From positions 1 to 34,578 of the forward strand of contig JAUIFX010000022.1 of NCBI GenBank assembly GCA_030429865.1: 34,578 nt of DNA, written 5' to 3'. Both the position numbers and the translations under genes were made by a program. The notes under the pieces were generated by a model. That model was not told the DNA's origin. It saw nothing but the letters and a program-made list of their open reading frames with translations, and made no database searches. The stretch is from Gammaproteobacteria bacterium. Its GTDB lineage: Bacteria; Pseudomonadota; Gammaproteobacteria; Ga0077536. This document shows, one piece after another, positions 1-34,578 of the stretch (position 1 is the first letter of the stretch; each line of letters starts with the position of its first letter).

Positions 1-219
1 GTCAGCGTCGCCGATACCGGGCCCGGCCTCACCAGCGAGCAGATCGACGGCCTGTTCGTGCCTTTCCAGCGTCTCGTCGGGGGGCGCCGGGATACCGAGG
101 GAACGGGGCTCGGCCTGGCCCTCAGCAAGCAGCTCGCAGAGGCCATGGGCGGCGTCATCGGCGCCGTCAGCGAACCCGGGCAGGGCGCCACCTTCTGGCT
201 CGACCTGCCGCGCGCGTGA
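1..219 (+). CDS. Sensor histidine kinase, C-terminal end (partial)
   Basis: The frame is open from the first base and stops at 217-219, so only the last 72 residues are visible. They form the back half of a GHKL ATPase domain: an ADTGPGL G1 box, the F box (LFVPFQRL), a G2 box (GTGLGLALSKQL) and a closing GQGATFWLDLP strand. This is the standard C-terminus of a two-component histidine kinase that binds ATP and phosphorylates its own dimerisation-domain histidine. Sensor and dimerisation domains lie outside the window. The downstream REC-ANTAR gene, 142 bases away on the same strand, is its likely partner. No receiver domain follows the ATPase, so this is not a hybrid kinase with a C-terminal REC. 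Confidence 0.9.
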   Translation, partial: VSVADTGPGLTSEQIDGLFVPFQRLVGGRRDTEGTGLGLALSKQLAEAMGGVIGAVSEPGQGATFWLDLPRA

Positions 220-361
220 CGCTCCCGGCCACGGCCGCCTCGTCACGGCGCGCCGGCGCCCGCGCGGCTGACCTCACGCGCGACGGCACTCGCTTCTGCA
301 GCGGCACTACGTTAGGGTCCCGATTGCGCGTACACCCACGGTCGCAATACCGATACCGTTC

Positions 362-1033
362 ATGAGCAAAGACAAACAGAACCCGGCGAAGAAGACCGAA
401 CATGCCATCCTAGTGGTCGAGGACGATGCCGCGCTGCTGCGCTTCGTCGCCCAGGCGCTGCACGTGGCGGGCTACGAGGTCGCGACTGCGCGTTCCGCGG
501 CCGAGGCGCGCGAGCATCTCGACAGCCAGGGTTTCGATCTCGCCATCATCGACATCGGCCTCCCCGACGCCGACGGCATGGCGTTCGGCCAGGCCCTGAT
601 GACCGAGCACGGCGTGCCCTACATCCACCTCACCGGCCAGACCGAGCAGGACACCTACCAGCGCGCCGCGCGCAGCGGCGCGCTCACCTACCTGATCAAG
701 CCGGTCGGCATGGAACAGCTCATCGCCGCGGTCGAGACCGCGGTGTCGCGCTCGAGCGAAATGGGCAAGCTGCTCAAGTCGGTCGAGCGCTTGTCCTCGG
801 AGTTCGAGGACCGCAAGTCGATCAGTATTGCCGTCGGCATCATCATGGAACGCTTCGGGCTTTCCGACAGCGAGGCCTTCGAAGTGCTGCGCTACGTCGC
901 GCGCAGTCACCAGGAACGCATCGAGATCACGGCCGAGCGCCTGGTCGCCGGCGGCGGTGGCCTGAACCTGCTGGTGATGCTCAACCGCTACCTCAACAAG
1001 CTCGACAGCTCCACGCGCCGATCGCGCGGCTAG
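362..1033 (+). CDS. Response regulator with REC and ANTAR (RNA-binding antiterminator) domains
   Basis: This 223-residue protein has a receiver domain (about residues 14-128) with all the expected residues: acidic pocket Glu20/Asp21/Asp22, phosphoacceptor Asp64, Thr91 and Lys113. A short coiled linker leads to an ANTAR domain (about 150-195), recognisable from the IAVGIIMERFGLSDSEAFEVLR pattern of three helices. ANTAR proteins such as AmiR, NasT, EutV and PdtaR bind paired hexaloop hairpins in nascent mRNA and prevent transcription termination. The output is therefore likely to be antitermination rather than DNA binding. It follows a histidine kinase fragment and probably forms a two-component pair with it. 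ATG at 362 is the first start in frame, and the protein begins sensibly just before the receiver fold. The target RNAs are unknown. Confidence 0.92.
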   Translation: MSKDKQNPAKKTEHAILVVEDDAALLRFVAQALHVAGYEVATARSAAEAREHLDSQGFDLAIIDIGLPDADGMAFGQALMTEHGVPYIHLTGQTEQDTYQRAARSGALTYLIKPVGMEQLIAAVETAVSRSSEMGKLLKSVERLSSEFEDRKSISIAVGIIMERFGLSDSEAFEVLRYVARSHQERIEITAERLVAGGGGLNLLVMLNRYLNKLDSSTRRSRG

Positions 1034-1049
1034 CGCGGGTCCCCGCAGG

Positions 1050-1072
1050 CGCCGGCGCGCCGGCGGCTTTCT
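1050..1072 (+). terminator. Possible rho-independent terminator after the REC-ANTAR gene
   Basis: A GC-only self-complementary stretch (CGCCGGCG twice, 1050-1065) is followed by GCTTTCTT. The stem is strong but the T run is short, so it is only a candidate. Confidence 0.28.
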
Positions 1073-1156
1073 TCCCTCGCGGGGGACAGCTTGCTTAGAA
1101 TCGGGGTGCGGCGGGCCGCGCAGCCCGCTGGCGCCTGCCATCCCCGCGGACCTGCC

Positions 1157-2233
1157 ATGCTCATCTTCAGACAGCTCTTCGACACCGAGTCATCGACCTA
1201 CACCTACCTGTTGGGCGACTCCGCGTCCGGTGAGGCCATCCTCATCGACGCGGTTTTCGAGCAGGTGCAGCGCGATCTCGCCCTGCTGCGCGAACTCGGC
1301 CTCACGCTGACCCGTGTGCTCGACACGCATTGTCATGCCGACCACGTGACCAGTGCCTGGCTGCTGCGCGAGCGCGCTGCCGCGCGCATCGGCATCGCCG
1401 CCGGTGCCGGCGTCGAGGGGGCGGACGACTACCTCCATGACGGCGATAAGCTGGGCTTCGGTGCACGCTGGCTCACGGTGCGCGAGACGCCCGGGCATAC
1501 CGACGGCTGCCTGACCTACGTCCTGGACGACGAGTCCATGGCGTTCACGGGCGATGCCCTGCTGATTCGTTCCTGCGGCCGTACGGATTTCCAGCAGGGC
1601 GACCCGGCGCGCCTGTACGCCTCGGTGCGCGGGCGCATCCTGTCGCTGCCGGAGAATACCTTGCTCTACCCGGCCCACGACTACCGCGGCCTGACCGTCA
1701 CCAGCGTGGCCGAGGAGAAACGCTTCAATCCGCGCCTCGGCGGTGACATCGCCGAAGCGGATTTCGTCGGCTACATGCGCAACCTGGGGCTGCCGCATCC
1801 GAAGAAGATCGACGTCGCGGTTCCTGCCAACCTGCGTTGCGGTCGCCCGGCCAGCGGTGAACTGCCGCCGGAAGCGCCGGACTGGGCGCCGCTGCGCTAC
1901 ACCTTCGCCGGTATCTGGGAAGTCGAGCCGCAGTGGCTGGAAGAGGGCGCCGACGCGGTTCAGGTTCTCGACGTGCGCGAGCCCGAGGAGTTCGACGGCC
2001 CGCTGGGACACATCCGCGGCGCGCTCGCGATTCCGCTCGGCGACCTGCCCGAACGCCTCGATGAGCTGTCCCGCGAGCGGCCGGTCGTCGCCGTGTGCCG
2101 CGCCGGCGGACGCTCCGCGCAGGCGATCGTGATGCTGCGGCGTGCCGGCTTCGAAGCGGTCGCCAACCTGGCCGGCGGCATGCTGCGCTGGCGCGCGCAG
2201 GGCTACCCGGTGGACGGCGGCACGGCCACCTGA
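1157..2233 (+). CDS. Persulfide dioxygenase-rhodanese fusion (ETHE1-like MBL fold)
   Basis: This 358-residue cytosolic enzyme has two domains. The N-terminal metallo-beta-lactamase domain (about 1-235) carries THCHADH (His58, His60, Asp62, His63), His114 in ETPGHTDGC, Asp133 in TGDALL and His174. In ETHE1-type persulfide dioxygenases His58, His114 and Asp133 equivalents bind one Fe(II), and the GRTDF loop is typical. The reaction oxidises glutathione persulfide to sulfite. The C-terminal rhodanese domain (about 262-350) has the active-site loop CRAGGRSA with Cys314 and can move sulfane sulfur between thiosulfate and glutathione. I chose ATG 1157 because it begins directly at the beta strand that opens the MBL fold. 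The in-frame ATG at 1091 would add 22 non-conserved residues. It fits the sulfur theme of the tusA/lip cluster near the right end. Confidence 0.9.
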   Translation: MLIFRQLFDTESSTYTYLLGDSASGEAILIDAVFEQVQRDLALLRELGLTLTRVLDTHCHADHVTSAWLLRERAAARIGIAAGAGVEGADDYLHDGDKLGFGARWLTVRETPGHTDGCLTYVLDDESMAFTGDALLIRSCGRTDFQQGDPARLYASVRGRILSLPENTLLYPAHDYRGLTVTSVAEEKRFNPRLGGDIAEADFVGYMRNLGLPHPKKIDVAVPANLRCGRPASGELPPEAPDWAPLRYTFAGIWEVEPQWLEEGADAVQVLDVREPEEFDGPLGHIRGALAIPLGDLPERLDELSRERPVVAVCRAGGRSAQAIVMLRRAGFEAVANLAGGMLRWRAQGYPVDGGTAT

Positions 2234-2279
2234 CGCCTTGCGCTATCATGCGCGCCTTCGCCCGGAGCTTCCCCAAAAG

Positions 2280-3296
2280 ATGAAAATCGATACCCTGATG
2301 TCGGCCGGTGCGCCGGCCACCGTGAGCGCCCAGGCGCGCGAGTTCGAAGCGCGCGGCTTCGACTGCGTGTGGACCTTCGAGGCCGTCAGCGACGCTTTCC
2401 TGCCGCTGGCCCATGCCGCCGCCGCGACCACGCGCCTCGAGATCGGCACCAACATCGCCGTCGCGTTCGCGCGTTCGCCGTTCTCCATGGCGCAGATCGC
2501 CTGGGACCTGCAGCGTGACTCCAACGGGCGCTTTCGTCTCGGTCTCGGCACCCAGGTGCGCGCGCACATCGAGCGGCGCTTCTCGATGCCCTTCGACCAT
2601 CCTGCCGCGCGCGTGACCGACTACATTCGCTGCGTGCGCGCTATCTGGGACACGTTCCAGAACGACGCCCGGCCCGCCTACGAGGGGCCGTTCTACCGCT
2701 TCAAGGTGATCAACCCGTTCTTCAACCCGGGACCGATCGAGCATCCGAACATCCCCATCTATCTCGCCGGGGTGAACCCGCGCATGTGCCAGGCGGCCGG
2801 CGAGGTCGCCGACGGCTTTCACGTGCACCCGATGCATTCGGCCGGATACCTGCGCGACGTCGTGCGGCCCGCACTCGACGAGGGTGCGCGTAAGAGCGGA
2901 CGCACGGTGGCGGATCTCGAACTCTACTCGCCGGTCTTCGTGATCACCGGCGAGACCCAGGCCGAGATGGACGCGATGGAGCAGGTCGTACGCCGCCAGG
3001 CGGCGTTCTACGGATCGACGCCGAGTTATGCCGCGGTGCTCGAGTACCACGGCCATGGCGATCTCGGACGCACGCTGAACGGACTCATGCGCGAGGGCCG
3101 GATGGACGACATGGCAGCCGCCATCCCTGAAGACCTGCTCGAACACATCGCCATCATCGACAAGCCGGCGGCGATCGGCCGGCGTCTGCGCGAGCGCTAC
3201 GACGGCGTGCTCGATCGCGTTTCGCTCTACATGACGATGGGTGGCGACGGCCGATTCGATCGCTGGGACGAACTGGTCGCGGCGGTCCACGCCTAG
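2280..3296 (+). CDS. LLM-class (luciferase-like) flavin oxidoreductase, probably F420-type
   Basis: This is a 338-residue TIM-barrel protein of the bacterial luciferase-like superfamily. Visible hallmarks are the MKIDTLM opening strand, the ARGFDCVWTFE segment, TTRLEIGTNIAVAFARSPFSMA, the RFRLGLGTQ strand, the Y(E)GPFYRF loop and NIPIYLAGVNPRM. The overall pattern resembles the TIGR03617-type F420-dependent group, but the sequence alone does not prove whether F420 or FMN is used. The substrate is unknown. ATG 2280 follows a purine-rich CCCAAAAG leader and starts exactly at the first barrel strand. The gene lies 46 bases after the persulfide dioxygenase gene and may be co-transcribed with it. 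Its 3' end faces the convergent cNMP-binding gene. Confidence 0.85.
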   Translation: MKIDTLMSAGAPATVSAQAREFEARGFDCVWTFEAVSDAFLPLAHAAAATTRLEIGTNIAVAFARSPFSMAQIAWDLQRDSNGRFRLGLGTQVRAHIERRFSMPFDHPAARVTDYIRCVRAIWDTFQNDARPAYEGPFYRFKVINPFFNPGPIEHPNIPIYLAGVNPRMCQAAGEVADGFHVHPMHSAGYLRDVVRPALDEGARKSGRTVADLELYSPVFVITGETQAEMDAMEQVVRRQAAFYGSTPSYAAVLEYHGHGDLGRTLNGLMREGRMDDMAAAIPEDLLEHIAIIDKPAAIGRRLRERYDGVLDRVSLYMTMGGDGRFDRWDELVAAVHA

Positions 3297-3302
3297 GAAA
3301 GC

Positions 3303-3315
3303 CCCGCAAAGCGGG
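3303..3315. terminator. Weak hairpin between convergent genes
   Basis: CCCGC-AAA-GCGGG forms a five-pair stem in the 93-base gap between the convergent LLM and cNMP-binding genes. There is no T tract, so this is a weak candidate bidirectional terminator. Confidence 0.2.
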
Positions 3316-3389
3316 CAAGCACGCGCGGCGGAGGCGCTGGCGCCCGGTGCGCGCGGCGCCGCCCGGCCGCGAATCCGGCCGCGTCTCGC

Positions 3390-5237
3390 TCAGCGCTCGT
3401 CGAGCAGCGGCGCGAGGCGCGACAACTCGGCGTAAAGGCGCGTCGCCGTCGCCAGCTTGGCCTCGAACTGTTCGCGCGCCTCGCGCAATTGTGACTGGCG
3501 GCGCGAGACGGTATTGGCAAAGGCCATCAGCTTCTTGTAGTTCGCGCGCAGCACCTGCTCCTTGTGCTGGTAGTCGCGGGCGAGGGCGCGGCGCATACCC
3601 GCTTCGCGTTGCGCGATCTCCTGGCGGGTCAGCTCGCGCATGCGCCTGAGCTTGGCCTGGTACTGCTGTTCGAGGCGATGGCTGCGCACCGCGATGGCGC
3701 GCTCGAGTTCGGCGCGCACGCGGCGTTCCGTCTCGCGCATGACCACCGCGAGGGTCTCCTCGATGCTGAGCGCGGCGCCGAGATCCCGGGTCGCGCAGAG
3801 ATCCTCGTCGAGTTCCTCGCCCTCGCTCTCGCCGAGCCAGGGCGCGTGCCTCGGCGCGTCGTCGGCGACGAGGCGGTCGACGCTGCCGTCGAGCGCATCG
3901 TGCGCGTCGCTCAGCGTCGCGCGGATGTCGGCCAGCGTCTTGCCGGTCGGCGTGTCAGCGAACGTTTCGGTCGGGATCGGTTGGGTCATGGCCTGTTGAG
4001 CCTCCGCGTGCGTGTACAGGCCGGCGATACGGCCCAGGGTGGAATCCAGCGGGTCTTCCATGCGCTCCGCGTCGTCGTTACGAACCGGGGGGACGGCTGT
4101 TGCCTCGTGCTCGCTCCTGCCCGGCGGCAGGTAGACGACGCTGGCCTTGCCGGCATCGTCCTCGAGCAGGCTGTCGAGCGCCGGGTTGCGCGCGATCGCG
4201 GCGCGCACGCCACAGTCCAGGTAGACCGCGTCGAAACCGCGTTCGAGCAACAGGAAGGCGCCGATCGCGGCGTGCTCGCGATCGTCGCCGCAGACGATGT
4301 AGCGCCGTTCCCGTGGCAGGCGGCTGCCGTGCAGGCGCAGCAGGTGCAGCGGCATGTTGCGGCTGCCGAGCAGGGTGCGTGCCTCGTGTTCTTCCGGGTA
4401 GCGTACGTCCAGCCACTGCGCGCCCTCGGCGGCCGCCGCGCCGGCGGCATCGATATCGATGCCGCGTACGGTACGTTCGACGATCAGCCGCAGGAAATCC
4501 TCGCGGCCGAGCCGCATCAGCAGGCCGTCGGAAATCATGGTCACGGTCGCGTTGCGCGCGCGACCGGAAATCAGCGCTTCCTCGCCGAAGCTCGCGCCCG
4601 GTCCGAGATCGGCGAGATGAATCTGGCCGCGCCCGTTGGCGATCCGTCGCGAGACCTCGCAATAACCCTGCGCGACGACGTAGTAGTAATCGCCGCGGGA
4701 GCCCTGTTCGATGACGACTTCGTCCGCGCGCACCGGGCAGGGCGTCATGCGCGCGAAAATCTCCTGCATGCACGCTGCCGGCAGCGCGGCGAGCAGGGGC
4801 GACTGCAGCATGCGGACCATCCAGTCGGACGCGGCCGGCCCGGCCTCGTCGCCGACTTCCCGGACGCCGTCGCCGCGCTCCAACTCGTGCTGCTCGAGCA
4901 CCCGTTCGAGTACGCTGCGCGGTAGCGAGAGGATGGTCGCCGCCTGCGCGGCCCGCGCCGTGTAGCGCTTGCGCCCGGGCGGGTCGAACGGCTCCTCGGC
5001 ACCCTGCGGCGAGGCCGTCAGGGTCCGCGTGACGCGGCCCTGCCACCACAGTTCGACGCTGCCGTCGAGCAGGTAATGCGCGCGGCCGTCATCTTCGCCC
5101 TGGCGGTAGACGGGTTCGCCCTGCCGGTAACGGCGTTCGGTCGCGTGGGACAGGACTTCTTCACGTAGCGATGCGGGAAGACCCGCGAACGCGGCGCAGT
5201 GCGCCGCGCGCGCCGGCGTTTCGACTTCCAGGTTCAT
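3390..5237 (-). CDS. Two cNMP-binding domains, rhodanese-like domain and C-terminal coiled coil
   Basis: This 615-residue protein lacks a signal peptide or membrane segment. Residues about 12-110 look like a degenerate cyclic-nucleotide-binding (Crp-like) beta-roll. Residues about 145-255 form a clearer one with a phosphate-binding cassette FGEEALISGRARNATV. Residues about 270-345 are rhodanese-like (WLDVRYPEEHEA, then VCGDDREHAA with Cys316 at the active-loop position). An acidic linker is followed by a long Arg/Glu/Gln-rich coiled coil over the last 125 residues. No DNA-binding or kinase domain follows, so it is more likely a signalling or scaffold protein than a transcription factor. I chose ATG 5237 because an AAGGAT sequence lies eight bases upstream. 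In-frame ATGs at 5309 and 5369 would add 24 or 44 residues of low-complexity Arg/Ala sequence. Rhodanese activity and the bound nucleotide are unproven. Confidence 0.82.
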   Translation of the reverse strand: MNLEVETPARAAHCAAFAGLPASLREEVLSHATERRYRQGEPVYRQGEDDGRAHYLLDGSVELWWQGRVTRTLTASPQGAEEPFDPPGRKRYTARAAQAATILSLPRSVLERVLEQHELERGDGVREVGDEAGPAASDWMVRMLQSPLLAALPAACMQEIFARMTPCPVRADEVVIEQGSRGDYYYVVAQGYCEVSRRIANGRGQIHLADLGPGASFGEEALISGRARNATVTMISDGLLMRLGREDFLRLIVERTVRGIDIDAAGAAAAEGAQWLDVRYPEEHEARTLLGSRNMPLHLLRLHGSRLPRERRYIVCGDDREHAAIGAFLLLERGFDAVYLDCGVRAAIARNPALDSLLEDDAGKASVVYLPPGRSEHEATAVPPVRNDDAERMEDPLDSTLGRIAGLYTHAEAQQAMTQPIPTETFADTPTGKTLADIRATLSDAHDALDGSVDRLVADDAPRHAPWLGESEGEELDEDLCATRDLGAALSIEETLAVVMRETERRVRAELERAIAVRSHRLEQQYQAKLRRMRELTRQEIAQREAGMRRALARDYQHKEQVLRANYKKLMAFANTVSRRQSQLREAREQFEAKLATATRLYAELSRLAPLLDER

Positions 5238-5369
5238 GTGCCGGATCCTTGTGGCTTGTCTGACGGCGTCCTGCGTCGCCGGCCGCGTTGCCGCGCGCTG
5301 CTCCGCCATGCCGCGTGAACCGCGCGCGGGCCGAGACACTCGGCGGGGTTCGTCGGCAGGGTTGAGCAT

Positions 5370-5440
5370 GGATTAGGATCTTCGTCAAATCTTATAGTTA
5401 GGAGCCTTAATTATATTGATTTCTAGGATCTTGGGAAGCA
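5370..5440 (-). promoter_or_regulatory. AT-rich promoter region of the cNMP-binding/rhodanese gene
   Basis: This is about 70 bases of AT-rich DNA in an otherwise very GC-rich window. Read on the minus strand it contains TATAAT- and TATAAG-like hexamers. The 9-mer TAGGATCTT (plus-strand sequence) occurs twice, at 5374-5382 and 5424-5432, 50 bases apart. This is consistent with a regulated promoter, but no convincing -35 box was found. Confidence 0.4.
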
Positions 5441-5461
5441 CTGCCCGGCACCACCGGGCAG
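5441..5461 (-). terminator. Hairpin after the PPOX-family gene
   Basis: CTGCCCGG-CACCA-CCGGGCAG forms a perfect eight-pair stem with a five-base loop, 29 bases beyond the stop of the leftward PPOX gene. The T tract is poor, so a terminator role is plausible but not certain. Confidence 0.4.
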
Positions 5462-5489
5462 GCGCCCGGCGGCCCTGCCGGCGACGCGC

Positions 5490-5870
5490 TCAGGGCGCCT
5501 CGGGGTGCAGTGCGATCACGGCGCGGCGCGTGTCGCGGCCGCTCAGCCGGGCGAGGGCGTCGACCAGCCACATCTGCCAGCCGTAGCGCGCGCGCAGTGC
5601 GGCGTAGGCGCGTGCACAGCTGGCGGGATCGTCGAGCAGCGTTGCCGTGGCGTCGCGCCACGTCCCGCGCAGCTTGCCGCGCATGTCGCAGGGCGCGAGC
5701 CGCACCCGCGGCGTGTTGCGGATGCGCTTGACCTTGCCGGCGTCGGCGGCGCTGTAGCAGACGTAGCCGTCGTCCAGGCGCGCGAACCACACCGGCGTGC
5801 GCACTTCGCGGCCGTCGCGGCGGAACGTCGCGAGGCTGACGTAGCGGGCGTCCTCGAGTGAGGTGTTCAT
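5490..5870 (-). CDS. PPOX-class (pyridoxamine phosphate oxidase fold) flavin/F420-dependent protein
   Basis: This 126-residue protein is a split-barrel flavin/deazaflavin reductase family member. Visible features are the opening YVSLATFRRDGREVRTPVWFARLDDGYVCYS, a nucleotide-cofactor strand pattern, then AGKVKRIRNTPRVRLAPCDMRG. These are typical of small PPOX-class F420-dependent proteins. The substrate is unknown. ATG 5870 begins immediately before the conserved first strand. An in-frame ATG at 5927 would run 43 bases into the crotonase gene. The gene starts 13 bases after the stop of the crotonase-fold gene, indicating an operon. Together with the LLM protein at 2280 it hints at F420 or FMN chemistry in this region. 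Confidence 0.85.
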   Translation of the reverse strand: MNTSLEDARYVSLATFRRDGREVRTPVWFARLDDGYVCYSAADAGKVKRIRNTPRVRLAPCDMRGKLRGTWRDATATLLDDPASCARAYAALRARYGWQMWLVDALARLSGRDTRRAVIALHPEAP

Positions 5871-5883
5871 CGGCCGGCTCCGT

Positions 5884-6675
5884 TCAGTCGTCCGGGTACT
5901 CGGGATCGCGTTTCTCGAGGAAGGCATCGATGCCCTCGCGGAACAGGCCGGCCGAGGCGCACAGGATCTGGCCGCGGTCCTCGAGCATCGCCGCCGCTTC
6001 GAGGCTCGGCGCGTCGATCGTCATGTTGAGCCCTTCCTTGGTCAGGCGCAGGCCGAGCGGCGAGGTCGCGAGCATGTCGCGCGCCATTGCACGCCCGCTG
6101 TCCTCGAGCGCGTCGGGCTCGACGATGGCGGACACGAGGCCGAGCCGTTCGGCGCGTTCGGGTTCGATGAAGCGCCCGGTCATCATCAGTTCGGCGGCGA
6201 CCGACTGGCCGACCGAGCGCGGCAGGAAGTAGCTGATGCCGACGTCGCAGCCGCTCATGCCGACCTTGATCATGGCCACGTTCATGCGCGTGTCCGGGGT
6301 GATGATGCGCACGTCCGAGGCCAGCGCGAAGGCCAGGCCTCCGCCGGTGGTGGCGCCGTGGGCGAGACAGATGATCGGCTGCGGGCAGCGGCGCATGCGG
6401 ATGAAGACCTGGCTGACCTGCTGCTGCACGCGCATGCCGGTCTGCGTGCTCGCGTTGACGCCGTCGGCATCGCGCAGGTCGTAGCCGGCGCAGAATGCGC
6501 GCCCGGCACCGCGCAGAATGACCACGCGCACCTTGTGATCGGTGCGCAGGCGCTCGAAGTAGTCGGTCAGTTCGTCGCACATCGTCGGGTTGATGGTGTT
6601 GAGCCGATCCGGGCGGTTCAGCGTCAACCAGTCGATGGCGCCTTCGTGCGCGATGCCGATGGTGTCGTAGCTCAT
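5884..6675 (-). CDS. Enoyl-CoA hydratase/isomerase (crotonase) family protein with atypical active site
   Basis: This 263-residue protein has the crotonase fold: LTLNRPDRLNTINP, the CoA-binding FCAGYDL loop, the oxyanion-hole GGGLAFALASD (Gly111-113) and SGCDVGISYFLPRSVG. The two glutamates used by classical enoyl-CoA hydratases (Glu144 and Glu164, rat numbering) are replaced by Ala115 and Met135. Asp144 in GCDVG lies where dienoyl-CoA isomerase has its catalytic Asp204. Simple trans-2-enoyl-CoA hydration is therefore doubtful; an isomerase, hydrolase or ring-opening role is possible. It precedes the PPOX gene by 13 bases on the same strand. The start ATG lies after a GGGGAGAACACACCGC leader, with GGGGAG as the ribosome-binding site. 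Confidence 0.88.
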   Translation of the reverse strand: MSYDTIGIAHEGAIDWLTLNRPDRLNTINPTMCDELTDYFERLRTDHKVRVVILRGAGRAFCAGYDLRDADGVNASTQTGMRVQQQVSQVFIRMRRCPQPIICLAHGATTGGGLAFALASDVRIITPDTRMNVAMIKVGMSGCDVGISYFLPRSVGQSVAAELMMTGRFIEPERAERLGLVSAIVEPDALEDSGRAMARDMLATSPLGLRLTKEGLNMTIDAPSLEAAAMLEDRGQILCASAGLFREGIDAFLEKRDPEYPDD

Positions 6676-6755
6676 GCGGTGTGTTCTCCCCGGGGCAACC
6701 CGGCCATGTTAGCGTGAATCCTAAGCGTCACGGTGCGCCCGTGGCGCGCCCCGGC

Positions 6756-8006
6756 TCAGCCGCGCGCATGCGTCATCGCGCGGCGCTGCTCGACGCCGAG
6801 CATGGCGACGGCAATCACCCACGCGGCGCAGATCGCGAACGTCAGCCAGGCGAGGTCGGCGCTCACCGCCGCGGCGGGCACCGCCGCGGTGACGGCCTTG
6901 ATCATGCCCGAGCCGAGCACCTTGAACATGCGGTAACCGAGCATGTCGATCCAGGCCTTCGCCTGGAACGTCAGCGCCGGGTCGACGGGGATGAACAGCA
7001 GTTCCTTCGAAGCGCGGTTGATCGAATACGACAGGCCGCGATCGGCGATCTTCATCGCTGCTGCCGTGATCAGTCCCGGCTGCGCCGCGAACGCGAGGGT
7101 CGCGCCGGCCAGCGTCAGCGGCTGCGCGGCGAGCCCGGCAATGGTGCCGAGCAGGCGGTGGACCAGCGGCGTGACGAGGAAGTTGATGCCGATCGCGACG
7201 AAGCCCATCACGGTGAAGAAATCGGCAATGAAGCGCGTGCGCCGGTCCACCTCGGGGTAGGCCGCATCGATCGCGCGCAGGAACTGGAACTCGACGACCG
7301 GTTCGGCCAGCTGGGACAGGCACACGACCAGTGCGATGAGCACGAGGTAGCGGTTGCCGAGCACCGCCTTGAGGCCGTCGCCGCGCAGCGCGATGCGTGG
7401 CTCGGCCTGCACTTCGGTGAACACGCCGCGGCGACTGAGCGCGACGTTGAACAAGGCCGTGACCACCAGCAGCACCGCGCAGGAGACCAGCAGGTCGGCC
7501 GTCCCCATCGGGGTCAGGCGCAGCAGGGCGCTCGCGACGAGACCGCCGGCGACACCGCCGAACAGGCCGCCGCTGGCGATGAACCAGTAGCTGCGATGGC
7601 CTTCGTCGAGGCGCGTCACGCTGTTGGCGAGGCTCCAGAACTGCTCGACGAGCACGACACTGAAGATGTCGACGAAGATGTAGAACACGACCACGGTGGC
7701 GAGGCCACCGTTTTCGAGCAGTACGCGGAAGACGCCGAGCAGCAGGGCGAACACGAGCAGCGAGCCGACCACCACCTGGGGCCGGCTGAAGCGCGCGACG
7801 AGGCGGTTGTAGACGCCGATGAAACCGAGCAGCACGAGCGCCGAGCCGATCCACACGTTCGGGAATGCGTCGGCGCCGCCGTACTCGAGCAGCAGGGAGC
7901 GGCTGGCGGCCTTGACCTGGTAATAGGCCAGGATCACGAGCAGGAAGCTGGTGAACAACATCGCCGCGCGGGCCATCGCCGACGGCATCGCGCCCGTGGC
8001 GCCCAT
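6756..8006 (-). CDS. NTP/NDP exchange-type (ATP:ADP antiporter family-like) membrane transporter
   Basis: This is a 416-residue membrane protein with about twelve hydrophobic segments. The late segment ISYSINRASKELLFIP (here starting LSYSINRASKELL) followed by PVDPALTFQAKAWIDMLGYRMFK is characteristic of the AAA/Tlc nucleotide-transporter family and its free-living relatives. Family members in obligate intracellular bacteria exchange host ATP for ADP. Homologues in free-living bacteria are common, and their substrates are largely undetermined. I prefer ATG 8006, since residues upstream to TTG 8039 look non-conserved; GTG 8015 is also possible. It shares a short divergent promoter region with the serine hydrolase at 8090. 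Confidence 0.72.
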   Translation of the reverse strand: MGATGAMPSAMARAAMLFTSFLLVILAYYQVKAASRSLLLEYGGADAFPNVWIGSALVLLGFIGVYNRLVARFSRPQVVVGSLLVFALLLGVFRVLLENGGLATVVVFYIFVDIFSVVLVEQFWSLANSVTRLDEGHRSYWFIASGGLFGGVAGGLVASALLRLTPMGTADLLVSCAVLLVVTALFNVALSRRGVFTEVQAEPRIALRGDGLKAVLGNRYLVLIALVVCLSQLAEPVVEFQFLRAIDAAYPEVDRRTRFIADFFTVMGFVAIGINFLVTPLVHRLLGTIAGLAAQPLTLAGATLAFAAQPGLITAAAMKIADRGLSYSINRASKELLFIPVDPALTFQAKAWIDMLGYRMFKVLGSGMIKAVTAAVPAAAVSADLAWLTFAICAAWVIAVAMLGVEQRRAMTHARG

Positions 8007-8089
8007 TCTGTTCACGGCCTGACCCCGCTCAAGAAGCAACGAAAATTTTCATTGTGGCGTGACGGATTTGCGGGCAGAATCCCGAACCC
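8007..8089. promoter_or_regulatory. Divergent promoter region with GAAAATTTTC palindrome
   Basis: This 83-base gap separates the leftward transporter from the rightward serine hydrolase. It contains the perfect ten-base palindrome GAAAATTTTC at 8041-8050, an AT-rich island in GC-rich surroundings. It could be an operator or an UP-like element serving both genes. Confidence 0.35.
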
Positions 8090-8971
8090 ATGACGTTCCG
8101 GCACATCGTAACGGCAAGCCTGCTGCTTTTCACCGCCTGCATGATGGGCGGTGCGAATGCCGACGATCGCCCGTCGCTGCGCGAATCGCGCGACCCCCAC
8201 CTGCAACGCCTGCTCGAGCGCGGTCTCGACAGGCTCGGCCTGTCGGCGCCGGTGCGCGCGCACAAGCTCGCCGTGGCGCTGGTCGATGTCACGCACCTCG
8301 AACGCCCGCGCCTGGCGAGCGTCAACGGCGACCGCATGATGTATGCCGCGAGCCTGCCCAAGATCGGCATCCTGCTCGCCGCGCTCTACGACGTCGAACG
8401 CGGCCACATGGCGTTGACGCGTAACCTCAAGCGCTCGCTGACCGACATGATCCGGGTGTCCTCCAACGAGGAGGCGACGCGCGTGATGAACCTCGTCGGC
8501 AAGCGCCGCGTCAACCAGATTCTCGCCTCGCAGCGCTTCCGCTTCTACGACACGCGCGTCAACGGCGGCTTGTGGGTCGGCAAGGAGTACGGTCCGCGTC
8601 CGGCGTTCCAGCGTGACCCGCTGCACAACCTCTCCCACGGCGCGACGGTGATGCAGGTCGCGCGTTTCTATTACCTGCTCGAAGCAGGCCGCCTGCTGCG
8701 CCCGGATCTCAACGCGGAGATGAAGGACATCCTGTCGCGCCCCGCGATCCAGCACAAGTTCGTCAAGGGCCTGCGCGGGCGCAACGTCGAGATCTTCCGC
8801 AAGTCAGGCACCTGGCGCCACTGGCACGCCGACAGCGCCATCGTCGAGTCGCCGCGCGGCAACTACATCCTCGTCGCGCTTGCCGAGGACGCGCGCGGCG
8901 GGGACTGGCTGCCGGCCATCGCGCGGACCCTGCACGACGCGATGTACCCGCCGCAGATCGCGCGCAAGTAA
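8090..8971 (+). CDS. Exported serine hydrolase of the class A beta-lactamase/DD-peptidase superfamily
   Basis: This 293-residue protein begins with a Sec signal peptide (about 1-24, ending GANA-DD); Cys17 gives a poor lipobox. The penicillin-recognising fold is visible: AASLPKIGIL supplies SxxK (Ser88, Lys91), VSSNEE supplies SxN (Ser124, Asn126) and RKSGTWRHWHADSAI supplies the third motif with KSG (Lys238). I find no ExxLN Glu166 motif, so efficient beta-lactam hydrolysis is unlikely. A periplasmic peptidase, amidase or esterase acting on cell-wall or secreted substrates is more plausible. It is convergent with a second SxxK hydrolase at 9050 and lies close to an exported dikinase-like gene. 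Confidence 0.85.
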   Translation: MTFRHIVTASLLLFTACMMGGANADDRPSLRESRDPHLQRLLERGLDRLGLSAPVRAHKLAVALVDVTHLERPRLASVNGDRMMYAASLPKIGILLAALYDVERGHMALTRNLKRSLTDMIRVSSNEEATRVMNLVGKRRVNQILASQRFRFYDTRVNGGLWVGKEYGPRPAFQRDPLHNLSHGATVMQVARFYYLLEAGRLLRPDLNAEMKDILSRPAIQHKFVKGLRGRNVEIFRKSGTWRHWHADSAIVESPRGNYILVALAEDARGGDWLPAIARTLHDAMYPPQIARK

Positions 8972-9049
8972 GCCCCCGCCCCGACGGGTCCGCCGCGGCC
9001 CGCACAACGTGACCCGGCCCGGTAACCCGGGGCCCGCACGCTGCGCTGC

Positions 9050-10357
9050 CTACTGCGTCGTCTGCGCCTCGGGGTGGCGTTTCGCGATGAGATGCTGGAT
9101 GGCCGTGCCCAGCGCCTGGTGAACCTGCGCACCGTTCTTGCGCAGCACGTTCGACATCAGCACGACGAGGTAATGCAGCCGCCGCTCGGCTGCCGGGTGC
9201 TCGACAATCGCGACCGAGTGCATCAGGTTGAGCTTGTTGCCGGCGTAGGCGCGGCAGACGAAATCGGGCTCGGGTTCGCAGCGGAACAGCGAGCCGCTCT
9301 TGAAGTAGACCGCGGCGTCGCGCAGCGCCGGCGAGGAGGCGTAACGGATGCGCCGCTCGGTCACGTACATGAGCTTCTTCAGGATCAGCGAAGAGAACGG
9401 GTCGACCGCGCGGCCCTGCTCGATGGCGATCAACAGTTGCATCAGTTCGTGCGCCGAGGCGCGGCTCGTGGTTCCGGATACCAGCGCCTTGCCGCGGCGC
9501 GTGAACGGGCTGCCCTGGCGCAGGTTGGCCAGTTCGAAACCGTTGCGCGTGACCGGTTCCTGCAGGGTGCGTGCGAGCAGCGCCTCGCGCTCCTCGCGCG
9601 GCGTGTCACGGAAGAAGGCGGCGGCGCGCTCGAAGGAGACCGGGTAGTCGGCGCCGAAGTGGTTGAGCAGCATCGCCTGGCGGATCAGCACCGAGGCCGC
9701 GGCGTTCGAGCTCGGCGAGACCATCCAGTCGAGGAATTCGAACAGGGAGCCCGGATCGCCGACCTCGAGCGGGCGCCGCACCAGGCTTTCGCTCGCGCGA
9801 TCCCAGCGCCGCACGGTGTGGCTGTCGTGGATGATGACGTCGTCGGCCTCGATGTGCGTGTCGCGCAGCAGGCGCCAGCGCGCGCGGGTGTCGTCGGGAA
9901 AGCGGTCGGCCAGCGCCTGCATCCAGGCCAGCGCGACGATCAGCTTGCCCACGCTGCCCGGGTTGTAGCGTTCGTGCGCGCGGTGTTCGGCGTAGACCGG
10001 CCGCTGCGGGTCGGACAGGTCGAGCACGGCCAGCGAGTAGCGATCGGCAGCGGTGCCGAGCAGGCCGCGCAGCTCGGCGGTGAACTGCGCATCGACCGCT
10101 GGCAGGGTGAAGTCCGGCTGCTCGCGCAGGTGCAGCTCGACGGCCCGGGTGGGGAGCAGTGCGCCCGGCGGCTGGCGGGTGCCGGACAGCGTGCCGGCCT
10201 CGACCCGTCGCATGTACTCGAGGCGGCCGATACGGGTGTCGTCGGCGTCGTCCAGCGGCCATGCGCCGGCGCCGGGAGCCAGGGCGGCCAGCGTGAGCCC
10301 GGCGGCGAGGCGGCGCAGGCCCCGGCGTGGCGCGGTGCGGTGGCGGATCAGCGGCAT
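9050..10357 (-). CDS. Second exported SxxK serine hydrolase (beta-lactamase superfamily)
   Basis: This 435-residue protein has an N-terminal signal peptide (RRGLRRLAAGLTLAALAPGAGA, cleavage near residue 32). The motifs are NPGSVGKLIV (SxxK: Ser135, Lys138), VSPSSNAAAS (SxN: Ser216, Asn218) and VYFKSGSLF (KSG: Lys353). It is larger than a class A beta-lactamase. The extra sequence between motifs includes an aspartate-rich IEADDVIIHDSHTVRRWDR segment and two late cysteines that could form a periplasmic disulfide. ATG 10357 has a strong GGAGG six to seven bases upstream. It lies 28 bases after the dikinase-like gene on the same strand, so the two are probably one operon. Substrate unknown. Confidence 0.85.
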   Translation of the reverse strand: MPLIRHRTAPRRGLRRLAAGLTLAALAPGAGAWPLDDADDTRIGRLEYMRRVEAGTLSGTRQPPGALLPTRAVELHLREQPDFTLPAVDAQFTAELRGLLGTAADRYSLAVLDLSDPQRPVYAEHRAHERYNPGSVGKLIVALAWMQALADRFPDDTRARWRLLRDTHIEADDVIIHDSHTVRRWDRASESLVRRPLEVGDPGSLFEFLDWMVSPSSNAAASVLIRQAMLLNHFGADYPVSFERAAAFFRDTPREEREALLARTLQEPVTRNGFELANLRQGSPFTRRGKALVSGTTSRASAHELMQLLIAIEQGRAVDPFSSLILKKLMYVTERRIRYASSPALRDAAVYFKSGSLFRCEPEPDFVCRAYAGNKLNLMHSVAIVEHPAAERRLHYLVVLMSNVLRKNGAQVHQALGTAIQHLIAKRHPEAQTTQ

Positions 10358-10385
10358 ACGGGACCTCCGGGGGCGGCTGTCGGGT

Positions 10386-13343
10386 TCATTGCGGCACGGC
10401 GTCGAGGGCGACCTCGACGCCGGCCAGCGCTTCGGGCGCCGGGTCCATGCCGGCCAGGTAGCGGTTGCCGCGCGCGGCCGGGTTGTCGAGGAAGGGCCGG
10501 ATCTGGAACAGGCGCAGCGCGCCGTCCTCGAAACCGAACTCGACGTCGGCCGGGGCCGGGCGGCCGTCGGCATCGACGATCGCCGGGAAGCGCTGCGGCA
10601 GTTCGCGCGCGAACGTGACCAGGCGTGCGATCTCGGCCGCCTGCAGCACGCGGTCGGCGCCGCTGGCCGGCAGTTTCAGCACCCCGCCGCGCGGATCGAC
10701 CTGGCGCCGCACCGTGGCGCTCGCCTGCGCCATCAGGCGCACGCGTCCGCTGTCGAGGTGGATGCGCAGCGACTCGGCCGACTGGCCGTCGACCGCGCCG
10801 CCGACGCCTTCGTTCACCGCCACGGAGATCCAGCCACGGTCGCCGCTGTCGATGTCCTGCGTGACGAGTACGCCCGACTTGTCGGCGTCGACGCTCTCGA
10901 GCAGCAGTACCGCGGGGTAGACGTGTTCGGGCTCGCGCATCAGGGCCTGGCGCCAGGAAAAGGCCCGTGCCGTGAACGGCGACGCCCACACGCGCGGTAT
11001 GGCGGCGAGTATGTGTTCGAAGCCGACCACGTTGGGCACGGTGAGATTGAGACCGGCGCCGGTGAACCCGGGCAGGTCCTCGACATTGGTGTCGGAGCGC
11101 ACGAACACGCCGTAGCTGCCGTCGGCACCGAGGCGCGCCTCGAGCATCGCACGCAGCTCGGCCGCGAGCGCCGCCGGCAGGCTGCCGGCGGCGACCCAGT
11201 CGTGCATGGTCCGGCGCAGCGTCTCGGTCGCCGTGACGCGTGCGGGGCTGCCGGCCGGCAGGGCTTCGAGCGCGCGGTAACCGGCCACGATGAAGTCGAA
11301 CATGCTGCCGCTGCCGTCGGGCGCGGGGCGCTCGAGCAGGGCGCGGAAGACGCCGAACGGAATCGCCACGCCGTCGGCGACCGCCTCGGGGTAGTGCGCC
11401 TTGAGTTCGCCGAGCTTGGCCGCCTTGGGGCCGACGCTGCGTCCGGAGTCCTCGGCGCGCAGCGTGGCGAGCGGCAGCGGCTCGCGCACGCCGAGGTCGA
11501 GCTTGTCGAGGTCGGGTTCGATGAGCTGCGTCGGGCGCGCCGCTTCGCGCGCGAACAGGGCGCCGAGTTCGGGCGTCTCGCTGCGCAGGTGCACCGCGCC
11601 CCCGCTGCTTACCGCGAGCACCACGGGTTCGCCTTCGTGCGCGGCCAGCGTGTCGAGCAGGTCGCGCGCCACCGCGACATTGGGGATGCCGAGGTTGCGT
11701 GCGAGCAGTTGCACGTGGGACAGCGGGTTGCCCTCGCCGGCGGTGAGGATGCCGGCCACCGGCGGCAGGTCGGCGACGGTTTCGGGCAGCAGGTAGATGC
11801 CGTCGGCGGCGAAGTCGGCGACTGCCAGCTCGCGGCCGTCGCGCAGGATGCCGCGGGCGAGCCCGGGGTTGAGCGCGCGCAGGCCGCCGCCGGCGTCGCC
11901 ATCGAAGAGGCGATGGCTGACGCCCGCGAGGCGGTTGGCGTCGCGCTGCAGGGTATCGACGATGGCGGCGTAGAAGAACAGCGGGCTGCCGCGCAGCTGG
12001 TCCTGGACGAACAGGCGCGCGAGCGGCTCGATCTCGGCGAGGCGGGCCTGGCCGGCGCCGAAATTGAACTGCATGTGGCGCTCGCCCCAGCCGGGCACGA
12101 GGCCCAGGTAGTCGATCTCGGCGCGGTAGTCGGTCAGCAGCGCCCGCGTATCGCCCAGGCGCGCGAAGCTCTCCGCCAGCGCGTCCCGCTGCCGTGCCGA
12201 CAACAGGCCCACGCCGTACAAGGCCCGGCTCAGGTCGGCGAGCAGGCCGAGGCGCTCGGCGCGGCTCGCGGTCGCCAGCTCCGGCATCAGCGCGCCGGCG
12301 GCGACGAAGGCCTCGGCCTCGACCTGGCGGCCGGCATCGAGCACGCGCAGGCGCAGGCCGCTGTCGGCGAGGTTCGGCAGTGCCGCGCGCAGGGCCGCGA
12401 GCAGCCGGCTGCTCGCGGCGAGCCGCGCACGAGGGGTGGCGTCCGGGCCGAGCGTGCCGGCCGCTTCGCGCAGCCCGGCGGCGAGCGCCGCGTCGCTGCC
12501 GCCGACGCGGTCGGCGAGTTCGCCGAGCAGCGCCGCGGTATCGAGTGCGTAAAGGGCATCGATGTCGTCGGCCAGCGCCATGAACGCGGTGGCCAGGTCC
12601 GCATCGGCGACGTTCGCCGCGTGCGCGCGCACCGCCGCGGCATCGGCCGGCGCGGGTGCGACGTGGATCTTGTTCTTCAGCGCGAGGAAGTCCGCGTCGC
12701 GCTCGGCCAGGTTGCTCGCGTCCTGGCGCACGCCGCGTGCCGAGGCGCCGTCGGCGCCGTGCGGCAGCAGCGCCGCCAGCGTGCGCCACAGCAGGTAATG
12801 GGCATCGCGCCAGCGCTTCTCGCCGGCCATCGCCACCAGCAGGCGTCGCGCGCCGGCGCGCTCGCCTTCTTCCTGCAACGCGCCGCGGTAGTAGCGCGCG
12901 CGGCGCAGGATCCAGCCGTCGTCGACACGCAGCAGGAAACGTTCGACGGTCATCTGGGCCAGCGCGCCGGCGGCGTCGTTGTGCGCGAGCAGCGCCGGCA
13001 CGTCGAGGTCGGCGTAGACGTTCGCGACGCGGTAGCCGGCGCCGCGCAGTTCCTGCGTCACTGCCGACCATTCGCCGTGCTGCGAGCCGCCGCCGAACTC
13101 GGCGCAGGCCGACGGCGTCGGCGGCAGCACGCTGCCGTCCTTGCAGAACCAGCGGATGCGCGCAAACGGCCCGCGCGGATTGTCCTTCATCGCCGCGATG
13201 CGCGGATCCGGCGCGGCCACTGGCGGCAGCGCGGCCGTATCGCTCGCGGCACTCACGGGCAGCGCCAGGACGGCGCCGAGAGGCAGCGCGAGCAGCGCTG
13301 AGCGCCGCCGCGCGGCGCGGACACGGATCGACGAGCGGGACAT
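10386..13343 (-). CDS. Exported PEP/pyruvate-binding (glucan-dikinase-like) protein
   Basis: This 985-residue protein begins with an Arg-rich signal peptide (about 1-33, ending LALPVSAAS). Residues up to about 500 are helical and alanine-rich, with no recognised family. A phosphohistidine swivelling domain follows, with NPLSHVQLLARNLGIPNV (His543). Next comes a PPDK-type ATP-grasp domain (about 630-960): VGPKAAKLGEL, VFVRSDTNVEDLPGFTGAGL, RVWASPFTARA and ending LRLFQIRPF. The order His-domain then ATP-grasp is that of alpha-glucan water dikinase, the reverse of PEP synthase and PPDK. Key residues look intact, so phosphotransfer is plausible. An ATP-using enzyme with a signal peptide is odd, since the periplasm has no ATP. 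ATG 13343 has GGGAG six bases upstream; in-frame ATG 13373 would add ten residues before the signal peptide. It is followed by the serine hydrolase gene in the same operon. Confidence 0.82.
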   Translation of the reverse strand: MSRSSIRVRAARRRSALLALPLGAVLALPVSAASDTAALPPVAAPDPRIAAMKDNPRGPFARIRWFCKDGSVLPPTPSACAEFGGGSQHGEWSAVTQELRGAGYRVANVYADLDVPALLAHNDAAGALAQMTVERFLLRVDDGWILRRARYYRGALQEEGERAGARRLLVAMAGEKRWRDAHYLLWRTLAALLPHGADGASARGVRQDASNLAERDADFLALKNKIHVAPAPADAAAVRAHAANVADADLATAFMALADDIDALYALDTAALLGELADRVGGSDAALAAGLREAAGTLGPDATPRARLAASSRLLAALRAALPNLADSGLRLRVLDAGRQVEAEAFVAAGALMPELATASRAERLGLLADLSRALYGVGLLSARQRDALAESFARLGDTRALLTDYRAEIDYLGLVPGWGERHMQFNFGAGQARLAEIEPLARLFVQDQLRGSPLFFYAAIVDTLQRDANRLAGVSHRLFDGDAGGGLRALNPGLARGILRDGRELAVADFAADGIYLLPETVADLPPVAGILTAGEGNPLSHVQLLARNLGIPNVAVARDLLDTLAAHEGEPVVLAVSSGGAVHLRSETPELGALFAREAARPTQLIEPDLDKLDLGVREPLPLATLRAEDSGRSVGPKAAKLGELKAHYPEAVADGVAIPFGVFRALLERPAPDGSGSMFDFIVAGYRALEALPAGSPARVTATETLRRTMHDWVAAGSLPAALAAELRAMLEARLGADGSYGVFVRSDTNVEDLPGFTGAGLNLTVPNVVGFEHILAAIPRVWASPFTARAFSWRQALMREPEHVYPAVLLLESVDADKSGVLVTQDIDSGDRGWISVAVNEGVGGAVDGQSAESLRIHLDSGRVRLMAQASATVRRQVDPRGGVLKLPASGADRVLQAAEIARLVTFARELPQRFPAIVDADGRPAPADVEFGFEDGALRLFQIRPFLDNPAARGNRYLAGMDPAPEALAGVEVALDAVPQ

Positions 13344-13518
13344 CGGACTCCCAGGGTGAACGCTGGCTGACATTGCCGCACATCATAGCCCTGCGCCCGC
13401 GCGCGCCGCGAGTCGGTGCGCGCCGCGGGCTGCTATAGTGCCTGCGCGCAGCGGCGTCGCCCGGCAGCAGCGGTGCGCGGCCTGCACCAGACCAACTTTC
13501 GGCGAGAGTGAACCATCC
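13344..13518. promoter_or_regulatory. Divergent promoter region of dikinase-like and SDR genes
   Basis: This 175-base gap lies between divergent genes. On the plus strand TGCTATAGT (13431-13439) is an extended -10 element for the SDR gene. On the minus strand TATGAT (13387 down to 13382) is a -10-like hexamer for the dikinase-like gene. The -35 boxes are not convincing. Confidence 0.45.
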
Positions 13519-14283
13519 ATGTCCCGTGATCATTTCCAGCTCGACGGCAAGATCGCCGTCGTCGCCGGCGCCAGCCGCGGCATCGGCCAGGCCATCGCGA
13601 CCATCCTCGGCGAGTACGGCGCCCACGTCATCGCCTTGAGCCGCAGCGCCGACGGCTGCGCCGAGACCGTCGACATCATCCGCCGCGGCGGCGGCAGCGC
13701 CGAGGCGCAGGGCTGCCACATCGGCCGCGTCGAGCAGATCGAGGCGTTCTATGCCTGGCTCGACGAGAACCACGGCCGCTGCGACATCCTCGTCAACAAC
13801 GCCGCGGCCAATCCGTACTACGGCCACATTCTCGATACCGACGTCGCGGCGTTCGAGAAGACCTGCGACGTCAACCTGCGCGGCTACTTCTTCATGAGCA
13901 CGCACGCCGGGCGGCGCATGAAGGCGCAGGGCAAGGGCTCGATCATCAACGTCGCCTCGGCCAACGGCCTGTCGCCGGGCGACAAGCAGGGCGCTTATTC
14001 GATCACCAAGGCCGGCATCATCAACATGACGAAGTGTTTCGCGCGCGAATGCGGGGAGTTCGGCATCCGCGTCAATTCGCTGGTGCCCGGCCTCACGCGC
14101 ACCCGTTTCGCCCAGGCGCTGCACGACGACGAGGACTTCATGTCCAAGCAGTTGCCGCACACGCCGCTCGGGCGTGGCGCGGATCCGAGCGAGATGGCCG
14201 CGGCCGTGCTCTACCTCGCGTCCGACGCCTCGAGCTACACCACCGGCAGCTCGATCGTCGTCGACGGCGGCTATCTCGCCTGA
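13519..14283 (+). CDS. SDR-family NAD(P)-dependent oxidoreductase
   Basis: This 254-residue protein is a classical short-chain dehydrogenase: cofactor loop GASRGIGQA (residues 17-25), NNAAAN as the NNAG variant, catalytic Ser147, Tyr160 and Lys164 (AYSITKAG), and the C-terminal SSIVVDGGYLA typical of the FabG/3-oxoacyl reductase-like group. The likely reaction is NAD(P)-linked oxidation or reduction of a hydroxyl/keto group, perhaps on an acyl-CoA intermediate given the acyl-CoA dehydrogenase and synthetase genes downstream. ATG 13519 is placed just before the first beta strand. The in-frame ATG-less extension upstream (to 13438) is Arg/Cys-rich and not SDR-like. Length is normal for the family. 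Confidence 0.92.
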   Translation: MSRDHFQLDGKIAVVAGASRGIGQAIATILGEYGAHVIALSRSADGCAETVDIIRRGGGSAEAQGCHIGRVEQIEAFYAWLDENHGRCDILVNNAAANPYYGHILDTDVAAFEKTCDVNLRGYFFMSTHAGRRMKAQGKGSIINVASANGLSPGDKQGAYSITKAGIINMTKCFARECGEFGIRVNSLVPGLTRTRFAQALHDDEDFMSKQLPHTPLGRGADPSEMAAAVLYLASDASSYTTGSSIVVDGGYLA

Positions 14284-14363
14284 TGCGGGGCGGCGCCGGC
14301 TCAAGCCCGCGCCCGCCCGATCCGTTATCCTGCCCAGGCGTTTGACAGCACGGAGGTAGCGCC

Positions 14364-15029
14364 ATGGCTGCGAGCGAATTCGCCGTGATTCTCAAGGGGC
14401 GCCTGGCCGACGGCGCCGATCCGGCCGCGGTGCGCGCCAATCTCGCCAGGCTGTTCAATGCCGATGCGGCGCGCATCGAGAAAATGTTCTCGGGCCAGAC
14501 CGTGATCATCAAGAAGGGCCTCGACGAAGCCGGCGCGCGAAAATACCAGGCCGTGCTCGGCAAGGCGGGGGCCGTGGTCGAGATCGTCGCCGCTGCCACG
14601 CCTGCCACGGCCCCGGCCGAAGCCCCCGCGGCGCCCGCCACGCCTGCGCCGTCCGCGCAGACGCCGGCGGCGCCCGCGGAACCGGCGGCATCCGCGGCGC
14701 CGCAACGTGCCGTGCCGACCGCCCCGCAGACCGTGCCGCGCGCGTTCAGCGGCGCGCAGGCGCCGCCCGCAGCGCTCGCCGCCGACGTCGCCGACCCCGA
14801 CGCGACGCTGGTCGAGGCGGCCACGCCCGCGGCGCCCGACATCGCCACCGATCACCTCAGCATGGCCGAGCCCGGCGTGACCCTGGTCGAGCCGGAACCC
14901 GTCCCCGAGCCGGCCTACGACCTCAGCGCGATGTCGCTCGACCCGCCGGGCGTGACCCTGGTCGAGCCGCGCAAGGTCCCGCCGCCGGAGTACGACCTCA
15001 GCGGCATGTCGCTCGACGAGCCGTCCTGA
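14364..15029 (+). CDS. Hypothetical protein: small N-terminal alpha/beta domain, Ala/Pro linker, C-terminal repeats
   Basis: This is a 221-residue protein of unknown function. Residues 4-75 (FAVILKGRLADGADPAAVRANLARLF through KAGAVVEIV) form a compact domain seen at the N-terminus of various gammaproteobacterial hypothetical proteins. Residues about 78-130 are an Ala/Pro-rich low-complexity linker. The C-terminal part contains repeats of the form PGVTLVEP-x-YDLSxMSLD, two full and one partial, ending SLDEPS. There is no signal peptide or membrane segment, so it is probably cytosolic. The repeats suggest a flexible, partner-binding tail. An AGGTAGCGCC sequence before ATG 14364 can serve as a ribosome-binding site. 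Confidence 0.78.
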   Translation: MAASEFAVILKGRLADGADPAAVRANLARLFNADAARIEKMFSGQTVIIKKGLDEAGARKYQAVLGKAGAVVEIVAAATPATAPAEAPAAPATPAPSAQTPAAPAEPAASAAPQRAVPTAPQTVPRAFSGAQAPPAALAADVADPDATLVEAATPAAPDIATDHLSMAEPGVTLVEPEPVPEPAYDLSAMSLDPPGVTLVEPRKVPPPEYDLSGMSLDEPS

Positions 15030-15145
15030 GCCGTTGCGGCGCCGGCGGCCGGCGCCGTGGGCAGCACGCGGGCGCTGTGGTTCAATACCGCGCGCCGTGA
15101 GCGGCATCGTGTCCCATTCGAGTCAACCGTCCCAGATTTCTGCCC

Positions 15146-16945
15146 ATGAGCCTGCTGCTGAACCCCCGCGACATCGATTTCATCCTCTACGAGCTCCTCG
15201 ATACCGAGGGCCTGCTCGCGACCGATTTCTACGGCCAGCACGACCGCGAGACCTTCAACGCCGTCATCGACAGCGCGCGGCGCCTCGCCGAGGAGCAATT
15301 CGCGCCGCATGCCGCGCGTCTCGATGCCAACGAGCCGACCTTCGACGGCGAGCGCGTGCACATCATCGAGGAGACCCGCGCGGCCATCGACGCCTTCGTC
15401 GAGAGCGGCTTCATGGGGATCGCGGCGAACGCCGAGCACGGGGGTATGCAGCTGCCCTGGGTGGTCAGCCAGGCCGCCTGCGCCTGGTTCATGGCGGCCG
15501 ACGTTTCGGCCAACGCCTATGCGTTCCTGACCCACGCCGCGATCAACCTGATGACCCAGTTCGCCTCGGACGCGCAGAAGCAGCGTTACCTCGAGCCGAT
15601 GGTCGAGGGGCGCTACTTCGGCACGATGTGTCTGTCGGAGCCGCAGGCCGGATCGTCGCTGTCGGACATCCAGCTGCGCGCCGAGCCGACGCCCGAGGGG
15701 TATTACCTGATCAAAGGCACGAAGATGTGGATCTCCGCCGGTGAGCACGAGCTGTCGGAGAACATCGTGCACCTGGTGCTGGCCAAGATCCCCGGCGGCC
15801 CGCCGGGCGTGAAGGGCATCTCGCTGTTCGTCGTGCCGAAGTACCGGGTCAACGACGACGGCTCCATCGGCGCGCGCAACAACATCGCGCTGGCCGGCCT
15901 CAACCACAAGATGGGTTTCCGCGGCACCACCAATACCGTGCTCAACTTCGGCGAGACCGGCGAGTGCCACGGCTGGCTGATCGGCGAGGCGCACCGCGGC
16001 CTCACCTACATGTTCCACATGATGAACGAGGCCCGCGTCGGTGTCGGCATGACGGCGACGATGAGCGGCTATACCGGCTACCTGCATTCGCTGCAGTACG
16101 CGCGCGAACGTCCGCAGGGCCGCCTGCCGCAGCAGAAGGACCCGGCCTCGCCGCAGGTGCCGATCATCCAGCACGCCGACATCAAGCGCCTGCTGCTCGC
16201 GCAGAAGGCGGCGGCGGAAGGCGCGTTCGCGCTGGTGCTCTACTGTGCCTGGCTGCTCGATCGCCAGCGCACCGAGCAAGACGCGGCGGAGCGTGAGAGG
16301 ATCGGCCTGCTGCTCGACATCCTCACCCCCATCGCGAAGTCCTGGCCGTCCGAGTTCTGTCTCGAAGGCAACAAGCACGGCATCCAGATCCTCGGTGGTT
16401 ACGGCTACACGCGCGAGTTTCCGCTCGAGCGCTTCTACCGCGACAATCGCCTCAACGCCATCCACGAGGGCACCCACGGCATCCAGGGCATCGACCTGCT
16501 GAACCGCAAGGTCTCCATGCAGGACGGCGCCGCGTTCGAGGCGCTGCTCGCGGTCTACCGCGAAACGCTCGCCGAGGCGGACGGCGTGAGCGAGCTCGCC
16601 GAGTACCGCGACGCGCTGGCCGCCGCCATCACGACGCTCGAGAAGACCACGGCGACGCTGCTCGCCGTGCGCGACGGCGGCGACGTCAACCGCGCGCTCG
16701 CCAACGCGACCCTCTATCTCGACGCTTTCGGCCATGTCGTGATGGCCTGGACGTGGCTGCGCCAGGCGCTCGTCGCGGTGCGCGCGCTGCCCGCCGCGCA
16801 GGGCGACGACGCCGATTTCTACCGCGGCAAGCTGCAGGCCTGCCGCTACTTCTTCCGCTACGAGCTGCCGCGCGTGGCCGAGCGCTGCGCCTTGCTCGCG
16901 GCGGCCGACGCGACCTGCCTCGAGACCGAAGAGAACTGGTTCTGA
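15146..16945 (+). CDS. Acyl-CoA dehydrogenase with C-terminal extension (DmdC-like subgroup)
   Basis: This 599-residue FAD enzyme has the acyl-CoA dehydrogenase core: MCLSEPQAGSSLSD flavin-binding loop, KMWISAGEHELSENIVHL, GFRGTTNTVLNFGE, ILGGYGYTREFPLERFYRD and catalytic base Glu441 in HEGTHGIQ. About 120 extra C-terminal residues (from YRETLAEADG) match the additional domain of the long bacterial group that includes methylmercaptopropionyl-CoA dehydrogenase. The reaction is alpha,beta-dehydrogenation of an acyl-CoA, with electrons passed to ETF. Substrate chain is not readable from sequence. It is followed after 25 bases by an acyl-CoA synthetase gene, indicating an activation-then-oxidation operon. 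ATG 15146 starts directly at the family N-terminus (MSLLLNPRDIDF). Confidence 0.94.
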   Translation: MSLLLNPRDIDFILYELLDTEGLLATDFYGQHDRETFNAVIDSARRLAEEQFAPHAARLDANEPTFDGERVHIIEETRAAIDAFVESGFMGIAANAEHGGMQLPWVVSQAACAWFMAADVSANAYAFLTHAAINLMTQFASDAQKQRYLEPMVEGRYFGTMCLSEPQAGSSLSDIQLRAEPTPEGYYLIKGTKMWISAGEHELSENIVHLVLAKIPGGPPGVKGISLFVVPKYRVNDDGSIGARNNIALAGLNHKMGFRGTTNTVLNFGETGECHGWLIGEAHRGLTYMFHMMNEARVGVGMTATMSGYTGYLHSLQYARERPQGRLPQQKDPASPQVPIIQHADIKRLLLAQKAAAEGAFALVLYCAWLLDRQRTEQDAAERERIGLLLDILTPIAKSWPSEFCLEGNKHGIQILGGYGYTREFPLERFYRDNRLNAIHEGTHGIQGIDLLNRKVSMQDGAAFEALLAVYRETLAEADGVSELAEYRDALAAAITTLEKTTATLLAVRDGGDVNRALANATLYLDAFGHVVMAWTWLRQALVAVRALPAAQGDDADFYRGKLQACRYFFRYELPRVAERCALLAAADATCLETEENWF

Positions 16946-16970
16946 CGAACGAAGGGGAGCATTTTCGACC

Positions 16971-18596
16971 ATGAACGACGCCGCCATCACGAACTACGAG
17001 CAGGCCCGCGCCGACTTCTCCTGGGATCCGCCGGCGCGCTTCAATTTCGCGCGCGACGTCATCGACAAGTGGGGCGAGGACGCCGCGCGCCTCGCGATCC
17101 GCTGGGTCGACGACGACGGCAACGAGAAGGAACTCAGCTACGCCGGCCTCGCCGAGCGCTCGCGCCGCTTCGCCAACGCGCTGGCCGCGGCCGGTGTGCA
17201 GCGCGGCGACACCGTGGTGCTGATGCTCGGGCGCAACCTCGAATGGTGGGAGATCCTCACCGCCTGCCTGCGTATGGGCGCGGTCGCTTCGCCCGGCACG
17301 ACCCAGCTCTCGCCCAAGGACATCGCCTACCGCATGAACGCGGCCAAGGCGACCTGCTTCATCACCGACCCGGCCAACGCGGCCAAGCTCGACCAGGTTG
17401 CCGGCGAGTGCCCGACCTTGAAGGCACGCATCCTGGTCGGCGGTGCGCGCGAGGGCTGGCTGTCCTACGACGCCATCACCGCGGCCGCCGACGATCGCTT
17501 CGAGGCCGCCGACACCGCGTTCGAGGAAGACGCGCTGTGCTATTTCACCTCGGGTACGACCGGCTACCCGAAGATGACCATCCACTGCCACGGCTACGGC
17601 CTCGCGCACCGCATCACCGGCAAGTACTGGCTCGACCTGAAGCCCGGCGACCTGCACTGGAACATTTCCGACACCGGCTGGGCGAAGGCCGCTTACTCGA
17701 GTTTCTTCGGCCCGTTCAACCAGGGCGCAACGCTGTTCGTGCACCATTCGCCGGTGTTCGATGCGAAGAAGTCGCTCGAGCTGCTCGCGCACTACCCGGT
17801 GACGACGTTGTGCGGCGCGCCGACCGTCTACCGCATGCTGGTGCTGGAGGACCTGTCGAGCTACACGTTCGCGACGCTGCGCCACTGTGTCGGCGCCGGC
17901 GAACCGCTCAACCCGGAAGTCATCGAGACCTGGAAGCGTGCCACCGGCATCACCATCCGCGACGGCTACGGCCAGACCGAGACCGTTCTCGTGTGCGGCA
18001 ACTTCCCGTTCCTCGAGCCGCGTTTCGGCTCGATGGGCAAGCCCATGCCGGGCATCGAGATGGCGATCATCGATCACGAGGGCAAGCCGCTCGGTCCGGA
18101 CGAAGAAGGTGACATCGCGATCAAGGTCAAGCCGACGCGCGCGCCCGGCCTGTTCATGGACTACCGCGGCGATCCGGAGCGCTACGCGGCCTGCTTCGTC
18201 GGCGACTGGTACATCACCGGCGATCGCGGCTACGTCGATACCGACGGCTACTTCTGGTTCGTCAGCCGCGCCGACGACGTGATCCTCTCGGCCGGCTACC
18301 GCATCGGTCCGTTCGAAGTCGAGAGCGCGCTCATCGAGCACCCGGCGGTGGCCGAGTCGGCGGTCGTCGAGAGTCCCGACGAGACGCGCGGCGCGGTGGT
18401 CAAGGCGTTCGTCGTGCTCGCGCGCGGCTTCGAACCGTCCGACGCGCTGGTCAAGGAGCTGCAGGAGCACGTCAAGAACGTGACCGCGCCGTACAAGTAC
18501 CCGCGCAAGATCGAATTCGTCGAAGGCCTGCCGAAGACGGTCAGCGGCAAGATCCGGCGCGTCGAGCTGCGCGCAAGGGAGAAGGGGCAAGGCTGA
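16971..18596 (+). CDS. AMP-dependent acyl-CoA synthetase (medium-chain/acetyl-CoA synthetase-like)
   Basis: This 541-residue adenylate-forming enzyme activates a carboxylic acid with ATP and CoA. Visible motifs: A3 P-loop YFTSGTTGYPKM, ISDTGWAKAAYSSFFGPF (the medium-chain synthetase signature), DGYGQTET (A5), GDWYITGDRGYVDTDGYFWFVSRADDV (A7-A8 hinge) and catalytic Lys527 in KTVSGKIRR (A10). The pattern and length fit the MACS group, which includes medium-chain fatty, benzoic and short-chain acids. It follows the acyl-CoA dehydrogenase by 25 bases with an AAGGGGAG ribosome-binding site ahead of ATG 16971, so the two are likely co-translated. No truncation or missing motif was seen. Confidence 0.93.
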   Translation: MNDAAITNYEQARADFSWDPPARFNFARDVIDKWGEDAARLAIRWVDDDGNEKELSYAGLAERSRRFANALAAAGVQRGDTVVLMLGRNLEWWEILTACLRMGAVASPGTTQLSPKDIAYRMNAAKATCFITDPANAAKLDQVAGECPTLKARILVGGAREGWLSYDAITAAADDRFEAADTAFEEDALCYFTSGTTGYPKMTIHCHGYGLAHRITGKYWLDLKPGDLHWNISDTGWAKAAYSSFFGPFNQGATLFVHHSPVFDAKKSLELLAHYPVTTLCGAPTVYRMLVLEDLSSYTFATLRHCVGAGEPLNPEVIETWKRATGITIRDGYGQTETVLVCGNFPFLEPRFGSMGKPMPGIEMAIIDHEGKPLGPDEEGDIAIKVKPTRAPGLFMDYRGDPERYAACFVGDWYITGDRGYVDTDGYFWFVSRADDVILSAGYRIGPFEVESALIEHPAVAESAVVESPDETRGAVVKAFVVLARGFEPSDALVKELQEHVKNVTAPYKYPRKIEFVEGLPKTVSGKIRRVELRAREKGQG

Positions 18597-18669
18597 TGAC
18601 GGCTGCGGTGCGCGGGATCTCGAAGGACGCCGCTTTGCCGGTAACCCGCCAGCGCACCGACAGCACGCG

Positions 18670-18705
18670 GCGTCTGACACTGTTGCCGCAAGAGTGTCAG
18701 ACACC
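18670..18705. repeat. Degenerate REP palindrome upstream of MFS transporter
   Basis: GCGTCTGACACTGTTGC and its near-inverse GCAAGAGTGTCAGACACC are separated by a single base and differ by two mismatches. It belongs to the same family as the palindromes at 26857, 33686 and 34335. Its right arm overlaps the GTG start of the transporter gene, and it could also fold as an mRNA hairpin between the synthetase and transporter genes. Confidence 0.75.
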
Positions 18706-20184
18706 GTCGACGCCAGGGGCGCCGTTGCCCCGACGCTTCCCGCCAGCGGCGCGCGGCGGCGCCTGCCCGCGGGTTTGAGTACCGCGCAGGCACACGACGG
18801 GCCGGACATCGACGCGCGTACGCGGCGCGCGACCATCGTCATGGTCATGCTGAACTCGGTCAGCACGGCGATGATGCTGACCGGGGTCAACGTCGCGCTG
18901 CCGGACGTCGCGCGCGACCTCGCGGTCGACGCCGTCGCGCTGTCGTGGATCCCGATGAGCTACCTGATGGCGAGCGCCGCTTTCACGCTCGCCTTCGGCC
19001 GGCTTGCCGACATGCACGGGCGCAAGCGTATCTACCTGCTGGGTACGGCCGGCGTCGTCGTCACTTCCGTCATCGCCGCGTGCGCGACGAGCGAAGCCGG
19101 GCTCATCGCCGGGCGCCTGCTGCAGGGCGTGTGCGCGGCCATGCTCTACGCGACGAACGTCGCGATCATCTCCTCCGTCTACCCGCCCTCGCAGCGCGGT
19201 ACGGCGATCGGCTACACCGTCTCGGCCATCTACCTCGGCCTCTCGGCCGGGCCGCTCGTCGCCGGCTGGCTGATCGAGGTGGCGAGCTGGCGCGCGACGT
19301 TCCTCATCCACCTGCCGCTCGCCGTGGTCGTGCTGTGGATCGGTCTCACGCGCCTGCCCTACGAGTGGCGCGCCGAGGAGCGCGGCAGTTTCGACGCCGG
19401 CGGTGCGGCGCTCTACGGCGTTGCCATCGTCATCCTGATGACCGGCGTCTCGCGCCTGCCGCAGGCGCCCGGCCTCGCCATGGTGGTGGCGGGGGCGGCC
19501 GGCATCTGGCTGTTCTTCCGCCACGAGCACCGCCATCCGCACCCGGTGTTCGACGTCGGCCTGTTCTATACCAACCGCGTGTTCCTGATGTCCTGCCTGG
19601 CCTCGCTCGTGATGTACACGACGACGTTCGCGAACGTCGTGCTGGTCAGCCTCTACCTGCAATACCTCAAGGGCGTCGATCCGAGCACCGCGGGCCTGGT
19701 GATGATGGCGCAGCCGGCGGTGATGACGCTCGTCTCGCCGTGGGCGGGGCGCCTCTCCGATCGCAGCGAGCCGCGCGTGATCGCCTCGCTCGGCATGCTG
19801 CTGACGGCGTTCGGCCTCGCGGGCTTCGTGTGGCTCGACGCGGCCTCGCCGCTGGGGGGCGCGGTCGCCTGTCTCGCCCTGACCGGCCTCGGCTTCAGCC
19901 TGTTCTCCTCGCCCAATGCCAACGCCATCATGGGCGCGGTGCCGCGCAGCGACTACGGCCGCGCGGCGAGCGCGATGTCGGTCATGCGCGTCATCGGGCA
20001 GATGAGCAGCATGGGGCTGGTCGCGCTGGTCTTCGCGCTGCTGCTCGGCCCGGTACAGATTACGCCCGAGGTCTATCCCACGCTGACCCGCGCGATCCAC
20101 GTGTGTTTCGCCGCCGGCGCCGTGCTCGCGCTCGGCGCCATCGTGCTCTCGCTCGCGCGCGGGCGCGTCCACGCAGCGGCCTGA
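18694..20184 (+). CDS. MFS transporter, DHA2-like (14 membrane segments)
   Basis: This is a major facilitator protein of up to 496 residues with about fourteen membrane segments, as in the DHA2 drug:proton antiporter group. Visible signatures are LSWIPMSYLMASAAFTLAFGRLADMHGRKRIYLLG (motif A, loop 2-3), the antiporter motif C region YLGLSAGPLVAGWL and RLSDRSEPR in the second half. The substrate is unknown; acids or organic compounds linked to the adjacent acyl-CoA genes are plausible. The start is uncertain. GTG 18694 lies inside a REP palindrome and codes for MSDTVD. TTG 18775 would remove that part. ATG 18841 falls at the beginning of the first membrane helix, probably too late. It lies 97 bases after the synthetase stop. 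Confidence 0.85.
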   Translation: MSDTVDARGAVAPTLPASGARRRLPAGLSTAQAHDGPDIDARTRRATIVMVMLNSVSTAMMLTGVNVALPDVARDLAVDAVALSWIPMSYLMASAAFTLAFGRLADMHGRKRIYLLGTAGVVVTSVIAACATSEAGLIAGRLLQGVCAAMLYATNVAIISSVYPPSQRGTAIGYTVSAIYLGLSAGPLVAGWLIEVASWRATFLIHLPLAVVVLWIGLTRLPYEWRAEERGSFDAGGAALYGVAIVILMTGVSRLPQAPGLAMVVAGAAGIWLFFRHEHRHPHPVFDVGLFYTNRVFLMSCLASLVMYTTTFANVVLVSLYLQYLKGVDPSTAGLVMMAQPAVMTLVSPWAGRLSDRSEPRVIASLGMLLTAFGLAGFVWLDAASPLGGAVACLALTGLGFSLFSSPNANAIMGAVPRSDYGRAASAMSVMRVIGQMSSMGLVALVFALLLGPVQITPEVYPTLTRAIHVCFAAGAVLALGAIVLSLARGRVHAAA

Positions 20185-20192
20185 GGCGCGCC

Positions 20193-21359
20193 GTGCGCGA
20201 GGTCCACGCCCGCATGTGGTGGCCGGTCTACGTGCCGGCGCTGCTGCTCGGCGTGCCGGCCCAGGCGTCGTTCGTGCTGCTGCCGCTGTACGTGCTCGAG
20301 CTCGGCGGCAGCCCGGCGGCCGCCGCCGCGGTGATCGGCTGGCGCGGGGTCGGCATGATGGTCATGGACATCCCGGCGGGCATGATTGCCGCGCGCTGGG
20401 GCGAGAAAACCGCGATGGTGCTGGCCGGCCTGCTCATCGGCCTCGCGTTTCTCGCCTATGCCGTCAATGACAGCATCGGCTGGTTCTACGTCATCGCGTT
20501 TCTCAACGGTGCCGGCTCGAGCACCTTCCTGCTCGGGCGCATGGCCTACGTCTCGGCCAACCTGTCGGGCGCCGAGCGCGGCCGCGTGATCGCGATGATC
20601 GCCGGCAGCCTGCGGCTCGCCGCGCTGCTCGGCCCGCTCGCCGGCGGGGCGCTCGCGCACGTCGTCGGCTACAGCACGACGTTCGCCGTCGCCGGCGCCA
20701 GCATCCTCGCCGGGCTCGCCTGCATCGCGTTCGTGGCCGAAGGCGGGCGCGGGCAGGGCCGGGCGCTGACCTGGCGCGGCATCGGCTCGCTCGCGCTCGA
20801 ACATCGGCGGGACTTCGCGACCTACGGCGTCGCCGCGATCAGCTTCATGCTGATGCGCGCCGCGCGCACCGTGCTGCTGCCGCTGGCCGGCGCGGCGCTC
20901 GGCCTCGATGCGCCGGCGGTCGGTTTCGTGGTGTCGGTCTCGGCGGCGGTCGACGTGGCCTTGTTCTACCCGGCGGGCATCGCCATGGATCGCTACGGGC
21001 GCCGCGCCACCGCGGTGCCGAGTTCGTGCCTGTTCGCGCTCGCGCTAGGCGCCATCGCGTTCGCCGACAGTTACCCGGCGCTGCTCGCCGTGGCGGTGCT
21101 GCTGGGTCTCGCCAACGGCTTGTCGACCGGCATCGTGATGACGCTCGGCACCGATCTCGCACCGCCCGAGAAGCGCGGTGAGTATCTCGGCCTGTGGCGC
21201 CTGCTGACCGACCTCGGCACGGCCACCGGGCCCATGGTGGTGAGCAGCGTCGTCGCGCTCGCGCCATTACCGCTGGCGGCGCTCGCCAGCGCCGGGCTCG
21301 GCGCGGCGGGTAGTTTCGTCGTGTATCGTTACGTGCGGGAGACGCTCGTCAGGCGTTGA
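20193..21359 (+). CDS. MFS transporter (12 membrane segments)
   Basis: This 388-residue membrane protein has about twelve hydrophobic segments and MFS signatures: VIGWRGVGMMVMDIPAGMIAARWGEKTAMVLAG in the first half, and YPAGIAMDRYGRRATAVPS plus APPEKRGEYLGLWRLLTD in the second. It is a secondary transporter, probably an effluxer, with unknown substrate. GTG 20193 is preceded by GAGG six bases upstream; ATG 20214 is an alternative that removes seven residues. It begins eight bases after the preceding MFS gene, so two different MFS carriers are produced from one transcript. The open frame extends far upstream in an overlapping frame, but that part is a shadow of the first transporter. Confidence 0.85.
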   Translation: MREVHARMWWPVYVPALLLGVPAQASFVLLPLYVLELGGSPAAAAAVIGWRGVGMMVMDIPAGMIAARWGEKTAMVLAGLLIGLAFLAYAVNDSIGWFYVIAFLNGAGSSTFLLGRMAYVSANLSGAERGRVIAMIAGSLRLAALLGPLAGGALAHVVGYSTTFAVAGASILAGLACIAFVAEGGRGQGRALTWRGIGSLALEHRRDFATYGVAAISFMLMRAARTVLLPLAGAALGLDAPAVGFVVSVSAAVDVALFYPAGIAMDRYGRRATAVPSSCLFALALGAIAFADSYPALLAVAVLLGLANGLSTGIVMTLGTDLAPPEKRGEYLGLWRLLTDLGTATGPMVVSSVVALAPLPLAALASAGLGAAGSFVVYRYVRETLVRR

Positions 21360-21445
21360 CCGGCTGCGCGCCGCGACCTCGACACGCGCTGCCTCGGTCG
21401 ACCGCGTGGCAGCGCCGCGCCACCCTGGGTCAACGAGGCCATGTC

Positions 21446-21859
21446 ATGTTCGAACACGTTCATCTCGATCACGTCGTCCTGCGCGCGCGCGACGCCGCCG
21501 CGCTGGTCGCGCACTACCGCCGCGTGCTCGGCGCCACCGTCGAGCGCGAACTCGACATCGGGCTCGTGCAGCTGCGTGCCGGCGACATCCTCATCGACAT
21601 CGTGGCGGCGGACTCCGAACTCGGGCGCCGCGGTGGGCCGCCGCCGGGACCCGGGCGCAACCTCGATCACTTCTGCCTGCGTGTCGACCCGTTCGACGAG
21701 ACGGCGATCCGCGCGCATCTCGCGGCCTGCGGCGTCGAGGGCTCGCCGACGGCCGAGGTCTACGGCGCGGAGGGTTTCGGGCCGTCGATCTACGTGCCCG
21801 ACGCGGAGGGCAACGTGATGGAGCTGAAGGGGCCGGCAGTGCGCGGCCTCGACGACTGA
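21446..21859 (+). CDS. VOC (glyoxalase/dioxygenase fold) family protein
   Basis: This 137-residue protein has two paired beta-alpha-beta-beta-beta modules of the vicinal oxygen chelate superfamily. Likely metal ligands are His9 (HLDHVVL), His75 (NLDHFCLRV) and Glu126 (NVMELKG), the usual spacing for glyoxalase-type enzymes. The reaction cannot be assigned; members include lactoylglutathione lyases, epimerases and dioxygenases. ATG 21446 has CGAGG eight bases upstream and starts immediately before the first conserved strand; the preceding in-frame start at 21356 adds Arg-rich sequence overlapping the MFS gene. It lies among acyl-CoA catabolism genes and may act on a CoA intermediate, for example as an epimerase. 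Confidence 0.85.
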   Translation: MFEHVHLDHVVLRARDAAALVAHYRRVLGATVERELDIGLVQLRAGDILIDIVAADSELGRRGGPPPGPGRNLDHFCLRVDPFDETAIRAHLAACGVEGSPTAEVYGAEGFGPSIYVPDAEGNVMELKGPAVRGLDD

Positions 21860-22015
21860 GCGCATCGCGACCACGCGGCGCGGTGTCCGATATCGCGCCA
21901 GGTACTGCGTGGCGCACATGATCCGGGCGTGCCGCCTGGTATATCGTGCCGCGCTGGCGCGCGACCCGGGGGTTCGCCGGCGCGCATGGCACATCAAGGA
22001 GCCTGGAACACGAGC

Positions 22016-23179
22016 ATGAGCATCAAGGGCAAGGCGTTCATCGCCGGCATCTACGAGCATCCCACGCGCAAGGCCGAGGGCATCTCCCTGCAGCAGCTGC
22101 ACGCCGAGGTCGCGCGCGGCGCGCTCGCCGACGCCGGCCTCGCGCTGGCCGACGTCGACGCCTACTTCTGCGCCGGTGACGCGCCGGGTCTGGGTGGTTT
22201 CTCGATGGCCGAGTACCTCGGCCTGAACGTGCGCCACACCGATACCACCGAGACCGGCGGCTCGTCCTACCTGATCCACGTCAGCCACGCGGCGCAGGCC
22301 ATCGCCGCGGGCAAGTGCAAGGTGGCGCTGATCACGCTCGCCGGCAAGCCGCGTACCGGCGGCGCACCACCGGGCCGCCCGCCGATGGCGGTGCAGCCGC
22401 CCGACCTGCCGTTCGAGGCGCCGTTCAAGCCGACCGTGCTCAACAACTACGCGATGTGCGCGCGGCGCCACATGCACGAATTCGGCACCACGTCCGAACA
22501 GCTCGCGTGGGTCAAGGTCGCCGCCTCGCAGCACGCGCAGCACAACCCGCATGCCATGCTGCGCGACGTGGTCACGGTCGAGGACGTGGTCAACTCGCCG
22601 GTCGTCGCCGATCCGCTGCACCGGCTCGACTGCTGCGTGGTGTCCGACGGCGGCGGTGCGCTGGTCGTCGTCGCGCCCGAAGTGGCCGCCTCGCTGGCGC
22701 GGCCGCAGGTGCGCGTGATCGGCGCGGGCGAGGCCATCAAGCACACCAACGGCGGCGATATCGACATCACCTACTCGGCCGGCGTGTGGTCGGCGGCGCG
22801 CGCGTTCGACGAAGCGGGCATCGCGCGCAGCGACATCAAGTACGCCTCCCTCTACGACAGCTTCACCATCACGGTGCTGATGCAGCTCGAGGACATCGGC
22901 TTCTGCGCCAAGGGCGAGGGCGGGCGCTTCGTCGCCGACGGCGGCCTCATCAGCGGGGTCGGCCGGCTGCCGTTCAATACAGACGGGGGCGGCCTGTGCA
23001 ACAACCACCCGGGCAACCGCGGCGGCATGACCAAGATACTCGAGGCGGTGCGCCAGCTGCGTGGCGAGGCGCATCCCGCGGTGCAGGTCGCCAACTGCGA
23101 TCTCGCGCTCGCCCACGGCACCGGCGGCTATCTCGGCACGCGCCACGGCAGCGCCACGCTCATCCTGGAGAGGGTCTGA
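22016..23179 (+). CDS. Thiolase-fold protein (SCP2-thiolase-like) lacking the nucleophilic Cys
   Basis: This 387-residue protein has the thiolase fold, but the segment that should read ACASGG reads TETGGSSYLIHV, placing Gly82 at the catalytic Cys position. YDSFT (Tyr280) replaces the usual HDCF region. NHPGNRGG (His331) and AHGTGG (His367) are kept. Proteins like this pair with a DUF35 partner. Known examples include Ltp2, a retro-aldolase in steroid side-chain breakdown that needs the DUF35 domain of ChsH2. The next gene, two bases downstream, is exactly a DUF35 protein. I infer a two-subunit acyl-CoA aldolase or acyltransferase-like complex rather than a classical thiolase. ATG 22016 lies 14 bases after AGGAG, a slightly long spacing; ATG 21986 would add ten residues. 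Confidence 0.87.
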   Translation: MSIKGKAFIAGIYEHPTRKAEGISLQQLHAEVARGALADAGLALADVDAYFCAGDAPGLGGFSMAEYLGLNVRHTDTTETGGSSYLIHVSHAAQAIAAGKCKVALITLAGKPRTGGAPPGRPPMAVQPPDLPFEAPFKPTVLNNYAMCARRHMHEFGTTSEQLAWVKVAASQHAQHNPHAMLRDVVTVEDVVNSPVVADPLHRLDCCVVSDGGGALVVVAPEVAASLARPQVRVIGAGEAIKHTNGGDIDITYSAGVWSAARAFDEAGIARSDIKYASLYDSFTITVLMQLEDIGFCAKGEGGRFVADGGLISGVGRLPFNTDGGGLCNNHPGNRGGMTKILEAVRQLRGEAHPAVQVANCDLALAHGTGGYLGTRHGSATLILERV

Positions 23180-23181
23180 AC

Positions 23182-23565
23182 ATGGCAGAGACGAACAAGG
23201 ACGCGCCGGTGGCCGATGCGGCGATGGCCCCGTACTGGGAAGCCGCGCGGGACGGGCGCCTGTTACTCAAGCATTGCCGCGCCTGCGAGCGCAGTTACTA
23301 CTACCCGCGCCCGTTGTGCCCGTTCTGCCTCGGTGAGGACACCGAGTGGCGCGAGGCCTCGGGCGCCGGCACGGTCTATTCGTGGAGCGTGGAACGGCGC
23401 GGCAAGCCGCCCTACATCATCGCCTTCGTCACGCTGGTCGAGGGGCCGACCATCCTGACCAACCTGGTCGACTGCGAACCCGAAGCGGTCGCGATCGGCC
23501 AGCACGTGACGCTCGCGTTCGAGACGCGCGAGGAGCAACCGGTGCCAGTGTTCCGGCTGGCCTGA
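23182..23565 (+). CDS. DUF35 OB-fold/zinc-ribbon acyl-CoA-associated protein
   Basis: This 127-residue protein has the DUF35 architecture. An N-terminal helix (MAPYWEAARDGRLLLKHC) leads to a rubredoxin-like zinc ribbon with Cys32, Cys35, Cys46 and Cys49 (CRAC...CPFC), then an OB fold (AGTVYSWSVERRGKPPYIIAFVTL, GQHVTLAFE). Such proteins bind to thiolase-fold partners, help deliver or position the acyl-CoA, and can be essential for activity, as in archaeal HMG-CoA synthase and the Ltp2-ChsH2 aldolase. The start codon lies two bases after the stop of the thiolase-like gene, and GGAGAGGG at the end of that gene is its ribosome-binding site. This strongly suggests equimolar complex formation. Confidence 0.92.
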   Translation: MAETNKDAPVADAAMAPYWEAARDGRLLLKHCRACERSYYYPRPLCPFCLGEDTEWREASGAGTVYSWSVERRGKPPYIIAFVTLVEGPTILTNLVDCEPEAVAIGQHVTLAFETREEQPVPVFRLA

Positions 23566-23577
23566 GCGCGCCGGAGC

Positions 23578-23600
23578 GTGGCGCGTGGAACGCGTGCCAC
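23578..23600 (+). terminator. Imperfect hairpin after the DUF35 gene
   Basis: GTGGCGCGT and ACGCGTGCCAC can pair over nine base pairs with a two-base bulge, starting 13 bases after the DUF35 stop. It lacks a T run and is only a possible terminator. Confidence 0.25.
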
Positions 23601-23709
23601 GTCAGCATTCATCCCCCGATTGGTGGATGTCGTCGGGCGCGCGGCGCGTCATTCTCCTTCCCGCAAGCGGGCGGATCGGCCGCCCGTCGACCGGTCGGAG
23701 GAGAGACCC

Positions 23710-24210
23710 ATGACCCATCGTCGCGAACGCTTCGCACGTTTCCCGCTAACTGGCGGCATCCTCGTGTTGACCTTGTCCGTCAGCGGCTGTGCCGACGGCC
23801 GTTTCACCAAGAGTGACATGGGCAACATCCTCGGCGGCGCCCTCGGCGGTTTCGTCGGGTCGCAGTTCGGCAGCGGCTCGGGGCAGTTGCTCGGCACCGC
23901 CCTCGGGACCATGGGCGGCTGGTACCTCGGTGGCTGGCTCGGCGGCAAGCTCGACGAGCGCGACGAACAGTTGCTGCGCGACGCCGCCCGGCGTGCGCTC
24001 GACGGCAGCGGTGATGCGGCGTGGGCCAATCCCGACAGCGGCAACTCCGGTAGCGTGCAGGTAGCCTCCCGCTACGAGGAGGACGGCAACCCCTGCGCGA
24101 TGCTGCACTACACCGTTGACGTGGGCGGCAGCGCCGAGAATGCGCGCCAGTCGAGCTGTCGGCTCGCCGGCAGCGACGACTGGGAGTTCGGCGCATTCGA
24201 GACGATCTGA
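23710..24210 (+). CDS. Glycine-zipper lipoprotein (17-kDa surface antigen-like)
   Basis: This 166-residue protein has a lipoprotein signal peptide with lipobox VSGC (lipidated Cys27) and is therefore predicted to be membrane-anchored in the envelope. Residues about 35-85 form a glycine-zipper segment (GNILGGALGGFVGSQFGSGSG, then GTALGTMGGWYLGGWLGG), as in Rickettsia 17-kDa antigen and related outer-membrane lipoproteins. The C-terminal half (about 110-165) is a beta-rich domain with two cysteines (NPCAML, SSCRLAG). The function is structural or unknown. ATG 23710 is preceded by GGAGGAGA. The protease gene follows by ten bases, so the two are probably co-expressed. Confidence 0.87.
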   Translation: MTHRRERFARFPLTGGILVLTLSVSGCADGRFTKSDMGNILGGALGGFVGSQFGSGSGQLLGTALGTMGGWYLGGWLGGKLDERDEQLLRDAARRALDGSGDAAWANPDSGNSGSVQVASRYEEDGNPCAMLHYTVDVGGSAENARQSSCRLAGSDDWEFGAFETI

Positions 24211-24220
24211 GGGGGGCGCG

Positions 24221-25573
24221 GTGAGACGCCGGAGACGACCCGAGGGCGGCTGGACGGTGGGGCGGACCGTCGCTGCCCCTCGCCGTACGGCTGCCGCCGT
24301 GCTCGGTCTCGCGCTGCTCTTCGCCGGCGTCGATGCGGGCGCTGTCTTCACGGTCAACCACCAGCGCATCGTCGGGCGTCTCGATCGTGCGACGGCACTG
24401 ATTCGCGAGGCAGAGCAGCAGGCCGGCGCCCGCGACTGGGCGGCGGCCCTGGCGCGCTGGCAGGCAGCGCGCCTCGTTCTGAACGAGGCGCGTAGCGATT
24501 ACCTCCACGGCAGGCTCTACCTCGTCGAAAGCAAGATTCTCTCGGCAATGGCCTGGGCCGGGATCCTGCAGCGCGAGTACGCCGCCGCCGGGCATCACTA
24601 CGAACAGGCCATTCTCACGATCAAGCGCGGCTATGATGCTCACCGCGCGGCGCTCGCGCGCAACGCGCGCGCCTACGAGACCTTCACGAACCTGCTCACC
24701 ATCGGCGCGTACGCCTACGCGAGCTACGAAACCACGCGCTACGCCGCGACCGTGGGCACGACGGCGCCCTACATGCAACCGCCGAGCTGGGTCGACATCC
24801 CGGAGCCGGAACTCGAGCTGCCGGGCGTACTGGTCTACGAATCGGACCTCGATCGCAACGCGTTCCGCATCCCCATCATTCCGGATCACGGCCCCCTGAG
24901 ACGGGTGGGGCGGGTGGATATTGCTGGTACGTCGCACTGTACCGGGTCACTGGTCGGTCGGCGCCTCGTGCTGACCAACGCCCACTGCGTCGTCGATGGC
25001 CGCACAAGGCGTGGACACGCGCCGCACGAGTTGAGCTTTCGCCTCGAGAAGGTGCGCTACGAGATCCCGTTGCCAGTCGTCGCCTACTACACGGAACTCG
25101 GGCGCGACACGGGCGACGATACGCTCTACGGCGGCAAGGAGGGGCGCGGGCGCTTTGCGACCGACTGGGCGATCCTCGTGGTCGACCTGCCGCCCGGGGT
25201 CGAACTCGGCTATCTCGGTATCGAAGCCGGGATGAACGCCGGGAACTTCGATTTGCATGATGGCGAGATCATCATCCCCGGCTACTCCGCCGACCTGAAT
25301 CGCGGCGGGACCTTTATCACCGCTGATGTCGGGTGCTCGATCACCGCGGTCGCCGCGGACGGCACGCTACAACATGACTGCGACGGCTACGGCGGGTCCT
25401 CGGGTTCGCCCATCATCTCCATGTTCGCCAATGCCTGGCGAGTGGTGGGATTGCACGCGTGTGGGGACGTTGCAATGAGCTCCCAGTACAGCGGCCGCGA
25501 GCGTGCTGGCTGCGGCTTGACCATCAACCGCGTCGCACCGCACATCGCGCGGCTGCGCGAGGAGTATCCTTAG
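24221..25573 (+). CDS. Exported trypsin-like serine protease with N-terminal helical region
   Basis: This 450-residue protein starts at GTG 24221, directly after a GGGGGG ribosome-binding tract and ten bases after the lipoprotein stop. An Arg-rich start leads to a hydrophobic signal/anchor (about 24-40). Residues about 45-170 are alpha-helical and resemble TPR-type repeats (AARDWAAALARWQAARLVLNEA; REYAAAGHHYEQAI). The C-terminal chymotrypsin-fold domain holds the triad: His255 in LTNAHCVV, Asp315 in FATDWAIL and Ser394 in GYGGSSGSP. Cys pairs around the His and Ser loops fit a periplasmic enzyme. The substrate is unknown. The helical part may recruit substrates or partners. The family resembles secreted V8/trypsin-like proteases rather than DegP, as no PDZ domain is present. 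Confidence 0.85.
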   Translation: MRRRRRPEGGWTVGRTVAAPRRTAAAVLGLALLFAGVDAGAVFTVNHQRIVGRLDRATALIREAEQQAGARDWAAALARWQAARLVLNEARSDYLHGRLYLVESKILSAMAWAGILQREYAAAGHHYEQAILTIKRGYDAHRAALARNARAYETFTNLLTIGAYAYASYETTRYAATVGTTAPYMQPPSWVDIPEPELELPGVLVYESDLDRNAFRIPIIPDHGPLRRVGRVDIAGTSHCTGSLVGRRLVLTNAHCVVDGRTRRGHAPHELSFRLEKVRYEIPLPVVAYYTELGRDTGDDTLYGGKEGRGRFATDWAILVVDLPPGVELGYLGIEAGMNAGNFDLHDGEIIIPGYSADLNRGGTFITADVGCSITAVAADGTLQHDCDGYGGSSGSPIISMFANAWRVVGLHACGDVAMSSQYSGRERAGCGLTINRVAPHIARLREEYP

Positions 25574-25690
25574 CGAGCGGCTGCCTCCGTTGCCAGGCGG
25601 GAGCTGGCGCGGCCGCCGTATTGACGGACGTCAAGCCGCCGCTCGACGAGGATGCCTATGCTTGGGGCATCTTGAGAGCGGAGCGTGTCG

Positions 25691-26086
25691 ATGCGACTGT
25701 TGACCCACCTTGTGCTGGTGGCGCCCGTAGCCTTCCTCGCGGCCCCGGTCGCGGCAGACGACGGCGACGCGCTCGGCGTCGGCCAGGCCGCCTGGTACGA
25801 GCACTGCACGGTCTGCCACGGCGCCGACGGCCGCGGCGGCGGACCGTTCGTGCCGCTGTTACGCGAGCCGCCGCCCGACCTCACGGTGCTTGCGCGCGCC
25901 AACGGCGGCGAGTTCCCGACCGCGGCGGTCCGCGCCGCGGTCGATGGCCGCGACATGCCGCTGGCCCACGGCACCAGCGACATGCCGCTGTGGGGCCAGG
26001 TGCTGCGCGAGGCCGGTGAGTGCGAGGAGCGCACGCGCTCGCGCGTCGCCGACGTCGTCGCCTGGTTGCGCACGCTGCAGCGCTGA
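25691..26086 (+). CDS. Periplasmic c-type cytochrome, monohaem
   Basis: This 131-residue protein has a cleavable signal peptide (MRLLTHLVLVAPVAFLAAPVAA). One covalent haem site, CTVCH (Cys39, Cys42, His43), is followed by GADGRGGGPFVPLL, typical of small class I cytochromes. The distal methionine is probably in GRDMPLAHG or SDMPLWGQ. It transfers electrons in the periplasm; its partner is unknown, though sulfur-compound oxidation or a terminal oxidase are natural possibilities here. ATG 25691 has GGAG seven bases upstream; GTG 25685 in the same frame is less likely. The 117 bases before it show no other gene. Confidence 0.9.
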   Translation: MRLLTHLVLVAPVAFLAAPVAADDGDALGVGQAAWYEHCTVCHGADGRGGGPFVPLLREPPPDLTVLARANGGEFPTAAVRAAVDGRDMPLAHGTSDMPLWGQVLREAGECEERTRSRVADVVAWLRTLQR

Positions 26087-26116
26087 ACACCGGCGCCGGC
26101 CGTTGCCGGCAGCGCG

Positions 26117-26782
26117 TCAGGCATCGACGACGTTGCGTCGTCCCCAGTTGAAGAACAACCGCTGCGGCGGTGCGTGCTGGCCCTTCAGGCGCCGCGCGAG
26201 GGTGGCCAGGATCATGTCCTGCACGACCATCGTCTCGAGCCCCGCGGTATCGTCGATGCGCACCCAGCGCAGGTCCTCGAGTTCGCCGTCGCCGCCGAGT
26301 TCGCCTTCGAGCTGCGCGTAGTCGATGCTGAAGAAGCGCGCGTGGTAGCGCAGCGGCTGGTAGGTCGGGGTGATCGCGCGGCCGAGGAAATCGAGCGCGC
26401 CGAGGTCGGGCGCGAGCGCGCGGCGGCGGAACTCGCGCCAGCTCACGTGGCGCACGTTGCCGATGTCGCCGGGATGCCCGTAGATCAGCCCGGCTTCCTC
26501 GAACGCCTCGCGCACCGCGGCCATGGCCAGCGCATCGGCCTTGCGCCGCGTACGGCCGACGGCGAGCAGCGCCGCGGTGGCGTCGTCGAGCGGGCGCAGC
26601 GGGCGGGCATGGTAGTCGGCCCGTTCGAGACCGCCGCCGGGGAACACCCACACGCCTGGCTTGAAGCGTGCCTTGCCGCCGCGGCGTCCCATCAGCACCT
26701 CGTGGTGGGTGCGCCGTTGGCGATGGATGACGAGACTCGCCGCGTCGCGCGGGCGGGCCGGACGCGCCGGTGCGTCGTTCAT
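26117..26782 (-). CDS. Nudix hydrolase, NUDT19-like (interrupted Nudix box)
   Basis: This 221-residue protein is a Nudix hydrolase. The motif begins VWVFPGGGLERADY, but about 35 residues are inserted before the second half AAVREAFEEAGLIYG, which carries the metal-binding REAFEEAG signature. An insertion inside the box is typical of the NUDT19/RP2 group, which hydrolyses CoA and acyl-CoA diphosphate bonds. That would suit the acyl-CoA-rich neighbourhood, but the substrate is inferred. The ATG at 26782 is reasonable, as the next residues lead directly into the first strand (SLVIHRQRRTHHEVLMGRR). It is convergent with the cytochrome c gene, with a 30-base gap. Confidence 0.87.
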   Translation of the reverse strand: MNDAPARPARPRDAASLVIHRQRRTHHEVLMGRRGGKARFKPGVWVFPGGGLERADYHARPLRPLDDATAALLAVGRTRRKADALAMAAVREAFEEAGLIYGHPGDIGNVRHVSWREFRRRALAPDLGALDFLGRAITPTYQPLRYHARFFSIDYAQLEGELGGDGELEDLRWVRIDDTAGLETMVVQDMILATLARRLKGQHAPPQRLFFNWGRRNVVDA

Positions 26783-26856
26783 GAGCACAGGTTGCCACGG
26801 GCAAGGTTCATGGGGGCATTTTAACAAGCCGGCGATGCGGTCGCCCGGACGTCGAC

Positions 26857-27152
26857 GGTGTCTGACACTTTTGCTCGCGGGCGCGGTGGCCGCGGCACGA
26901 CGTGTGGTGAGCAAAAGTGTCAGGCACCCCGGCGCGGGCAGGCCGTGGTGCCGTGTCTGGACGTCGACGGTGTCTGATACTTCTGCTCGCCGGCGCGGCG
27001 ACCGCGGCACGACGTGTGGTGAGCAAAAGTGTCAGGCACCCCGGCGCGGGCAGGCCGTGGTGCCGTGTCTGGACGTCGACGGTGTCTGACACTTTTGCTC
27101 GCGGGCGCGGTGACCGCGGCATGAGGCGTGGTGAGCAAAAGTGTCAGACACC
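26857..27152. repeat. Tandem array of three REPIN-type palindromes (112-bp units)
   Basis: Three 72-bp palindromic elements lie at 26857-26928, 26969-27040 and 27081-27152. Each starts GGTGTCTGAYACTTYTGCTC and ends with the inverted GAGCAAAAGTGTCAGRCACC, around a GC-rich loop. Consecutive elements are separated by an identical 40-bp spacer (26929-26968 and 27041-27080), giving a 112-bp period. Together they fill most of the gene-free interval 26783-27231; the remainder shows no open frame I trust. The structure matches REPINs, paired inverted REP sequences mobilised in trans by RAYT transposases. No RAYT gene is in the window. Confidence 0.9.
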
Positions 27153-27231
27153 AACCGGGTGAAGAGGGCACGCGAGGCCTGCCGCCGCGGCGCTGCTACA
27201 CTGGCGCCACGGCGGCACGGAGAGCCAAGTC

Positions 27232-27810
27232 ATGAACCTGCGCAATTTCGGGCGCGTGCTCGCGCACCTGCTGTTCGCCGCGGCGTGGCCGCTCGCGGCC
27301 GGCGCGGTGACCATTCATACCTGGGTCGACGAGGCCGGGGTGCGCCACTATGCCGACGCACCGCCGGCGGCGGCATCCGGCGACAGCCAGGCATTCGAGA
27401 TCGAGACGGCGCCCGCGGCCGACGCCGAGAGCGATTACTACTCGATCGCCAACCAGTGGGAGCGGTTGCGCGCGGAGCGCGACGTCGAGGAAGCGCAGCG
27501 GCTCGAACGCGAACGGCTGCGGCGCGAGAGTCCGTTGGCCGGGCAGGCGCGCGAGGAGCGCGAAGCGCCCGCTGGCGATGTCGTGGGCGGCGTTGCCCCG
27601 TGGGGGGTGGTCCCTTACGGCGGCGTGTACCGGCCGGGCTTCGGCCCCGGGTTCAATCCCGGCTATGGCCACGATGGCCGCCGGCCTCACGGGCGCAGGC
27701 CGTTCCCGATCGACCGCGACGCCTACGTCAGGCAGAAGCGCCGCAACGATTTCCTGCCCGCCCCGACGCCGCGCTGGCCGCGCGAGCGCTACACGCCCGG
27801 CCGGCAGTGA
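27232..27810 (+). CDS. DUF4124-domain exported protein
   Basis: This 192-residue protein has a signal peptide (LAHLLFAAAWPLAAGA-VT) and immediately afterwards the short DUF4124 domain, with the signature IHTWVDEAGVRHYADAPP. DUF4124 is a small beta-rich envelope domain common in gammaproteobacteria, of unknown function. The middle is charged and helical (NQWERLRAERDVEEAQRLERERLRRE). The C-terminal third is Gly/Tyr/Pro/Arg-rich (GVYRPGFGPGFNPGYGHDGRR) and likely disordered. It starts 80 bases after the tandem palindrome array and is convergent with tusA. Confidence 0.85.
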   Translation: MNLRNFGRVLAHLLFAAAWPLAAGAVTIHTWVDEAGVRHYADAPPAAASGDSQAFEIETAPAADAESDYYSIANQWERLRAERDVEEAQRLERERLRRESPLAGQAREEREAPAGDVVGGVAPWGVVPYGGVYRPGFGPGFNPGYGHDGRRPHGRRPFPIDRDAYVRQKRRNDFLPAPTPRWPRERYTPGRQ

Positions 27811-27812
27811 GG

Positions 27813-27836
27813 TGCCCCGGATAGCCCCCCGGGGCA
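27813..27836. terminator. Bidirectional hairpin between DUF4124 and tusA genes
   Basis: TGCCCCGG and CCGGGGCA form a perfect eight-pair stem around an eight-base loop in the 37-base gap between convergent stops. There is no T tract, but the position suits a shared terminator. Confidence 0.42.
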
Positions 27837-27847
27837 GCGGCCGGGTG

Positions 27848-28075
27848 CTACTTCGCGCGCCGGATGAGGAAGCGGAAGACCTCGCCGTCCTGGCCGGATT
27901 CGACGAGTTCGTGGCCGGTGGTACGGCAGAACGCCTGGAAATCGGCGTCGGCAGCGGGATCCGTGGCGAGGATTTCTATGGTGCCGCCGACCGGCACGTC
28001 CTTCATCGATTTCTTGGTCTTGAGGATCGGCAGCGGGCAGTTCAGGCCCTTCGTATCGAGTGTCAGGTCGGCCAT
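27848..28075 (-). CDS. tusA: TusA-family sulfurtransferase
   Basis: This 75-residue cytosolic protein has the TusA fold signature LDTKGLNCPLPILKTKKSM, with persulfide-carrying Cys13 in the CPxP motif. The C-terminal half is the expected beta-alpha-beta (GTIEILATDPAADADFQAFCRTTGHELVE). In sulfur oxidisers, dedicated TusA proteins receive sulfane sulfur from rhodaneses or DsrE-type proteins and pass it to the Dsr or sHdr machinery. Its position divergent from the lipS1-lipT-lipS2-slpl(AB) operon, with a shared 176-base regulatory gap, argues for the sulfur-oxidation role rather than tRNA thiolation. ATG 28075 has GGGAG eight bases upstream. Extra N-terminal residues back to 28210 would be implausible. 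Confidence 0.93.
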   Translation of the reverse strand: MADLTLDTKGLNCPLPILKTKKSMKDVPVGGTIEILATDPAADADFQAFCRTTGHELVESGQDGEVFRFLIRRAK

Positions 28076-28164
28076 CGGGTTTCTCCCTGGATGGCCCGCG
28101 GGGCGGGCGCGGGCGGTTGCGGATGCGCGCATCATAGCCCAATCCGTCGCCTTATGAAGAATGG

Positions 28165-28199
28165 ATATAACCATATAACCAATTAGCATATATGCTGAC
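28165..28199. promoter_or_regulatory. AT-rich operator/promoter block between tusA and lipS1
   Basis: ATATAACC occurs twice in direct tandem (28165-28172, 28173-28180), followed after seven bases by ATATATGCTGAC (28188-28199); AGCATATATGCT inside it is a perfect 12-base palindrome. The downstream ATATAACC-N7-ATATATGCTGAC half recurs with the same spacing at 34486-34512. It ends 52 bases before the lipS1 start and may also serve tusA. It probably contains promoter and regulator-binding elements; the regulator is unknown, though ArsR-type repressors control sHdr genes elsewhere. Confidence 0.6.
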
Positions 28200-28251
28200 G
28201 GGGTCGGCACGTGAGCCGGCCTTGCGCACGGAACGAGGGGAACGCAGCGGC

Positions 28252-29298
28252 ATGCATGCAGTGAACGAGAGCCTGGACTGGGCGGCGCGTCTCGCGCTCA
28301 TCGAAGAACTCGAGGATGCCGAACTCGATACCGGCCTCATCGCGCGCCTCGAGCGGCGCGCCGCGCAGGTCGTGCCGCGCCCGCTGCGCTTCTCCACGCC
28401 GACCTTCAAGAGCTACGGCTCGAGCGAACTCAAGGGCTGCTCGAAGATGAGCTTCCCGGCTTTCTCGATCACCGGCGGCGCCTGCGCGCTCGACTGCGAC
28501 CACTGCCACGCGAAGATCCTCGAACCGATGATCCCGGCTACGCGGCCGGAGATTCTCGATGCGGAAGTACGCCGGCTCGTCGCCGAGCAGGACCTGCAGG
28601 GCTTCCTGCTCTCGGGCGGCTCGAACCGCAGGAACGAAATCAAGTACGAGCGTTACTGGCCGGTCGTCGAGGGGCTCAAGCGCGACTTCCCGCACCTGCG
28701 CGTCGCCGTGCACTCGGCCCTGATCGACGCCCCACGCGCGCGGCGCATGGCCGACGCCGGCGTCGACACCGCGATGCTCGACATCATCGGCGCACCCGAG
28801 ACCATCCGCGAGGTCTATCACCTCGAGCGGCCGGTGGACGATTTCGAAGCGTCGCTCGCCGCGCTGTGCGCGACCGGTATGGAAGTCGTGCCGCACATCG
28901 TCATCGGCCTGCACTACGGCGCGATCCGCGGCGAGCCCAACGCGCTCGACATCTGCGCACGTCACGACATCCACGCGCTCGTGCTGGTCGTCATCATGCC
29001 GTTCTACGCGGCGCCGGGCACGTTTGCCACGCCGAGCCCGGCCGCGGTCGGCGAGGTTTTCCTCGCCGCGCGCGAACGCCTGCCCGACCGCGAAGTGCTG
29101 CTCGGCTGCGCGCGCCCGCCCGGCATGCACAAGCGCGTGACCGATACCTACGCGGTGCTCGCCGGCCTCGACGGTATCGCCTTCCCGGCCGACGGCACCG
29201 TCGCCGCGGCGCGCGCCATCGGCCGTCCCTGCCACCAGGAACACGCCTGCTGCTCGCTCAAGCTCGCGCAGGCGCGGCGGCGCATCGAGGTCGCCTGA
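28252..29298 (+). CDS. lipS1: Radical SAM lipoyl synthase component LipS1
   Basis: This 348-residue radical SAM enzyme carries the 4Fe-4S motif CALDCDHC (Cys78, Cys82, Cys85), followed by GFLLSGGSNRRNEIKYERY and LDIIGAPETIREVYHL. Extra cysteines, Cys63 (ELKGCSK) and the tail CHQEHACC (Cys327, Cys333, Cys334), could ligate a second cluster that donates sulfur. LipS1 and LipS2 are a two-protein replacement for LipA and insert the two sulfur atoms into octanoyl groups on lipoyl domains. Gene order lipS1-lipT-lipS2-slpl(AB) next to tusA supports the assignment; S1 versus S2 naming is by gene order and tentative. ATG 28252 follows GAGGGGAA; upstream residues back to 28192 look non-coding. Confidence 0.82.
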   Translation: MHAVNESLDWAARLALIEELEDAELDTGLIARLERRAAQVVPRPLRFSTPTFKSYGSSELKGCSKMSFPAFSITGGACALDCDHCHAKILEPMIPATRPEILDAEVRRLVAEQDLQGFLLSGGSNRRNEIKYERYWPVVEGLKRDFPHLRVAVHSALIDAPRARRMADAGVDTAMLDIIGAPETIREVYHLERPVDDFEASLAALCATGMEVVPHIVIGLHYGAIRGEPNALDICARHDIHALVLVVIMPFYAAPGTFATPSPAAVGEVFLAARERLPDREVLLGCARPPGMHKRVTDTYAVLAGLDGIAFPADGTVAAARAIGRPCHQEHACCSLKLAQARRRIEVA

Positions 29299-29355
29299 GC
29301 GCGTGGCGATGCGCTTGCCAGCGGCGTCGCGCGGCGCACCACGGAAGGTGCGTCG

Positions 29356-30462
29356 ATGACGCGCGGGGTCGATGTCATCGTGCTCGGTCTCGGCCCGGCC
29401 GGGGCGAGCGCCGCGGCCGCCGCGGCAGCGTCCGGCGCCAGCGTGCTCGCGTTCGAGCGCAAGGCGGTTGCCGGCCACCCGGTACAGTGCGCGGAGCTCG
29501 TGCCGGGACTGATCGGTCAGGACGTCGCCGCTTTCGAGGACGCGCGCAGCCAGTCGGTGCGGCGCATGACGACGACCGTCGCGGCCGAGCCGCCCGACGA
29601 GACCGCGCCGTTCCCGGGGCACATGATCGACCGCGCGCGCTTCGACGCGGCGCTCGTCGAGGACGCGCGCCGCGCCGGCGCCGACTGCCGTCTCGCCACG
29701 CGGGTCGCCGCGGTCGACCCGGCGGGCGCGCTGACCACGGCCGACGGCGCGCGCTTCCGCGCACGCGTGCTGATCGGCGCTGACGGTCCGTTGTCGCGCC
29801 TCGGGCGCGCGCTCGGCGCGGTCAATACCGCGCTGGTGCATGCGCGCCAGCTGAGCGTCGTGCTGCGCACGGCCAGCGACGCGACGGACATCTTCCTGAG
29901 CGCCGACTATCCCGGCGGTTACGGTTGGCTGTTCCCGAAAGGGCGCCGCGGCCACGTCGGTATCGGCGTCGATGCCGCGCACCGTGCGCGCCTGCCGGCC
30001 CTGCTCGAGAGCCTGCTCGACCAACTCGTCGCCGCCGGGCGCATCGAGGCGCCTGCTGCCGCCGCGCGGGCCACGCTGACCGGCGGCCTGATCCCGGTCG
30101 GCGGACGGCTGCCGGCCGCGCATCCGCGCGGCGCGGTGCTGAACCTGCTCGCCGGCGACGCCGCCGGCCTCGCCAACCCGATCACCGGCGCCGGCATCCA
30201 CGCCGCGCTCGTCTCCGGGCGTCTCGCCGGCGAAGCGGCGGCGGCCTGGCTCGCCGGTGACGCCGCGGCCGGCGCGGACTACGAGGAAGAACTCGACGAC
30301 ACTTTCGGCGCCGCTCTCGGGCGCGCGCTTGCACGGCGCGCCACGCTCGCCGCCATCGCTGCCCGCGGCGCGCCGACGCCGGCCGAGCAGCGCGCCGCCT
30401 GGATTGCCTACCCGGCCTACTGGGCGCCAACCACGACCTTCTCCGAGGGAGCCTACGCATGA
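29356..30462 (+). CDS. lipT: FAD-dependent LipT (geranylgeranyl-reductase-like flavoprotein)
   Basis: This 368-residue protein is an FAD-binding oxidoreductase of the geranylgeranyl reductase type. It has an N-terminal dinucleotide fold VIVLGLGPAGASAA (GxGxxG, residues 11-16), RVLIGADGPLSRLGRALG and the second FAD motif NLLAGDAAGLANPITGAGIHAAL. There is no quinone- or membrane-anchoring segment. In sHdr-type sulfur oxidisers lipT always sits with lipS1/lipS2 and is thought to supply electrons for the radical SAM steps. It begins 57 bases after lipS1, and its stop overlaps the lipS2 start by four bases (ATGA), so LipT and LipS2 are translationally coupled. Confidence 0.85.
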   Translation: MTRGVDVIVLGLGPAGASAAAAAAASGASVLAFERKAVAGHPVQCAELVPGLIGQDVAAFEDARSQSVRRMTTTVAAEPPDETAPFPGHMIDRARFDAALVEDARRAGADCRLATRVAAVDPAGALTTADGARFRARVLIGADGPLSRLGRALGAVNTALVHARQLSVVLRTASDATDIFLSADYPGGYGWLFPKGRRGHVGIGVDAAHRARLPALLESLLDQLVAAGRIEAPAAAARATLTGGLIPVGGRLPAAHPRGAVLNLLAGDAAGLANPITGAGIHAALVSGRLAGEAAAAWLAGDAAAGADYEEELDDTFGAALGRALARRATLAAIAARGAPTPAEQRAAWIAYPAYWAPTTTFSEGAYA

Positions 30463-31751
30463 GTTGTTTCGACCGCGAAGGGGCAGCGCCCGACGCCACC
30501 ACGCCGAGCGCGATGAACACGTTCGCGCAGATGACGCCGCGCGCACCGGGCCGGACGCCGCGCGAGCTGCGCAACGGTGGACGCGTCAAGGCCGGCGGCA
30601 GCGCGCCCAGCGGCGTCTACCTGCCGAACAACAACATCCTCACGCCGCAGATGCGCTCGCCGGAATACGTGCAGCTCTCGACCGCCGCCGCGATCACGCT
30701 CGGCATCATGCGCGGCAACATGTATCGCTGCGCGTGCACGCGTTGCCTCAACCTGTTGCTGACCTACCCCGAGGGATGCCGCGCGAACTGCGCGTACTGC
30801 GGGCTCGCGCGTCACCGCGAGGCCGAGCGCGACTACGCCGATCGCAACTTCATCCGCGTCGACTGGCCGGCCGTGCCGATCGACGACATCGTCGACATCG
30901 TCGCGCGCGATCCGCAGGCGAGTCCGTTCCATCGCATGTGCATCTCGATGATCACCCATCCGCGCTCGGACGACGACACGCTCACGGTACTGAAGCGCTG
31001 GACCGATCGCATCGACCCCGCCGCCATTCCGGTGTCCATCCTGTCCAACCCGACGACCATGACGCGCGCCGACGTCGAGCGCCTGCACGAACTCGGCGCC
31101 GACATCTTCACCGTCGCGCTCGATGCCGCGACGCCGGCCTTGTTCGAGCGCACGCGCGGCAAGGGTGTGCAATCGCCGCACCGCTGGGACAAGTACTGGG
31201 AAGTGCTGATGGACGCGCGCGACGTGTTCGGTCCACAGAAGTTCGGCGCGCACATCATCGTCGGCATGGGCGAGAGCGAACGCGAGGTGCTGGAGCTCAT
31301 CCAGCGCATCGTCGATCTCGGCGGTCACAGCCACATGTTCTGTTTCTTCCCCGAGCGTGGCTCGCTGATGGACCACCTGCCGGCGACGCCGCGCGACCAG
31401 TGGCGCCGCGTGCAGCTCGCACGCTACCTCATCGATTACCGCGGCGTGCGTGTCGACCACATGCGGTTCGACGGCGACGGCCGCCTGGTCGATTTCGGTA
31501 TTCCGGCGGGCGAGCTCGACGACGTCATCGACGCGGGTGTCGCGTTCCGTACTTCGGGCTGCCCCGGCAAGTTCGCCGAAGACGTCTCGGCCTGCGATCG
31601 TCCCTACGGCGATTCACCGCCCTCCGACATCGCGAGCTACCCGTTCCAGCCGGTCGCGGTGGACCTCAGGAAGATCCGCGCCCAGCTCGGCCGCGCACGG
31701 CCGGGCGAGACCTACGAAGAGGGCGAGGACATCGAGCAGTTCGCCGGCTGA
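30459..31751 (+). CDS. lipS2: Radical SAM lipoyl synthase component LipS2
   Basis: This 430-residue radical SAM enzyme carries CRANCAYC (Cys107, Cys111, Cys114) for the SAM-binding 4Fe-4S cluster. Just upstream, YRCACTRC gives Cys91, Cys93 and Cys96, well placed to bind an auxiliary cluster, in the way LipA uses an N-terminal Cys triad for its sacrificial sulfur-donating cluster. Later SGCPGKFAEDVSACDRPYGDS adds further conserved-looking cysteines. GMGESEREVLELI is a typical mid-barrel segment. The proposed reaction is one of two sulfur insertions into an octanoylated carrier, probably LbpA. It starts within the lipT stop. It ends 120 bases before the ligase gene. Confidence 0.83.
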   Translation: MSCFDREGAAPDATTPSAMNTFAQMTPRAPGRTPRELRNGGRVKAGGSAPSGVYLPNNNILTPQMRSPEYVQLSTAAAITLGIMRGNMYRCACTRCLNLLLTYPEGCRANCAYCGLARHREAERDYADRNFIRVDWPAVPIDDIVDIVARDPQASPFHRMCISMITHPRSDDDTLTVLKRWTDRIDPAAIPVSILSNPTTMTRADVERLHELGADIFTVALDAATPALFERTRGKGVQSPHRWDKYWEVLMDARDVFGPQKFGAHIIVGMGESEREVLELIQRIVDLGGHSHMFCFFPERGSLMDHLPATPRDQWRRVQLARYLIDYRGVRVDHMRFDGDGRLVDFGIPAGELDDVIDAGVAFRTSGCPGKFAEDVSACDRPYGDSPPSDIASYPFQPVAVDLRKIRAQLGRARPGETYEEGEDIEQFAG

Positions 31752-31871
31752 GCGCGTGAACCGCCCGGGGTGCCTGCCCGCGCTCGGCGCGCGGCCGCGC
31801 AGCGCCGCCGCCGGCGAGGCGCTCGCCGTGGCCCGTGTCCCCGTGCCGGCGGGTCAGCGGGGCTGCCGCGG

Positions 31872-32942
31872 ATGAACGCCCGCTGCTTCCGCCTGCTCGA
31901 CACCGGCGTGCACGACGGCCGCTGGAACGTGGCGCTCGACCAGGTGCTGATCGACGCGCACCGCGCGGGCGAGGCGCCCGACACGCTGCGCTTCCTGCGC
32001 TTCAGCCCGAGCGCCCTGATCGGGCGCCATCAGGATCTCTCGCGCGAGGTCGACCTCGACTACTGCACGCGGCACGGCATCGACGTCGGCCGCCGCATCA
32101 CCGGCGGCGGCGCGCTGTATCTCGACGAGAACCAGCTCGGCTGGGAGCTGATCTGTGCACGCAGCGCGCTCGGCGGCGGCAGCTTGGGCGACATCGCCAC
32201 GCGCCTGTGCACGGCGGCGGCCGACGGCCTGTCACGGCTCGGCGTGCCGGCGCGTTTCCGTCCGCGCAACGACATCGAGGTCGACGGCCGCAAGATCGGC
32301 GGCACCGGCGGCTTCTTCGATGGCGACACGCTGTTCTACCAGGGCACCGTGCTGATCGACCTCGACCCCGGCGTCATGTTCGAGGTCCTGCGCGTGCCGG
32401 GCGCGAAGCGCGCGCGGCATGCCGGCGCGGCACCGGCCACGCGCGTGACCTCGTTGACGGAGGTCTGCGGCGGACGCCCGCCGGCGCTGCTCGCGGTGTG
32501 CGCGGCACTGACGGCGGGTTTCGCGGACGGTCTCGGTATCGAGGTCGCGGAGGCTGGCTTGAGCGCCGCCGAGGAACAGGCCGTCGCCGCGAGTTACCGC
32601 GATGACATCGGCAGCGCCGCGTTCGTTCACGACATCGATCATCCCGGGCGCGGTGACGGCATCCGCAGCCTCACGCGCGATACGCCGGGCGGGCTCGTCG
32701 AAGTGCATCTCAAGCTCGCTGCCGGCGGCACGCCGCGCATCGCGAGCGTCATCCTCAGCGGCGATTTCTTCGTCACGCCACCGCGCGTCGTCTACGACCT
32801 CGAGTGCGCGCTGCGCGACACCAAGGTCGCCGACGTCGAACGCAACGTCGCCACGTTTCTCGACCAGGCCGGCATCGAGACGCTCTCGCTCGCGCCGGGC
32901 GACCTGGCCGCGGCCATTCGCGCCGCGGCGGAGGCCGGCTGA
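31872..32942 (+). CDS. slpl(AB): Lipoate:protein ligase sLpl(AB)
   Basis: This 356-residue ligase has the LplA/LipB fold with RRITGGGALYLDENQLGWELI (residues 74-94, substrate/AMP-binding loop), RNDIEVDGRKIGGTGGFF with catalytic Lys141 and YQGTVLIDLD. The C-terminal part (about 255-356: EVHLKLAAGGTPRIASVILSGDFF) corresponds to the LplB-like accessory domain, so A and B functions are fused. It activates lipoate or octanoate to the AMP ester and attaches it to the carrier lysine. In this pathway the carrier is the lipoate-binding protein LbpA rather than the 2-oxoacid dehydrogenases. ATG 31872 has only weak GCGGGG upstream; GTG 31770 would add 34 Arg-rich residues. The gap of 120 bases to lipS2 could hold a secondary promoter. 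Confidence 0.85.
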   Translation: MNARCFRLLDTGVHDGRWNVALDQVLIDAHRAGEAPDTLRFLRFSPSALIGRHQDLSREVDLDYCTRHGIDVGRRITGGGALYLDENQLGWELICARSALGGGSLGDIATRLCTAAADGLSRLGVPARFRPRNDIEVDGRKIGGTGGFFDGDTLFYQGTVLIDLDPGVMFEVLRVPGAKRARHAGAAPATRVTSLTEVCGGRPPALLAVCAALTAGFADGLGIEVAEAGLSAAEEQAVAASYRDDIGSAAFVHDIDHPGRGDGIRSLTRDTPGGLVEVHLKLAAGGTPRIASVILSGDFFVTPPRVVYDLECALRDTKVADVERNVATFLDQAGIETLSLAPGDLAAAIRAAAEAG

Positions 32943-33661
32943 TGGACTACCTCGCGCACCTCACCGTCATCCAGCACACCTCTGCCGGCTACCTCGGGCT
33001 GATCGAGGATCACCTCGAAGGCCGCAAGATCCGTTTCACCTATCACCGCCCGTTCACCGAGCGCGGCGGCATACCGACGCTCGAATCGATCGGCGACGGC
33101 CTCGTGCTGCTCGGCGGCGGACCGTGGGGCTCGGCCGGTCCGCGCAACGTGCCGACGCTGGTGCGCGAGGTCGAACTCGCCCATGCCTGTCTCGAGCGCG
33201 GCATCCCGCTGCTCGGCATCGAGCTCGGCGCGCAGATCCTCGCCCTCGCTGCCGGCGGCCGCAGCCACGCCACGCCGCTCGCGCTGACCGTCGAGGAGGC
33301 TTGCCGCGTCGACGACGACGCGCTGAACGGCTACCTGCCCGAGCGTTTCGTCTCCATCGCCTACGGCCGCGACCGCTTCGAGCTGCCGCCCCATGCCCGC
33401 GTGCTCGCGCGCGGCGCCGACGACGAACCGGCCGTGTTCCAGCTCGGCGACAAGGCCTTCGGCTTCCGCGGCCACCCGGGCTTCAAGCCAGCCATCGCCG
33501 AGGATCTCGTGATGGAATTCGAAGAAGCGCCCGAGGACCCCGCACCGATGCTGGTGCAGGCCCGCGCCCAGGCACGGGCGGTGGAGCAAGCGCTCATCCC
33601 CATCATGACCGGCCTCGTGCAGCTCACCGGCTGGATGCAGCGCCGCGAACCCGCCCCGTAG
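32942..33661 (+). CDS. Class I glutamine-amidotransferase-fold protein with Cys-to-Glu substitution
   Basis: This 239-residue protein shares its first base with the last base of the ligase stop, so it is translationally coupled. The GATase1 fold is visible: LVLLGGGPWGSAGPR, the nucleophile-elbow strand PLLGIELGAQILALAAGG and GFRGHPGFKP (His178). In true amidotransferases the elbow reads GICLGAQ, but here the codon at 33221-33223 is GAG, so Glu94 replaces the nucleophilic Cys. Glutaminase activity should be lost. Class I amidotransferase-like genes are known companions of sHdr/lip clusters, but their role has not been established. A substrate-binding, regulatory or chaperone role toward the ligase is a possible inference. 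Confidence 0.82.
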   Translation: MDYLAHLTVIQHTSAGYLGLIEDHLEGRKIRFTYHRPFTERGGIPTLESIGDGLVLLGGGPWGSAGPRNVPTLVREVELAHACLERGIPLLGIELGAQILALAAGGRSHATPLALTVEEACRVDDDALNGYLPERFVSIAYGRDRFELPPHARVLARGADDEPAVFQLGDKAFGFRGHPGFKPAIAEDLVMEFEEAPEDPAPMLVQARAQARAVEQALIPIMTGLVQLTGWMQRREPAP

Positions 33662-33685
33662 CACCACCCCGCGCAACCCGCCCAC

Positions 33686-33732
33686 GGTGTCTGACACTTT
33701 TGCGCAAAATTTGAGCAAAAGTGTCAGACACC
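33686..33732. repeat. Compact REPIN palindrome
   Basis: Perfect 18-base inverted arms GGTGTCTGACACTTTTGC / GCAAAAGTGTCAGACACC flank an 11-base core containing AAAATTT. It belongs to the same family as the array at 26857-27152 and lies between the amidotransferase-like gene and the VOC gene, where it may also act as a terminator. An in-frame GTG inside the right arm is not the VOC start. Confidence 0.88.
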
Positions 33733-33840
33733 ATTGAACGGCTCATCGCTCGTCACGCGCACGACGACGGGCGGCGCAAAGCCGCTATCATCGAGCCACG
33801 AGCCGCGCGCCCCGGCGCGGCGAGAAGGGGAGAGAGGTTC

Positions 33841-34302
33841 ATGATTCACGGTATCAACCACGTCGCCATCTCGACGGCGGACATCGAGCGCCTGAGCGCG
33901 TTCTACATCGACCTGCTCGGCTTCGAGGAGGTGTTCCGGCTCAACTGGGAGGTGGGGCACGAGCAGCTCGACAACATCACCGGCCTCGAGGACTCGTCCG
34001 CGCGGCTCATTATGTTGCGCTGCGGGAATGCCTGCCTGGAACTGTTCGAATACCAGACGCCGCCGCCGCGGGCCGGCGATCCGGCGCGCCCGGTATGCGA
34101 TCACGGCATCACCCACCTGTGCCTGCAGGTCAGCGACATCGAGGCCGAGCACGCGCGGCTCGAAGCGGCCGGCATGCGTTTCCACTGTCCACCGCAGCCA
34201 CTCGGTGACATCCGCGCGACCTACGGCCGCGACCCGGATGGCAACGTCGTCGAACTGCTCGAAGTGCCGGCCGACAGCGCACTGCACGTGGTCGCGGCCT
34301 GA
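33841..34302 (+). CDS. VOC family protein (methylmalonyl-CoA epimerase/glyoxalase-like)
   Basis: This 153-residue protein has two VOC modules. Likely metal ligands are His7 (GINHVAIS), Glu70 (CLELFEY), His92 (GITHLCLQV) and Glu138 (NVVELLE), a pattern shared with glyoxalase I and methylmalonyl-CoA epimerase. The substrate is unknown. ATG 33841 has an excellent GGGGAGAGAGG ribosome-binding region. In-frame GTG 33721 lies in the palindrome and would add 40 unlike residues. The gene is bracketed by two REP palindromes (33686-33732 and 34335-34381), so it is probably a separate transcription unit from the lip operon. Confidence 0.88.
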   Translation: MIHGINHVAISTADIERLSAFYIDLLGFEEVFRLNWEVGHEQLDNITGLEDSSARLIMLRCGNACLELFEYQTPPPRAGDPARPVCDHGITHLCLQVSDIEAEHARLEAAGMRFHCPPQPLGDIRATYGRDPDGNVVELLEVPADSALHVVAA

Positions 34303-34334
34303 TGCACCGGCGAGGCAGAAGTGTCCGGCTCGAA

Positions 34335-34381
34335 AGTGTCTGACACTTTTGCTCAAAATTTAAGCAAAAGTGTCAGACACC
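34335..34381. repeat. Compact REPIN palindrome
   Basis: AGTGTCTGACACTTTTGCT and its inverse AGCAAAAGTGTCAGACACC (one mismatch at the outer base) flank CAAAATTTA. It closely resembles the copy at 33686-33732 and lies 32 bases after the VOC stop. Confidence 0.87.
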
Positions 34382-34485
34382 GATGGCGCGTGCCGGCGGC
34401 GGCTTGCACGGATGGGTGGACGGAATCGGCGGGTGCGGGCGAGGTAACTGCCTGCGCGATATATATATTCTCAATCGATATATGT

Positions 34486-34512
34486 ATATAACCGAAAACC
34501 ATATAGGCTGAC
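34486..34512. promoter_or_regulatory. AT-rich promoter block matching the lipS1 upstream region
   Basis: ATATAACC, seven bases, then ATATAGGCTGAC repeats the 28173-28199 block with identical spacing and one mismatch in the fixed positions. An additional AT stretch (34460-34490, including TATATATATTC and GATATATG) lies just upstream. With the ribosome-binding site at the window edge it points to an operon beginning right after the window. Apart from this block and the REPIN, 34303-34578 shows no gene. Confidence 0.6.
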
Positions 34513-34569
34513 CTCTCGCGCCGCGGCCGTGCCCGCGTGCCGCTGGCGCGGCGACTGTGGCGCATCGAG

Positions 34570-34578
34570 AGAGGGGAG
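34570..34578 (+). promoter_or_regulatory. Ribosome-binding site cut off at the window edge
   Basis: AGAGGGGAG is the last sequence in the window and strongly matches the 16S anti-Shine-Dalgarno. A start codon is expected within about ten bases to the right. Confidence 0.5.

Follow-up and report, generated by a model that had tools for sequence, protein, structure and literature searches.

LipX, an amidotransferase-fold protein without a catalytic nucleophile, accompanies the sHdr system in Pseudomonadota

Introduction

The sHdr system is a main cytoplasmic route of sulfur oxidation, and the assembly of its parts and of its lipoylated carrier protein, LbpA, is still being worked out. One of the genes found with this machinery has already been named lipX, its product being described as a "putative glutamine amidotransferase" (PLoS Biol 2023; PMC10332631); the same protein appears as "GATase1" in an earlier account (eLife 2018; PMC6067878) and is counted among the lipoate-assembly enzymes in another (PMC11582611), in the sections of these papers considered here. 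Those sections make no mention of a missing nucleophile or of a link to sHdr that is independent of LipS1 and LipS2, and a literature search on pseudoenzyme glutamine amidotransferases (GATases) returned nothing.

The stretch of DNA analyzed here, called the window, is a contig of 34,578 nucleotides (JAUIFX010000022.1, assembly GCA_030429865.1) from a gammaproteobacterium of the lineage Ga0077536. In the lipX product encoded on it, the nucleophile elbow that should read GICLGAQ reads GIELGAQ, which raises the question of what an amidotransferase-like protein without its cysteine does beside a lipoate ligase. An interpretation based on the letters of the window alone (the sequence-only reading) saw a Cys-to-Glu exchange in a conserved pseudo-enzyme tied to lipoate attachment, with a regulatory, binding or chaperone function or a new chemistry using Glu. 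We examined these proposals across homologs, gene neighborhoods and genomes.

Materials and methods

Homologs were drawn from relatives of the window genome, from 80 named contigs, and from genome samples at the class and the phylum level. The class sample comprised 369 genomes, in which the sHdr-positive members span 13 families; the co-occurrence profile covers Pseudomonadota only. The tree contained 78 rows and was built with a quick method and SH-aLRT support. Neighborhoods of the sister family described below were read in loci L153-L164 excluding L160 and L161; the sister family was seen in sHdr-positive Gammaproteobacteria.

Results

The lipX gene and its protein

In the window, lipX directly follows slpl(AB), with lipS1, lipT and lipS2 upstream (positions 28192-33661; Table 1). 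As the sequence-only reading had noted, the ligase stop codon (TGA, 32940-32942) and the lipX start codon (ATG, 32942-32944) have one base in common. The encoded protein matches Pfam PF00117 (E 6.5e-7), a domain found in 54 of 62 members, and no NCBIfam model reaches its own cut-off for it. An AlphaFold prediction with 62 sequences (mean pLDDT 93.1, pTM 0.91) confidently assigns LipX a class I GATase fold. The solved structures nearest to the predicted model are 8khs (DnfC), 3m3p, SMU.1228c and 1o1y (TM1158), with Z scores of 23-26, and the fold resembles that of the TM1158/DnfC/SMU.1228c-type enzymes (1o1y, 8khs, 3l7n, 3m3p) over the full length (for 8khs, Z 25.8, 220 residues, rmsd 2.5). In the window, the proposed retention of the fold and of His178 is borne out.

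Table 1. Features of the window around lipX, with strand and the basis of each assignment
Feature	Position	Strand	Basis or remark
TusA-like sulfur carrier protein	27848-28210	-	Divergent from lip genes; resembles TusA-like genes of other sHdr/LbpA clusters
LipS1-type radical SAM lipoyl synthase	28192-29298	+	NCBIfam NF053742, 180.6 bits (cut-off 230, not reached); synteny
LipT-type FAD oxidoreductase	29356-30462	+	Pfam/NCBIfam matches; synteny
LipS2-type radical SAM lipoyl synthase	30459-31751	+	NCBIfam NF053743, 190 bits (cut-off 270, not reached); synteny
sLpl(AB) lipoate:protein ligase	31872-32942	+	PF21948; stop overlaps lipX start by one base
lipX, 239-aa catalytically incomplete class I glutamine amidotransferase homolog	32942-33661	+	PF00117; AlphaFold pLDDT 93; name from PMC10332631
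Codon GAG, Glu94	33221-33223	+	Nucleophile-elbow site: Cys in ordinary GATases, Gly in most LipX
His178-Pro179-Gly180 codons	33473-33481	+	Triad His present; Gly stands in for the triad acid, which is Glu in 97% of Cys-GATases
Glyoxalase/VOC-family gene	33841-34302	+	Between lipX and the expected dsrE3; flanked by two 46-bp palindromic repeat copies

The elbow GIELGAQ lies within PLLGIELGAQILA, and the GAG codon for Glu94 was confirmed. LipX-like proteins from other lip/shdr clusters share 52-63% identity with it over about 230 residues; no homolog was found on viral contigs or plasmids. The closest other genome is bin88, whose protein is 95% identical and has Glu94 encoded by GAA, and Glu occupies this position also in L128 (Lysobacterales) and in two more distant phylum genomes, L049 and L050. 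Between the window and bin88, dN/dS is 0.085 for LipX and 0.129 for sLpl; LipX is under strong purifying selection. Because the codons differ between the two genomes while dN/dS is this low, LipX is conserved and Glu94 is no error. Nothing was found in favor of a sequencing error or a one-off mutation in a normal GATase; this explanation has a negligible probability and is ruled out by the bin88 codon, the dN/dS value and the 91 Cys-less homologs described next.

Loss of the catalytic residues across the family

Among 91 aligned homologs, residue 94 is Gly in 85, Glu in six and Cys in none, whereas ordinary GATases aligned with them carry Cys at this site. The triad His is His in 79, Asn in 11 and Arg in one. 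Residue 180, overlooked in the sequence-only reading, is Gly in 88 of the 91, as against Glu in 97% of Cys-type GATases. By sequence, then, ordinary enzymes have Cys and His-x-Glu, while LipX has Gly or Glu, His or Asn, and Gly, and glutamine hydrolysis by the known Cys-His-Glu mechanism should be impossible for it. A homolog with intact Cys was sought in lip and shdr clusters and none was found there. The finding that the sequence-only reading had named as a refutation, an intact Cys in other lip clusters, therefore did not appear, and the view of LipX as a conserved pseudo-enzyme stands, but Glu is not the usual residue of the homologs.

In the tree, all Cys-less rows fall into one clade (53 rows, support 100), within which the Glu rows require at least three separate changes. 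Cys was lost a single time, at the root of a clade larger than LipX itself, and Glu is a derived state; in the window lineage, Glu94 came later, in a protein that was inactive by then. A family-wide exchange of Cys for Glu is not what the alignment describes, and a new chemistry using Glu is unlikely, since Gly is usual and Glu arose repeatedly.

Two further proteins deserve mention. At L040 (genome G234), an otherwise ordinary-looking GATase with the triad His-Glu present has Tyr in place of Cys (GIYLGAQ); here the nucleophile was lost independently of the LipX clade, to which this protein does not belong. L051 (genome G401) encodes a divergent Cys-less member with GIELGGQ beside hemL, and sHdrC1 is on another contig.

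A sister family and the residues it has in common with LipX

The Cys-less clade also contains a separate unnamed family (L005, L019-L038) with about 30% identity to LipX; its elbow residue is Gly, and Arg replaces the triad His. In most of the loci read, its gene adjoins that of a LysR-type regulator, with conserved TM2-domain-like and PerM-like neighbors, mostly away from lip and shdr genes. Among the residues that both families have in common, but do not share with Cys-type GATases, are E22, E26, R28, F32, Y34, R36, F38, P179, K182, E187, D188, M191, E192, P197 and M232. In LipX, the GGGPWG pocket motif, Gln98, Arg143 and Asp144 hardly vary; they are not kept in the sister family. LipX and its sister, alike in the lost Cys, in E22, R28, Y34, R36, K182, E187, D188 and E192 and in co-occurrence with sHdr, differ in overall sequence, in the triad His and in their neighbors; unlike the clade-specific invariant charged residues, the former active site is not common to them. 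Judged from the fold topology, the clade-specific residues would lie on the first helix together with the second strand, and on the helix that follows the triad His, where the charged ones may form a docking face.

Gene neighborhood

Among the 80 named loci, sLpl lies immediately upstream of LipX in 67 of the 79 that are informative, and dsrE3 immediately downstream in 62 of 77. Hyphomicrobium denitrificans LipX (Hden_0687), likened here by description and gene position, occupies the same place in the same kind of cluster, after slpl(AB) with a start/stop overlap and before dsrE3/shdr; in the portions of the literature considered it is an amidotransferase or lipoate-assembly enzyme, with no mention of a lost nucleophile. 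Because lipX sits at the lip/shdr junction, with exceptions such as nine loci in which it accompanies dsrE3-shdr away from sLpl and L160 (G714), where it is first in the shdr operon and the lip genes are on the opposite strand, linkage alone does not decide between the two gene sets. An apparent ligase-LipX fusion in L048 (a 610-aa open frame) was rejected, as it consists of two genes in different frames that merely overlap.

Co-occurrence with sHdr and with lipoylation genes

In the class sample, 23 genomes carry a member of the Cys-less clade and 21 carry sHdrC1; all 21 sHdrC1-positive genomes have both, and none has sHdrC1 alone (Fisher 3e-32 over 369 genomes, shared ancestry ignored). The two genomes with the clade and without sHdrC1, the window genome G000 and G369 (75% complete), are attributed to assembly gaps. 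Neither sHdrC1 nor LbpA was found in G000; since the window stops at the point at which dsrE3B starts in bin88, this assembly probably lacks the shdr operon. The phylum sample gives the same picture, with the clade and sHdrC1 together in six of six cases. In many of the sHdr genomes of the class sample the clade member is not linked to sHdr, and in G054 some 220 kb separate the two genes, which argues against operon hitch-hiking as the sole cause.

The lipoylation genes behave differently. LipS1 was detected in 26 genomes of the class sample, and LipX accompanies it in 19 of 19 with sHdrC1, as against one of seven without (G000; Fisher 3e-5, shared ancestry ignored). The six other genomes carry LbpA-LipS lipoylation genes, have no detectable sHdr, and lack LipX in every case; in them an LbpA-like gene adjoins LipS1, and GATase matches are of the Cys type only or absent. 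Within genus g165, G190 has sHdr, LipX and LipS1, and G300 LipS1 only. Conversely, the complete single-contig genome G140 has sHdr, two LbpA and a sister-type member of the clade, and LipS1 and LipS2 were not detected there; it is the only clean genome of this kind, as G225, considered as a second case, was rejected on finding LipS2 on the contig that carries its LipX. Across the Pseudomonadota samples, the LipX clade strictly accompanies sHdr and not the lipoylation genes. The tie to lipoate attachment as originally put forward is not supported, given that LipX is absent from all six lipoylation-only genomes and that the clade is present in all sHdr genomes tested, G140 included; the apparent tie is explained by the position of lipX, which at most loci lies where the lip and shdr genes meet.

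In LipX-negative genomes, the four clusters that were examined closely hold tusA, dsrE, lbpA, lipS1, sLpl and lipT, with lipS2 in three of the four stretches. Clusters ordered tusA-dsrE-lbpA-lipS1-sLpl-lipT(-lipS2) are seen at L198, L199, L200 and L204, in genomes without detectable sHdrC1.

Evolutionary rates were also compared over 44 loci. The partial correlation with LipX is highest for LipS1 (0.48), followed by DsrE3 (0.22), LipS2 (0.19), sHdrC1 (0.15) and sLpl (0.13), a peak that suits a role in lipoylation better than one in sHdr.

Discussion

Because Cys and the triad Glu are lost family-wide, all members stem from a single clade, selection is purifying, lipX is placed at the lip/shdr junction and the clade co-occurs with sHdr, we consider that LipX probably serves the sHdr system and the lipoylated carrier LbpA without catalysis, as an accessory, assembly or binding protein. 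Such a protein would keep the class I GATase fold without glutamine hydrolysis and could dock to sHdr or LbpA through a clade-specific charged face made up of E22, E26, R28, Y34, R36 and F38 together with K182, E187, D188 and E192. Its specific task might be to bind or hold LbpA during loading or during work with sHdr; this is a guess, prompted by the resemblance of the lipoyl-lysine amide of LbpA to the carboxamide bound by GATase pockets. A fuller version, which we put forward tentatively and hold to be rather doubtful, joins LipX and its LysR-adjacent sister into one pseudo-amidotransferase family that would be a universal, overlooked sHdr component in Pseudomonadota, its dead pocket and new charged face gripping either the sHdr complex or LbpA by its lipoyl-lysine arm.

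A comparable fate befell the GATase domain of CPS1, which lost its Cys and was retained for a structural or allosteric, non-catalytic role. The human CPS1 GATase-like domain (5dot, 6uel) has the same fold as LipX (Z about 17.6), but it is a fused domain, whereas LipX is a stand-alone protein of sulfur oxidizers.

The published view, in which LipX would be a dedicated LbpA lipoylation factor, acting on sLpl(AB) or LipS1/S2 as scaffold or regulator and needed only for those LbpA proteins that work for sHdr, keeps a modest share of the probability because rate covariation peaks at LipS1. It is also consistent with sLpl lying directly 5' in most loci, with the overlap of the ligase stop and the lipX start both in the window and, in the part of PMC10332631 considered, in H. 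denitrificans, and with the literature in the sections at hand, where LipX is grouped with lipoate-assembling enzymes (PMC11582611) and the operon is one of lipoate assembly (PMC10332631, PMC11582611). However, LipX is absent from the six genomes that have LbpA and lipoylation genes without sHdr, G140 has a clade member without detectable LipS1 or LipS2, and at nine loci LipX stays beside dsrE3-shdr, away from sLpl. A helper plasmid carrying lipS1-slpl(AB)-lipT-lipS2 and no lipX already gave LbpA a mercaptooctanoyl group in Escherichia coli, according to the relevant section of PMC10332631, which speaks against a need for LipX up to that stage only.

An enzyme working by another mechanism, through Glu94 or through His178, Arg143, Asp144 and Lys182, is improbable. 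Purifying selection and the near invariance of GGGPWG, Gln98, Arg143 and Asp144 in LipX would fit it, but residue 94 is nearly always Gly, His178 gives way to Asn in 11 of the 91 homologs and to Arg in the sister family, and the latter co-occurs with sHdr equally strictly without keeping Arg143, Asp144 or Gln98. We give similarly little credence to a ligand-sensing regulator of sulfur oxidation in which the dead pocket would bind a metabolite and signal to a partner. The conserved pocket residues of LipX and the LysR-type regulator adjoining the sister family in most loci point that way; in the loci read, however, LipX itself belongs to biosynthetic and catalytic operons without an adjacent regulator, so that the LysR link is the sister's and not its own, and there is no known ligand.

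Relative to the portions of the published accounts considered here, the family-wide absence of Cys, the Cys-less clade with its sister family and the co-occurrence with sHdr are new. What has been annotated as an amidotransferase of lipoate assembly appears instead to be a partner without catalytic function, found with sHdr even when the lipoylation genes vary, which shifts experiments from amidotransferase assays to interaction tests. LipX may also serve as a genome marker for sHdr, and it illustrates the hazard of annotation by fold alone.

Repeats flanking the glyoxalase-family gene

Downstream of lipX, a 46-bp palindromic repeat (GTGTCTGACACTTTTGC...GCAAAAGTGTCAGACACC) at positions 33687-33732 and 34336-34381 flanks the glyoxalase-family gene, and further copies of its core lie near 18694, 26858, 27082 and 27141. 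The lipX-glyoxalase/VOC arrangement is the same in bin88 (L073), including the flanking repeats, and the dsrE3B frame starts there at position 4259, just past the end of the aligned window. The repeat looks like part of a cassette or of an intergenic repeat family. At 26847-27182, the window also contains a 112-nt unit in three tandem copies (100, 96 and 75% identity) with the GTGTCTGACAC core of the 46-bp repeat.
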